Shown here: piece after piece, positions 1-51,767 of the stretch | Layout: each line of letters starts with the position of its first letter | Position numbering within the stretch: position 1 is the first letter of the stretch | Assembly: GCA_012719415.1 (NCBI GenBank) | Contig: JAAYAK010000320.1 | Span: 1-51,767 of the forward strand | Direction: 5' to 3' | Origin: Syntrophorhabdus sp. | GTDB taxonomy: Bacteria > Desulfobacterota > Syntrophorhabdia > Syntrophorhabdales > Syntrophorhabdaceae | DNA: 51,767 nucleotides | Translations under genes and position numbers: made by a program | Notes under the pieces: generated by a model | Databases searched by the model: none | The model's input: only the letters and a program-made list of their open reading frames with translations | What the model was told of the DNA's origin: nothing

Positions 1-56
1 CCCCCTCGGCCGTTTCGTAGTTGATGCCGCAAAGTGCTGCTCCTGTTTCTGTCTGT

Positions 57-88
57 AACCTGAAACCTGGGACCTGAAACCTGAGACT
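57..88. repeat. Partial 7-bp tandem array next to tRNA-Ser
   Basis: Four degenerate heptamers of the type aacctga/aacctgg lie head to tail at 57-84, just beyond the 3' end of the tRNA-Ser gene. This is probably one arm of the element family also seen at 692-872, 11762-11939 and elsewhere; its partner arm, if any, lies outside the window. The first 56 bases hold no feature I can support. Confidence 0.6.
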
Positions 89-97
89 GTTTCTATT

Positions 98-191
<94 letters not shown>

Positions 192-636
192 GCAGGGTGA
201 AGAACTGTTTGAGCAGATCAGCGCTCTTGTTTTCGAGAATGCCGCCCGACACCTTGACCCGGTGGTTGAGGGGCAGCGTGTTGACGTCGATGACGGAGCC
301 GAAGGCGCCGCGCTTCACGTCATGGCAGCCGAAGACGAGTCTTTCGAAGCGTGCCTCGACGATGGCGCCCGCGCACATGGCGCAGGGCTCCATGGTGACA
401 AAGAGCGTGCATCCCGTGAGCCGGTAGTTGCCCAGCCGGAGCGATGCCTCTCTGATGACCAGCATTTCGGCGTGGGCCGTCGGGTCTATCCGCGAGCGCG
501 TCGCGTTGTGGGCCCTGGCTATGACGGCGCCCGATCCGTCGGCCACCAGCGCTCCCACCGGTACCTCTTCCTCGTCCCATGCCGCGCGGGCTTCGGCGAG
601 GCACATCTCCATGTATTCCTCATCAAGCATCACTCA

Positions 637-665
637 AGTATACTGATAACGGTTGGCGAAATCAA
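637..665 (-). promoter_or_regulatory. Sigma70-like promoter of tadA
   Basis: On the minus strand TTGATT (660-665), a 17-bp spacer and TATACT (637-642). The expected start site is about 630, which coincides with the tadA ATG, so the mRNA would have almost no leader. Read from consensus only. Confidence 0.55.
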
Positions 666-691
666 TACAGAGACAGGTGAAACGGCAAAGA

Positions 692-872
692 CGGGTAATG
701 GGTCATAGGTAATAGGAAGCATATAGTTCCAGGGTTTGTGAGGCGTCTCAAGGGAAAGCATTCAAGCAGGCAGGATGATCCCACTCTTCTTCCGGCTCTA
801 ACGGTTCTAACGGCTCTAACGGCTCCAACCGCCTTTGTTCCCCATAACCCATAACCCATAACCCATTACCCG
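692..872. repeat. Inverted-arm element: 7-bp arms around a 9-bp array
   Basis: The left arm (692-716) is made of gggtaat/gggtcat-type heptamers. The right arm (841-872) is ccataac heptamers, complementary to the left. Between them is a tandem 9-bp array at 794-829 (ggctctaac, four units). The right arm is followed by a T6 tract (873-878), as in an intrinsic terminator but with a loop of over 100 bases. It fills the 340-base gap between the divergent tadA and ruvC promoters, which holds no coding sequence. Confidence 0.7.
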
Positions 873-896
873 TTTTTTCATTGCCTGTCTTCTTAG

Positions 897-926
897 TTTA
901 CAAAGACCCGTTCATCCTGTTATGAT
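897..926 (+). promoter_or_regulatory. Promoter of ruvCAB (extended -10)
   Basis: TTTACA (897-902), an 18-bp spacer and TATGAT (921-926), with a TGT directly before the -10 that makes an extended -10 element. The predicted start near 933 gives a leader of about 40 bases before ruvC. Confidence 0.6.
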
Positions 927-974
927 GATTATCGATCAGCTGACCTGAGAAGAGAATGATGAATAAGGTGGACG

Positions 975-1460
975 ATGATCATCCTGGGCATTGATCCCGG
1001 TCTTGCCAGTACGGGCTTCGGGGCGCTGCGATGCGACGGGGCGGCGCCGGTGCTTGTCAGGTGCGGGTCCATCAAGACCTTTCCCCATGATACGGTTCCG
1101 GACAGGCTGATGCAGATCCATCACGATGTGGACCGCATCATCGGCGAGGTGCAACCCGATCTTTTCGCCCTCGAGGATGTCTTTTCCCTTGTCCGTTACC
1201 CAAAGGCGGGCATACTCCTCGGCAGTGTTCTCGGGGTGCTCTACCTCACGGCCCGGCAGAGGGGACTCCCCGTGCAGGAGATAGCACCGAAGGAGATCAA
1301 GAACTCCCTCGTGGGTTTCGGCAACGCGGGGAAGAAGCAGATAAAGGACGCCGTGGCGAGTGCGCTGAAGACAAACGGCATTTCCTCGTTCCATGCATCT
1401 GACGCGCTTGCTGTGGCGCTTGCCGTGTATTACCGCAGAGACTACCGGAGGGTCGTGTGA
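975..1460 (+). CDS. ruvC: Crossover junction endodeoxyribonuclease RuvC
   Basis: RuvC is the Holliday-junction resolvase that makes paired nicks across four-way junctions brought to it by RuvAB. The protein has 161 residues, slightly shorter than E. coli RuvC. The RNase H-fold acidic site is visible: Asp7 in GIDPG, Glu67 in LED, and His140 with Asp143 in HASDA. The histidine at the third position matches the Thermus-type site, where E. coli has Asp. A likely Shine-Dalgarno (AAGGTGG, 965-971) precedes the ATG. It overlaps ruvA by four bases (GTGA), so translation is probably coupled, and all three ruv genes form one operon from the promoter at 897-926. Confidence 0.96.
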   Translation: MIILGIDPGLASTGFGALRCDGAAPVLVRCGSIKTFPHDTVPDRLMQIHHDVDRIIGEVQPDLFALEDVFSLVRYPKAGILLGSVLGVLYLTARQRGLPVQEIAPKEIKNSLVGFGNAGKKQIKDAVASALKTNGISSFHASDALAVALAVYYRRDYRRVV

Positions 1461-2071
1461 TAGCCTATCTCGAAGGAAAACTGAAGGGTATCTACGATGA
1501 GCGCCTGACCCTTCTTGTCGGTGGTATCGGATACGATGTCCTCATCCCGGCATTCGTCATGAGCGAGATAAGAAGATCGAAGAAGGCCGAGGACGACCTG
1601 AGCCTTTATATATCCTTCCACCAGACGGAAAGACAGCCCAAGCCCGTCCTTGTCGGCTTCAGACATGAGCTGGACAGGGAGTTCTTCGAGCTTTTCATCA
1701 CCGTGGAGGATATCGGCCCCATGGCCGCCGTCAAGGCGCTCACGAAGTCCATACGGGAAATAGCGCGCCATATCGAGGAAAAGGACGTGAAGTCCCTTCG
1801 CAAGCTGAAGGGGATAGGAGAGAGAAAGGCCGACAAGATCGTGGCGACCCTGAAGGGCAGGGTGGCAAAGTATGCCCTCATGCCGGAGACGGCCGCCGCC
1901 GCGCCGGTCGCGGAGGATTTCGTGAAAGAGGTGGAGCAGGTGCTCGTCACCCAGCTCGGCCACAGGATGCTGGAGGCGCGGCAGATGATCGAAGAGGCAA
2001 TGAAGAGAAACCCGCGCATTGCCTCTTCGGAAGAGCTTTTTGAGGAAGTCTACAGGGGTCAGAGGCAATGA
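1457..2071 (+). CDS. ruvA: Holliday junction DNA helicase subunit RuvA
   Basis: RuvA is the junction-binding tetramer that holds the four-way DNA in a square-planar form and recruits RuvB. It is 204 residues, the normal length. The N-terminal OB-fold begins with the typical IAYLEGKL start, and the helix-hairpin-helix region is seen as [13 protein letters not shown] around residues 115-127. A C-terminal domain for RuvB contact follows after a flexible alanine-rich linker. The GTG start overlaps the ruvC stop, and the stop codon overlaps the ruvB ATG (ATGA). It is the middle gene of ruvCAB. Confidence 0.96.
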
Positions 2072-3138
2072 TACAGGAAGAGAACTCCACGGAGATCTCC
2101 GAGCTTTACAGGAAGGAAGAGAACGGGGGTGACGAAGGCATTGTCACCCTGCGGCCAAGCCGCCTGTTCGAGTATGTCGGCCAGGACACCATAGTGGAGA
2201 CCCTCCAGATAGCCATCGAGGCGGCGCTGAAGAGGGGAGAGCCCCTGGAACATATCCTCTTCAACGGGCCCCCGGGGCTCGGGAAGACGACACTGGCGCA
2301 CATCATCGCCAACGAGATGGGCACACGGATCGTGACGTCCTCCGGTCCCGCGCTGGAGAAGGGCGGCGACCTGATGGGCCTTCTGACACACCTCGAAAAA
2401 GGGGACGTCTTCTTCATCGACGAGATCCATCGCATACCCAAGATCGTCGAAGAGTTTCTGTACCCTGCCATGGAGGACTTCGCCGTCGATTTCATCTTCG
2501 ACAAGGGCATTCACGCGAGGACACACCGGTATCGCCTCGAGCAGTTCACCCTCATCGGCGCGACGACGCGCTCCGGCCTCTTGTCGTCTCCGCTCAGGGA
2601 ACGCTTCGGCATCGTGCGGGACCTCGATTTCTACAGGGATGAGGACCTCGTGAAGATCATCAAGCGGTCGGCCGCGATACTGGGCGTCAGTATCGACGAT
2701 GAGGGGGCCCAGGAGACGGCGAAACGTGCCCGGGGAACGCCCAGGGTGGCGAACAGGCTCCTCAAGCGCGTCCGTGATTATGCCGAGGTCAGGGCCGGCG
2801 GCATGATAACGAAGAGTGTGGCCATCGATGCCCTGAGCCTTGAAGGCATCGACGACCATGGCCTCGGCGAGACGGACAGGAAGCTCCTCAGGACCATCAT
2901 CCTCAACTACAAGGGCGGTCCCGTGGGGATCGAGGCCCTTGCCGCGACCCTGCAGCTGGAGTCCGACGTGCTCATCGAGGTCGTCGAGCCCTTTCTGCTG
3001 AAGTCGGGGTTCATCATCCGCACCTCCCAGGGCAGGAGGGCCTCCGAGAAGGCCTTTGCCCATCTCGGCATACCACTTTCGGGGACGCCCCCCATGGGTG
3101 GTTTGTTCGACAATGCTCCTGCCGGGAAAGGCAGGTAG
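2068..3138 (+). CDS. ruvB: Holliday junction branch migration ATPase RuvB
   Basis: RuvB is the hexameric AAA+ motor that drives branch migration together with RuvA. The protein has 356 residues. Walker A is GPPGLGKT at about 67-74, Walker B with the RuvB signature is FIDEIHR at about 116-122, and the sensor 1 segment GATTRSG and arginine finger region LRERFG follow. The C-terminal winged helix ends the protein (GRRASEKAF). The N-terminus carries about 20 extra acidic residues before the conserved LRP region. The start ATG overlaps ruvA by four bases. It closes the operon; a gap of about 110 bases separates it from purA. Confidence 0.97.
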
Positions 3139-3213
3139 GTGCAGTTTCCCCAAATCGCCTCTCAAGCCGGGTTTTCCCCGATTAGCCTTGATTTTAGCGG
3201 GATAGTGTATTAA

Positions 3214-4542
<1,329 letters not shown>

Positions 4543-4667
4543 TCCGGCGGGAACGCTGTCAGAAATCCGACGCCATGGCCGGTCTCTGGCCGTCCCTCTC
4601 GGGAGACTCCTTACGTAACTCGTCAAAATCTAAGAGGTGGCATGGTTGTTGCACAAACCTCACCACT

Positions 4668-5363
4668 ATGGCTAGCAATCTCGATATCACCCAGACAGCA
4701 TCGATGCTCCAGTATCTGCAGAACGGCCGGAAGAGGGCGGACAACTTCATCGGCAATCCCGATGCCTCGGGTTTTCAGGATGTTCTCCTTCGCTCTCTGA
4801 CAACCGGCCGGTCCGCGGAATTCAGCTCCGCTCAAGCGGGCCAGGGCATTTCCGCCTTACCGCTCATTGACGACGAGGAGACGAAATTCCGGAAGTGTCT
4901 CGACTTCGTCCTTGAGAAGGAAGGAAACCGGCTTGTAAGGGAAGACGGTGAACGAGGCGCATCCCGCTACGGAATCCTGCAATCCACCGCGCGGGCTCTT
5001 GGGTACAAGGGGAGCATCAGGAACATCACCAGAGAGCAGGTGGAAGGGATCTACAGGAAACTGTGGGCGGCATCCGGGGCATCTTCATTGCCCTATCCCC
5101 TGTGCGTCGTTCATTTTGACACCTACGTCAACAGCCCGGCGGCTGCCAGGAAGATCCTGCAGAGGTCTCAGGGGAGTATCGACGACTACCTTGCAATGAG
5201 GGAACAGCGCTACGTCAGGCTCGCCTCCGCCAAGCCGCAGGTGTATGCCAAGTACCTGAAGGGCTGGAAGAACAGGATAAACAGCCTGCGAACCGTGGTG
5301 GCCGAATACGAAAGAGACATCATGTTCGCCGGGAACGGCCTCTCCACCGTCAGGAAAGGATAG
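4668..5363 (+). CDS. Glycoside hydrolase 108-like muramidase
   Basis: This is probably a peptidoglycan hydrolase of the GH108/ZliS type, a family that cleaves the glycan strand and is found in phage lysins and in bacterial secretion activators. The catalytic segment begins at about residue 72 with FRKCLDFVLEKEG, where Glu85 aligns with the expected catalytic glutamate, followed by SRYGI. The C-terminal half resembles the peptidoglycan-binding domain that usually follows (AMREQRY). The first 65 residues are polar and match nothing I know. I see no signal peptide. The start is uncertain: the ATG at 4668 lacks a clear Shine-Dalgarno and the frame is open back to 4575. There are no phage genes nearby, so it is probably domesticated. 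Confidence 0.65.
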   Translation: MASNLDITQTASMLQYLQNGRKRADNFIGNPDASGFQDVLLRSLTTGRSAEFSSAQAGQGISALPLIDDEETKFRKCLDFVLEKEGNRLVREDGERGASRYGILQSTARALGYKGSIRNITREQVEGIYRKLWAASGASSLPYPLCVVHFDTYVNSPAAARKILQRSQGSIDDYLAMREQRYVRLASAKPQVYAKYLKGWKNRINSLRTVVAEYERDIMFAGNGLSTVRKG

Positions 5364-5438
5364 GGTTCCGACCCTCTTCGGGAACGCTGGCAACCCCCTT
5401 CAGATCGTCGACTATCAACGCCAGACCGCTAAAATCTG

Positions 5439-5468
5439 TTGACTTTGGCTGTTTTTTCGGGTTTTAAT
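5439..5468 (+). promoter_or_regulatory. Promoter of the rpsU-dnaG-rpoD operon
   Basis: TTGACT (5439-5444), an 18-bp spacer and TTTAAT (5463-5468). The start site would be near 5475, giving a leader of about 35 bases before rpsU. Confidence 0.55.
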
Positions 5469-5511
5469 AAGGAGCTTTAACTAACGGACCAATGGAGGGA
5501 GGGAAGAATGG

Positions 5512-5721
5512 ATGCCAGCAGTTATTATAAGAGAAGGTGAATCCTTCGAGAGTGCCCTCAAGAGATTTAAGAAGCAGTGTGAGAAAACCGGGATTCTCTC
5601 CGAGATAAAAAAAAGAGAACACTACGAAAAACCCAGTGTTAAGAGAAAGAAGAAAATCCTCGCTGCGAAAAAGAGAGCTCTGAAAAAACTCAAGAGAACT
5701 ATGGATAAAGGTCTTTACTAG
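5512..5721 (+). CDS. rpsU: 30S ribosomal protein S21
   Basis: S21 is a small, very basic protein of the 30S platform, needed for efficient translation initiation. It has 69 residues, with the typical start [18 protein letters not shown] and a lysine/arginine-rich tail. The ATG at 5512 follows a strong purine-rich ribosome site (GGAGGGAGGG). It opens the macromolecular synthesis operon, in which S21, primase and the main sigma factor share a transcript, tying translation, replication and transcription together. Its A/T-rich lysine codons differ slightly from its neighbours, as expected for a highly expressed basic protein. Confidence 0.96.
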
Positions 5722-5727
5722 GAGTAA

Positions 5728-6177
5728 ATGGACTATAGATCCAAAATTGAAGAGGGTTTGAAAGAGGCTTTAAAGAAGAGGGACAACTTAAGGGTGTCCG
5801 TGTTCCGGATGCTCCTTGCCTCCATAAAGAACAAGGAAGTCGAGAAAATACGACCTTTGCTGGACGAGGAGTTCTACGCCCTCGTCAAGACGTCGATCAA
5901 ACAACACAACGATTCCATCGAGAGCTTCAGGAAGGGCGGGCGTCTCGAACTCGCCGAAAAGGAAGAGAAAGAGCTGGAGATACTCAAGGAATTCCAGCCC
6001 TCACAGCTTTCGGAGGAAGAGATCCTCAGGGAGATAGAGGAAGCGGTCGCGGCCGTCGGTGCGACAAGCCGGAAGGAGATGGGGAAGGTTATCAAACTCC
6101 TCATGGACAAATTTCCGGGAAGGATAGACGGCAAAGTGTTGAGTGCAATGGTGCTTAAAAGACTGTCATCGTCATGA
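5728..6177 (+). CDS. yqeY: GatB/YqeY domain protein
   Basis: A 149-residue protein of the YqeY family, which is related to the tail domain of GatB (the amidotransferase subunit that handles misacylated tRNA). YqeY has no settled function; tRNA binding is suspected from the fold. The family features are here: RVSVFRMLLASIKNKEVE near the N-terminus, a charged middle (LEILKEFQPSQLSEEEI), and a C-terminal segment with MGKVIKLLMDKFPG and DGKVLS. It begins six bases after rpsU, and yqeY next to rpsU is a common order. It is in the operon with mutS2, dnaG and rpoD. Confidence 0.92.
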   Translation: MDYRSKIEEGLKEALKKRDNLRVSVFRMLLASIKNKEVEKIRPLLDEEFYALVKTSIKQHNDSIESFRKGGRLELAEKEEKELEILKEFQPSQLSEEEILREIEEAVAAVGATSRKEMGKVIKLLMDKFPGRIDGKVLSAMVLKRLSSS

Positions 6178-6195
6178 CGGCAGTCGAAAGCCCCT

Positions 6196-8487
6196 ATGAT
6201 CGATAAGACATTATCATATCTCGATTACCTCAAGCTCAGGGATGTTATACTCCAATTCTCTTCGACGCCCTTTTGCAGGGACGCCCTGGGAAAGCTCCGT
6301 CCCATCGACGACATCGAAGAGATCACCCGGCGTCATGACCGGATAGAAGCTGTCATGGATGTCATAAAGTGGGACGGCAGGGTGCCGTTCTCCGACGTCC
6401 CCGACATAACCGGGGTGCTGGCAAGGATCGCCATCAGGGATTCCGTCCTCGAACCCCCGGAGTTCCTTTCCCTGACAGATTTCCTGAGGGTCTGCGAAGA
6501 CGTTTCGGGCTTTCTCGCAAAGGTGTTCAAGAGAAGCGCCTTCACCGAGGAGCTCGTCGCAGGGATCGACAGGCTGCCTGTGCTCTCCCGTCGCATCGCG
6601 CGCTCCGTGAACGTGGAGGGCTACCTGGAAGACAGCGCGTCCTACGAGCTGTCGCGTATACGGGCGGACCTCTTCATGAACAGGGAGAGGATCAAAAAGC
6701 AGCTTGAGCGGATAATGGGCCGGGAGCCCATGCGCCCCATCATTCAGGATGACTACATATCCCTGAGGAACAACAGGTACGTCATCCCCCTGAAGCCGAA
6801 CTTCAACGAGGCCATCCAGGGTATCGTGCACGACTATTCCCATTCCCTCAAGACCTCCTTTGTCGAGCCCGTGGAGTGCGTGGAGCTCAACAACAGCATC
6901 AACATCCTCGTCAACGAGGAGAAGGAAGAAGAAAAGAAGGTTCTCCATGAGCTTACCGGTTTCGCGCGGGGTTTCAGGGAAGCCCTCGAAGGGAACGTGC
7001 GATGCCTCGCCGAGCTCGACTTCTTCCATGCCATGGCGCTTTTCTGCCACGAATTCAGATGCGTGAGACCCGAGGTGACCCCGTCGGGCGGCCTTGAGGT
7101 CAGGAAGGCCGTCAATCCCTTCATAGCGATGTCCCGCAAGAAGGACGCCGTGCCCATCGATATCGCCATGAAAGAGAGCGAGAAAGTGATGATCATAAGC
7201 GGCCCCAATGCCGGGGGCAAGACCGCGGCGCTGAAGACGATCGGGCTTTTGTCGCTCATGGCGAAGACGGGCCTCTTCATTCCCGCGGCCGAAAGGCCGG
7301 TGATCCCTCTCTTTTCAAACGTGTTCGCGCTGATCGGAGACGAGCAGGACATATCGCTGGAACTGAGCAGCTTCACCGCCCACATGTATGCCATCAAGGA
7401 CCTGTATCTCAACGCCAGGGGTGACGAACTCGTTCTCATCGACGAGATAGGGGGCAACACGGAGCCCCAGGAGGCGTCTGCTTTGGCCATGGGGGTTATA
7501 GACGCCTTTGTTGAGAAGGGGTGCCGCGTCGTCGTCACGACCCATCTCAATCTCATCAAGGCCTATGGATACATGAAGGATTATGCCATGAACGTGGCGA
7601 CCTCTTTTGATACCACGAACATGAAGCCTCTCTACCAGCTCATCTACGGGACCGCCGGGTACTCGAACGCGATCAATGTCGCGCGGAAGATCGACGTTCC
7701 CGCCGTCATCATAGAGAAGAGCTACACCTATCTCAATGAGCAGGAATTCATGCTCAACGACCTCATAACGAGCCTTCAGGAGGAGAAGGCAAAGACGGTC
7801 AGGGAGCGCCGGGAACTGGTCAAGATCAAGGAAGAGGCCCGCGACAGGCTCAAGGTCATCAGGGAGAAGAAGGATGAGTACCTCCGGAAATGGGAGGACA
7901 AGGCCCGCGAGAGGCTCCTCGAACTCGAGATCGAGGTCGATGAGATCAAAAAAGAGGTTGCAAAAAAGGAAAGAACGTCTATAACAAGAAGTAAGGACAA
8001 GATACGTTCCCTGAAACAAAGGTTGGGGGGACCGGCTAAGGAGGTCAGGGAGGACATCCGAATAGGCGATTACGTTCTTGTGAAGACGCTGGGAAGCAGA
8101 GGGTACGTCGTCGATATCGACAAAGAGGGAAGTGTTTTCGAAGTTGCCGTGGGCAACGTCAGGACGAAGCTGAAACGGATGTTCATCGAGAAGACCGTCG
8201 AAGGCCCGAAGCGGGTGTCGCGGGACAGATCTGAAATACACGTAGAAAAGACAGAGCAGCGGGACCTGAAGATCATCGGCATGCGGGTGGAGGAGGCGTT
8301 GAAAACCGTAGACACCTTCCTTGACCGGGCCATTGTCGAGGGCACATCACAGGTCAGGATCGTCCATGGCGTGGGGACGGGACGGCTCATGCAGGCTGTG
8401 AGGGACCGACTTGCCGAGACCCCCTACGTCCGCACGTTTCACACGGACGAGCAGAACGCGGGCGTCACCATAGTGGAGTTCGCATGA
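6196..8487 (+). CDS. mutS2: Endonuclease MutS2
   Basis: MutS2 is a MutS paralogue that lacks the mismatch-recognition domains. It is credited with suppressing homologous recombination and, in some bacteria, with splitting collided ribosomes. The order here is: lever/clamp helices (residues 1-300), ATPase with Walker A GPNAGGKT at about 336-343 and Walker B LVLIDEIGG near 412, a long charged coiled coil (about 510-620), a KOW-like segment, and a C-terminal Smr nuclease domain (about 690-763) with the HGVGTGRL motif. At 763 residues it is near full length. Its stop overlaps the dnaG ATG (ATGA). It sits inside the macromolecular synthesis operon. Confidence 0.94.
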   Translation: MIDKTLSYLDYLKLRDVILQFSSTPFCRDALGKLRPIDDIEEITRRHDRIEAVMDVIKWDGRVPFSDVPDITGVLARIAIRDSVLEPPEFLSLTDFLRVCEDVSGFLAKVFKRSAFTEELVAGIDRLPVLSRRIARSVNVEGYLEDSASYELSRIRADLFMNRERIKKQLERIMGREPMRPIIQDDYISLRNNRYVIPLKPNFNEAIQGIVHDYSHSLKTSFVEPVECVELNNSINILVNEEKEEEKKVLHELTGFARGFREALEGNVRCLAELDFFHAMALFCHEFRCVRPEVTPSGGLEVRKAVNPFIAMSRKKDAVPIDIAMKESEKVMIISGPNAGGKTAALKTIGLLSLMAKTGLFIPAAERPVIPLFSNVFALIGDEQDISLELSSFTAHMYAIKDLYLNARGDELVLIDEIGGNTEPQEASALAMGVIDAFVEKGCRVVVTTHLNLIKAYGYMKDYAMNVATSFDTTNMKPLYQLIYGTAGYSNAINVARKIDVPAVIIEKSYTYLNEQEFMLNDLITSLQEEKAKTVRERRELVKIKEEARDRLKVIREKKDEYLRKWEDKARERLLELEIEVDEIKKEVAKKERTSITRSKDKIRSLKQRLGGPAKEVREDIRIGDYVLVKTLGSRGYVVDIDKEGSVFEVAVGNVRTKLKRMFIEKTVEGPKRVSRDRSEIHVEKTEQRDLKIIGMRVEEALKTVDTFLDRAIVEGTSQVRIVHGVGTGRLMQAVRDRLAETPYVRTFHTDEQNAGVTIVEFA

Positions 8488-10196
8488 AAGCGTCAGTCGA
8501 TGAGCTCCTGCAGAGAGTGAACATCATCGACGTCATATCTCAGCACGTGAAGCTGAGAAAGGCTGGAAAGGACTACATGGGCCTGTGTCCCTTCCACAAG
8601 GAGAAGACGCCCTCCTTCACCGTGAGCGTCGAAAAGCAGATCTTCTATTGCTTCGGCTGCAGGGAAGGCGGCAACGCCATCAACTTCATCATGAAGTATG
8701 AGAACCTGACCTTCGTCGAGGCCCTCGAGCATCTTGGCCGTCAATACGGCATAGAGGTCGAAAGGAAGGGAGACAGGAGGAAAGCGGGCCACTACGATGC
8801 CCTGGGGAAGCTTTGCGAGTACTATCAGAAAGGCCTCAAGCGCACCGGCTTTGCCCTCGAGTATCTCGCGAGGCGCGGCATCTCCCGTCAGATCGCGGAC
8901 GAATTCAGACTCGGGTACAGCGAGCGTTCCCGCAGTGCCCTGAAGGCCTTCCTCAAGGCGACGGAGATACCCGCCGACGTATTCCTCAGCACCGGCATCG
9001 TGAGGATGAAAGAGACGGAGCTCTACGACATGTTCGGGGGAAGGATCGTCATTCCCATCATCGATGTCAACAAGAGGGTCATCGGTTTCGGGGGAAGAAC
9101 ACTCGAGAAGGACGGCATACCGAAGTATGTGAACTCCCCCGAGTCCTCGGTGTTTTCCAAGCGGACCTCACTGTTCGGTATAGACAGGGCCAAGAGACAT
9201 ATCACCGATCATGATGAGGTTTTCATCGTCGAGGGCTACTTCGATCTCATAGCCCTATACGGGGCTGGACTCACGAACGTGGTGTCGACGCTGGGGACCT
9301 CGGTCACCGAGGGACAGATCATGAAGCTGAGGAATTACACGGAGAACATCACCCTCATGCTCGACGGCGACGAAGCGGGGATCAAGAGCGCCCTGAGGCT
9401 CATCGGTCTCTTTGCGGAGATGGATGTCAACGGCAACATGGTCGTCCTGCCGGAAGGACATGACCCCGACAGCTTTGTCCGGGAAAAAGGCGCCGCCGCC
9501 GTGGCGGATGTCGTGAAGGGCAAGAGGCCCATCCTCGACTTCTATTTCGACCATTATGCGGGAAGAGAGAAGATGACGACCCTTCAGGGGAAGCAGGCCT
9601 TCATCAGGCAGGTGATGCCGCACATCGACGCCATTCGCGACAAGGTCAAGAGAAGGCTCTACGTCAAGAGGCTTTCGGAATTGACGGGGGTCGAGGAAGA
9701 GCATTTTGCGGGGACGAGGACGTACGACGTGACTGGCGGGGCTCCACGGGCTGATGCCGCGAAAGGGGTGATCGAGAGAAAGGTCATCAATGTCTGCATG
9801 GCACGCCCCGAGCTTCTTGAATTCTTTCAGGGAAAGGAGGTATTGCGCTATATCAGGGATGACGATGTCAGAGAGGTCATAACAAGAATGGTTACCTGTT
9901 TTGAACAGGGAAAGAACATTGACGTGAAGAACTTCATCGAGACGCTTGATAAGGAGGACCTCAAAGGGCTTGTTCTCAAAGCGGCCTTTGACGAGGCCGG
10001 GGCGGGCCCCGATGAGCCCGAGAAGGTGCTCCTTGATTATTTCAGGCACATTGAGCGCCAGTTCTTCAGGGAAAAGTCGAAGAAGATCACCGAGAAGCTT
10101 GCCGAGGCGGAGAGATCGGGGGACGCAGCGGCGGTCACAGAACTCCTGGAACAGAAGAGGCAGGTATTGACGCATATAAAAAATAATTTTTTATAG
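8484..10196 (+). CDS. dnaG: DNA primase DnaG
   Basis: DnaG lays the RNA primers for both replication strands. The N-terminal zinc-binding domain has Cys35, His38, Cys56 and Cys59 (CPFH...CFGC). The TOPRIM catalytic core carries the glutamate of IVEGYFD near 249 and the DGDEAG metal site near 293-298. The remaining part is the helicase-binding region, which is weakly conserved, ending at residue 570. The start overlaps the mutS2 stop by four bases. The next gene is rpoD, the textbook dnaG-rpoD order. Confidence 0.97.
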
Positions 10197-10206
10197 AGAG
10201 GTGGCC

Positions 10207-11754
10207 ATGCCTGAGAAAGTAAGGAGATATTATCCTTATGAAGAGAATCTTGAGAACGGGGAGCTGTACGCGTTCATATCGCAAGGTGAGAAGCCCAGCA
10301 ACATCCTTGATGACATCGACCTTTTCGAGATCGAACACCAGGATGCTATCGGCGGCGCTGAGAATGCGGACGCCGACGGGGCCCTGGATGGGGACCTTGA
10401 AGAGGTCTATGACGACGATCTCATCAATCCCATCCGTCATTACATAAAGGAGATGGGAAGCATGGCCCTCCTGACGCGGGAAGGCGAGAAGGAGATCGCC
10501 CGTCTCATGGAGGAGGCGAGGGAAGAGATAAAGCAGGTGCTCCTGTCTTTTCCCGGAACCGTCAAGGAGCTCCTCAGTGCCCTCATGGCGCTCAAGACAT
10601 CGAAGGCGGCCGTCAAGGACATCACTGTCGAGGCGGATGATGAGGAAGAAGGTGACACGGAACTCGAATACCAGCGGGAAAGGGTGATCGCCCTGCTCGA
10701 GCGGCTCAAGGAAGAGCATACCCGGTCAAGGGAGAACGCGAAAGGCAGGAAAGACGGTCACAGCAAGGAAGTGCAGAAGATCATAACCGAGATCAACCTT
10801 AGCAAGAAGATCACGGAAAAGATCATCCTCCGCATGAAACGGTACGTGGAGCGCATCGACAAGATCGACGTCGAGATCGCCCGGTACAGGAGATCGAAGG
10901 AAAAAGGAAGCAAGAGGCACCTTCAGGCCCTGATGAACAGAAAGGCGAGGATCGAGGATGAGATCGGGATATCTTCGAAGCTCCTGAGGCATTACCTGAA
11001 GAGGATCGAACAGGCCGAGTCCAACTTCGCGGGGGCCAAGAACGAACTCGTCAAGGCCAATCTCCGGCTCGTCGTGAGCATAGCGAAAAGGTACATAAAC
11101 AGGGGGCTGTCACTGCTCGACCTCATACAGGAGGGGAATATCGGCCTCATGAAAGCGGTGGACCGTTTCGAGTATAAACGGGGCTACAAGTTCAGCACCT
11201 ACGCTACCTGGTGGATCCGTCAGTCGATTACGCGAGCCATCGCCGATCAGGCGCGGACGATACGGATCCCCGTGCACATGATAGAGACCATCAACAAGAT
11301 CATACGGGTGTCCCGCGGTCTCGTGCAGGAGCTGGGCAGGGAGCCCTATCCCGATGAGATAGCCGACAGGATAGGGTTCTCGTCGGAAAAGGTCAGAAGG
11401 GTCCTCAGGATAACCAAGGAGCCCATATCCCTGGAGACGCCCATCAACGACGATGAGGATACGCACCTCGCGGATTTCATCGAGGACAAGAACGTGCTCA
11501 CGCCCCAGGATTCGGCCATCTACGAAGACCTCGTGATGAACCTGAATTCCATCCTTTCGACGCTCTCCCCCAGGGAAGAAAGGGTGGTGAGGATGCGGTT
11601 CGGCCTCGGGGAGCGGCAGGACCATACCCTGGAAGAGGTGGGGCAGGTCTTCGAGGTCACCCGTGAACGGATACGGCAGATCGAGGCCAAGGCCCTGAAG
11701 AAGCTCAGGCACCCCATGAGGGCGAAGCTCCTGCGTTCTTTCGTGGACCTGTGA
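10207..11754 (+). CDS. rpoD: RNA polymerase sigma factor RpoD (sigma70)
   Basis: This is the main housekeeping sigma factor. Region 1.2 is at about 75-105 ([17 protein letters not shown]), followed by a non-conserved lysine-rich insert. Region 2 has [20 protein letters not shown] and the -10-reading segment [14 protein letters not shown]. Region 3 starts at [11 protein letters not shown], and region 4 has [12 protein letters not shown] and a helix-turn-helix with [19 protein letters not shown] chose the ATG at 10207, since GAGAGGTG just before it is a fitting ribosome site, over the GTG at 10201. It ends the operon and is followed by a 390-base gap. The promoters read elsewhere in the window match the -35/-10 type this factor should use. 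Confidence 0.97.
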
Positions 11755-11761
11755 TATAGAG

Positions 11762-11939
11762 GACAATGATCAATGACCAGATTCCAATAACCAATGAAGG
11801 AGATAATGACCGATTTACCAATAACCAATTGACCAAAACGAGAGGCAGCACAAGGCTGTAGTACCTGTTGCCGTTTGGTAATTGGAGCGTGGTGATTGGT
11901 TATTTTCCGGTCATTGGGATTTGGTTATTGGTCATTGTC
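11762..11939. repeat. Inverted-arm element of 7-bp type after rpoD
   Basis: Both arms are built of caatgac/caataac-type heptamers. The left arm (11762-11835) and right arm (11875-11939) are largely reverse complements; the outermost eight bases GACAATGA and TCATTGTC pair perfectly. The loop is about 40 bases. It occupies the start of the 390-base gap between rpoD and fixA, where I see no gene, and may act as a transcription end for the long operon upstream. Confidence 0.7.
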
Positions 11940-11959
11940 TTCTCGTTGCCAGTTTTTCC

Positions 11960-11986
11960 TTGACAAAAGGGCATCGGTAAAATAAT
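11960..11986 (+). promoter_or_regulatory. Possible promoter of fixABCX
   Basis: A perfect TTGACA (11960-11965) is followed by an A/T-rich stretch with AATAAT at 11981-11986. The 15-bp spacing is shorter than ideal, so the exact -10 is uncertain. It would leave a leader of about 150 bases before fixA, in which I found no riboswitch fold. Confidence 0.35.
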
Positions 11987-12144
11987 TTATGCAAAATTTC
12001 CCATGGTTGTAATGACAAATTCAGAGTAAAACGAGGGGATTTTTACATTGCTCATTATATAGTACAGTCTGTTCGACTCCCGGCCGTTTCGTTTTTCTTT
12101 CGTGGTTTTCGGTATAGATCCACATACAGGAGGAGGCTGAAGAA

Positions 12145-12936
12145 GTGAAGGTCCTAGTGTTCGTGAAGCAGGTGGCTGATACGGAAGCGCGTATCATCAT
12201 AAGTTCCGATCAGAAGAGTCTCGAGGTCGAGAACAAATATGTCGTGAACTTCTTCGATGAATTTGCCGTCGAGGAGGCCATACGCGTAAAAGAGACGTTG
12301 AAGGACGTGGAGATAACGGTGTGCGCCTTCGCGCCGCAAAGGGCCGTCGAAGCCTTGAGGACGACGATAGCCATGGGCGCGGACAAAGCCTTCCTCATCG
12401 ACAGCACGGATCGGGAGGCCGACGACCCCCTTATCGTCTCACGTGTTCTCGCGGGGTTCGCCCGGAAAGAGGGGTTCGATGTCATACTCTGCGGACGTCA
12501 GGCGATGGATGATGAAAGTGCCAACGTGGGTCCCATGGTGGCGGAGTTCCTCGGCATACCGCACGTGAGCCAGGTGACGAAGCTCACCATCACCGGTGGC
12601 GGCAAGGCCGAGGTCGAAAGCGAGATAGAAGGGGGCAAAAGGACGTCGGAGGTCTCGCTGCCGGCCCTCTTCACCTGCCAGAAAGGCCTCAATGAGCCAA
12701 GGGTACCTCTCATCACGGGTGTGATGAAGGCGATGAAGACGCAGATAGATGTCCTCGATCCCGCATCCATCGAGATGCCCTTCGGTCCCATAGACAGGGA
12801 GTCATCAAAGATCACGGTGCTGTCCTACGAGGCACCCGCTGGCCGGCCTTCGGTCCACATCATGGAGGGAGCGTCCCCGGAAGAGAAGGTGCAGAACCTC
12901 GTCAGGGCGCTCAAGGATGAAGCGAAGGTCCTGTAG
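12145..12936 (+). CDS. fixA: Electron transfer flavoprotein, beta subunit (FixA)
   Basis: The beta subunit of an electron transfer flavoprotein, here of the FixA type, paired with FixB, FixC and FixX. In such complexes NADH electrons can be split between quinone and ferredoxin. The N-terminus KVLVFVKQVADTEARI and the DEFAVEEAIR segment are typical, and the AMDDESANVGPMVAE segment forms part of the nucleotide-binding face. The GTG start follows AGGAGGAGG. It has 263 residues. It is the first gene of a tight four-gene operon, A-B-C-X. The electron donor in this organism cannot be told from sequence. Confidence 0.93.
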   Translation: MKVLVFVKQVADTEARIIISSDQKSLEVENKYVVNFFDEFAVEEAIRVKETLKDVEITVCAFAPQRAVEALRTTIAMGADKAFLIDSTDREADDPLIVSRVLAGFARKEGFDVILCGRQAMDDESANVGPMVAEFLGIPHVSQVTKLTITGGGKAEVESEIEGGKRTSEVSLPALFTCQKGLNEPRVPLITGVMKAMKTQIDVLDPASIEMPFGPIDRESSKITVLSYEAPAGRPSVHIMEGASPEEKVQNLVRALKDEAKVL

Positions 12937-12951
12937 AGAGGAGGATTGCAC

Positions 12952-13932
12952 ATGACCAGGGACGTTCTTGTTGTTGTGGAATGCAAAGACGCGAAGCCGA
13001 GAAAGGCATCGCTGGAACTACTGTCCATCGGCAGGGAGATGGCCTCGCGGTTCTCGTCCACGCTTTTCGCGGTGGTGTTGGGATCGGGCCTCACGGACGC
13101 TGCCGATACCGTCGCCGGCTATGCCGGTACAACCATCCTTGTCGACAACCCTTCGCTCGCGGAGTACGGGTGGGATACCTATGGATCGGTCCTCGAGAGC
13201 ATCCTGAAGAAGTACGAGCCCATGGTTGTTCTGGGGACGTCGTCGGTGACAGGCAAGGACCTCTTTCCCAGGGTAGCCGCGCGCCTCTCGGCCGCCATGG
13301 TGTCCGACGCGGTCGGTGTCGACCTCACAGGTGAAGGGATGAAGATAAAGAAGCCACTCTACGGCGGCAAGGTGATCTCCTGGCTTGCGCCGAAGGCGGA
13401 CTCGGCGGTCATCGTCACCTTCCGGCCCAATTCCTTTGCCGTGGCCGACGCCGGTGAGAAGGGTGAGATCATCGAGGAGACGGCCGCCGTGGCCGGGAAT
13501 CCGGCGATGAAGACCCTCTCGGCGGAAAAGAAGACCTCCGGCAAGGTCGATCTCCAGGAGGCCGACTTCATCATCTGCGGCGGCAGGGGCATGAAGGCCG
13601 CCGAGAATTTTGCCATGCTCGACGAGATAGCCGACCTCATGGGCGGCCGCACGGGCGCGTCGAGAACGGTCATTGACAGCAAGTGGCGGGAGTACGATGA
13701 CCAGATCGGAAAGAGCGGCAAGACGGTCTCCCCGAAACTGTACATCGGATGCGGCCTGTCGGGCGCCCTCCACCACATCATGGGCATGGACACATCGCGG
13801 GTCATCGTCGCCATCAACAAGGACCCCAACGCCCCCATATTCCAGTACGCCGATTACGGCATCGTGGACGATGTCTTCGCCGTCCTCCCCGCCCTGAAGG
13901 ATGAACTGAAGAAGACACGGGAAGAGACGTAA
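12952..13932 (+). CDS. fixB: Electron transfer flavoprotein, alpha subunit (FixB)
   Basis: The alpha subunit, which carries the mobile FAD domain. The C-terminal FAD site is intact: GGRGM near 205, GRTGASR, GKTVSPKLYIGCGLSGA and ADYGIVDD. The ATG at 12952 was chosen because GAGGAGG lies eight bases upstream. An upstream TTG would add two residues. It has 326 residues, normal for ETF alpha. It lies 15 bases after fixA and 5 before fixC. Confidence 0.94.
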   Translation: MTRDVLVVVECKDAKPRKASLELLSIGREMASRFSSTLFAVVLGSGLTDAADTVAGYAGTTILVDNPSLAEYGWDTYGSVLESILKKYEPMVVLGTSSVTGKDLFPRVAARLSAAMVSDAVGVDLTGEGMKIKKPLYGGKVISWLAPKADSAVIVTFRPNSFAVADAGEKGEIIEETAAVAGNPAMKTLSAEKKTSGKVDLQEADFIICGGRGMKAAENFAMLDEIADLMGGRTGASRTVIDSKWREYDDQIGKSGKTVSPKLYIGCGLSGALHHIMGMDTSRVIVAINKDPNAPIFQYADYGIVDDVFAVLPALKDELKKTREET

Positions 13933-13937
13933 GGGGC

Positions 13938-15227
13938 ATGGACAAGATCGATGTCGTGATCGTCGGGGCCGGCCTTGCCGGCCTGTCCTGCGCCTGGGTG
14001 CTTTCCGGGCACGGCCTGCAGGTCATCGTCGTGGAGCGGGGCGACTTCGCGGGCAGCAAGAACGTCACTGGCGGGAGGCTCTACCTCAAACCCATAGACG
14101 GCATGGCATCGGAGATGCTTGCCGGGGCGCCTTTTGAGCGCAAGGTCGTGCGCGAACGCTGGAGTCTTCTGGGAAGCGCCAATTCCGTCAGTATCGACCA
14201 CACCTCCGACAGGTTCAGGAACGAGGACCACAGCTGCACGGTGCTCAGGGCCCGCCTCGACAGGTGGCTCTCGGAGAGGCTCATGGCGAAAGGCGTCTTC
14301 GTCATCCCCAAGTACCGCGTCGACGATCTCCTGTGGGAGAACGGGGTGGTGGCCGGGATACGCGCCGGAGCGGAAGAGATCCCCGCTCACGTTGTCGTAG
14401 CCGCCGATGGCGTCCTCTCTTTCATGGGCCGCAAGGCGGGATTGCTGCCTGCCCTGTCTCCGAAGGCATACGCCGTGGGCATGAAAGAGGTGCTCGAGCT
14501 TCCTGAAGAGAAGATAAACGACCGGTTCAACGTCGGTGACGGGGAAGGCGTTGCCCATCTGTTCCTGGGTGACGTGACGAAGGGTGTCTTCGGGGGCGGA
14601 TTCCTCTACACGAACAGGGACACCCTTTCCCTGGGTGTCGTGGCGGGTATCGGCGCCATGATGGGGAGGACCCCCGCGCTGGACGCGTCGACGCTCCTCG
14701 AAATGTTCAAGGAGCGCTACGAGATGCGAAGGCTCCTCGATGGCGCGAGGATCGTCGAGTATTCGGCGCATGTCATACCAGAGGCCGGCTATGACGGCAT
14801 CGGGAAGCTCTGCGGAAACGGCATTCTCCTTGCGGGCGACGCCGCGGGCCTTGCCCTCAATATGGGCGTGACGGTGCGGGGGATGGAGTTCGCCATCGCC
14901 TCGGGCATGGCGGCCGCCGAGGCCATTGTCGAAGCGAAGGCATCGGGCGATCTTTCGGAGAAGGGCCTTTCCCGCTACGGCGAGCGTCTCAGGGAATCCT
15001 TCGTCCTCAAAGACCTCGAGGCATCGCGGAGAGTGCCGGGATACCTCGACAACGACTCCTTCTTCTCCTATTATCCTGAAACCTTTCCCGGTCTCGTGGA
15101 GAAGATCATGTGGTTCGACGAGAACCCCAAAGGGTCCCCGGGAAAGACCCTGTGGAAGGAGCTTCGCTCGTCGGGCATGCTGAGCGTGAAACGGCTCATC
15201 GAACTTGCCCGCATCAGGAACATCTGA
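13938..15227 (+). CDS. fixC: FixC-type ETF:quinone oxidoreductase
   Basis: FixC is a membrane-associated FAD flavoprotein related to ETF-ubiquinone oxidoreductase. It passes electrons from FixAB to the quinone pool. The dinucleotide-binding motif is GAGLAGLSCAW near residues 8-18, followed by VVERGDFAGSKN; the second FAD segment with GDAAGLALNMG is near 295-305. It has 429 residues. Unlike the human-type oxidoreductase it carries no iron-sulfur cluster of its own; that role falls to FixX, encoded 11 bases downstream. Confidence 0.93.
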   Translation: MDKIDVVIVGAGLAGLSCAWVLSGHGLQVIVVERGDFAGSKNVTGGRLYLKPIDGMASEMLAGAPFERKVVRERWSLLGSANSVSIDHTSDRFRNEDHSCTVLRARLDRWLSERLMAKGVFVIPKYRVDDLLWENGVVAGIRAGAEEIPAHVVVAADGVLSFMGRKAGLLPALSPKAYAVGMKEVLELPEEKINDRFNVGDGEGVAHLFLGDVTKGVFGGGFLYTNRDTLSLGVVAGIGAMMGRTPALDASTLLEMFKERYEMRRLLDGARIVEYSAHVIPEAGYDGIGKLCGNGILLAGDAAGLALNMGVTVRGMEFAIASGMAAAEAIVEAKASGDLSEKGLSRYGERLRESFVLKDLEASRRVPGYLDNDSFFSYYPETFPGLVEKIMWFDENPKGSPGKTLWKELRSSGMLSVKRLIELARIRNI

Positions 15228-15238
15228 GGTGACAGGCC

Positions 15239-15517
15239 ATGAAGATAGACGAAAAGCTCGCCCTTGACGCCTTCAAAACGGACAGGGAGAGCCACATCCT
15301 CATAGATCACGATATCTGCAGGTCCAGGTGCACCACCAGGCAGTGCCTGACCGTCTGTCCCGGACATCTCTACACTTTCAATGAAGAGGAGAACCAGATA
15401 GTGGTGGAGTACGCCGGATGCCTGGAATGCGGCACCTGTATGATAGCCTGCACCGAAGGCGCCATACAGTGGAGCTACCCGAAGGGTGACTTCGGGGTGC
15501 AGTACAGGTATGGATAG
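15239..15517 (+). CDS. fixX: FixX ferredoxin-like protein
   Basis: A 92-residue ferredoxin that serves with FixC. Eight cysteines are seen at 27, 31, 36, 40, 61, 64, 67 and 71; the second group (CLECGTCMIAC) is a classic 4Fe-4S motif, and the first (CRSRC...CLTVCP) is the FixX-type variant. The C-terminal end GAIQWSYPKGDFGV is a FixX hallmark. It closes the operon. A short gap with an inverted-arm repeat follows. Confidence 0.94.
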   Translation: MKIDEKLALDAFKTDRESHILIDHDICRSRCTTRQCLTVCPGHLYTFNEEENQIVVEYAGCLECGTCMIACTEGAIQWSYPKGDFGVQYRYG

Positions 15518-15522
15518 AAGAG

Positions 15523-15614
15523 GGGTAATGGGTGATAGGTAATAGGTAATAGGAACTGTCACAAAGGTTTCGTTTTTTTCCCATCAGCCATGACCTATAA
15601 CCTATCACCCATTG
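15523..15614. repeat. Inverted-arm element of 7-bp type after fixX
   Basis: The left arm (15523-15553) has four heptamers beginning gggtaat and gggtgat. The right arm (15588-15614) has the complementary words ctataac and ccattg. The loop is about 35 bases and contains a T7 run. It fills the gap between fixX and the ABC transporter genes. Confidence 0.7.
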
Positions 15615-15680
15615 TCTCTTTCCTGCCTCTAACCTGTTTCTTCTTTTCCTCCTTTCTGCTATTTTAATTATGAGCTTTCC

Positions 15681-16412
15681 ATGGAGATCATTACCGCCAA
15701 AGATCTGATCAAGGATTATAACGGGTTCAGGGCCGTCGACGGGGTCAGCTTTTCCATCGTCAAGGGGGAGTGCTTCGGGTTTCTCGGGCCCAACGGGGCC
15801 GGCAAGACGACGATCATGCGCATCATCCATTGCTTTCTCCCCCCGACGGGCGGCGAGGTCAGGGTCCTCGGGTATGACGTCACGAAGGAGCCGAGCCTCA
15901 TCAAAGCGCGCATGGGCGTGATGCCCCAGGACGACAGTCTCGACCCGGACCTTTCCGTGATCCAGAACCTTGTCGTTTACGGCAGGTACTTCGACATGCC
16001 GAAGAAGAAGACGGTACCCCTGGCCAGGGAGCTTCTCGCCTCCGTCGGTCTCACGGACAAGATGAAGGCCAATATCAGGGAACTGTCGGGAGGCATGAAG
16101 AGGAGCCTCCTTCTTGCCAGGTCCATCGTGAACGATCCCGACGTTATCATACTCGACGAGCCGACGACGGGTCTCGACCCCCACAGCAGACAGATGGTCT
16201 GGAAAAGGCTCGAAGACCTGAAACGGCAGGGCAAGACCCTCCTTCTGACGACGCACTACATGGAGGAGGCCGAGAGGCTCTGTGACCGCGTGGCCATCAT
16301 GGACAGGGGGAAGATCATCGTCATCGCCTCTCCGCGAGACCTGATGGACGAGCATGGAGGGAACCTCGAAGCGGTGTACCTCACGCTCACGGGGAGGAAG
16401 CTTGAAGATTAA
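15681..16412 (+). CDS. ABC transporter ATP-binding protein (NodI/CcmA type)
   Basis: The ATPase of a two-gene ABC-2 type exporter. It has 243 residues with Walker A GPNGAGKTT near 38-46, the signature LSGGM near 138, Walker B VIILDEPTTGLD near 155-166 and the switch histidine in TTHYMEEAE. The closest well-known relatives are NodI-like and drug/polysaccharide-export ATPases; the substrate is unknown. No clear ribosome site precedes the ATG. The next gene, the permease, begins before this one ends. Confidence 0.93.
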   Translation: MEIITAKDLIKDYNGFRAVDGVSFSIVKGECFGFLGPNGAGKTTIMRIIHCFLPPTGGEVRVLGYDVTKEPSLIKARMGVMPQDDSLDPDLSVIQNLVVYGRYFDMPKKKTVPLARELLASVGLTDKMKANIRELSGGMKRSLLLARSIVNDPDVIILDEPTTGLDPHSRQMVWKRLEDLKRQGKTLLLTTHYMEEAERLCDRVAIMDRGKIIVIASPRDLMDEHGGNLEAVYLTLTGRKLED

Positions 16413-17157
16413 GCGGGCCCTGAGGGTGTGGCAAAGGCACTTCACGGTCTACAGGAAGCTCTACATGTCGAGCATAGCCCTCAACTTCGTGGAGCCCGTC
16501 CTTTACCTTGTCGCCTTCGGGTTTGGTCTCGGAGGATATATCTCGGAGGTCGAGGGAAAGCCTTACATCAATTTCATCGCGCCAGGCATCATAGCCTCCT
16601 CATCGATGTTCGCGACCATATATGAATGCACGTACGGCACCTACGTGCGGATATTCTTCCAGAAGACCTTCGACGCCATCCTGGCGACGCCGGTGAACAT
16701 AGATGACCTCATCGCGGGCGAGCTCATATGGGGCGCGACGAAGAGCATGCTCTACGGCATCATCATCGTCGGAACGATAAGCGCGTTCCGTCTCGTCGAT
16801 TCTCCCCTCGTCGTGCTTGTCATTCCCGTTCTCTTCCTGAGCGGGCTCATCTTCGCGCAGATATCGCTCGTGTGCGTGGCGCTGGTCCCCGGAGTGGATT
16901 CCCTGAACTATTTTTACACGCTCTTTCTGTCGCCCATGTTCCTCCTGTCGGGGATATTCTTTCCTCTCGACAACCTCCCCGCCTTTGTCGGCAAGGTGGC
17001 CTGGTTCACGCCCCTGTATCACCTCACCAACGTCTGCAGGGCCTTTGCGGCGGGGTCCCCCGGCAACGCGCTGGAAGGCGCGGTGTGGATAATCGTCGTC
17101 GTTATCCTCCTTGCGCCCTTCCCGTTCAGGTTGATGAAAAGAAGGATAATCAGGTAG
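16402..17157 (+). CDS. ABC-2 type permease (NodJ type)
   Basis: The membrane partner of the ATPase at 15681. It has 251 residues with about six hydrophobic segments and the ABC-2 family feature FLSPMFLLSGIFFPLDNLP near 175-193, typical of NodJ and related exporters. I chose the TTG at 16402, preceded by AGGAAG; this gives an 11-base overlap with the ATPase gene and a start, LKIKRALRVWQRHF, typical of the family. The longer frame upstream codes for low-quality sequence. It ends six bases before the convergent dacB stop. Confidence 0.9.
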   Translation: MKIKRALRVWQRHFTVYRKLYMSSIALNFVEPVLYLVAFGFGLGGYISEVEGKPYINFIAPGIIASSSMFATIYECTYGTYVRIFFQKTFDAILATPVNIDDLIAGELIWGATKSMLYGIIIVGTISAFRLVDSPLVVLVIPVLFLSGLIFAQISLVCVALVPGVDSLNYFYTLFLSPMFLLSGIFFPLDNLPAFVGKVAWFTPLYHLTNVCRAFAAGSPGNALEGAVWIIVVVILLAPFPFRLMKRRIIR

Positions 17158-17163
17158 GGCTCT

Positions 17164-18693
17164 CTATGGTTTCGATGGCGACTCGCCGAGGAGCCTGAGA
17201 ATTATCCTGTCCATGGCGGCGTCGACCGCCGATGTCGCGACATGATTGTTGGAAAAGATGGAGAAGACGAGCCTCTCCCCTCTCAGGGTCGTCACGTAGC
17301 CCGAGAGGCCCCGTACGTGCGTCATCGTCCCTGTTTTCGCCCGCACTCTTTCCGCCGCGCGGGAGCCCTTGAGCCTCGCGCCGAGAGTGCCGTCGACGCT
17401 CATGACGGGAAGGGAGTCGACAAAGGAGCGGGCGTGGGGTCCCTCGGCCATGACCCTCAACAATCGGGCGACGCTGTCGGGTGTGACGAGGTCATGACGG
17501 GATAGCCCCGAGCCATCGGTCATGACGACGCCGGAGGTATCCACCCCGGCGCGGCGAAGCGCGGCAAGGGCGGCCGCGGCGGATCTTTCGGTCCCGGCCG
17601 CCCCCGCGGCCCTGCCTGTCGCGATGAGCAGCAGCTCGGCGTAGAGATTGTTGCTGAGCTTGTTGACCACCTTTATGATCTCGGCAAGCCGGGGAGAACG
17701 GTAGATGGCAACGGTGGTCCATTCCCCTTTCTCTCTTCTCGTCCGCACATCGACCGTCTTCGGGCAGTTACGGGCACACAGGATATCTCCCCTCACGACG
17801 ATACCGGCGGCCTCAAGGGTTTCCCTCAGGACAAAACCCCCGAAATAGGCGGGATGGTTCACGGCCACGTAGCGGGTCATCATCCCTGTTCCGGACCCGA
17901 TGGAGCCGGTTATCGACAGGGTCCTCGGCGTCGTGTACTCGAGGTTGACGACATCCGGGCCGGCATTCTTTCGGACCGTGAGGCCGCTCGCGAGACTCAC
18001 GTAGTCCGTGGCGGGCTCCATGACGATGCGTGCCGCCTCGCCTGTCCTGCCCGATGGAGTTATGTCGAGCTGAATGCAGTTGTTGTTGAAAGTGAAGGCA
18101 TCCCTTGGGGCGCTGAAGCAGTTTACCGGGTCGACGTCCCAGCCTTTGCCGTAAGGCTTGTCCGGGAACGGGGAGTTATCGATCACAAGGTCGCCGCCGA
18201 TCTCCCTCACACCCTGCTCCTTCAGCTTTGCCGCCCACCGGCGGAACACGTGGAGCACGTCTCCCTCGTGGAAGTATCCCGATATGGTGGGATCGCCCGA
18301 TCCCTCGACGATGATGTCTCCGTTCAGGACGCCGGAGGTCACCGTGCCGTCCGTGATAAGCCGCGTCTCCCACCGGAAATCCGGGGAGAGCGCCAACAGG
18401 GCCGCGGCCGTGGTGAAAAGCTTCATGTTGGATGCGGGAACGAACCGCTTGCCGGCGTTGTATCCTAAGATCCTCCTCCCCGTTGTGAGGGAGTCGACGA
18501 CGACCCCCATGTGGGCTGCTCCAAGCGCGGGGTCGTCAAGGATGGCCGTGAGATCGTCACTGAGTGTCCCGACCGTTTCGGCCGGAGCCGGGACGGGAAG
18601 GGAGTGCAGGACGGCCAGAAACACAAAGACCATGGACAGGTACCGGAGGTGCCTGCGGGCCCGGTCTCGTGCCGTCATGTTGCCCGTTGTCAT
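17164..18693 (-). CDS. dacB: D-alanyl-D-alanine carboxypeptidase/endopeptidase (PBP4 family)
   Basis: A periplasmic class C penicillin-binding protein that trims or cuts peptidoglycan cross-links. An N-terminal signal peptide (basic residues 9-17, hydrophobic 19-33, then a PAPAET cleavage region) is visible. The three active-site motifs are present: SNMK (Ser88, Lys91), SNN in KLSNNLYAE, and KTG in AKTGTM near the C-terminus. At 509 residues it has room for the extra domains inserted between the first two motifs in PBP4. The ATG at 18693 has a GAGGA ahead of it. It is the last gene of an operon with two lipid-linked sugar transferases, an envelope context. Confidence 0.93.
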   Translation of the reverse strand: MTTGNMTARDRARRHLRYLSMVFVFLAVLHSLPVPAPAETVGTLSDDLTAILDDPALGAAHMGVVVDSLTTGRRILGYNAGKRFVPASNMKLFTTAAALLALSPDFRWETRLITDGTVTSGVLNGDIIVEGSGDPTISGYFHEGDVLHVFRRWAAKLKEQGVREIGGDLVIDNSPFPDKPYGKGWDVDPVNCFSAPRDAFTFNNNCIQLDITPSGRTGEAARIVMEPATDYVSLASGLTVRKNAGPDVVNLEYTTPRTLSITGSIGSGTGMMTRYVAVNHPAYFGGFVLRETLEAAGIVVRGDILCARNCPKTVDVRTRREKGEWTTVAIYRSPRLAEIIKVVNKLSNNLYAELLLIATGRAAGAAGTERSAAAALAALRRAGVDTSGVVMTDGSGLSRHDLVTPDSVARLLRVMAEGPHARSFVDSLPVMSVDGTLGARLKGSRAAERVRAKTGTMTHVRGLSGYVTTLRGERLVFSIFSNNHVATSAVDAAMDRIILRLLGESPSKP

Positions 18694-18712
18694 CGTGTCA
18701 CATCCTCAGAGG

Positions 18713-20356
18713 TCAGTAGTTCGACAGGAGACATCTGTCGTTCTGGCACAGATGGGTCCTTATCCGTCCGGGGAACTTCTTCTCCAGGTTCTCTATCCTC
18801 TTGGATTTCGTGATGAAGAGGACCTTCCTGTCAGAGCCGAGAAGGCGGAAGAATTCCTCTTCCTCCATGAATATCTTCCGGGCGTCGTCATACTTCGCGC
18901 CCATGGCGAGCTCTCCCTTGTACGACGCGATCACGACGGGGCGTTTGAGGTAGAATGGGATCGTCAGGTCGAGCGCGGAGTAGTTCACGACAATGTCCGG
19001 CTGCGTCTTCAGTTCCGCCGCGGCCAATGCCAGCTTCTTGGCCGTGTTGATCCTGTCCACCACCCCGGAATGGCCCATTATGGCAACGATGGTGGAGAGA
19101 GAGAAGAGAAAGAGGATAATGAAAAGCCTCTTCGGATCGCGAAAACTCCGAAAGAAGAAGAGGACGAGACAGACGGCCGAGGTGAGAGATATCCAGAGAG
19201 AAAAGTACCTGAGGTCAAGCGTGATGGACGTCGCGTCCATCGAGATGTCGGCAATATAGGTCATGAAATCGTTGCTGAAATACAGCAGACAGGAGAAGAC
19301 GAGTATCGCCATGCCGAGCCCGTAGACAGCGATCTCCCAGTGCCGCCGAAAGCGGGACCCCCGGCCCTCGTGGAAGAGGATGCCCAGAGGGATGGAAAGG
19401 GCGGGGAAGGCGGGGAGGATGTATGGCGGAAGCTTGGAGCCGGACACGCTGAAGAAGATGAAGACGATGGCCGACCACAGGATGAAGAAACGGCAGTCGG
19501 TGCGTTTCCAGGTCGCGGCCACGGCCCGGGGGATGAAGAGCGACCAGGGCAGCATTCCTCCCAGGAGGACGGGTACAAAATAGTACAGGGGCCCGCCCCT
19601 GTCGTGCTTGGTGGTGATGAAGCGAAGGAAATGCTGGTCCACGAAGAAGAAATCGACGAATTCCTTCTCTCTCACCGATATGATGACAAACCACGGCGCC
19701 GCTATGGCGAAATACAGGAGGAAGCCCGTAAGAGGTTTCATGTGCTTTACGAAAGCGAGATTCCTTTCCATGAGAAGGAAGACGAGAATGGTCCCGCACA
19801 GGAGGACCGGGGCCACGGGGCCTTTCGTCAGCGTTGCGAGTGCCATGGCCCCGTAGAACCCGTAGACAAGGATGCCCCCTCTCTTGCGGTAGTGTTCGTA
19901 GAAGCACAGGAGCGCCAGGAAAAGCCAGAAAGCGAGGACCATGTCCGTCGTGACTATCCGCGCCATTCCGAAGAACCCGAAGGACGACAGGAGGACGAGA
20001 GATGCAAGGAACGCGGCCCCGTCGTCGGTCCACCTCCGGCAGAAGAAAAACAGGCACATAACGCTGAGGAAAGCGGCAACGGCGTTGGGAAGCCTGAAGG
20101 ACCATTCGCTTACACCGAAGAGCTTGTACGAAACCGCCACGGCCCAATAGAGAAATGGCGGCTTCTCAAAGTACCGCACGTCGTTAAGACGCGGGACGGT
20201 GAGGTCCCCGCTTTCCACCATCTCCCGGGGTATCTCGGCATACCTTCCCTCGTCGGGCTCCTTCAGGGAATAGTCGCCGAGGCCGTAGAAGATGAAGACG
20301 TATGACAGGACAAGAAGGATGATCGTGTACCTGGCAAAGGTATTTCCCGGTCTCAT
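18713..20356 (-). CDS. ArnT-like glycosyltransferase (GT83/PMT superfamily)
   Basis: A multi-pass membrane glycosyltransferase that moves a sugar from a polyprenyl phosphate carrier to a periplasmic acceptor. ArnT, the best-known member, adds aminoarabinose to lipid A. The first periplasmic loop has the catalytic acidic motif EPDEGRYAEI near 33-42, followed by KPPFLYW near 66-72. About a dozen hydrophobic helices follow and a soluble C-terminal domain of roughly 120 residues. It has 547 residues, as in ArnT. The sugar and acceptor are unknown; lipid A or a glycoprotein are both possible. It lies five bases after its paralogue and 19 before dacB. Confidence 0.88.
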   Translation of the reverse strand: MRPGNTFARYTIILLVLSYVFIFYGLGDYSLKEPDEGRYAEIPREMVESGDLTVPRLNDVRYFEKPPFLYWAVAVSYKLFGVSEWSFRLPNAVAAFLSVMCLFFFCRRWTDDGAAFLASLVLLSSFGFFGMARIVTTDMVLAFWLFLALLCFYEHYRKRGGILVYGFYGAMALATLTKGPVAPVLLCGTILVFLLMERNLAFVKHMKPLTGFLLYFAIAAPWFVIISVREKEFVDFFFVDQHFLRFITTKHDRGGPLYYFVPVLLGGMLPWSLFIPRAVAATWKRTDCRFFILWSAIVFIFFSVSGSKLPPYILPAFPALSIPLGILFHEGRGSRFRRHWEIAVYGLGMAILVFSCLLYFSNDFMTYIADISMDATSITLDLRYFSLWISLTSAVCLVLFFFRSFRDPKRLFIILFLFSLSTIVAIMGHSGVVDRINTAKKLALAAAELKTQPDIVVNYSALDLTIPFYLKRPVVIASYKGELAMGAKYDDARKIFMEEEEFFRLLGSDRKVLFITKSKRIENLEKKFPGRIRTHLCQNDRCLLSNY

Positions 20357-20361
20357 GATCG

Positions 20362-21939
20362 CTATCCGCCGTTTCCCTTTCTCATTGTAAAAAGGACCAT
20401 CGCCGTATCTCCGATGCGGTCTTCCGTTTCCACAACGGCGCCGGGCAGAGCGCCCGTCACCTCCTCAGCATCCCGGCTGCGCGTGAGGATGTAGAATTCC
20501 TTATGCCGTGACGCGAACTCCTTGAGCCCGGCGACATCATGTTCCTCCACGTGGACGGCGAATCGTCCGACGTAGTATACATAAACCCCGCGCATACTGC
20601 CATAGTAGACCCAGGGCACGGTGTCGCCCGCGAGGGCACGGATCTTCCGGGCCATGGGTTTCGGCGACTTGTAGCGGTTCCATTTCTCGAATATGGAGAC
20701 GTTTCCCGTCATGTACGCGAGGGCCATGAAGACGGCTATCGCGGCGAAAGCGGCCCCCGCGCGACGGTGCCGCATCGAGAGAAAAATGAGAACAGCGGCG
20801 CACAGGGCGAGTGAACCGAGGATGATCCTTTCAGGAAGGAATTCGCCGTAGAGAGAAGTTCTGTACACGATGAGACCTATGCCCAGGGCGGCAAAGACTC
20901 CCGCTGTCACGGCAAAGACTATCCTGTTGTAGATGCTTCTTCCGTCGGTGATCGTCCCCGAGACGATGACCGCGAGGGCGGGCAGCGCCGGAAGCATGTA
21001 CTTGCTGATCTTGCCCGACGAAAGGGAAAGGAAAAAGAAGAACCAGATGAACCACAGTGTGAAGAAACGCGTTCCCCGGTCTGTTCCCCAACCTTTCGCG
21101 GCCGCGTAGAGGCCGAGCGGCAGGAAGAGACTGAAGGGGAAAAAATCCAGGGGGAGTGTTGTGAAGTAGTAATAAAAGGGCCTCCTGTGACTCCAGGCGT
21201 CGAAGAACCGCAGAAAGTTCTGGCGCAGGATGTTCTCGTAGAGGTACGGGAAGCCTTCCCGGGCATACACGGCGAGGTACCAGGGAAGGACGATGGCGAT
21301 GAAGAGGAGGATGCCGGGACAGGTATGCCGGTTAAGGAGCGCCCTCCACCTTCTTTCGGTGGCGCAGTAGAGGACGACCACGGGTGCTGCGAGCGCCACG
21401 CTGAGAGGTCCCTTTGTCATGAAAGCGAGGGCGAGGCAGACGAAGAAGAGATAATACCAGACCTTTCTCCCCGTTTCCATGTATTGGAAGAACAGGAGGA
21501 GCGCCACGACCAGGGCCGCCGAGAACACCATGTCCACCTGCAGGTAGCGGGCCTGCCAGTAGAACAGGGGTGTAAGCCCCAGTATTGCCGTGGCGTAGAG
21601 GGTTCGTGTCAGACCGAAGCGCGCCTTCAGTGTGAGGAAGAAGACGACGATGACGGCGATAGCGGCGAAGCTCGAAGCAAGGCGCATCGAGGTCTCTTCC
21701 GGGAGCCACCGGAATATCTTCGCGCACGCGAAGACCGCATAGTAGAAAAGCGGCGGCTTCTCACCGTAGGCCTCACCGTTGAGATGGGGCACGACAAGGT
21801 CCTTGTCCAGCTCCTTCACGATCTGGGCAAAATCCCCTTCATCAGGGGCCCAGAAATCCCGTCCCCCGAGATTGGTAAAGAAAAGCGCACTGACTGCGAG
21901 AATCAGAACAAGAGCTATTTTCGCGGTCCTGGCATTATC
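20362..21939 (-). CDS. ArnT-like glycosyltransferase, second copy
   Basis: A paralogue of the previous gene with the same architecture: APDEGDFAQI near residues 29-38, KPPLFYY near 62-68, many membrane helices, and a C-terminal periplasmic part. I chose the ATG at 21939. An upstream GTG at 21972 would place the start inside a tandem repeat (21961-21993) and adds 11 poorly fitting residues. Tandem copies that share the fold but differ widely in sequence suggest two different sugar donors or acceptors. It heads the operon of two transferases plus dacB. Confidence 0.88.
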   Translation of the reverse strand, partial: DNARTAKIALVLILAVSALFFTNLGGRDFWAPDEGDFAQIVKELDKDLVVPHLNGEAYGEKPPLFYYAVFACAKIFRWLPEETSMRLASSFAAIAVIVVFFLTLKARFGLTRTLYATAILGLTPLFYWQARYLQVDMVFSAALVVALLLFFQYMETGRKVWYYLFFVCLALAFMTKGPLSVALAAPVVVLYCATERRWRALLNRHTCPGILLFIAIVLPWYLAVYAREGFPYLYENILRQNFLRFFDAWSHRRPFYYYFTTLPLDFFPFSLFLPLGLYAAAKGWGTDRGTRFFTLWFIWFFFFLSLSSGKISKYMLPALPALAVIVSGTITDGRSIYNRIVFAVTAGVFAALGIGLIVYRTSLYGEFLPERIILGSLALCAAVLIFLSMRHRRAGAAFAAIAVFMALAYMTGNVSIFEKWNRYKSPKPMARKIRALAGDTVPWVYYGSMRGVYVYYVGRFAVHVEEHDVAGLKEFASRHKEFYILTRSRDAEEVTGALPGAVVETEDRIGDTAMVLFTMRKGNGG

Positions 21940-21960
21940 CATCGGTCGCTTTGGTATTTC

Positions 21961-22065
21961 GTCACAGGTCACAGGTCACAGGTCACAGGTCACAACAAAA
22001 AGGCGGTCTATGCTCCAATCCGTCGTTTCAAACCTGCGACATGGGACCTGCGACGTGCGACAGGT
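21961..22065. repeat. 7-bp tandem array and inverted partner upstream of the glycosyltransferases
   Basis: A near-perfect tandem run of gtcacag heptamers (21961-21993, four and a half units) is followed after about 36 bases by a degenerate array of the complementary type (22030-22065, words such as acctgcg). The pair lies between the rnpB 3' end and the start of the glycosyltransferase operon. The left array is the most regular repeat of the whole family in this window. Confidence 0.75.
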
Positions 22066-22079
22066 CTTTATAAGAATAA

Positions 22080-22434
<355 letters not shown>

Positions 22435-22440
<6 letters not shown>

Positions 22441-22833
22441 TTTTATTATGGCATCCTTCGCGAGCTTGTCTGCTTCCCGGTTCTGTTCCCGCGGTATATA
22501 TTGTATCGTAAAATGTTCGAAATTGCTCACGATTTCTTTGACCCGCCGCACGTATCCGAAGAGGGTCTTATTCTTGATCTTGTAGACCCCCGTGACCTGG
22601 TTCGCCACGAGCTGTGAATCGGTGTATACCGTTACATCCTTGACGGAATGCTCGACCGCGATGGTCAGCGCACGGAGAAGCGCTTCGTACTCGGCCATGT
22701 TGTTCGTCATTTCGCCGAGATATATACCCTGCGTGAGCACGATCTCTCCCCTGTCGTCCCTGACGACGATCCCGGCGCCTGACTTCCCGGGGTTTCCGGA
22801 GGAAGCCCCGTCTACGTGGACATGCCAGCGCAT
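22435..22833 (-). CDS. rnhA: Ribonuclease HI family protein
   Basis: RNase HI cuts the RNA strand of RNA-DNA hybrids. The four acidic residues of the site can be placed: Asp8 (HVDGASSGNPG), Glu48 (NNMAEYEAL), Asp72 (YTDSQLV) and Asp122 (READKLAKDA). The protein is 132 residues, the short form without a basic protrusion, typical of the archaeal/Bacillus YpdQ-like branch. The ATG at 22833 overlaps the stop of the zinc-ribbon gene by one base. An upstream extension of the frame to 22950 is antisense-like noise. The last codons also carry the -10 of rnpB and the stop is within rnpB. Confidence 0.93.
22445..22472 (-). promoter_or_regulatory. Candidate promoter of rnpB inside rnhA
   Basis: On the minus strand CAGACA (22467-22472), a 16-bp spacer and CATAAT (22445-22450). 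Transcription would begin close to 22440, the first base of helix P1. The -10 lies in the last codons of rnhA. Confidence 0.45.
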
Positions 22834-23543
22834 CAGTCGTCTTCTCTGAAGAAAAGGATGCGGTTGCAGCTCGGGCATTGGATGAGCTGCTTGTTCTTCG
22901 TGACCTCGATAAAGAGCTGAGGGGGGATGTTCATATTGCAGCCGAGGCACACACCGTTTCGCACGTTTGTGACGGCGATGCCGCCCCGTTTTTCCCGAAG
23001 GATATTGTACGTGGTCCTGAGGTTCTCGCTCACGATGGAGAGAAGATTGTCCCTTTCCGTCGTGAGCTTCGCTATGACCGCATCCATTGACCGGGTTTCT
23101 TTCTGTATCTCCGTCTTCTCTATCTCCGATTCCTTCTCCAGCCTTTTGAGTTCCACCTGGGAGGTCTCGTAGTCTTTCTTGAGGTCTTCTACCTTGTCCA
23201 TGAGGACGAGGACGTCCTCCTCGGTCCGGTCGTTGGCCTCCTTCGCGGATTCGATCTCTTTCAGAAGGGCCTGGTATTCCTTGTTCGTCTTCACGTCGTA
23301 GAGCTTGACTTCCAGTTTCTTTATCTTCTCTTTTTCGCCTTCCAGCTCCTTCTCTTTCTTGCGCCTCTCTTTTTCGAGTTCCTCGACGATCTCTTTCTCC
23401 TTTTCGATCTTGTCCCGGACCTCGGTGAGCTGGTCTTCCATCTGTCTGAGTTTCTTCGGAGCCTGAAGAAGCTTCTGCTCCCCTTCCATGATCATCGTTT
23501 CGATCTTCTGTGCCTCAAAGAGAGTCTCTAATTCCCGCTCCAC
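22833..23543 (-). CDS. Coiled-coil C4 zinc-ribbon protein
   Basis: A 236-residue protein with a long, highly charged coiled coil (about residues 10-175) and a C-terminal C4 zinc ribbon whose cysteines come in two pairs, CLGC and CPSC. This layout belongs to a widespread bacterial family thought to bind nucleic acid, relatives of which are called CT398/CdsZ-like; the exact job is not settled. The GTG start has GGAGG upstream. It overlaps rnhA by one base, an association found in many anaerobes. A 13-bp hairpin sits between it and the upstream tRNA-Met. Confidence 0.85.
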   Translation of the reverse strand: MERELETLFEAQKIETMIMEGEQKLLQAPKKLRQMEDQLTEVRDKIEKEKEIVEELEKERRKKEKELEGEKEKIKKLEVKLYDVKTNKEYQALLKEIESAKEANDRTEEDVLVLMDKVEDLKKDYETSQVELKRLEKESEIEKTEIQKETRSMDAVIAKLTTERDNLLSIVSENLRTTYNILREKRGGIAVTNVRNGVCLGCNMNIPPQLFIEVTKNKQLIQCPSCNRILFFREDD

Positions 23544-23563
23544 CCTGTTGCCTCCATAAATGA

Positions 23564-23593
23564 GAAGGGGTGTACCCGATGGTACACCCCTTC
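23564..23593. terminator. Perfect 13-bp hairpin upstream of the zinc-ribbon gene
   Basis: GAAGGGGTGTACC pairs perfectly with GGTACACCCCTTC around a 4-base loop. On the minus strand it lies after tRNA-Met and about ten bases before the zinc-ribbon ribosome site. No good T-run follows, so it may be a weak terminator, an RNase processing stop for the tRNA, or a leader hairpin. Confidence 0.5.
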
Positions 23594-23649
23594 TTACGTG
23601 AGTTTGCTATTCCGTTCTATGAGAAATTTCTTCACCATGTCTTCATATG

Positions 23650-23722
23650 TGGGCCCACTTGGGTTCGAACCAAGGACCTACCGGTTATGAGCCGGTGGCT
23701 CTTCCAGCTGAGCTATGGGCCC
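23650..23722 (-). tRNA. tRNA-Met (anticodon CAT)
   Basis: A complete cloverleaf on the minus strand: 7-bp acceptor GGGCCCA with TGGGCCC, D-arm GCTCAGCTGGAAGAGC, anticodon loop CTCATAA giving CAT, and a T-arm CTTGG/CCAAG around TTCGAAC. CCA is not encoded. It pairs at the first acceptor position, so it is not an initiator. The elongator tRNA-Met reading is favoured; a tRNA-Ile that is lysidine-modified at CAT cannot be fully excluded from sequence. Confidence 0.93.
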
Positions 23723-23736
23723 GACTTCTCTAATAA

Positions 23737-23764
23737 ACTAAACGATTTCTTGGGGGTTTGTCAA
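23737..23764 (-). promoter_or_regulatory. Promoter of tRNA-Met
   Basis: On the minus strand TTGACA (23759-23764), a 16-bp spacer and TTTAGT (23737-23742), about 15 bases before the tRNA 5' end. Transcription may continue through the 23564-23593 hairpin into the zinc-ribbon gene and rnhA. Confidence 0.55.
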
Positions 23765-23786
23765 TGATGGAATGGACCTGCGGTCC

Positions 23787-23882
23787 GGGTGATGGGTGAT
23801 AGGTGATGGGTAATGGGAAGAACCGGAGGATGAATGCTCGTTAGCCCAACGCAGAACCCCTGACCCCTGACCCATAACCCCG
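23787..23882. repeat. Inverted-arm element of 7-bp type before malic enzyme
   Basis: The left arm (23787-23817) is gggtgat/aggtgat-type heptamers and the right arm (23858-23882) is ccctgac/ccataac-type heptamers, complementary to the left. The loop is about 40 bases. It lies between the divergent tRNA-Met and malic enzyme promoters. Confidence 0.7.
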
Positions 23883-23970
23883 TCTTTCTCCATTTTTCCA
23901 TTCCATTTTTCGGCGAATCTATACTACAATGTCGACACAGTTGCGAAATGAGAAGATGGGGAGGCGTGTC

Positions 23971-25317
23971 GTGAGCGACGGTAAGGTCACCAGGGAAGAA
24001 CTTCTGGAGAAGGCCAGGAAACCGGCTGTGGATGCGATGAAGATGCATCCTTTCTACAAGGGGAAGATAGAGATGGTTCCCAAGTGCGTCATCAGGGACA
24101 TCGACGATTTCGCCATATGGTATACGCCGGGAGTGGCGGAGCCATGCAAGGAGATAAACAGGGACCCCGAGAAGGTGTTCGAGTATACGAACAAGGGGAA
24201 CATGGTGGGTATCGTGACCGACGGGACGCGGGTGCTCGGTCTTGGTGATATCGGTCCCATGGCGGGATTGCCCGTCATGGAGGGCAAGGCGCTCCTTTTC
24301 AAGTACCTGGGCGGAGTCGACGCCTTCCCCATTTGTCTCGATACGAAGGACCCCGATGAGATCGTTCGGACGGTGAAACTCATCGCGCCTGTTTTCGGGG
24401 GCATCAACCTCGAGGACATCGAGAACCCGAAATGCTTCTACGTCCTGGAAAAGCTGAGGGCGGAGTCGCCGATCCCCGTCTGGCATGATGACCAGCAGGG
24501 CACCGCGGCGGTCACGCTCGCCGGTCTCGTGAACGCCCTCAAGATAGTGGGAAAGAAGATCGAGGACGCGAAGATCACCATGATCGGCATAGGCGCCGCG
24601 AACGTCTGCATCGTGCGCATGCTCATCAAGGCGGGGGCCGATCCGAAGAAGATCATCGTCGTGGACAGCAAGGGAATACTCAACCGCAAGAGAGACGATA
24701 TCAAGCCCAACTACAGGGAGAAGCTGGAACTCGCCGCGACAACGAACGGGGAGAACCGTGAAGGCGACACCGCGGCGGCGCTGAAGGGGCAGGATGTCCT
24801 CATCGCCCTGTCGAAGTCGGGACCGGACGTCATACAGAAGGATTGGGTGGCCTCGATGGCCGACAACGCGATCGTTTTCGTCTGTGCCAACCCCATACCC
24901 GAGATGTGGCCCTGGGACGCGAAAGAGGCGGGGGCGCGCATAGTTGCCACGGGCAGGAGCGATTTCCCCAATCAGGTAAACAACTCCGTGGGATTCCCGG
25001 CGATATTCCGGGGTACCCTCGATGTCAGGGCCCGGACCATCACCGACGAGATGTGCATAGCCGCGGCGTACGAACTTGCCCGGTGCGCCGAGGACAGGGG
25101 GCTTACCGAAGACCACCTCCTTCCGACGATGAATGAATGGGAAGTTTTCCCCCGGGAGGCCGTGGCGGTCGCGAAGATGGCAATGAAGCAGGGCGTCGCG
25201 CGCCTCACCATCGACGAAAAGGAACTCTACGACATGGCGGTGACGAAGATCCGCAGGGCCCAGGACGAGGTGGGTCTTCTTATGGAGAAGGGCATCATAG
25301 CGCCCTACGCCGGTTAA
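23971..25317 (+). CDS. Malic enzyme (oxaloacetate-decarboxylating)
   Basis: This enzyme converts malate to pyruvate and CO2 with reduction of NAD(P), or runs the other way. Family features are plain: IWYTPGVAEPC near residues 49-59, GIVTDGTRVLGLGDIGP near 84-100, the catalytic-site DDQQGTAAV near 175, and a Rossmann segment IGIGAANVCIV. At 448 residues it is the short bacterial form without a phosphotransacetylase tail. The GTG at 23971 follows GGGAGG at a good distance; ATGs at 23929 and 23956 lack one. A -10-like TATACT lies at 23920-23925. With the fumarase genes directly downstream it forms a fumarate-malate-pyruvate module. Confidence 0.92.
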   Translation: MSDGKVTREELLEKARKPAVDAMKMHPFYKGKIEMVPKCVIRDIDDFAIWYTPGVAEPCKEINRDPEKVFEYTNKGNMVGIVTDGTRVLGLGDIGPMAGLPVMEGKALLFKYLGGVDAFPICLDTKDPDEIVRTVKLIAPVFGGINLEDIENPKCFYVLEKLRAESPIPVWHDDQQGTAAVTLAGLVNALKIVGKKIEDAKITMIGIGAANVCIVRMLIKAGADPKKIIVVDSKGILNRKRDDIKPNYREKLELAATTNGENREGDTAAALKGQDVLIALSKSGPDVIQKDWVASMADNAIVFVCANPIPEMWPWDAKEAGARIVATGRSDFPNQVNNSVGFPAIFRGTLDVRARTITDEMCIAAAYELARCAEDRGLTEDHLLPTMNEWEVFPREAVAVAKMAMKQGVARLTIDEKELYDMAVTKIRRAQDEVGLLMEKGIIAPYAG

Positions 25318-25327
25318 GGGGCCCCTC

Positions 25328-26167
25328 ATGCGCGAGATCCATGTGGACGATATCGTTTCCGTTGTAGAACGCCTGTTCATCGACGCCAACATCGATCTTC
25401 CCGATATGATGTACGGCGCCATCCGGGACGCTATAGAGAAGGAGCGTTCGCCTGTCGGCAAGGAAGTATTGAGGGAACTCTTGAAGAACGCCGATACGGC
25501 CAGGGAAGAGCGGATGCCCATATGCCAGGACACGGGTCTCGCGGTGACCTTTCTCGAGATCGGCCAGGACGCGCACGTCGTGGGAGGAGACCTCACGGAG
25601 GCCGTGACGGAGGGGGTCCGCCGGGCATACCGCCACGGTCACCTCAGAAAGTCCTGCTGCCATCCTTTCACGCGGAAGAATACCGGGGACAACACACCTC
25701 CCATCATCCACACGAAGATCGTGCCAGGGGACGGTATGCGGATCACCGTTCTGCCGAAGGGCGGCGGGAGCGAGAACTATGGGGAGGTGCGGATGCTCAT
25801 GCCCGCTGAGGGGAAGGATGGGGTCAGGGCCTTCGTCCTCGAGATGGTACGCAAGGGAGGACCCAATCCCTGTCCGCCCATCATCGTCGGTGTGGGCATC
25901 GGGGGCAATTTCGAGACCTCGGCGCTGCTGTCCAAGGAGGCCCTCATGGTTCCCGTGGGTAAACGCAATGATGACGGGGAGCTGGCAGCCATGGAGACGG
26001 AACTGCTCGAGGAGATCAACGCGACCGGTATAGGCCCTCAGGGGTACGGGGGCACGGTGACGGCCCTCGACGTTCACATAAAAATGGCGCCCTGCCATCT
26101 CGCGTCGCTGCCCGTGGCGGTGAACATCCAGTGCCACGCGCACCGCATCAGGGAGGCCATCCTATGA
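25328..26167 (+). CDS. Class I fumarate hydratase, alpha subunit
   Basis: The larger subunit of an oxygen-sensitive 4Fe-4S hydro-lyase, either fumarase or the closely related L-tartrate dehydratase. It has 279 residues. Cluster ligands are expected in PICQDTGL (Cys66), in the SCCHPFTRKN segment and in NPCPPIIVGVGIGG. Tartrate dehydratase is the main alternative by sequence alone, but the malic enzyme gene 10 bases upstream argues for fumarase. Its stop overlaps the beta subunit ATG (ATGA). Confidence 0.9.
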   Translation: MREIHVDDIVSVVERLFIDANIDLPDMMYGAIRDAIEKERSPVGKEVLRELLKNADTAREERMPICQDTGLAVTFLEIGQDAHVVGGDLTEAVTEGVRRAYRHGHLRKSCCHPFTRKNTGDNTPPIIHTKIVPGDGMRITVLPKGGGSENYGEVRMLMPAEGKDGVRAFVLEMVRKGGPNPCPPIIVGVGIGGNFETSALLSKEALMVPVGKRNDDGELAAMETELLEEINATGIGPQGYGGTVTALDVHIKMAPCHLASLPVAVNIQCHAHRIREAIL

Positions 26168-26721
26168 CAACGGACCTCAAGAGGATAAGGACACCTCTTG
26201 CTGATGACGTAACAGGGTCCTTGAGGGCGGGGGAGAAGGTTCTTTTGTCCGGTTTCATCTATACGGCCCGGGACGCCGCGCACAAGAGGTTCATCGAGAC
26301 CCTCGATGCGGGAGGTGAGCTGCCTTTCGACATCAGGGGGCAGGTCATCTACTATTGCGGCCCGGCGCCGGCACCGCCGGGAAAGATTATGGGGTCCTGC
26401 GGGCCCACAACGAGTTCCCGCATGGATGTCTATGCGCCGAGACTCATCTCCCTGGGTCTGAAAGGCATGATAGGGAAGGGTAAGCGTTCCGAGAAGGTGA
26501 GGGACGCGCTCAAGGAGCACAGGGCGGTCTATCTCGGAGCGACAGGCGGGGCCGGTGCGCTCATCGCGCGCACCGTTGTCGCCGCGGAGGTGATCGCTTA
26601 TGAGGACCTGGGGCCCGAGGCGGTCGTCAGGCTTGAGGTGAAGGACATGCCGCTTTTCGTCATCAACGATATTCATGGCAACGACCTGTACCTGGAAGGC
26701 ATTGAACGCTACAGAAAGTGA
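26164..26721 (+). CDS. Class I fumarate hydratase, beta subunit
   Basis: The smaller subunit, equal to the C-terminal domain of single-chain FumA. It has 185 residues, with YYCGPAPAPPGKIMGSCGP and the substrate-binding SSRMD near 85 followed by GMIGKG. The ATG at 26164 overlaps the alpha stop; an apparent earlier start at 26131 is inside the alpha gene. Split subunits are the usual arrangement in anaerobes and archaea. Confidence 0.92.
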   Translation: MTTDLKRIRTPLADDVTGSLRAGEKVLLSGFIYTARDAAHKRFIETLDAGGELPFDIRGQVIYYCGPAPAPPGKIMGSCGPTTSSRMDVYAPRLISLGLKGMIGKGKRSEKVRDALKEHRAVYLGATGGAGALIARTVVAAEVIAYEDLGPEAVVRLEVKDMPLFVINDIHGNDLYLEGIERYRK

Positions 26722-26731
26722 TGTCCTTGTT

Positions 26732-26760
26732 TTGACTTTTTAGGGCAAATATTCTAAAAG
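26732..26760 (+). promoter_or_regulatory. Possible promoter of the inositol phosphate synthase gene
   Basis: TTGACT (26732-26737), a 17-bp spacer and TAAAAG (26755-26760). The -10 is a moderate match. A small palindrome, ATTCTAAAAGAAT, overlaps it (26751-26763) and could be an operator, though short palindromes arise by chance. Confidence 0.4.
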
Positions 26761-26782
26761 AATGATAATAGAAGGAGATGCA

Positions 26783-27874
26783 ATGCCAGAGATTCGTGTC
26801 GCCATAGCCGGCGTGGGGAACTGCGCGAGCTCGTTGGTACAGGGTATCATTTACTATTCCCGAAAGAGCGAGGATGCCATCGGGCTCATGCACAGCGATA
26901 TCTGCGGTTACGGACCGGGAGACATCCGGATCGTGGCGGCCTTCGACATCGACCGGCGGAAGGTGGGGACCCCTCTCGAGAAGGCCATCTTCGCACCCCC
27001 CAACTGCACGAAGACCATAGAGGCCGATATCCCGCCCACGGGTGTCACCGTCCTCATGGGTCACGTCCTCGACGGCGTGGCGCCTCACATGAAGCAGTAC
27101 CCGCCGGAGCGCTCCTTCGTTGTCGCAGACGAGGAGCCCGTCGATGTCGCAAAGGTCCTGAAGGAACGGAACGTCGACATTCTCCTTAACTACCTGCCTG
27201 TCGGTTCGGAACAGGCGGTGCGCCACTACGCCGAGTGCTGCCTCGAAAGCGGCGTCAGCCTTATCAACTGCATCCCCGTTTTCATTGCGTCAGACGACGA
27301 ATGGGCAAGACGTTTCGAAGAGAAGGGAATACCGCTCGTCGGGGACGACGTCAAGTCCCAGATCGGGGCGACGATCATCCACAGGACCCTGGCCAAGCTC
27401 TTCAACGACCGCGGGGTGAAGCTCGACAACACCTATCAGCTCAACACCGGCGGCAACACCGATTTTCTCAACATGCTCAACAGGGAGCGGTTGACGTCGA
27501 AGAAGATATCGAAGACGGAGGCCGTGCAGTCGACCCTCGATGTCCCCATCCCGGCGGAGAACATCCATATCGGCCCTTCGGACTACGTCCCCTGGCAGAA
27601 GGACAACAAGGTCTGCTTCATGAGGCTCGAAGGAAGGATATTCGGCGACATACCCATCAACTGCGAACTGAGGCTTTCCGTCGAGGATTCCCCGAACAGC
27701 GGGGGATGCATCATCGACGCGGTCCGGTGCTGCAAGGTGGCGCGGGACAGGGGTATCGGCGGAGTGCTGGAGTCCATCTCTGCCTACACCATGAAGCACC
27801 CCATCCGGCAGTACCCCGACGAGACGGCGCGGGTGATGGTGGAGGAGTTTATCAGGGGTGAAAGGGTCCGGTAG
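26783..27874 (+). CDS. ino1: Inositol-1-phosphate synthase
   Basis: The NAD-dependent enzyme that turns glucose-6-phosphate into 1L-myo-inositol-1-phosphate. The protein has 363 residues, the compact bacterial/archaeal form. The N-terminal NAD site is GVGNCASSLVQG near residues 9-20; conserved segments include GDDVKSQIGATI and LNTGGNTDFLNM near 219-230. The ATG at 26783 follows AAGGAGAT. The gene next door, a CDP-alcohol phosphatidyltransferase, points to an inositol phospholipid route. Such genes are best known from actinobacteria and archaea and are sporadic in Gram-negative anaerobes. Confidence 0.92.
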   Translation: MPEIRVAIAGVGNCASSLVQGIIYYSRKSEDAIGLMHSDICGYGPGDIRIVAAFDIDRRKVGTPLEKAIFAPPNCTKTIEADIPPTGVTVLMGHVLDGVAPHMKQYPPERSFVVADEEPVDVAKVLKERNVDILLNYLPVGSEQAVRHYAECCLESGVSLINCIPVFIASDDEWARRFEEKGIPLVGDDVKSQIGATIIHRTLAKLFNDRGVKLDNTYQLNTGGNTDFLNMLNRERLTSKKISKTEAVQSTLDVPIPAENIHIGPSDYVPWQKDNKVCFMRLEGRIFGDIPINCELRLSVEDSPNSGGCIIDAVRCCKVARDRGIGGVLESISAYTMKHPIRQYPDETARVMVEEFIRGERVR

Positions 27875-27885
27875 GGGGGCCTTGC

Positions 27886-28476
27886 GTGATAAGCTCTAAG
27901 ATCGGCCACCGCCTCGATCCCGTCATCCTTTCCCTGTACCGGGCCATCCTCGGACAGAGGACGATATCGCCCAACGTGATAAGCTCAGCGGGTACCCTCT
28001 TCGGTTTCCTGGCGGCAGCGCTCATCCTCATGGGATCTCCCGCGGCAGGTGCCGCCTCCCTCGTCGTGGCCGGTTTCTTCGATATCCTCGATGGCGCCAT
28101 GGCCCGCGGTACCGGCAGGGTGACGCGCTTCGGCGGCTTTTTCGACTCCGTCCTCGACAGGTACACCGACATGGCCGTCATGGGGGCCATTCTCTTCGTT
28201 TACGTCCGCCAGGGGAGCACGGGATACGCCATGGCCGCCTTCGTCGCGGTGATCGGCGCCGCGCTCATACCCTATGCCCGCGCGCGGGCGGAGGCCGCGG
28301 GTCTTTCCGGCAAAACAGGTCTCCTCGAGAGGCCCGAGAGACTCGTCCTTCTCATCATAGGCCTCTTCGTCCCTTTCCTCCTCAACTGGATCATCATCAT
28401 CCTCGCAGTCCTCACCCACGTGACGGTCATCCAAAGGATCGTGCATGTGTGGAGACAAACCAGAAAAACGGCTTGA
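27886..28476 (+). CDS. CDP-alcohol phosphatidyltransferase, probably phosphatidylinositol phosphate synthase
   Basis: A membrane enzyme that joins a CDP-linked donor to an alcohol. The whole family signature DG(x)2AR(x)8G(x)3D(x)3D is present at about residues 65-87. It has 196 residues and several hydrophobic helices. By its place 11 bases after the inositol-1-phosphate synthase gene, the alcohol is most likely inositol phosphate, which would make phosphatidylinositol phosphate. The alternatives are phosphatidylglycerophosphate synthase or a di-myo-inositol phosphate enzyme, though no CTP:inositol-phosphate transferase is seen. The GTG start is assumed; the stop lies at the edge of a repeat arm. 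Confidence 0.85.
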   Translation: MISSKIGHRLDPVILSLYRAILGQRTISPNVISSAGTLFGFLAAALILMGSPAAGAASLVVAGFFDILDGAMARGTGRVTRFGGFFDSVLDRYTDMAVMGAILFVYVRQGSTGYAMAAFVAVIGAALIPYARARAEAAGLSGKTGLLERPERLVLLIIGLFVPFLLNWIIIILAVLTHVTVIQRIVHVWRQTRKTA

Positions 28477-28604
28477 ACCGCTTAAGCCGTTTGAGCCGCT
28501 TGAACGTCAAGAACAACTGCAAATCTCAGCGAGACGAATGGATAGTGATGGCATCGAGTCTTTCAACGTTCAAGCAGTTCAAGCGGTTCAAGCGGCTGCA
28601 ACCG
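28475..28604. repeat. Inverted-arm element of 9-bp type between convergent genes
   Basis: The left arm (28475-28507) is 9-bp units such as gaaccgctt and gagccgctt; the right arm (28566-28604) is the complement, with ttcaagcgg words. The inner ends GAACGT and ACGTTC pair exactly around a 58-base loop. It spans the whole gap between the convergent phosphatidyltransferase and ispG genes, so a role as a two-way transcription end is plausible. Confidence 0.75.
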
Positions 28605-28608
28605 TTTC

Positions 28609-29670
28609 TTACCGGTTCACCATGTTGAAGATCTCTTCCTTGAGGATGTTCTTTGCCATCTCCCGGGGGATGCCGGACTTGATGACGGTACCTTTCTTGA
28701 AGAGCATGGCGCTGTTCGCGCCGAAGGCGAGGCCTATGTCCGCCTCGCGCGCCTCGCCGGGGCCGTTGACCTCACAGCCCATGATGGCCACGTCCAGGTA
28801 CGAATCGAAGTCGTTGATCTCCTTTTCGAACTCCTCGACTATCGCCGCGAGGTCCACTTTCGTCCTGCCGCAGGTGGGGCAGGAGATGATGTTGATGCCC
28901 CGTTTTCTCAGGCCCAGGTCGCGCAGGATGTGATAGGCCGCTATCACCTCGTACACGGGGTTGCCGGTCAGCGAGACCCTGATGGTGTCCCCGATACCTT
29001 CGTGGAGCAGTATGCCGATGCCGATCGCCGATTTGATGGCGCCGGAGAAGACGGGGCCTGCCTCCGTTATCCCCACGTGGAGGGGATAATCGGATCTCCT
29101 TGAGAATTTCCTGTAGGCGTCGATGGTCTCCCTGATATCCGAGGCCTTGAGCGACACCTTGAGCTCCGTCCATCCCACGTCCTCGAAGAGGGCCACGTGG
29201 TAGAGGGCGCTTTCCACCATGGCGTCGGCGCTCGGCCTCGTGTACTTCTTAAGGACCCTTTTCTCCATGGAACCGATGTTCATCCCGAGCCTGACAGGTG
29301 TCTTCGTTTCCAGGGCCGCGGCAGCGATCTCCCGCATTTTGCGCAGGTTATTGATGGTGCCGGGATTGATCCTGATGCAGTCGATGCCGAGTTCCATGGC
29401 CTTCAGAGCGATCTTGTGATTGAAGTGGATGTCGCCGATGATGGGCACGTCCACCTCCTTCCTGAGAAAGGGAATTATCTTGCAGGTCTCTTCCTGGGGC
29501 AGGGCGATCCTGACCAGCTCGCACCCGGCCCTCTTCAGTTCCCGTGTCTGTTCGAGGGTCTCCATGAAGTTCTCGGGGTTCGTCTTGAGCATTGATTGCA
29601 CAACAATGGGACTTCCTCCCCCTATCGGGACCCCGCCAACCTGTATCTGCCGTGTCTTTTTTCGTTTCAT
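28609..29670 (-). CDS. ispG: 4-hydroxy-3-methylbut-2-enyl diphosphate synthase
   Basis: IspG catalyses the penultimate step of the MEP isoprenoid route, using a 4Fe-4S cluster and reduced ferredoxin or flavodoxin. It has 353 residues. The TIM barrel begins with VGGVPIGGGSPIVVQSM, and cluster ligands lie in SCPTCGR and MGCEVNGPGEA. The ATG at 29670 has AAGGAA upstream; the frame could extend to 29736, but that runs through the promoter. Isoprenoids made here would supply quinones for FixC and carriers for the glycosyltransferases. Confidence 0.96.
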   Translation of the reverse strand: MKRKKTRQIQVGGVPIGGGSPIVVQSMLKTNPENFMETLEQTRELKRAGCELVRIALPQEETCKIIPFLRKEVDVPIIGDIHFNHKIALKAMELGIDCIRINPGTINNLRKMREIAAAALETKTPVRLGMNIGSMEKRVLKKYTRPSADAMVESALYHVALFEDVGWTELKVSLKASDIRETIDAYRKFSRRSDYPLHVGITEAGPVFSGAIKSAIGIGILLHEGIGDTIRVSLTGNPVYEVIAAYHILRDLGLRKRGINIISCPTCGRTKVDLAAIVEEFEKEINDFDSYLDVAIMGCEVNGPGEAREADIGLAFGANSAMLFKKGTVIKSGIPREMAKNILKEEIFNMVNR

Positions 29671-29707
29671 TTCTTGTTCCTTGAATTGGAGTGACTGAAC
29701 CTCGCTT

Positions 29708-29736
29708 ATCATATCCCCGCCGGGAGCGGATGTCAA
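29708..29736 (-). promoter_or_regulatory. Promoter of ispG
   Basis: On the minus strand a perfect TTGACA (29731-29736), a 17-bp spacer and TATGAT (29708-29713). The start site near 29701 leaves a 30-base leader. One of the clearest promoters in the window. Confidence 0.65.
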
Positions 29737-29779
29737 TCATCAGCGGAGGCAAAAAAGTGTCCTTCTCCCGCGCCACATG

Positions 29780-29788
29780 TGATATAGT
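29780..29788 (+). promoter_or_regulatory. Extended -10 of the small membrane protein gene
   Basis: TGATATAGT: a TGn directly before TATAGT (29783-29788), with no good -35. Transcription from about 29795 would leave almost no leader before the ATG at 29798, which also lacks a clear Shine-Dalgarno. Confidence 0.4.
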
Positions 29789-29797
29789 GAAGCAAAC

Positions 29798-30142
29798 ATG
29801 AAGGACGGCAGAAAACAAGGCATTCTCCTCATAGCGATAGGGATCTGCATTCCCCTCTTCGCCCTGCCCTTTGTCTCCGGTTTCGATATGGATAAGGGGT
29901 TCATGGACAATTTCTACAACGCCGGTATCAGGATATCGAAAGGTGCCGTTCCCGCACCGCCCGACACCGCCGGCAAACCATCGGACGACACCCCGGGGAA
30001 GAGCCCCTTTTCTCCCGACAGGATGCGGATCGAGAAGATACCCTTCAGGTTCTTCCTGGTTCCCACGTTCATCCTCCTCTACATCGGGATCGTGATGATC
30101 GACAAGGCGAAGTCGAAGGCGAAACAGACCCGGGAGCCGTAG
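29798..30142 (+). CDS. Small membrane protein of unknown function
   Basis: A 114-residue protein I do not recognise. It has two hydrophobic segments, at about residues 8-27 and 85-102. The stretch between is polar and rich in proline and aspartate (about 50-80), and a basic tail follows. This predicts a two-helix membrane protein with a loop of about 55 residues outside or in the periplasm. It stands alone between the divergent ispG promoter and a 230-base gap before the decarboxylase genes. Its own extended -10 and codon use like its neighbours support it as a real gene. Confidence 0.6.
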   Translation: MKDGRKQGILLIAIGICIPLFALPFVSGFDMDKGFMDNFYNAGIRISKGAVPAPPDTAGKPSDDTPGKSPFSPDRMRIEKIPFRFFLVPTFILLYIGIVMIDKAKSKAKQTREP

Positions 30143-30278
30143 GAGCTTTTCCCGCAGGTCTTCCGCTGCCTCATTACCCCTTTTCACGGGTCGGAAGCGC
30201 CCCTTGAGGCCCCGTCACCGGCAGACAGCAGGACCGCCTCCTTCGCGTGACAAGGTGCTTCCTCGTTAACAATTTCAC

Positions 30279-30308
30279 TTGACTATGGGTAAGTGGTTGA
30301 GATAGTGT
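30279..30308 (+). promoter_or_regulatory. Possible promoter of the decarboxylase subunit genes
   Basis: TTGACT (30279-30284), an 18-bp spacer and TAGTGT (30303-30308). The -10 is weak. It would leave a leader of about 60 bases before the gamma-like gene. Confidence 0.35.
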
Positions 30309-30373
30309 TTTACAGCAATTTCGGCACCTTTAATATTCATATAAAAATCACCAAACCGGGAGGACGGGTTACT

Positions 30374-30508
30374 ATGGACAAATGGACCTTTGGCTTCACG
30401 ATGGTTGTTGTCGGAATGGGCGGTACCATATGTACCCTCATTGTTTTCAGTCTCATTATGTCTGCTCTCAAGAAGGTCTTTCCGTACAGGAAAGAAGAAG
30501 ACAAATAA
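30374..30508 (+). CDS. Small OadG-like decarboxylase subunit
   Basis: A 44-residue, single-helix membrane protein. The sequence FTMVVVGMGGTICTLIVF near residues 7-24 followed by a basic tail is the pattern of OadG, the small gamma subunit that holds sodium-pump decarboxylases together. The ATG at 30374 was chosen from GGGAGG upstream and from the family pattern; the open frame begins earlier at 30293, but the added residues look unlike any family member. It is 15 bases ahead of the beta subunit gene. It lacks the long acidic or proline-rich tail seen in enterobacterial OadG. Confidence 0.75.
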   Translation: MDKWTFGFTMVVVGMGGTICTLIVFSLIMSALKKVFPYRKEEDK

Positions 30509-30523
30509 AGGGAGGATTGGGGC

Positions 30524-31666
30524 ATGTTTGCTGATTCGGTAATGAGCGGTTTGAATGGACTTACGGCTGGTTTCGCGAACCTGCACTGGTCGCATCCCGT
30601 GATGATGATCATCGGCGGGCTGTTGCTGTACCTCGGCATCAAGAAGGACTGTGAGCCTCTGCTCCTGGTTCCCATCGGATTCGGCTGTATCCTCATCAAT
30701 ATTCCCCTGGCGGGACTCATGGACAAAGAGGGATTCCTGCGCATCATCTACGACGCGGGTGTCATCACGGAACTCTTTCCCCTCTTCATATTCATCGGCA
30801 TAGGAGCCATGACGGACTTCGGGCCCGTTCTGGAAAACCCCTATACTTTCCTCCTGGGAGCGGCAGGCCAGTTCGGAATATTCATCACTCTCCTTCTCGC
30901 TCTCGCTCTCGGCTTTCCCTATAAGGATGCCGTGACCATCGGCATCATCGGCGCCTGTGACGGTCCCACCGTCATATATGTGGCCTCGCAGTACGCTCAA
31001 CACCTGCTGGGGCCCGTGACAGTCGCGGCCTATTCATACATGGCCCTCGTGCCGGTCCTTCAGCCCCCCATCATGAGGATGCTGACGACGCAGAAGGAAC
31101 GCACCACGGTCATGAAGAGCCACGCAAAAAGCGTCTCCAAGACGACGAAGATGCTCTTTCCCATCGTCATCACCATCGTTGGCGGTCTTATCGCCCCCAA
31201 GGGTCTCCCCCTTCTGGCGACGATCATGCTCGGCAATCTCATGAAGGAGTCGGGAGTCGTCAGCAGGTTGACGAGCGCGGCGGAGAACGAGATAGCCAAT
31301 ATCGTGACACTCCTCCTCGGCATATCCATCGGCGCCACCATGAGCGGGCCGGTCTTTGTGCAGCCCAAGACCCTCATCATCCTTATCCTCGGGCTTCTCG
31401 CCATATGCCTTGATACGGTTTTCGGCATCCTTTTTGGGAAAATCCTCTACGTTGTTACCGGAGGCAAGGTCAATCCGCTCATCGGCGCTTCGGGTATATC
31501 GGCCTTTCCCATGGCGGCCCGCGTCGCCCAGAAGGAAGGATTGAAGTATAACAAGAGAAATTATCTTCTCATGCACGCCATGGGAGCCAATGCCGGCGGG
31601 CAGGTCGGGTCGGTGATGGCGGCCGCCGTCATGCTCTCCGTCCTCAATGGAATGGGCCTCATCTAG
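30524..31666 (+). CDS. Sodium-ion-translocating decarboxylase, beta subunit
   Basis: The membrane subunit that couples decarboxylation of a carboxybiotin to sodium export. Family motifs are strong: GAMTDFGPVLENP, GACDGPTVIY with the key aspartate (Asp146), YSYMALVPVLQPPIM, and GASGISAFPMAARVAQK with LLMHAMGANAGGQVGS at the end. It has 380 residues and about ten helices. The substrate may be oxaloacetate, methylmalonyl-CoA or glutaconyl-CoA. The alpha (carboxyltransferase) and biotin-carrier subunits are not in this window, so they must be encoded elsewhere. A clear terminator follows. Confidence 0.93.
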   Translation: MFADSVMSGLNGLTAGFANLHWSHPVMMIIGGLLLYLGIKKDCEPLLLVPIGFGCILINIPLAGLMDKEGFLRIIYDAGVITELFPLFIFIGIGAMTDFGPVLENPYTFLLGAAGQFGIFITLLLALALGFPYKDAVTIGIIGACDGPTVIYVASQYAQHLLGPVTVAAYSYMALVPVLQPPIMRMLTTQKERTTVMKSHAKSVSKTTKMLFPIVITIVGGLIAPKGLPLLATIMLGNLMKESGVVSRLTSAAENEIANIVTLLLGISIGATMSGPVFVQPKTLIILILGLLAICLDTVFGILFGKILYVVTGGKVNPLIGASGISAFPMAARVAQKEGLKYNKRNYLLMHAMGANAGGQVGSVMAAAVMLSVLNGMGLI

Positions 31667-31697
31667 GCATTAGAACAGGGAACGGAATTGAACGGGA

Positions 31698-31731
31698 GCC
31701 GGACAGGCTATGACTGTCCGGCCCTTTTTTT
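31698..31731 (+). terminator. Rho-independent terminator after the decarboxylase beta gene
   Basis: A 9-bp stem GCCGGACAG with CTGTCCGGC, a 7-base loop, then CC and a T7 tract. Ends the 30374-31666 transcript. Confidence 0.85.
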
Positions 31732-31804
31732 GGACGTTGTTGGGGGCAGAGAAAAGGGGGTGCCTGGAGTGGCACCGCAATTCGGTCTTTTCGTTCGATA
31801 GTGC

Positions 31805-31834
31805 TTGCTTCAAAGAAGTGACTTGTTATATAGT
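31805..31834 (+). promoter_or_regulatory. Possible promoter of the carrier gene
   Basis: TTGCTT (31805-31810), an 18-bp spacer and TATAGT (31829-31834). It leaves a leader of about 110 bases before the ATG at 31952; nothing recognisable was found in that leader. Confidence 0.4.
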
Positions 31835-31951
31835 AGCTCAGTGTCAATCACAATCAAAGCAAGTGCAGATCTTTAGCTTGTCGGGGTGACTGGGGAGAGC
31901 GAATGCTCTCGGTCTGCTTGGTGACGCACGGAAAAAGGGGGTTCAAGGCCT

Positions 31952-33283
31952 ATGGATTTTGTGCAGACTGCATCACTCGTGATCTTTCTGGCGAGCATCA
32001 TCCTCGTCATAACAGGCTGGATCGACAGCGTTCTGGCCGCGTTGCTGGGCATCCTCTTCATGGTCTTCTTCGGGATCATGTCGGACATCGATGCCTTCAA
32101 GATCGTTGACTGGAACGTTATCATCATTCTCCTGTCCATCTGGATCATCTCCGGGTACTTCGGGAAGTCGGGGGTGCCCGATTTCCTCTCGGCGGCTATC
32201 CTCAGGTTGTCGAGGGGGAATGTGGCCCTCTTTGTGACCATGATCGGTGCGCTGGCCGGATTCGTCTCCATGCTGATCGACAACGTGGTCGTCGTCCTCA
32301 TGTTCGCACCCGTCATCTTTCACGCCTGCCGGAGGTTCGGTTTCCCCGCCTTTGCGCCGGTGCTTTTCCTTGCCCTCTGTGCGAACTTCATGGGTACTGC
32401 AATGCTTCTTGGTGACCTGCCTCCCCAGATGCTCCACAGCGTCTCCGGCATCGAGTTCGCGGGTTTCATCTGGCAGCTGGGAAGGCCGTCCTCGTTATTT
32501 ATCCTTCTCATTTCGTATGCGGTTACTTGCTGGGTCTTCTACATGATGTTCAAGAAGAAATACAGAGGCATAACCATGGACGTGGCATCCATGAATGAAC
32601 GTCCTCTTGACCATATCAAGGACAAACCCTTTGCGATCACCGTGTGCGTCGTGTTCGCCCTCACGATCCTGGCCATGGCGCTAAGACCCATCTTCGGCTA
32701 TCATCTCGGTTTCATAGCCATGTGGGGGGCCATCTGTCTCATCCTCGTTTTCGAGATGTTCAAAGACCGGTTCACCCTGGAGATACCGAGCCTGGAGCAC
32801 GTCCTGTCTGAACTTGACTGGCGCGCCGTGTTCTTCTACGTGGCTCTCTTTGCCCTTGTCGGCGGTCTCGAGCATTCGGGCGTCATCAAGCTGGTGTCCA
32901 ACATGATAACCCCGCTCATCAAAGAGAGCCTTGTGGTGGGAAGCAGTCTCCTTTTCTGGGTCACTGCTCCTATCGTGGGTATTGTCGAGCATGACGCCTA
33001 TATTCTTACCATGCTCTACGTCATCCGTGACCTCGCGAAGGAGACGGGCATGAACCCCTGGCCCCTTTACTGGATGCTTCTGTGGGCCGGTACTCTCGGC
33101 AGCAACCTCACCATCGCCGGAGCGCCCGCGCTCTTCGTCGCGAAGAACCTTGGCGAGAAAGAGGACCAGGTGAAGGTGAAGCTCAAGGAGTTTCTCAGCA
33201 TGACCGTTCCCTTCGTGATAGTATCGCTCATTGCCTGCTATATCCCGGCCATGCTTATCTGGGTCTTCCCGTTCGCGAAATAG
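31952..33283 (+). CDS. ArsB/NhaD/SLC13-type membrane carrier
   Basis: A 443-residue carrier with about eleven helices, belonging to the ion-transporter superfamily that includes arsenite pump ArsB, Na+/H+ antiporter NhaD and dicarboxylate carriers. The two inverted re-entrant segments appear as SMLIDNVVVVLMFAPV with FMGTAMLLGDLPP in the first half, and EHDAYILTM with GTLGSNLTIAGAPALFVAK in the second. The substrate cannot be told. NhaD-like sodium-proton exchange would fit the sodium-related neighbours, but that is inference. The ribosome site is poor. It is followed after 11 bases by the kinase-like gene and shares its terminator. Confidence 0.8.
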   Translation: MDFVQTASLVIFLASIILVITGWIDSVLAALLGILFMVFFGIMSDIDAFKIVDWNVIIILLSIWIISGYFGKSGVPDFLSAAILRLSRGNVALFVTMIGALAGFVSMLIDNVVVVLMFAPVIFHACRRFGFPAFAPVLFLALCANFMGTAMLLGDLPPQMLHSVSGIEFAGFIWQLGRPSSLFILLISYAVTCWVFYMMFKKKYRGITMDVASMNERPLDHIKDKPFAITVCVVFALTILAMALRPIFGYHLGFIAMWGAICLILVFEMFKDRFTLEIPSLEHVLSELDWRAVFFYVALFALVGGLEHSGVIKLVSNMITPLIKESLVVGSSLLFWVTAPIVGIVEHDAYILTMLYVIRDLAKETGMNPWPLYWMLLWAGTLGSNLTIAGAPALFVAKNLGEKEDQVKVKLKEFLSMTVPFVIVSLIACYIPAMLIWVFPFAK

Positions 33284-33294
33284 GGAGGTGTATC

Positions 33295-34143
33295 ATGGCA
33301 ATATTGACAATTTCACGGCAGTTCGGCGGCGGAGCCAGGGCAATAGCCCTGAAGATCGCCCGGGACCTGGGCTACGAGTACATCGACAGGTCCACAATGT
33401 TCAAGGACATCTCGTCGGAGGGCCCGCGCTGGGGGACGTACGCGAAGGACTTCGATGAACACTATCCAAATGTCTGGGAGCGCAACGACTGGTCCTTCAA
33501 GGCCTTCGTCGCCATCATCCAGAACCTTATTTACAGCTACGCGCAGCGGGACAAGGTGATCATCGCCGGCACGGGAGCCACGTTCCTCCTGAAAGGGATC
33601 CCTCACGCCCTCAGGATAAGGATAGAGAGTTCCATGGAGGACCGCGTAAACAGGGTCCAGGGCGACCAGGTGATCAATGAGGCCACGGCCCGCTGGATCA
33701 TCGAGAAGGTCGATGCCGACATGGCACGTTCCATGTACGTCATCTACGGCAAGGAATGGAACGATCGGAAGGAATTCGACGTGGTCTTCGACAGGTCGAA
33801 GCGGACCCAGGAGGAGATCATCGATGAGATCAAGAAGGGGCTTGCCGCGAAGGAGGCGTTAAGGACGAAGGAAGCGCTGGACATCCTCAACCTCAGGGCC
33901 GTTGCCGCGAAGGTGAAGGCCGCGATCCTGACGGACCCCTCCTTTACCGTTTCCTATCTCGACGTCGCTCCCAAAGAGGGGGGGATGCCCCGCTACGGGC
34001 TCATCGTGAGGGGTTTCGTGCACGAGACGGACGACGCGCAGAGCATCAAGGAAAGGGCGAAAGGCATCGCGGGCGATCTGCCGCTCGAGTTTGACATACA
34101 GTACCAGATGCTTCCACGGTTCGGCCACTTCGATTTCAGGTAG
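33295..34143 (+). CDS. Cytidylate kinase-like protein with C-terminal extra domain
   Basis: A 282-residue protein. The first 200 residues match the cytidylate-kinase-like family, starting ILTISRQFGGGARAIALKIA and then YEYIDR. The phosphate-binding loop is glycine-rich but lacks the usual GK[ST], as in that family. The C-terminal 80 residues (ILTDPSFTV onwards) resemble a BON-type fold often fused here. Function is unknown; nucleotide sensing for the carrier gene upstream is a guess. The ATG at 33295 has GGGAGGTG ahead of it. Apparent upstream coding to 33082 overlaps the carrier gene and is not real. Confidence 0.75.
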   Translation: MAILTISRQFGGGARAIALKIARDLGYEYIDRSTMFKDISSEGPRWGTYAKDFDEHYPNVWERNDWSFKAFVAIIQNLIYSYAQRDKVIIAGTGATFLLKGIPHALRIRIESSMEDRVNRVQGDQVINEATARWIIEKVDADMARSMYVIYGKEWNDRKEFDVVFDRSKRTQEEIIDEIKKGLAAKEALRTKEALDILNLRAVAAKVKAAILTDPSFTVSYLDVAPKEGGMPRYGLIVRGFVHETDDAQSIKERAKGIAGDLPLEFDIQYQMLPRFGHFDFR

Positions 34144-34165
34144 GATCGAGTTACGCAAGTTCCGA

Positions 34166-34197
34166 CTCCCCGGTGATAAACGCCGGGGAGTTTTTTT
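34166..34197 (+). terminator. Rho-independent terminator after the kinase-like gene
   Basis: An 8-bp stem CTCCCCGG with CCGGGGAG, a 9-base loop and a T7 tract. It separates the plus-strand operon from the convergent ATPase operon, whose stop lies at 34199. On the minus strand it lacks a T-run. Confidence 0.85.
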
Positions 34198-34198
34198 G

Positions 34199-34837
34199 TC
34201 ACGTCCCCTGTGCCGCCTCGCGGGCCAGGCGCTGGGATTTTATCTTCATGAGGGAGCTCGTCGTGGAGCGCTCCATTTCTTCAAGCTTCGACGTGATGAA
34301 GCGGATGGTCTCGGTCAGGCGGGGAATGAAGGAATGCTCGAGGGCGTTCACGCGCCGACGTGTCTTCTCCACTTCCTTGCTCAGCCGGCGGACCGTGTCC
34401 TCGGTCTCGGCCATGGAAAGGAGCTTCGGAAGGAACTCGCGGAGTTTCGCGATGGCCATGTCGAGTTCGGCCGACGTATGCACCAGGGAGTAGCGACCCG
34501 TGGCCTCCCCGTAAGCGATCTCCAGCTTCTGGACCCTGACGCTCATCAGCCGCGCGGGGCGGACCGTGAGCGCGAGGTCCTGCATGACCGATTCCAGCGC
34601 GTTCTCCGTGATGGAGCGTGACGAGGTGATCTCGGCAAGAACGAAGAGCTTCATGACGTAGGGGAGCTCCTCGTCGACGATCTGCCGCAGGTTGCGGTAC
34701 TCGCGGGCTATGGTCATGAATTCCTTTATCAGGCCGTCGAGCTTGTCCTTGAGGAGTTTGTGCCCCCGGCGGGCGACGACGAGCCGGCGCCTGAGTTTCA
34801 GAAGCTCCATTCGTGTCGGGTTAACGGCGAGTCTCAC
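34199..34837 (-). CDS. atpD: V/A-type ATPase subunit D
   Basis: Subunit D is the central shaft that turns inside the A3B3 head. The protein has 212 residues with the typical start LAVNPTRMELLKLRRRLVVARRGHKL and long coiled-coil helices at both ends. It is the last gene of the nine-gene operon H-I-K-E-C-F-A-B-D, the order usual for bacterial and archaeal enzymes of this type. Confidence 0.94.
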   Translation of the reverse strand: MRLAVNPTRMELLKLRRRLVVARRGHKLLKDKLDGLIKEFMTIAREYRNLRQIVDEELPYVMKLFVLAEITSSRSITENALESVMQDLALTVRPARLMSVRVQKLEIAYGEATGRYSLVHTSAELDMAIAKLREFLPKLLSMAETEDTVRRLSKEVEKTRRRVNALEHSFIPRLTETIRFITSKLEEMERSTTSSLMKIKSQRLAREAAQGT

Positions 34838-34852
34838 AGCAATCCTCCGGGA

Positions 34853-36238
34853 TCACGAGGTCTTCGGGTAGTAGCGTTCGATGAACTCATCGCGAACACG
34901 CTTCAAGAGGTTGGGCGGGAGCATGCCGAGAAGCTCCCAGCCGATGCGCAGGCTTTCCTCTATGGTCCGGTTCTCGTATTCGCCCTGGCGGACGAAGCGG
35001 TCCTCGAAGGCATCGGAGAATTTCACGAAAAGGACATCCTCTTCCGTCAGCGCCGATTCTCCGAGCACGACGGCGAGCTCCCTCGCGTTCTTTCCCTGGG
35101 CATAGGCCGCGTAGAGCTGGTTCATGACGTCCGAGTGGTCCTCCCGCGTCTTTCCGGCCCCGATGCCCTTGTCTTTGAGTCGCGAGAGGGACGGAAGGAC
35201 GTCGACGGGCGGATAGATGCCCTGGGTGTGGAGAGGGCGGAGGATGATGATCTGCCCCTCGGTGATGTAGCCCGTCAGGTCGGGGATGGGGTGTGTCTTG
35301 TCGTCCTCGGGCATGGTGAGGACGGGGATCTGTGTTATGGACCCGTTCTTCCCCTTGATGCGTCCCGCGCGTTCATAGATCGTCGAAAGGTCGGTGTAGA
35401 GGTAACCCGGGTAGCCGCGGCGTCCGGGGACTTCCTTCCGTGCCGCCGAGATCTCCCGGAGGGCCTCGCAATAGTTGGTTATGTCCGTCAGGATGACGAG
35501 GACGTGCATGTCCTTCTCAAAGGCGAGGAACTCCGCCGTCGTCAGTGCCATGCGGGGGAGGGTGAGCCTTTCGATGGGCGGGTCGTCGGCAAGGTTGATG
35601 AAGAGGACGGAACGCTCTATGGCGCCTGTCTTCCTGAAATCGGCTATGAAGAACTCCGCCTCCTCGAATGTTATGCCCATGGCGGCGAAGACGACGGCAA
35701 ACTTCTCACCCGTCTTGAGGACCGTTGCCTGTCTCGCGATCTGGGCGGCGATCCGGGAATGGGGCAGGCCCGAGCCGGAGAAGAGAGGCAGTTTCTGGCC
35801 CCTCACGAGGGTATTGAGAAGGTCGATTGTCGAAATGCCCGTCTGGATGAACTCATTCGGGTAGTCCCGGGCGTAAGGATTGATCTGGTTGCCGTTGACG
35901 TTGAGATACTTTTCGGGGATGATGGCGGGACCATCATCTATGGGCCGACCGGAGCCGTCGAAGACGCGGCCGAGCATGTCGATGGACATACCGAGCTCCA
36001 TCCCTTTGGCGAGGAACTTTACCTTCACGTCCTGCGGAGAGAGCCCCCGGGTTCCCTCGAAGACCTGGACCATCGCCTTGCTTCCGTGTACCTCCAGGAC
36101 CCGGCCCCTGCGGATGCTGCCGTCCTCCAGCTTTATGTCGGCAAGCTCTCCGTAGGTCACACCTTCCACGTCATCGACGAGCATGAGCGGCCCGGCGATC
36201 TCCTTCACTGTCCTGTACTCCCGAATGATGTTTCCCAT
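34853..36238 (-). CDS. atpB: V/A-type ATPase subunit B
   Basis: The non-catalytic nucleotide-binding-like subunit of the A3B3 head. It has 461 residues. The family start [20 protein letters not shown] is present, and the site of the P-loop reads GSGLPHSR rather than a Walker A, as expected for B. The C-terminal ELGMLPP-like region ends with REEF-type helices. It lies 24 bases after subunit A and 15 before D. Confidence 0.96.
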
Positions 36239-36262
36239 CGTTTCATCTACCTCGCAATCTCA

Positions 36263-38035
36263 TTACCAGACCAGCGCACGAATGCTGTTCACTATGTCCC
36301 CTTCGATGGAACTGAACCGTTCCAGCTCCTCCTCGGGAATAAGCCTTGCCCGTGTTATGTCCTCGAGAACGTTGAGCCGAAGAAGGGCCTCCAGAGTGGC
36401 TCCGTCGGCAAGCCCCGTCCGTATCTCGTCGTAGTAGCGCAGGATGAGATTGAGGAGCAGGAACTGCTTCCTCAGGGACGTGTACGTGTCGCGGTCGTCG
36501 AAGGCGTTCTGATGGAGGAAGTCCTCCCGGATCATCCTGGCGGCCTGCATGAGGAGCCTGTCCTCGAGGGAAAGGGCGTCGATGCCGACGAGCCTGACGA
36601 GCTCGTCCAGTTCCGCTTCTTTCTGAAGGATGGTCATGGCCCGTTTCCTGTTGACGGACCACATCTTGTCTATCTTGTCGTCCGCGTCGGCGTCGACGAT
36701 GTCCTGGTAGAGCGAATAGGACGACAGCCAGTTGATGGCCGGGAAATGCCTGGCGAAGGCCAGCTTGTCGTCGAGGCCCCAGTAGACCTTGACGACGCGG
36801 AGCGTTGTCTGCACGACGGGTTCCGAAAGGTCGCCTCCGGGAGGGGAAACGGCCCCGATGATGGAGACCGCACCGCGGCGGTCATCGGTGCCTATGCACA
36901 TGACCGAGCCTGCCCTTTCATAGAAACCGGCAATGCGGGAGCCGAGGTAGGCGGGGTAGCCTTCTTCCCCGGGCATTTCCTCGAGGCGGCCCGATATCTC
37001 CCGCATGGCCTCGGCCCAGCGGCTTGTGGAATCGGCCATGAGAGCGACGGAGTATCCCATATCGCGGAAGTACTCGGCGATGGCGATCCCCGTAAAAACG
37101 CTTGCCTCTCGGGCCGCGACAGGCATGTTGGACGTGTTGGCGATAAGGACCGTGCGTTCCATCAGGGGTTCTCCCGACTGAGGGTCCTTGAGGTGGGGGA
37201 ATTCCATGAGAACGTCGGTCATCTCGTTGCCGCGCTCGCCGCAGCCGACATACACGACGATCTGCGCGTCGGCCCACTTGGCGAGCTGGTGCTGCACGAC
37301 GGTCTTGCCGCTCCCGAAGGGTCCCGGGACGCAGGCGGTGCCGCCCTTCGTTATGGGGAAGAACATGTCGATGATGCGCTGCCCCGTCGTCATGGTCTGA
37401 GTTGGAGGCACCTTCCGCTTTGTCGGGCGCGGGTCGCGGACAGGCCATCTCTGGACCATCGTCACACCGAAGGGGCCCTCGGGACTCTGTATGACGGCGA
37501 TCTCCGTGTCCACGTTCCCCGTTACGGGACGTATCTTCCCCACGGTCCCCGACTTGCCCGGCGGGACCATGATCTTGTGGCTGACAAGAGCGCTCTCCTC
37601 TACGGTTCCCAGGATGTCGCCCCCTTTCACGACATCGCCGACGCGGGCCAGCGGTACGAAATCCCATTTCTTTGTCCTGTCGAGGGCCGGGCGTTGGGTT
37701 CCCCTCACGATGTATTCTCCGAAATCCTGCGCCAGGACATCGAGAGGTCTCTGGATGCCGTCATAGATGGAACGGATAAGACCGGGACCCAGCTCGACGC
37801 TGAGCGGTTCGCCGGTGCGCACAACGGGTTGACCGGGACCTATTCCTTCCGTTTCCTCGTATGTCTGTATCGAGTACTCCTCACCCTTGATCTCGATGAT
37901 CTCGCCGAAGAGCTTGATCTCACCCACACGGACCATCTCGAACATGCGCGCGCCCGACAGGCCCCTGGCAACGACCAGCGGTCCCGAGACCTTTATCACC
38001 TCTCCACTTATTCCATCCATGCTGTCATCCCTCAT
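36263..38035 (-). CDS. atpA: V/A-type ATPase catalytic subunit A
   Basis: The catalytic subunit that binds and splits or makes ATP. It has 590 residues. Walker A is GPFGSGKT at about 237-244, followed by [13 protein letters not shown]; the bulge domain specific to V/A-type A subunits lies before it (about 115-200). [11 protein letters not shown] and [20 protein letters not shown]-type segments confirm the family. The start ATG overlaps the stop of subunit F (ATGA), so translation is coupled. Confidence 0.97.
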
Positions 38036-38376
38036 TCCTGTTCACTCGTTTCAGTATCTTCCTTCTTGAAAAGGTCTATACCCATGGAGCGTTCGATGGC
38101 CTTTCTCATCTCGTTGTACCCCGTCCTCGGGCTGTCTTCATACATGGGGACCACCGTGAGAATGACGTCGCTCCGTGACCGGAATTCCTCGACCACCTCC
38201 GGAGCCTCAGCCGCGATGCTCTCGGTGACGAGAATGAGCCCTATGTCGCTCCTGCGCGAAAGCATGAAGAGCTCCTCGGCAAGGTCTTTCGGGTCCGATA
38301 CGGCCACGATCTCGAAACCGATGCCCTTGAAGCCCAGGATCAGGTGCTTCTCGCCAACAATGCAAGCCTTAGCCAT
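38032..38376 (-). CDS. atpF: V/A-type ATPase subunit F
   Basis: A small subunit attached to the central shaft that can modulate activity. It has 114 residues with the start KACIVGEKHLILGFKGIGF and the typical later segment GLILVTESIA. I chose the second ATG (38376); the first at 38382 would add two residues. The gene overlaps the end of subunit C and the start of subunit A. Confidence 0.9.
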   Translation of the reverse strand: MAKACIVGEKHLILGFKGIGFEIVAVSDPKDLAEELFMLSRRSDIGLILVTESIAAEAPEVVEEFRSRSDVILTVVPMYEDSPRTGYNEMRKAIERSMGIDLFKKEDTETSEQE

Positions 38377-39373
38377 AGACATACCTCAACCGCGGACCCA
38401 GGATATCCTCGTTTATCCTGTTGATCTTTCCCGTGACGACGAGCTTGAGGTTCTGGATCTCGGCCTCAAGCGCCATGAGGAAGGCGAAGACCCGTTCGGG
38501 TCCCGACGTTTCGAGGCGCGCGAAGGCGGAGAGGTGAAGGACGAAATTAGTTACCTTCAGCTCGAATGTGGAGATCTGGTCGTCGTAGGGCATCTGCAGT
38601 GCGCGGGCCAGCACGTCCCCGATCTCGCCTCCCACCAGCTCCGGCCACATGGCAGGGTCCGGCGCGCCCGCCAGGTCCATGATGAGGGGGTTTTCCTCTC
38701 CCACGGGCAGGAAAAGATCGATGACCTGTTTCAGGTCGCGACCCTGTCTCTGCACGCGCCACAGGGAGGAAACGGCATGCCCCAGGACGCTTTCCTGAAC
38801 GCAGGAGCGGATGAGGGGACTGTCGATCTCGTCGGCCAGCATGAGCAGGTGGCGGAGGTATGCCCCGTCGACGAACATGTCGGACATGGATTCATCGAGC
38901 TCGCCGAGGTCTATTCCCGCGCCGGTGATCCGGTCCCTGAAAGGGGCGGGCAGGTCAGCATAATCTCCATCGAGAACGGCGCCTATTACCTGTTCCCTGA
39001 CCATGCCCGGCAGGAAACGGCTGTCTATGCCGGAAAGGGCGCTCTTTATGTTGAGATAGTCGTTTCGTATGAGGAAGAGGTCAACGGGAACGGGTGAAGG
39101 GCACTCGGCCCTGACCGATGTGGCGAGGTCGTAGAAGCATTCGTCGGCAATGGCGCTGAAATCATCCCAGGGGACGCCGGGATCGAGATAGTCCTCGATC
39201 AGTGTTCCCTGAAGGTGCTGGTACACGTCTTCCGTATGATGCATCTCTATGACGAGGGTGAAGAACTCCCTGGGCAAGAGCTTCGTTTCAAGCGCGCTGA
39301 TCCTGCCGCAGACGAAACCCCAGTCAGGTCGGTTCTTGATGAAAGGCAACATGTAGCCGGCAGACAGTCTCAT
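38369..39373 (-). CDS. atpC: V/A-type ATPase subunit C
   Basis: Subunit C (AC39/d-type) is the funnel that joins the central shaft to the rotating K ring. It has 334 residues, all helical by appearance. Features include YLNIKSALSGID near the middle and EIQNLKLVVTGKINRI near the end, which is the recurring helical repeat of the family. The ATG overlaps the subunit E stop by four bases. It is less conserved than A or B, but the operon position makes the call firm. Confidence 0.92.
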   Translation of the reverse strand: MRLSAGYMLPFIKNRPDWGFVCGRISALETKLLPREFFTLVIEMHHTEDVYQHLQGTLIEDYLDPGVPWDDFSAIADECFYDLATSVRAECPSPVPVDLFLIRNDYLNIKSALSGIDSRFLPGMVREQVIGAVLDGDYADLPAPFRDRITGAGIDLGELDESMSDMFVDGAYLRHLLMLADEIDSPLIRSCVQESVLGHAVSSLWRVQRQGRDLKQVIDLFLPVGEENPLIMDLAGAPDPAMWPELVGGEIGDVLARALQMPYDDQISTFELKVTNFVLHLSAFARLETSGPERVFAFLMALEAEIQNLKLVVTGKINRINEDILGPRLRYVYG

Positions 39374-39957
39374 TCGCGTGCAAGGTCCTCAGCGATCTCA
39401 GGCAGGATCGATCTCTCTATATCCTGAAATATGGTGCCTATCGTTGCGTCCACCTCAAAGTCATCGCTTATGAAGATGAATCCGCCCCTTTCCGGGAGCG
39501 GGTCCCGGTCGATCTCGATCGCCGTTCTCTCACCACCCTCTGACGCCATGCCGTCCAGAAGTTTTGAGAATACCTCCCTGTCATCGGGGTGGACCCGTAT
39601 CCGCCCTTTCCCGCCGTGGACGATCTTTTCGAGGAAACCTTCCATCACCCGTCCATACTCATCGGCGGGCCAGGCGAGAACCGTCTCGCGGGCCCTGTCG
39701 AAGATGGCCCGCAGGGAGGCGTTTCTCGCTTCGAGGTACTCTTTTCCGGCAGTTCCCTGGAAGTGGGCCAGTTTTCGGGCATACTCTTCCTCGATGAGAC
39801 GGGAACGGGCCTCATACTGGTACTCGAATTCCCGACGCAGGTTCTCCTTCTGGATATCCAGCTTCTCTTTCGCCTGTCTCGCGGCGGCGGCATTGATGTG
39901 TTCCGCCTCTGTCCTTGATGCCTTCAATACCGCTTCTTTGATCTTGTCAAGACTCAT
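39370..39957 (-). CDS. atpE: V/A-type ATPase subunit E
   Basis: One chain of the peripheral stalk. It has 195 residues: a charged N-terminal coiled coil (about 1-95, rich in Ala, Glu, Arg and Lys) and a globular C-terminal domain that binds the head, with GGFIFISDDFEVDATI near the end, a sequence pattern typical of E. It pairs with the H subunit encoded at 42621. It overlaps subunit C by four bases. Confidence 0.9.
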   Translation of the reverse strand: MSLDKIKEAVLKASRTEAEHINAAAARQAKEKLDIQKENLRREFEYQYEARSRLIEEEYARKLAHFQGTAGKEYLEARNASLRAIFDRARETVLAWPADEYGRVMEGFLEKIVHGGKGRIRVHPDDREVFSKLLDGMASEGGERTAIEIDRDPLPERGGFIFISDDFEVDATIGTIFQDIERSILPEIAEDLARE

Positions 39958-39982
39958 GGCCCCGCACGGCTCCTTTATCCGT

Positions 39983-40498
39983 CTACTGTGGCAAGAGCTG
40001 CAGCACAGAGGGTTGCGTGAGGAAGATTATGAAGAGGATCGTCGCAAGGAGGGCCACGACGGCGTAGGTCTCGACGAAGGCGGGGAAGAGGATGGCCCGC
40101 CCCGCTGATTCCGGTCGTCTCGCGATGAGCGCGATCCCGGCGGCCGATGCCTCTCCCTGCTTTATGGAAGAGACGAGCTGGGCGATCCCGTTACCGAGGC
40201 CGATGAAGAAAAGAGCGAGGCCCGTCCCGAGGGATATCTTGAGGTTTCCCCCCCCGATGAGTCCCGTCTGGGTCATGATGAGGATGGCGGCGATAAAGCC
40301 GTAGAATCCCTGCGTGCCCGGCAAGGCGATCATGATGAGCATGCGCCCGAAAAGCTCCGGTTTCTCGCGCATCACTCCCGCTCCGGCATGGGAGGCGATG
40401 GCGATCCCGCAGGCCGAACCGGCGCCCGCCAGGCCAAAGGTGAGGCCCGCCCCCGCGTAGCAAAGACCGCGACCAATCTCGATCCATTCTGGGGTCAT
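39983..40498 (-). CDS. atpK: V/A-type ATPase ring subunit K, sodium-binding type
   Basis: The membrane ring subunit. At 171 residues it is the duplicated four-helix form. The first hairpin has LPGTQGFYGF and the second has FVETYAV. Aligned from memory with Enterococcus hirae NtpK, the residues that bind sodium are kept: Thr62, Gln63, Gln114 and Glu143, with Leu59 giving a backbone oxygen. The first hairpin has Gln where a proton carrier could sit, so there is one carboxylate per protomer. This predicts a Na+-coupled enzyme. It lies between genes for I and E. Confidence 0.93.
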   Translation of the reverse strand: MTPEWIEIGRGLCYAGAGLTFGLAGAGSACGIAIASHAGAGVMREKPELFGRMLIMIALPGTQGFYGFIAAILIMTQTGLIGGGNLKISLGTGLALFFIGLGNGIAQLVSSIKQGEASAAGIALIARRPESAGRAILFPAFVETYAVVALLATILFIIFLTQPSVLQLLPQ

Positions 40499-40525
40499 TG
40501 TATTCTTCCTCCAAGGTTTTTGTGA

Positions 40526-42616
40526 TTATCCATTTTTTGTGCCCTCCTTTTTCATCTCGCACAGCGGCGAGTCGAACCCGAGGGGCTGGAAGGGCCGCGC
40601 CCCCGCGTCATAGAAGCGCCCGAAGAACTCGACGAATATGAGGCGCATCGAGTGGACGAAGGCGCCCAGTAGACTGATGACGAAGTTGAAAAGATGGCCC
40701 GCGACGACGATGAAGATGAAACAGAAGAGTCCCACGTAGGGAATGTCCCTCAAGAGCCCGCCGAGCATGTTGAAGGTCGTGCCCACGATCGACGTGGTGA
40801 GACCGAGGGCAAGCAGCCGGCAATAGGAGAGGACGTCGCCGATGAAGGCGGTGATCCCGTAGCTTCCCACGATCCCGTAGAGGCTGACGACCCCGCCCAG
40901 GATGCGGGCGACAGGGCCCTTCATGTCCCGTCCCTGCGTCAGGATGAGCCCGAGCGCCCCGGCGCCGAACAGCGCGAGACCGGTCCGGTAAAGGGTCTGG
41001 GGAGTATCGATGAAAAGCTTGCTGACGATTATGAGCAGGCCAGGGAGTGTCAGGTACCAGAAGAGACCGTCAAAGACGGCACTCTTCCAGTCTCCCTTCC
41101 TGATCGCCCCGTACATTCTGAGGGCGATCCCGAAGAACTGGTTCAGGACGCCGATCAAAAGGGCAAAGAGCAGGGCGTAGATCGTCTTGCTTATGGGGTC
41201 GAGAACCACGAAAAAGGCCTGGACTCGCATGAGGAGATTGTTCTCGCCGAGATACTTCTCCATGTAGAGGTCGCCGAACCAGGACCCCAGCAGGGCCCCG
41301 AAGATGACGGTGCTTATGCCGCCGCCAAGAAGGATGCGGCCGAAGTCCGCCACGCCCTGGTATTGCTTTGTTCTCTTTATCAGGTAAAGGGAAGTGGCGA
41401 TGAGCATAAGGCCGTATCCCACATCGGAAAAGCATATGCCAAAGAAGAGATAGAAGTTTATGTGCAAATAGGGTGTCGGGTCGAAGCTGCGATACGGCGG
41501 CAGACCGAACATCTCCACCAGCAGTGAGAGAGGCCGGAAGACCTTCGGGAGGGAGAGGCTCACCGGCACGTTCTCGTCCTCGGAAGGATCGTCGAGGATG
41601 ACCACGGAGTCGGGAAACTCTTTGGCGAAGGCGCTCTGCAGGCGTTCCACATCCCGGGCCCGTATGTACCCGGTGAGGAGATGGACCCATTTTCCACCGA
41701 GTGTCTTCGTCAGTGCCAGGCGCTCGTTCCTTGCGGCGGTCCAGAATGCCTTGAGGATGATGAGGGAGCGCCTGTCGGAGGCAAGCGCCCTGACCCTGGC
41801 GATGGTCTCATCGATCGTTGTGGAAAGCTGGACGAGGTCCTCCTCAAGAGCCCTGACGTGGTCTCCTATCGTGCCGGAGAGGTCGGGAAGGCCCGTTTCT
41901 ATAAAGGAAAGCCGGGACAGCTCATCCTTCACCTCGTCCGCGTCGTCAGCAAGGACAGCGATGAGTACCCTGACGTTGTCCCTGTTCGCTGTCTTCTGCC
42001 CGCCCGGGGCGGGTGTGAACCCGGAGGGATAGACGCCGCAGGTGTCGGACCCTTCCTCGATCGGTTCCCACGCGATATCGGTTAAGGGGGATGCCGGTCC
42101 CGAGAGATGCTCCAGGTTCTTGCGGGGCAGATGACCGAACAGGAGACGGACCCGGCGGGGACGGTGAAAGTCTTCCATTGTGAACGACAGGTCGCACAGG
42201 GGCATCAACGTTGCCAGGCGGTTCTCGATATCGCCCTTTGCGCGTTCGCTGCGCCTGAGTATCTCGTCGAGCTCATTTGCCTCACGGGAGCGGCCAGCGA
42301 GGTCGTAGTTCTCCGTCGCGTTCTTGAGCTCCTGTTTATCGATCATCTGGGGGACTGGCGTCAGGCCCTGAAAGAACCCCTGTTCCTCAGGCGCGTATGT
42401 CTTGAGGAGGTTCAGTATGGCGTCGATCTTGTGCAGTATGTCATCAATGTCTTCTGTGGAGACACCTTTGATCCTCAGGTCGGGGGCCGTGTCCGTGAGA
42501 CCTTCGGAGGCGTCGGTGACGTCAACGACGCCAAGGGAGCTGACGGTGCGCAGAAGGCGCTTGCTGCTGTGCATGGGGCTCAGGATCGTCAGCTTCTTAA
42601 TGGGGTCTATCGCCAT
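40526..42616 (-). CDS. atpI: V/A-type ATPase subunit I
   Basis: Subunit I (a-type) is the stator that forms the ion path beside the K ring. It has 696 residues: a soluble N-terminal half of about 370 residues and a membrane half with about eight helices. The essential region near the end, including ALGLTTSIVGTTFNMLGG and GHLFNFVISLLGAFVHSMRL, is typical; a key arginine is found in the last helices. I chose the ATG at 42616 (MAIDPIKKLTILSP), four bases after the H stop; the open frame upstream overlaps H and is not real. Confidence 0.95.
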   Translation of the reverse strand: MAIDPIKKLTILSPMHSSKRLLRTVSSLGVVDVTDASEGLTDTAPDLRIKGVSTEDIDDILHKIDAILNLLKTYAPEEQGFFQGLTPVPQMIDKQELKNATENYDLAGRSREANELDEILRRSERAKGDIENRLATLMPLCDLSFTMEDFHRPRRVRLLFGHLPRKNLEHLSGPASPLTDIAWEPIEEGSDTCGVYPSGFTPAPGGQKTANRDNVRVLIAVLADDADEVKDELSRLSFIETGLPDLSGTIGDHVRALEEDLVQLSTTIDETIARVRALASDRRSLIILKAFWTAARNERLALTKTLGGKWVHLLTGYIRARDVERLQSAFAKEFPDSVVILDDPSEDENVPVSLSLPKVFRPLSLLVEMFGLPPYRSFDPTPYLHINFYLFFGICFSDVGYGLMLIATSLYLIKRTKQYQGVADFGRILLGGGISTVIFGALLGSWFGDLYMEKYLGENNLLMRVQAFFVVLDPISKTIYALLFALLIGVLNQFFGIALRMYGAIRKGDWKSAVFDGLFWYLTLPGLLIIVSKLFIDTPQTLYRTGLALFGAGALGLILTQGRDMKGPVARILGGVVSLYGIVGSYGITAFIGDVLSYCRLLALGLTTSIVGTTFNMLGGLLRDIPYVGLFCFIFIVVAGHLFNFVISLLGAFVHSMRLIFVEFFGRFYDAGARPFQPLGFDSPLCEMKKEGTKNG

Positions 42617-42620
42617 TCGT

Positions 42621-42932
42621 TTACCAGTTGTGGAACCTGTCCAGTATCCTGTTGACCCCGCGGGTAGAGAACTCTTCGGGCGCTTCCCTGACCGCCCGGA
42701 GTTTTTCGGCGTGCTGCGCGGAAGCCCGGGAGAGGGATTCTGCAAATCCTTTCTCCACCTCAGTCTTGAACTGAGCAAGGCGGGCCTCGAGCTCGGCAGT
42801 AAGCTCCTCGCGGTACCTGGCGAGCTCGTCATCTACCGATGCGAGGACCGCTTTGGACCCGGTGTGGGCAGCCTCGATGATGCCGTCCGCCTCCTGTTCC
42901 AGCGATATTATGTTGTCAAGCAGGGATGTCAT
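42621..42932 (-). CDS. V/A-type ATPase peripheral stalk subunit H/G
   Basis: A 103-residue coiled-coil protein rich in Glu, Ala and Arg, the second chain of the peripheral stalk (called H or G). The sequence match is weak, as usual for this subunit, but place and shape fit: it is the first gene of the operon, directly before subunit I. I chose the ATG at 42932 with GAAGGA ahead of it over the ATG at 42953, which starts within that ribosome site. Confidence 0.8.
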   Translation of the reverse strand: MTSLLDNIISLEQEADGIIEAAHTGSKAVLASVDDELARYREELTAELEARLAQFKTEVEKGFAESLSRASAQHAEKLRAVREAPEEFSTRGVNRILDRFHNW

Positions 42933-43018
42933 ATCGTCGTTCCTTCTCGTCATTCGAAAGGTTATGCGATATCAACCGAAAGACAGGTCCGGCTGGATGA
43001 ATAAGCAATTGAGCACTA

Positions 43019-43048
43019 TTGTTACATGGATGGGGTACTGTATGTCAA
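43019..43048 (-). promoter_or_regulatory. Possible promoter of the ATPase operon
   Basis: On the minus strand a perfect TTGACA (43043-43048), an 18-bp spacer and TAACAA (43019-43024). The -10 is weak. The leader would be about 80 bases. Confidence 0.45.
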
Positions 43049-43118
43049 GTTTTTTCTATCCAGTGATAAACAGGTGCATACAATGATACACAGGCGAATC
43101 CGCACGGGTTTCCGGGGC

Positions 43119-43763
43119 TCATTGTATCTTGTCGATATCCCTGGATTTGCCGATAACTATCAGGATCTCGCTGTCCTTGATCACATAATTGGGAGGTACC
43201 ATCGTCACTGTGTCGGTCAGGGTGTCCCGTATGGCAATGACGTTGATATTGTGCTTGCTCCTCAGGTGAACATCCGCCAGGGTTTTTCCCTGAAAGGCGG
43301 CGGGTGGGGCGATCTCGCCGATGATATAGTCCTCCGCCAGGGGAATGTAATCGAGTATGTTGGGAGATATGAGGCTTCTGGCCACCTTGCTTGCCATCTC
43401 CTTCTCGGGGATTATGACCTCTGTGGCCCCGACGCTCTCCAGGACCTGCTTGTATTCGACGTTGGGAGCCTTCACGATGATGTTCCTGATCTTCATCTGC
43501 TTGAGGTGGAGGGTGATGAGCGTGCTCGCCGCAAGGTCCTCGCCGAAGGATACGACGACGACGTCGTTCTCTCTGAGCCCCAGCGATTCCAGGACGTTTT
43601 TCTCCAGTCCGTCGCTCACTATCGCCTTCGTGGCGAAGTCGGCCATGTTCTGCACCACGTCCTTGTTCTTATCGATGGCGATGACCTCCATGCCGTTTTC
43701 GTAGAGTTCTTTTACCAGGTTGAAGCCGAAGATCCCGATACCGATGACGACGACCCTTTTCAT
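43119..43763 (-). CDS. ktrA: Potassium uptake regulatory subunit (KtrA/TrkA type)
   Basis: The cytoplasmic gating ring of a K+ uptake channel. It has 214 residues: an N-terminal Rossmann domain with GIGIFG near 8-13 and an acidic strand end IAIDKN near 33, then a C-terminal TrkA-C domain from about 135. The single-copy layout is that of KtrA rather than the double-length E. coli TrkA. It lies nine bases after the channel gene. KtrA rings bind nucleotides and sometimes c-di-AMP; neither can be decided here. Confidence 0.92.
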   Translation of the reverse strand: MKRVVVIGIGIFGFNLVKELYENGMEVIAIDKNKDVVQNMADFATKAIVSDGLEKNVLESLGLRENDVVVVSFGEDLAASTLITLHLKQMKIRNIIVKAPNVEYKQVLESVGATEVIIPEKEMASKVARSLISPNILDYIPLAEDYIIGEIAPPAAFQGKTLADVHLRSKHNINVIAIRDTLTDTVTMVPPNYVIKDSEILIVIGKSRDIDKIQ

Positions 43764-43772
43764 GTATCCTCC

Positions 43773-45152
43773 CTAACCGACCATGACCGTTTCCTCGGCA
43801 TAGGCGATGCTTTTCTTCCGTGACGCGAGAGTGAGCGAAAGCGCCAGCGTGAGGGGGCCGACGCGCCCGGCGAACATAAGAGCAATAACTGCCAGCTTTT
43901 GCGCCGTGCTCAGATGGGGCGTGACGCCCATGGAGAGGCCCACGGTGCCGAAAGCGGAAACGGCCTCAAAAAGGTATTCCAGGAACAAATGACGCGTCCT
44001 GTCCGGCGGCAACGACAGCGAAGGGGAGAAAAGAAGGAACGAGGTGATGAGCACGATCGAGAACGCCGAGGCGAAGATGATGGAGATCGTCTTGGTGACG
44101 GTCTCCTCGGGGATGGTCCGGTTGAACACATTGACGTGCGTATTCCCCTTCAGCCGGTTCCAGAGAAGCAGGAAAAGCACCGCGGCGCTTGTCGTCTTGA
44201 TCCCTCCTCCCGTGGAACCTGGTGAGGCGCCTATGAACATGAGGATGAGGAGCACCAGGATGGATTCATTCGTGAGAGCCCCTATGTCGATGGTGTTGAA
44301 GCCGCACGTCCTCGCCGTGACGGACTGGAAGAGGGGGATGAGGACCTGTGACTCAAGGCCAAGGCCCTTGAGCATAAACTTTCTCTCCAGGACATAGATC
44401 AGGACCGCCCCTGCCGCGATGAGAATGGAGGTCGTGATGACAACTATCCTGGTATGCACCGAGAGCCTCTTTCGCTGGTCTCTGTTGCGCTCGATGATCT
44501 CGTGGATCACGATGAACCCGATCCCACCGATGATGATAAGGGATATGACCGTCAGGTTCACGCCCGGGTTATCGCGGTAGGACATCAGGCTGTCCGGGAA
44601 GATCGAATATCCGCAATTGTTGAACGCCGATATCGCGTGGTAGACGGCCCTCCAGATGGCCGTGCCGGGATCGGATCCCTCCACGAAGCAGAGAAAGAGG
44701 ATGGCCGCCCCGGCCGCTTCGATGACAGCGGTGTAGAGGACGACAGACCGGAGGATGTGCAGGAAATCGATGCCTGGAGAGTGGGCGAACGTCGACTGGA
44801 CGATATCCTTGCTCTTGGCCGAGATCCCGAAACCCATCATTCCCAGGAAAAGGACGGAGAATGTCGTGATACCGAGGCCGCCCGCCTGCATGAGAAAGAG
44901 CGTTATCGTCTGTCCGCTCAATGAGAGGTCCCTGCCTATGTCTATCACGGTAAGACCGGTGACGCAGACGGCCGATGTCGACGTGAAGAGGGCGTCAACG
45001 AGACCGAGCCGGCCCGGACGAGCGCTGGACGGCAGCGACAGCAAGACGGTCCCGACGAGGATGATGAAGATGAACCCGAGGATGAATATGCGCGCGGGCG
45101 TGAGACGCCGGGAGAGATACAGCCTCATTGAAAGCGATAGATCAGTTGGCAT
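43773..45152 (-). CDS. ktrB: Potassium uptake channel subunit (KtrB/TrkH type)
   Basis: The membrane channel of the Ktr/Trk system. It has 459 residues and four M1-P-M2 repeats. Each pore loop keeps its selectivity glycine: CVTGLTV, NNCGYSIF, RTCGFNTID and GTVGLSM. Length and the short N-terminus fit KtrB. Ktr channels of this type often need sodium for uptake, in line with the sodium theme. A possible -35 (TTGCAA or TTGACC near 45190-45200 on the minus strand) precedes it, but I could not settle a promoter. Confidence 0.94.
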   Translation of the reverse strand: MPTDLSLSMRLYLSRRLTPARIFILGFIFIILVGTVLLSLPSSARPGRLGLVDALFTSTSAVCVTGLTVIDIGRDLSLSGQTITLFLMQAGGLGITTFSVLFLGMMGFGISAKSKDIVQSTFAHSPGIDFLHILRSVVLYTAVIEAAGAAILFLCFVEGSDPGTAIWRAVYHAISAFNNCGYSIFPDSLMSYRDNPGVNLTVISLIIIGGIGFIVIHEIIERNRDQRKRLSVHTRIVVITTSILIAAGAVLIYVLERKFMLKGLGLESQVLIPLFQSVTARTCGFNTIDIGALTNESILVLLILMFIGASPGSTGGGIKTTSAAVLFLLLWNRLKGNTHVNVFNRTIPEETVTKTISIIFASAFSIVLITSFLLFSPSLSLPPDRTRHLFLEYLFEAVSAFGTVGLSMGVTPHLSTAQKLAVIALMFAGRVGPLTLALSLTLASRKKSIAYAEETVMVG

Positions 45153-45263
45153 GGTCTTTACGTGTTGGGTGAAATGTTATTACATTACCATGGTCAATTG
45201 CAACAGGTGGGTCGCCGGGCGGCCGATGTCCTGTCACGGCAGGGGAACACTCTGACCCGGGAA

Positions 45264-47102
45264 TTACATTTCGACGCGCGTGATCACGCCGTGGAGTTTG
45301 TTCAAAGGGAGGTCGTGGAACTGGATGAAGGGCGGGGTCAGCCTCTTTAAGATCGCGAACACCTTCCACAGGGGCCTGTCCGTCGCTATCTCTTCAAGAC
45401 CGTAAAAGATGACCTTTTCATTGATCCCCGCCTCCTTCATGATCTCTTCGATCTTGACGACCTCCATGTATCCCATTTCTATCCGGAACGCTTCAAGCCC
45501 GTCAGCCAGCGCATCCTGGAACGAGCTCTGCACGCCGAAGGGCTGATCGAGGGTCTTTATGGAGACGATGACGTTCGTTTCGTAGATGATGTGGTTCCGG
45601 AACATGGTGTGGACAATATAAGGAGGTATCATCTGCGGGTCACGGGCAAAGTAGAGGGCGGTCCCACGGATCTTGTTGAGCTCGCGGTAGACCTGGTTGT
45701 AGCTCTCCAGGAACACGTCAAGCGGCAGGGGCCGTATCCGGCGGTAGAGCCTGCGCTGGCCCGCCGTGTACACGAGCATGACCAAAAGAGGAATGAGGGC
45801 GATGATGATGGACCAGTACCCGCCATGGGGTATCTTATAGGTGTTGGAAATGAGAAATGCAAGGTCGACGAGCGTCACCAGGATGGCGACGGTCATCTTG
45901 AACCATTCCCGGCGCAGGTGGAATATTGCCGTCATCATGATCCCCGTCAGCGCCATGGTACCCGTGACGGCGAGGCCGTAAGCGGCGGCCAGGCGGTGCG
46001 ACTCGCGGAACTCGACCATTATGAAGAGGACCGAGAGAAGGAGGAACCAGTTGACGAAACCGATGTATATCTGCGACCGCAGCCTGGGCGAGGTGTATTC
46101 CACCTTGAACATGGGAAGGAGCCGGGTGTTGATACCCTGGTAGACTATGGAGAACATGCCGCTTATCATGGCCTGTGACGCGATGACCGTGGCGATGATG
46201 CTGAGGATAAGGAAGGGCACATACAGGACAACGGACTGACTGAGGATCATCCCGAAGAGCGCGTTCGATGTGCCGCCATGATGCGTGAGGATGAACGAAC
46301 CCTGCCCGAGGTAGCTCAGGGCCAGGGCAAAAAAGACGAAATACCATGCGCGTATGATGGGTTTGCGGCCGAGGTGCCCCATGTCCGCGTACAACGCCTC
46401 GCCCCCTGTCGCGCAGAGGATGACCTCCGAGAGGACGAAGAAACCGGCAATACCCTCGTGCCAGAGAAATCTGGCGGCGTACCAAGGGTTCAGGGCCTTG
46501 AGGACCGAGGGGGTGTGTATGATGGACAGGATACCGGACAGCGAAAGCGCGAGGAACCAGATCACCATGAGGGGGCCGAAGGCCCCGGCCACCCTGTCCG
46601 TACCCTTTTTCTGGAAGGCGAAGAGTATGATGGCAATGATGCCGGCAATCGCTATGAGTGTCGTCTGCCGTGTTCCGCTGAAACCCGGTATGAGGAGTAT
46701 GCCCTCGACGGCGCTCAGGATGCTGATGGCGGGAGTTATCACGCCATCTCCGGCGAGGAGGGATACGCCGATGAAGGTGATGACGGTGACGAAGACCATG
46801 GAACGGGTCTTTTTCAGAAGGCGCACGAGCATTCCCCTGAGGACGAACGCGCCGCCTTCACCTTTCTCGCCGAGGCTCATGGCCAGCCACGCGTATTCGA
46901 TGGTCACAAGGACCGTCATTGTCCAGAGGATAAGTGAAAGGACCCCGATGACATTCGCCTCCGTGGGCTTCATCAGGAGGAATATGATCGTGATGGTGTA
47001 TATGGGACTCGTCCCGATGTCCCCGAAGACGAGTCCCAGGGATCGTACGATCTCTTTGATGCCGGAATCCTTGCTTTTTGTCGTCGGGGAGGTGGTTTCC
47101 AT
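45264..47102 (-). CDS. kup: Potassium transporter Kup
   Basis: A proton-coupled K+ importer of the KUP/HAK/KT family. It has 612 residues: about twelve membrane helices up to residue 430 and a soluble tail. The family signature SLGLVFGDIGTSPIYTI near 17-33 is intact, and GGxxAL-type segments (GGEALYADMGHLG near 244) follow. The start ATG has a promoter 36 bases upstream. It lies 110 bases upstream of ktrBA, which gives two unlike K+ systems in a row, perhaps for different pH or K+ levels. Confidence 0.95.
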   Translation of the reverse strand: METTSPTTKSKDSGIKEIVRSLGLVFGDIGTSPIYTITIIFLLMKPTEANVIGVLSLILWTMTVLVTIEYAWLAMSLGEKGEGGAFVLRGMLVRLLKKTRSMVFVTVITFIGVSLLAGDGVITPAISILSAVEGILLIPGFSGTRQTTLIAIAGIIAIILFAFQKKGTDRVAGAFGPLMVIWFLALSLSGILSIIHTPSVLKALNPWYAARFLWHEGIAGFFVLSEVILCATGGEALYADMGHLGRKPIIRAWYFVFFALALSYLGQGSFILTHHGGTSNALFGMILSQSVVLYVPFLILSIIATVIASQAMISGMFSIVYQGINTRLLPMFKVEYTSPRLRSQIYIGFVNWFLLLSVLFIMVEFRESHRLAAAYGLAVTGTMALTGIMMTAIFHLRREWFKMTVAILVTLVDLAFLISNTYKIPHGGYWSIIIALIPLLVMLVYTAGQRRLYRRIRPLPLDVFLESYNQVYRELNKIRGTALYFARDPQMIPPYIVHTMFRNHIIYETNVIVSIKTLDQPFGVQSSFQDALADGLEAFRIEMGYMEVVKIEEIMKEAGINEKVIFYGLEEIATDRPLWKVFAILKRLTPPFIQFHDLPLNKLHGVITRVEM

Positions 47103-47137
47103 GGGGTCTCAAGGTTCCCTGATATGTGGCAGTCTGT

Positions 47138-47166
47138 ATTCTAGACCCAATCAAGGAGAAAAGCAA
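47138..47166 (-). promoter_or_regulatory. Promoter of kup
   Basis: On the minus strand TTGCTT (47161-47166), a 17-bp spacer and TAGAAT (47138-47143). The start near 47131 leaves a leader of about 30 bases. Confidence 0.5.
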
Positions 47167-47199
47167 CGTTCGCCATGTCTGAGGGGCGGGAAAAATGCG

Positions 47200-47228
47200 T
47201 TGACAGGGAGGGCCGCATTTTCTATAGT
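47200..47228 (+). promoter_or_regulatory. Strong promoter with no clear gene behind it
   Basis: A perfect TTGACA (47200-47205), a 17-bp spacer and TATAGT (47223-47228): the best promoter match in the window. The 230 bases that follow hold no convincing gene before a second promoter at 47467. It may serve the HTH gene with a long leader, or a small RNA. Confidence 0.6.
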
Positions 47229-47466
47229 GTGTTTCGAAGCGCACAGGTTAGCGATTGTATGACCATGCTGGAAGGCGGCGGGACCATGAAGACGACCAAA
47301 TGTTCATCAGTTCCATTTTCCGGCCTTTTGCCAGCGCTTTCCCTCCCGGGACCTTTCGGCCCGCCTTATCGGCTATTTCCTGTCAGTGAACCTTCCGGGC
47401 CCCGATGCCGACCACACGATATGCGACCGCCATTTCCCGGGGACGAAGAGGGCTTAGGAAATTTGA
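47229..47466 (+). other. Non-coding stretch between two promoters
   Basis: Part of the 524-base gap between kup and the HTH gene. An 88-codon open frame starts at 47260, but it reads through the second promoter and its composition is odd (runs of Pro, Gly and Ser), so I do not call it a gene. I found no clear terminator. It could be an untranslated leader or small RNA. Confidence 0.35.
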
Positions 47467-47495
47467 TTGACACCCTTTTTGGAATAAGTTCTAAT
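47467..47495 (+). promoter_or_regulatory. Promoter of the HTH gene
   Basis: A perfect TTGACA (47467-47472), a 17-bp spacer and TCTAAT (47490-47495). The start near 47502 leaves a leader of about 125 bases, which is A/T-rich and has no recognised fold. Confidence 0.6.
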
Positions 47496-47626
47496 GTAGT
47501 CAATCCTGTTTTGGAAGTAAATTGATATAGAATGCACATAAATATCGGTTTTAATAGTGAAGTAAAGCGTTTTTCAAAGCAGGCGATAATGAGGGAACAA
47601 TAAATACCATATCTCGAAGGGGAGTC

Positions 47627-48196
47627 ATGGAAAAGATTTGCATAGTTAAACGGAGAAAGACGACAGCGCAGGCAACGCAGGATCCTGTTGTTGAGATCCA
47701 TACGGCTCCACCTGTCACGAGCCCGGTCAGCGACCAGGAAGTCACCGAGATAGAGCAGATCCCCGAAGTATCAGCCCCGGCTCCTACCGCAGGTTCGCCG
47801 GAAAGCTTCAACATTCAGGACGGGGATCACCTCATATTCAAGGAAGTGGCGGGGGAGGAGGAGCAGATCTTTTCCATTCAGCTCAGCCCCCAGCAGTCCG
47901 AGATCGTCCAGTCCATGAACTGCATCAAGGACCTCTTGAGCGGCAAGCATCACGGGGTCAAGATGTCTATGGAGCAAACAGCCGACGGGAGCACAGCATT
48001 CAATTTCCACTTCAAGCCCGTCTACACGACACGCATGCTGAACCCCAACGATGTTTCCACGATGCTCCAGATAAGCAAGAGCATGCTGTACCGCCTGGTG
48101 AAGGAGAAGGAGATCAAGAGTTACAAGATAGGGAAGCTCAGGCGGTTTCTCCTTGAAGATGTTGTGGATTATTTGAGCAACAGTCTGCAGATGTAA
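47627..48196 (+). CDS. Excisionase-like helix-turn-helix protein
   Basis: A 189-residue protein. Residues 1-60 are polar and rich in Pro, Thr and Glu, probably disordered. Residues 62-130 form a domain I do not recognise (IFSIQLSPQQSEIVQSM and on). Residues 137-185 match the excisionase/MerR-like winged helix-turn-helix: LNPNDVSTMLQISKSMLYRL, then KEIKSYKIGKLRRFLLEDV. Such domains bind DNA as recombination factors or as plain regulators. There is no integrase here, so a regulator is favoured. It has its own promoter and lies 74 bases ahead of the polyproline ATPase gene, which it may control. Confidence 0.75.
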   Translation: MEKICIVKRRKTTAQATQDPVVEIHTAPPVTSPVSDQEVTEIEQIPEVSAPAPTAGSPESFNIQDGDHLIFKEVAGEEEQIFSIQLSPQQSEIVQSMNCIKDLLSGKHHGVKMSMEQTADGSTAFNFHFKPVYTTRMLNPNDVSTMLQISKSMLYRLVKEKEIKSYKIGKLRRFLLEDVVDYLSNSLQM

Positions 48197-48270
48197 CGAA
48201 ACAGCGATCATGCTGTCTGGTGGGGATATGGCAGGGTAGCCTGTTGCCCGACAGAAGGAGGACACAACAC

Positions 48271-50220
48271 ATGTACACTGAGTACTGGGGCCTGAAAAAG
48301 CCGCCATTCGACAATGTGCCGGACCCGTCGATGTATGTTGATTCTCATCTCTCAGTGGAAAACACTGTCGCAGAGACGCTCTTCGCGATCGAGGAAGGAA
48401 ACGAGTGTCTCACGGTGATCGTCGGCGACGTGGGGCTTGGCAAGACGTTGTCGTTGCGCCTCATCCTCGACTCGCTCGACCAGAGCAAGTACAAGATAGC
48501 CTTTGTCACGAACCCCGATATGTCCTTCGTGCAGATACTCCGCGAGATCATAGGTCAGTTGACCGGCAAGGAGTGCGAGATCCGTGGAAAGACGGAACTC
48601 CTCGAGGTGTTCAACAAGCTTCTCTTTGAAACGGCCGATGAGGGAAAGAAGGTCCTTGTCTTCATCGACGAGGCCAATGCCATATCACCGACAAATCTCG
48701 AGAGCCTGCGGCTTCTCACGAACATGCAGGACGATACGAGAAATCTCTTCACCATAGTCCTTGCAGGCCAGATGGAGCTTGCAAAGAGGCTCGAGCACCC
48801 GAAGAGGGCGAACCTGTTCCAGCGTATCGGCACGTACAACAGGATCGAAAAGATGGACAGCGAGGAGCTTGTCAGGAACTATGTCGACTCCCGTCTGAAA
48901 ATGGCGGGCGCCCCGAGGCAGATCTTCACGGATGACGCCGTCCGACGGCTCTACCAGTACTCTGAGAACGGGGTGCCCCGTCTCATCAACAAGATAGCGA
49001 AGCTGTGCCTGAAGGCGGGAGAGACGAACAACTTCGACGTCATCACCGGGGACATTGTTCAGCAGATCGGCCAGCGCTTCCTGAAGATGACAGGTCCCGC
49101 CGTGCAGAAGAAGAGCGTGAAGGAGCGGCCCGTGAGAAAAGCAAAGGCAGCCGAGCCGCCTGCAATGCAGGCCCCGGCCGTCGATGTGCCGCCGCTTGAG
49201 AAACCCGTGATGGCACCGCCTCCTCCACCACCACCTCCTCCTCCAGCGGAAAAACCCGTGATGGCAGCACCTCCACCTCCCCCACCAGTACCAGAGAGGC
49301 CCGTGATGGCACCTCCACCACCTCCACCTCCACCTCCACCTCCACCGCCTCCACCTCCACCGCCTCCACCTCCACCGCCGGTACCGGAGAAGCCCGTGAT
49401 GGCGCCGCCTCCTCCACCGCCTCCACCTCCTCCTCCAGCGGAAAAGTCCGTGATGGCAGCACCTCCGCCTCCTCTGCCGGTAGAGGAAGAGACGCCGCCT
49501 CCGCCGGCGACGCCGGCTCCAACGGGGCAGTTCTTTGCCGGTCCCGCCATGCAGGGACAGGAGGCTGCGGCAGGAAGATCGGAGGTAGCGCCTGAAGTGG
49601 TGGAAGAGTTGCCCGCGCCTCCCCCCGTTATCACTCCCGCGGAAGAGAAGGAGCCGGTGCTCGAAGCCGCCCCCGAGGGAGCCGGGCTGGCAGAAGAGGA
49701 GCAACTGGAGTTCGGAGAAGAGGCCGGAGCTGTTGCCGAAGAGGTCGTGTCGGGGCCCGAGATGAAGCCTGAGGAGGTATTCAGGCCTGTTGAGGTGAAA
49801 GAAGAGGCTCCACCTGCGCCGCCACCTCCGACAGAGAGGCCCGTGATGGCACCACCGCCACCGCCACCGCCACCAACGGAGAGGCCCGTGATGGCGCCAC
49901 CGCCACCGCCACCGCCACCTCCTGCACCTCAAGAGTCGCCGGAGGCATATGCCGGGGCATCCGCGGAGGGTGTGGAGGAGCAGGCGGAGACAGAGCCCGA
50001 TGTGGCGGTCATCGCCGGATGCAGGATCAGAATAGAGATCCCTCCTCACATCGCGGAACAGACGGTGGGGGCCGGTGTCGATCAGAAGAGAAAGGTGGCG
50101 GGCGTTCTGGCCGCACAGACATTGGAAAAGAACCCCCAGCTCACGGCCTCGCCAACCGTCGACCCCGTCTCCATCTGGAGCGAGATATTGACGGTTATCA
50201 TGAAGAGGCTGGAAGCATAA
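48271..50220 (+). CDS. ExeA/GspA-like AAA ATPase with polyproline repeats
   Basis: A 649-residue protein. Residues 1-270 are an ATPase of the ExeA/GspA/TniB kind: YWGLKKPPFDNVPDP at the start, Walker A GDVGLGKT (52-59), Walker B VLVFIDEAN (129-137), and a C-terminal lid with NGVPRLINKIAKLCL. Residues 308-416 and 513-555 hold seven copies of an E[KR]xVMA box, each followed by a proline run; the longest run has 23 prolines (49312-49380). Between lies an acidic linker. The last 75 residues (AVIAGCRIRIEIPP on) look folded but are unknown to me. No membrane helix is seen, unlike ExeA. The ATG follows AGAAGGAGG. Translation must depend on EF-P. Its role is unknown; envelope assembly or polar scaffolding are possible. 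Confidence 0.82.
   Translation: MYTEYWGLKKPPFDNVPDPSMYVDSHLSVENTVAETLFAIEEGNECLTVIVGDVGLGKTLSLRLILDSLDQSKYKIAFVTNPDMSFVQILREIIGQLTGKECEIRGKTELLEVFNKLLFETADEGKKVLVFIDEANAISPTNLESLRLLTNMQDDTRNLFTIVLAGQMELAKRLEHPKRANLFQRIGTYNRIEKMDSEELVRNYVDSRLKMAGAPRQIFTDDAVRRLYQYSENGVPRLINKIAKLCLKAGETNNFDVITGDIVQQIGQRFLKMTGPAVQKKSVKERPVRKAKAAEPPAMQAPAVDVPPLEKPVMAPPPPPPPPPPAEKPVMAAPPPPPPVPERPVMAPPPPPPPPPPPPPPPPPPPPPPPVPEKPVMAPPPPPPPPPPPAEKSVMAAPPPPLPVEEETPPPPATPAPTGQFFAGPAMQGQEAAAGRSEVAPEVVEELPAPPPVITPAEEKEPVLEAAPEGAGLAEEEQLEFGEEAGAVAEEVVSGPEMKPEEVFRPVEVKEEAPPAPPPPTERPVMAPPPPPPPPTERPVMAPPPPPPPPPAPQESPEAYAGASAEGVEEQAETEPDVAVIAGCRIRIEIPPHIAEQTVGAGVDQKRKVAGVLAAQTLEKNPQLTASPTVDPVSIWSEILTVIMKRLEA
49195..49470 (+). 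repeat. Polyproline-coding minisatellite
   Basis: Within the ATPase gene, near-perfect repeats of cctcca/ccaccg codons and of the box coding for VMA. The use of cct, cca and ccg in a 6-base rhythm shows growth by slippage. A second, smaller block lies at 49810-49930 with ccaccg rhythm. Such arrays are prone to length change between strains and to assembly collapse. Confidence 0.85.
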
Positions 50221-50240
50221 CGCCGCAACCCGAGGTTACG

Positions 50241-50459
50241 GCCGTTGGAGCCGTTAGAACCGTTAGAACCGATTGAGCGTTGAGAATGTTGCCCCCATGA
50301 GTGAGAACTGATGGGGGTTTTCTTTTGCATGTTCCTCGGTCAGTGTGTTTTCGGGGTTGAAAGACAACGATCACAGAGCGGCAGGATGAAGCCCCTGAAC
50401 GCTCAAAACGATTCCAGCGATTCCAACGGTTCTAACGGTGCCAACGGCTCTAACGGTCT
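50241..50459. repeat. Inverted-arm element of 9-bp type around a terminator
   Basis: The left arm (50241-50285) has five 9-bp units such as gccgttaga and accgttaga. The right arm (50397-50459) has six complementary units such as ggttctaac and ggctctaac. The 110-base loop holds a conventional terminator. It fills the whole gap between the convergent ATPase and TPR genes and stops two bases from the TPR stop codon. Confidence 0.8.
50292..50326 (+). terminator. Rho-independent terminator after the polyproline ATPase
   Basis: A 7-bp stem CCCCCAT with ATGGGGG, a 12-base loop and a T-rich tail interrupted by one C. It lies inside the loop of the inverted-arm element. Confidence 0.75.
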
Positions 50460-50460
50460 T

Positions 50461-51393
50461 CTACTCCCCGTTTTCTTTCTGTTCCCTCGTCCTGTGGAGT
50501 TGGATCATGCCGAGAAGTTGTTTGGCCTCGCGGTGCTTGGGGTTCACTGAGGTGACGTAGAGGAGCCTGCTCCTTATTCCTTCCAGCATTGCCGGGTCAG
50601 GACTTACCCGGTACTGGAGGTATTGCAGGCGCGCCAGATTATAGTGGGCGTCTTCCTGGTAGTTGTTGATGATGAGGGAATTGCTGTACGCGAAGATGGC
50701 GTACTCGATGCTCCCCAGCGCTTCATAGATGTATCCCAGGTAATTCCATGCCGCCGTGTTGTCGCCGTTCAGTTCCACGATGCGCGCGAATGGGTCGAAG
50801 GCCTTCCTCGGCTCACCCTGCTGGATGAAAAGGCGTCCGAGATTGAACAGCGCCTTCAGATGGTGGGGGTCGATTGCGAGGGTCTGCCCGTATTCCTCGA
50901 TGGCCTCGTCGAACATGTCGTGCCGGTCATACGTCGAAGCCAGGAAGAAATGGGGCTGGGCGGCGTTTGGATCGACCTCGATGGCCTTCTTCCACAGGTC
51001 GATGGCCCCGTTGTAGTCGGCCTGCATCTCGGCGATATTGGCAAGGTTGATGAAGGCCTCCATGTGCCGGGGATTTATCTTCAGGGAGTGCTCGTACATC
51101 TGTTTCGCGCTCCCGAAACGGTCCATCTTCTCGTAGGCATAGCCGAGGTTGATGTATGCCTCTATATTGTCCGGTTCCAGCTGGGTGACGCGCGCGAAAT
51201 ACTGCAGGGCCTTATCGTACTGCTCACGCTTGAGATGGATGAGCCCGAGATTGACATAGGCGTCGGTGTAGGCCGGATCGAGCTGTATGCACTTCTTGTA
51301 CGCCTTGATGGCCTTGTCGATGGACTGCTCGAGCAGGTGGTGATGGTAGGCTTCGAGGAACCATTGCTGGGCAGTCTTCTTCGCGGTGGCCAT
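50461..51393 (-). CDS. Tetratricopeptide repeat protein
   Basis: A 310-residue protein made almost wholly of TPR helix pairs, about seven or eight of them. Typical lines are AYVNLGLIHLKREQYDKAL, AYINLGYAYEKMDRFGSAK and ALFNLGRLFIQQGEPRKAF, in steps of 34 residues, from about residue 13 to 240. TPR arrays are protein-docking scaffolds. No signal peptide is seen, so it is cytoplasmic. The ATG at 51393 was chosen for GGGAGA upstream and the promoter behind it. It faces the polyproline ATPase tail to tail, and a working link between the two is possible but unproven. Confidence 0.88.
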   Translation of the reverse strand: MATAKKTAQQWFLEAYHHHLLEQSIDKAIKAYKKCIQLDPAYTDAYVNLGLIHLKREQYDKALQYFARVTQLEPDNIEAYINLGYAYEKMDRFGSAKQMYEHSLKINPRHMEAFINLANIAEMQADYNGAIDLWKKAIEVDPNAAQPHFFLASTYDRHDMFDEAIEEYGQTLAIDPHHLKALFNLGRLFIQQGEPRKAFDPFARIVELNGDNTAAWNYLGYIYEALGSIEYAIFAYSNSLIINNYQEDAHYNLARLQYLQYRVSPDPAMLEGIRSRLLYVTSVNPKHREAKQLLGMIQLHRTREQKENGE

Positions 51394-51426
51394 TCGATCT
51401 CCCGCACTCACGCATGAGGCAACAAC

Positions 51427-51455
51427 ACAGTAGCAAAGCGGCGCCGACGTGTCAA
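51427..51455 (-). promoter_or_regulatory. Promoter of the TPR gene
   Basis: On the minus strand a perfect TTGACA (51450-51455), a 17-bp spacer and TACTGT (51427-51432). The start near 51420 leaves a leader of about 27 bases. Confidence 0.6.
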
Positions 51456-51469
51456 GACAAAGAAGAGCA

Positions 51470-51559
51470 GTCTCAGGTCGCAGGTCACACGTCTCAGGCT
51501 AAGGACCTTAGAAGACGGTTTCACGCTTCACGTTCCAGGCTCCAGGCAAAGTGCAAAGG
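51470..51559. repeat. Two 7-bp tandem arrays at the window end
   Basis: The first array (51471-51498) has four heptamers of the tctcagg/tcgcagg type. The second (51518-51559) has six: gtttcac, gcttcac, then gttccag and gctccag kinds. Unlike the other elements the arms are not clear complements. They lie in the last 350 bases, which hold no gene. Confidence 0.65.
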
Positions 51560-51633
51560 TTCCGATCTTCCCTGACACCGCAAGGGCCGTTCACTGAGGC
51601 GCTCCTCTTTCCCATCGCTCCTCACTTAATAGC

Positions 51634-51661
51634 CGTCATTCCGGCGAAGGCCGGGATCCAG
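51634..51661. repeat. Short palindromic intergenic repeat
   Basis: A 28-base motif with the core TTCCGGC-GAAG-GCCGGGA that folds as a GNRA-capped hairpin. Sequences of this type (gtcattccggcgaaggccgg) are common as scattered palindromic repeats in many proteobacterial genomes. The rest of the sequence to the window end has nothing I can name. Confidence 0.7.
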
Positions 51662-51767
51662 CAAAAGCCCTGTTGCAGTAAAAAACACGCAAAGGATAAC
51701 ACCCCCAAGAGTTTGATAAGAGAGGTTCCTTGGAACCGTTCCCTGTGCGGTGGTCATTTACTGCCGG

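What the first reader, a model, noticed from the sequence alone, without database searches (positions are those of the whole stretch)
39983..40498. Ring subunit K predicts a sodium-coupled V/A-type ATPase
Thr62, Gln63, Gln114 and Glu143 match the sodium ligands of the Enterococcus hirae K ring, and the first hairpin has glutamine instead of a carboxylate. This sets one Na+ per four-helix protomer. It would allow the cell to spend ATP to pump Na+ or to make ATP from a sodium gradient.
Basis: partly seen in the sequence, partly recalled or inferred. Interest (0 to 1): 0.55.

Follow-up and report, generated by a model that had tools for sequence, protein, structure and literature searches.

The report
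Sodium-type rotary ATPase in a syntroph
A syntrophic bacterium carries a membrane rotor that almost certainly turns with sodium instead of protons; such rotors are common in bacteria, but here the genes sit next to a sodium-pump gene, which suggests the cell may turn a decarboxylation into ATP.

Summary
Window 39983-40498 (minus strand) encodes a 171-residue, four-helix V/A-ATPase K subunit. Leu59, Thr62, Gln63, Tyr66, Gln114 and Glu143 match the E. hirae NtpK sodium pocket (L61, T64, Q65, Y68, Q110, E139) without a gap in any helix. The feared register shift is rejected: Gln114 is invariant in 81 of 81 rows, while the alternative Gln107 is variable. One detail is wrong: Gly61, not Gln63, takes the carboxylate's place in hairpin 1. 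The gene lies in a complete operon in a Syntrophorhabdus-like genome that also encodes an F-type ATPase and a second V/A-type ATPase; both of their rings lack part of the sodium motif, so the genome holds its own proton-type controls. The only OadB/GcdB-type sodium-pump gene of the genome lies 2.5 kb beyond the operon, and this pairing recurs in the genus. GcdA, a biotin carrier and a glutaryl-CoA dehydrogenase are elsewhere in the genome, so a glutaconyl-CoA-driven sodium cycle is plausible. Sodium coupling is well supported by sequence, not measured; the direction (ATP synthesis or pumping) is open. Sodium-type K rings are common in print, so this is a new member of a known kind.

The parts
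39983..40498 (-). K subunit (ntpK/atpK), four-helix proteolipid; Thr62 40313-40315, Gln63 40310-40312, Gln114 40157-40159, Glu143 40070-40072
   Evidence: codon positions
40526..42664 (-). I (a) subunit; the 768-aa frame is over-extended, likely start at MAIDPIKK inside it; Arg600 and Arg658 (counted from there) align with R573 and R629 of E. hirae NtpI
   Evidence: arginine names from PMC10382590 passages
42621..42953 (-). small coiled-coil subunit at the head of the operon, probably the stalk G/H subunit (position and composition only; no telling family hit of its own)
39370..39957 (-). E subunit
   Evidence: Pfam PF01991
38369..39373 (-). C subunit
   Evidence: Pfam PF01992
38032..38382 (-). 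F subunit
   Evidence: Pfam PF01990
36263..38035 (-). A subunit (catalytic)
   Evidence: NF003220 861 bits over cut-off 470
34853..36238 (-). B subunit
   Evidence: NF003235 779.1 bits over cut-off 349
34199..34837 (-). D subunit
   Evidence: Pfam PF01813
43119..43763 (-). TrkA/KtrA-like nucleotide-binding subunit of potassium uptake
   Evidence: PF02254, PF02080
43773..45152 (-). TrkH/KtrB-family potassium transporter (kin of E. hirae NtpJ by recall)
   Evidence: TIGR00933 332.9 bits over 331.15
45264..47102 (-). Kup potassium transporter
   Evidence: TIGR00794 405 bits, under its cut-off 539.6
30524..31666 (+). beta subunit of a sodium-pumping decarboxylase (OadB/GcdB family), the only one found in the genome
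   Evidence: TIGR01109 418.2 bits over 190.6; genome scan; 6iva chain E 1.3e-97
31952..33283 (+). ion-transporter-superfamily membrane protein (CitMHS/DASS/MamN/ArsB-like), substrate unassigned, between oadB and the operon in this genus

Best explanation
The K subunit builds the rotor ring of a sodium-coupled V/A-type ATPase of the E. hirae type. Each four-helix protomer binds one Na+ at Glu143 with Gln114, Thr62, Gln63 and the Leu59 carbonyl, Tyr66 steadying the glutamate; hairpin 1 has glycine (Gly61) where a second carboxylate would be. Shown here: residues, register, fold, operon, and two other rings without the full motif in the same genome. Inferred: Na+ binding and transport. Further inferred, and less sure (about even odds): in this syntroph the enzyme works together with a biotin-dependent glutaconyl-CoA decarboxylase (GcdB in the window, GcdA and a biotin carrier on other contigs), using the Na+ gradient that decarboxylation makes to form ATP, while the other two rotary ATPases run on protons.
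For: Ungapped helix-by-helix match of six pocket residues with NtpK (pocket named in PMC10382590 passages, and PMC2359735 passages). Q114 81 of 81, Q107 variable. AlphaFold2 model mean pLDDT 94.9 with helix 3 running through 90-127 without a break; nearest solved structure 2bl2_A, Foldseek TM 0.82/0.89, rmsd 2.5, VIA Z 21.7 over 154 residues at rmsd 2.1 (proton-type yeast and plant c subunits follow at Z 19.6 and 19.5, so fold alone does not tell Na+ from H+). NF005124 132.6 bits over cut-off 127. Rule of PMC2359735: the position of Gln65/Thr67 is polar in Na+ rings and aliphatic in H+ rings; here Q63, but Leu in the F-type c (ESL) and Leu in the single-hairpin V/A K (EGL, which also has Val at the Gln110 position) of the same genome. 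oadB 2.5 kb from the operon: same order in 6 of 10 genus genomes with this K, a different oadB in a 7th, 3 not testable because of contig ends. GcdA on C78 (1pix, E 7e-224), free biotin carrier with AMKM directly after a glutaryl-CoA dehydrogenase of the Desulfococcus type on C49.
Against: No Na+ binding, transport or activity was measured. PMC3692424 (passages) calls the E. hirae ring itself only weakly ion-selective, so H+ could be carried where Na+ is scarce. The oadB neighbour is absent in 8 of 8 stretches from other genera of the family that keep the same ATPase, so the pairing is not obligatory. trkA/trkH are missing in 2 of 8 genus stretches that hold the operon. A ring with one ion per four helices gives few ions per ATP, which suits pumping. 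GcdA, carrier and GcdB lie on three contigs of a draft bin with 3.9% estimated contamination.
Confidence: 0.85

Rival explanations
1. Sodium-coupled, but chiefly an ATP-driven Na+ pump for ion balance, as in E. hirae: it keeps cell Na+ low and drives Na+-linked K+ uptake by the TrkA/TrkH genes next to it.
For: trkA, trkH and kup directly upstream; E. hirae has a KtrB-type gene in its operon (recall); ring with one ion per four helices; the genome has two other, proton-type rotary ATPases that could make ATP.
Against: trkA/trkH absent in G007 and G009; a primary Na+ exporter (GcdB) is already encoded beside it, which would make a second exporter partly redundant.
Confidence: 0.42
2. The ring carries protons in the natural, often low-salt habitat in spite of the complete motif.
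For: PMC3692424 passages: E. hirae ring nearly unselective in intrinsic terms; PMC2359735 passages: Na+ enzymes can move protons when Na+ is absent.
Against: The same passages in PMC3692424 say the E. [quoted passage not shown] Q114, the one free test, is kept in 81 of 81 rows.
Confidence: 0.08
3. Register artefact: Gln107 (in GIAQ) is the true counterpart of Gln110, Gln114 being two turns off.
For: Local similarity of GLGNGIAQ to a stretch of NtpK; the window protein is six residues longer between hairpins.
Against: phmmer places the gap in the loop; 107 variable, 114 invariant; unbroken helix 90-127 in a confident model.
Confidence: 0.01

Closest known systems
Enterococcus hirae V-type Na+-ATPase (NtpK, PDB 2bl2)
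   Same: All six pocket residues, four-helix K, one carboxylate, similar operon order (E. hirae order by recall), a TrkH/KtrB-family gene beside it
   Different: K about a third identical (34-36%), six residues longer between the hairpins, Glu116 where the NtpK row has lysine after the Gln-Gly; host is a syntroph with a sodium-type decarboxylase gene beside the operon
Na+-specific A-type ATPases of ProAD (PMC11738941)
   Same: Complete motif by the same criterion; [quoted passage not shown]
   Different: The listing of this genus there was not seen
Fusobacterium nucleatum glutaconyl-CoA decarboxylase plus Na+ F-type ATP synthase (PMC3692424)
   Same: Proposed logic: decarboxylation makes the Na+ gradient, a rotary enzyme makes ATP (passages)
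   Different: There the rotor is F-type with a two-carboxylate motif; here V/A-type, with two further proton-type rotary ATPases in the genome

Membership tests
V/A-type ATPase K subunit (NF005124 / PF00137) | score above the curated cut-off | tested here: met
   132.6 bits over 127; PF00137 88.3 over 24, two stretches
NtpK-type Na+ ring | complete ligand set L61, T64, Q65, Q110, E139 and Y68 | tested here: met
NtpK-type Na+ ring | four-helix protomer with a single carboxylate, none at the equivalent place in hairpin 1 | tested here: met
   Gly61 opposite Glu143; model with two hairpins
NtpK-type Na+ ring | binds and transports Na+ | not testable with these tools
   needs biochemistry
V/A-ATPase complex | complete set A, B, C, D, E, F, I, K plus second stalk subunit | tested here: met
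   the G/H subunit is assigned by place only
V/A-ATPase a (I) subunit | two arginines facing the ring (R573, R629 of NtpI) | tested here: met
   both aligned with arginine
Na+-translocating biotin-dependent decarboxylase (OadB/GcdB) | beta subunit above TIGR01109 cut-off | tested here: met
   418.2 over 190.6
glutaconyl-CoA decarboxylase (whole enzyme) | GcdA, GcdB, biotin carrier GcdC and small GcdD | tested here: inconclusive
   GcdA, GcdB, a 71-aa biotin carrier without the AP-rich linker; no GcdD identified; subunit list from PMC7145394 passages

The most novel reading that the evidence does not exclude
A genus-level ion island in Syntrophorhabdus couples glutaconyl-CoA decarboxylation to ATP synthesis through a V/A-type, not F-type, sodium rotary enzyme, run in parallel with two proton-type rotary ATPases. 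The pairing of a sodium decarboxylase beta gene with a sodium-type V-ATPase at this spot was kept although the decarboxylase gene was swapped in one relative (G002) and the ATPase in another (G004).
Probability: 0.35. Interest if true: 0.55.

Novelty: new member of a known kind. Interest (0 to 1): 0.33.

Why it matters
Syntrophs live near the lowest energy yield known for growth. If a decarboxylase-made sodium gradient is harvested by a V/A-type enzyme while protons serve two others, the cell keeps two ion circuits apart, which can be tested with sodium and proton uncouplers in coculture. The ring itself is ordinary.

Tried and rejected
Register shift (Gln107 for Gln110): rejected. Gln63 as the replaced carboxylate: rejected, Gly61 holds that place. 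Rnf or Nqr as source of the Na+ gradient: PF03116 found in 0 of 25 genomes of the family examined, own genome included. Membrane pyrophosphatase: one copy on C78; the nearest solved chain is a K+-insensitive proton pump while the best NCBIfam model is named sodium-translocating, so its ion is left open. Pairing with oadB in the whole family: not found in 8 of 8 stretches of other genera. A vertical origin within the phylum is not favoured: in a quick 78-row A-subunit tree the family's clade (support 97) joins Hydrogenedentota (99), apart from two other genomes of the phylum, G058 and G075 (the second G000 enzyme, L061, is a long branch, and G004's A was left out before building; not repeated with the careful method). 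Fold search: proton-type c subunits score nearly as well as NtpK, so the fold does not settle the ion.

Literature: searches over the held library listed no paper whose title or shown abstract describes this operon or its link with GcdB in Syntrophorhabdus; the Syntrophorhabdus aromaticivorans genome paper (10.1111/1462-2920.12444) and the Syntrophus aciditrophicus genome paper (PMC1863511) are not held, and either may mention it, so absence from print is not claimed.

Full report
What is there. The finding's frame is real, on the minus strand at 39983-40498. It is a two-stretch ATP-synt_C protein above the NCBIfam cut-off for V-type K subunits. It sits in an operon, all on the minus strand, that reads small stalk subunit, I, K, E, C, F, A, B, D, preceded by TrkA-like, TrkH-family and Kup potassium genes.

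The organism. The window is contig C320 of an unnamed 3.7-Mb draft genome, 99.2% complete, 3.9% contamination.

The sodium site. phmmer aligns the protein with NtpK (2bl2) at E 9.5e-21, with its only gap in the loop between helices 2 and 3. All six pocket residues listed by PMC10382590 (passages) match: L59, T62, Q63, Y66, Q114, E143. In an alignment of the window and 80 loci, T62, Q63, Y66, Q114 and E143 are 81 of 81 and L59 80 of 81. The loci were picked with two patterns that contain L59, T62, Q63, Y66 and E143, so of these only Q114 is a free test. Residue 107, the only candidate for a shifted register, is variable. The proton-type mammalian c subunit has Ile-Ile opposite T62-Q63 in its first hairpin and Val-Leu in its second (read from the alignment).

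The model. AlphaFold2 with 42 sequences gave mean pLDDT 94.9 and helices 3-45, 47-78, 90-127, 129-135 and 137-160. NtpK is the best solved match by both aligners.

Controls within the genome. PF00137 finds three ring genes in G000: this K; an F-type c on C209 with the a subunit beside it, its F1 genes on C210 (alpha by the atpA model, the others by order and by reading the translations); and a 109-aa single-hairpin K on C241 in a second V/A operon (the contig ends after B, so D was not seen). Aligned together, the F-type c keeps Gln and Glu-Ser but has Leu where Na+ rings are polar; the C241 K has Val for the glutamine and Gly-Leu after the glutamate. By the rule in PMC2359735 (passages) both are proton-type. 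Of 28 family genomes examined by both (G000-G027), 15 have the window's K type (E at most 1e-78), 19 the single-hairpin type, 11 both.

The neighbourhood. A full-length sodium-pump decarboxylase beta subunit lies at 30524-31666, the only PF03977 match in the genome; the DGPT and MGxN...GS stretches are kept in the alignment with Salmonella OadB (that these hold Na+ or catalytic residues is recall). Between it and the operon are an ion-transporter-superfamily gene and a kinase-like gene. In the genus, the order oadB, transporter, kinase, V-ATPase, kup recurs in G005, G007, G008, G009 and G011. G002 has a different oadB (48%) and a TRAP transporter there (TRAP by reading the translations). G004 keeps oadB, transporter, kinase and kup but has another V-ATPase between them (A 42%), whose K also carries T-Q, Q and E. 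G010's contig ends inside ntpA; G001 and G006 lie on contigs of 3.1 and 6.7 kb; G003 has an oadB (51%) and no such ATPase in the stretch. In 8 of 8 stretches from other genera of the family no oadB is near. So the pairing is a trait of the genus.

The rest of the decarboxylase. C78 encodes a GcdA (1pix, E 7e-224), with matches in 25 of 26 other family genomes asked, several of them fragments at contig ends. C49 has a glutaryl-CoA dehydrogenase nearest to 3mpi (E 9.3e-103; NF045552 419 bits, under its cut-off 470) followed at once by a 71-aa biotin carrier. Clostridium symbiosum Gcd has GcdA, B, C and D (PMC7145394, abstract and passages); no GcdD was identified here.

How it most likely works. 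Na+ enters a half-channel of the I subunit, binds at Glu143 of a protomer, rides round with the ring, and leaves on the other side past the I-subunit arginines (R600, R658, aligned with R573 and R629 of NtpI); rotation couples to A/B catalysis. This follows the established E. hirae mechanism and is inferred here. Direction is open. I lean slightly to ATP synthesis from the decarboxylase-made gradient, because a primary Na+ exporter is encoded beside it and the two other rotary ATPases look proton-type.

Novelty. [quoted passage not shown] The ring is therefore a new member of a known kind. What may be new is the genus-level island linking a V/A-type Na+ enzyme with GcdB in a syntroph; the key genome paper could not be read.

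Noticed in passing
L033 1363-1692, L061 (G000:C241): Second V/A-type ATPase operon in the same genome with a single-hairpin K lacking the sodium glutamine; found in 19 of 45 genomes searched.
   Followed up: yes
L055 1613-2125 (G004:C62), also L056-L059: A different V-ATPase with a TQG...YQG...PETY K subunit, in G004 at the same place between the kinase gene and kup; likely also sodium-type.
   Followed up: partly
window 29798-30142 +: 114-aa protein with a hydrophobic helix at each end and a Pro/Ala-rich middle upstream of oadB, conserved with it in the genus; no NCBIfam hit. Could be an accessory part of the decarboxylase.
   Followed up: no
window 48220-50220 +: ExeA-like ATPase frame with long proline runs alternating with KPVMAPPP/RPVMAPPP repeats (name from reading the translation).
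   Followed up: no
A-subunit tree: The family's V-ATPase A subunits group with Candidatus Hydrogenedentota and not with two other genomes of the phylum, which hints at transfer.
   Followed up: partly
window 26762-28476 +: An inositol-phosphate-synthase-like and a CDP-alcohol phosphatidyltransferase-like frame side by side, suggesting inositol phospholipid synthesis (names from reading the translation, not searched).
   Followed up: no
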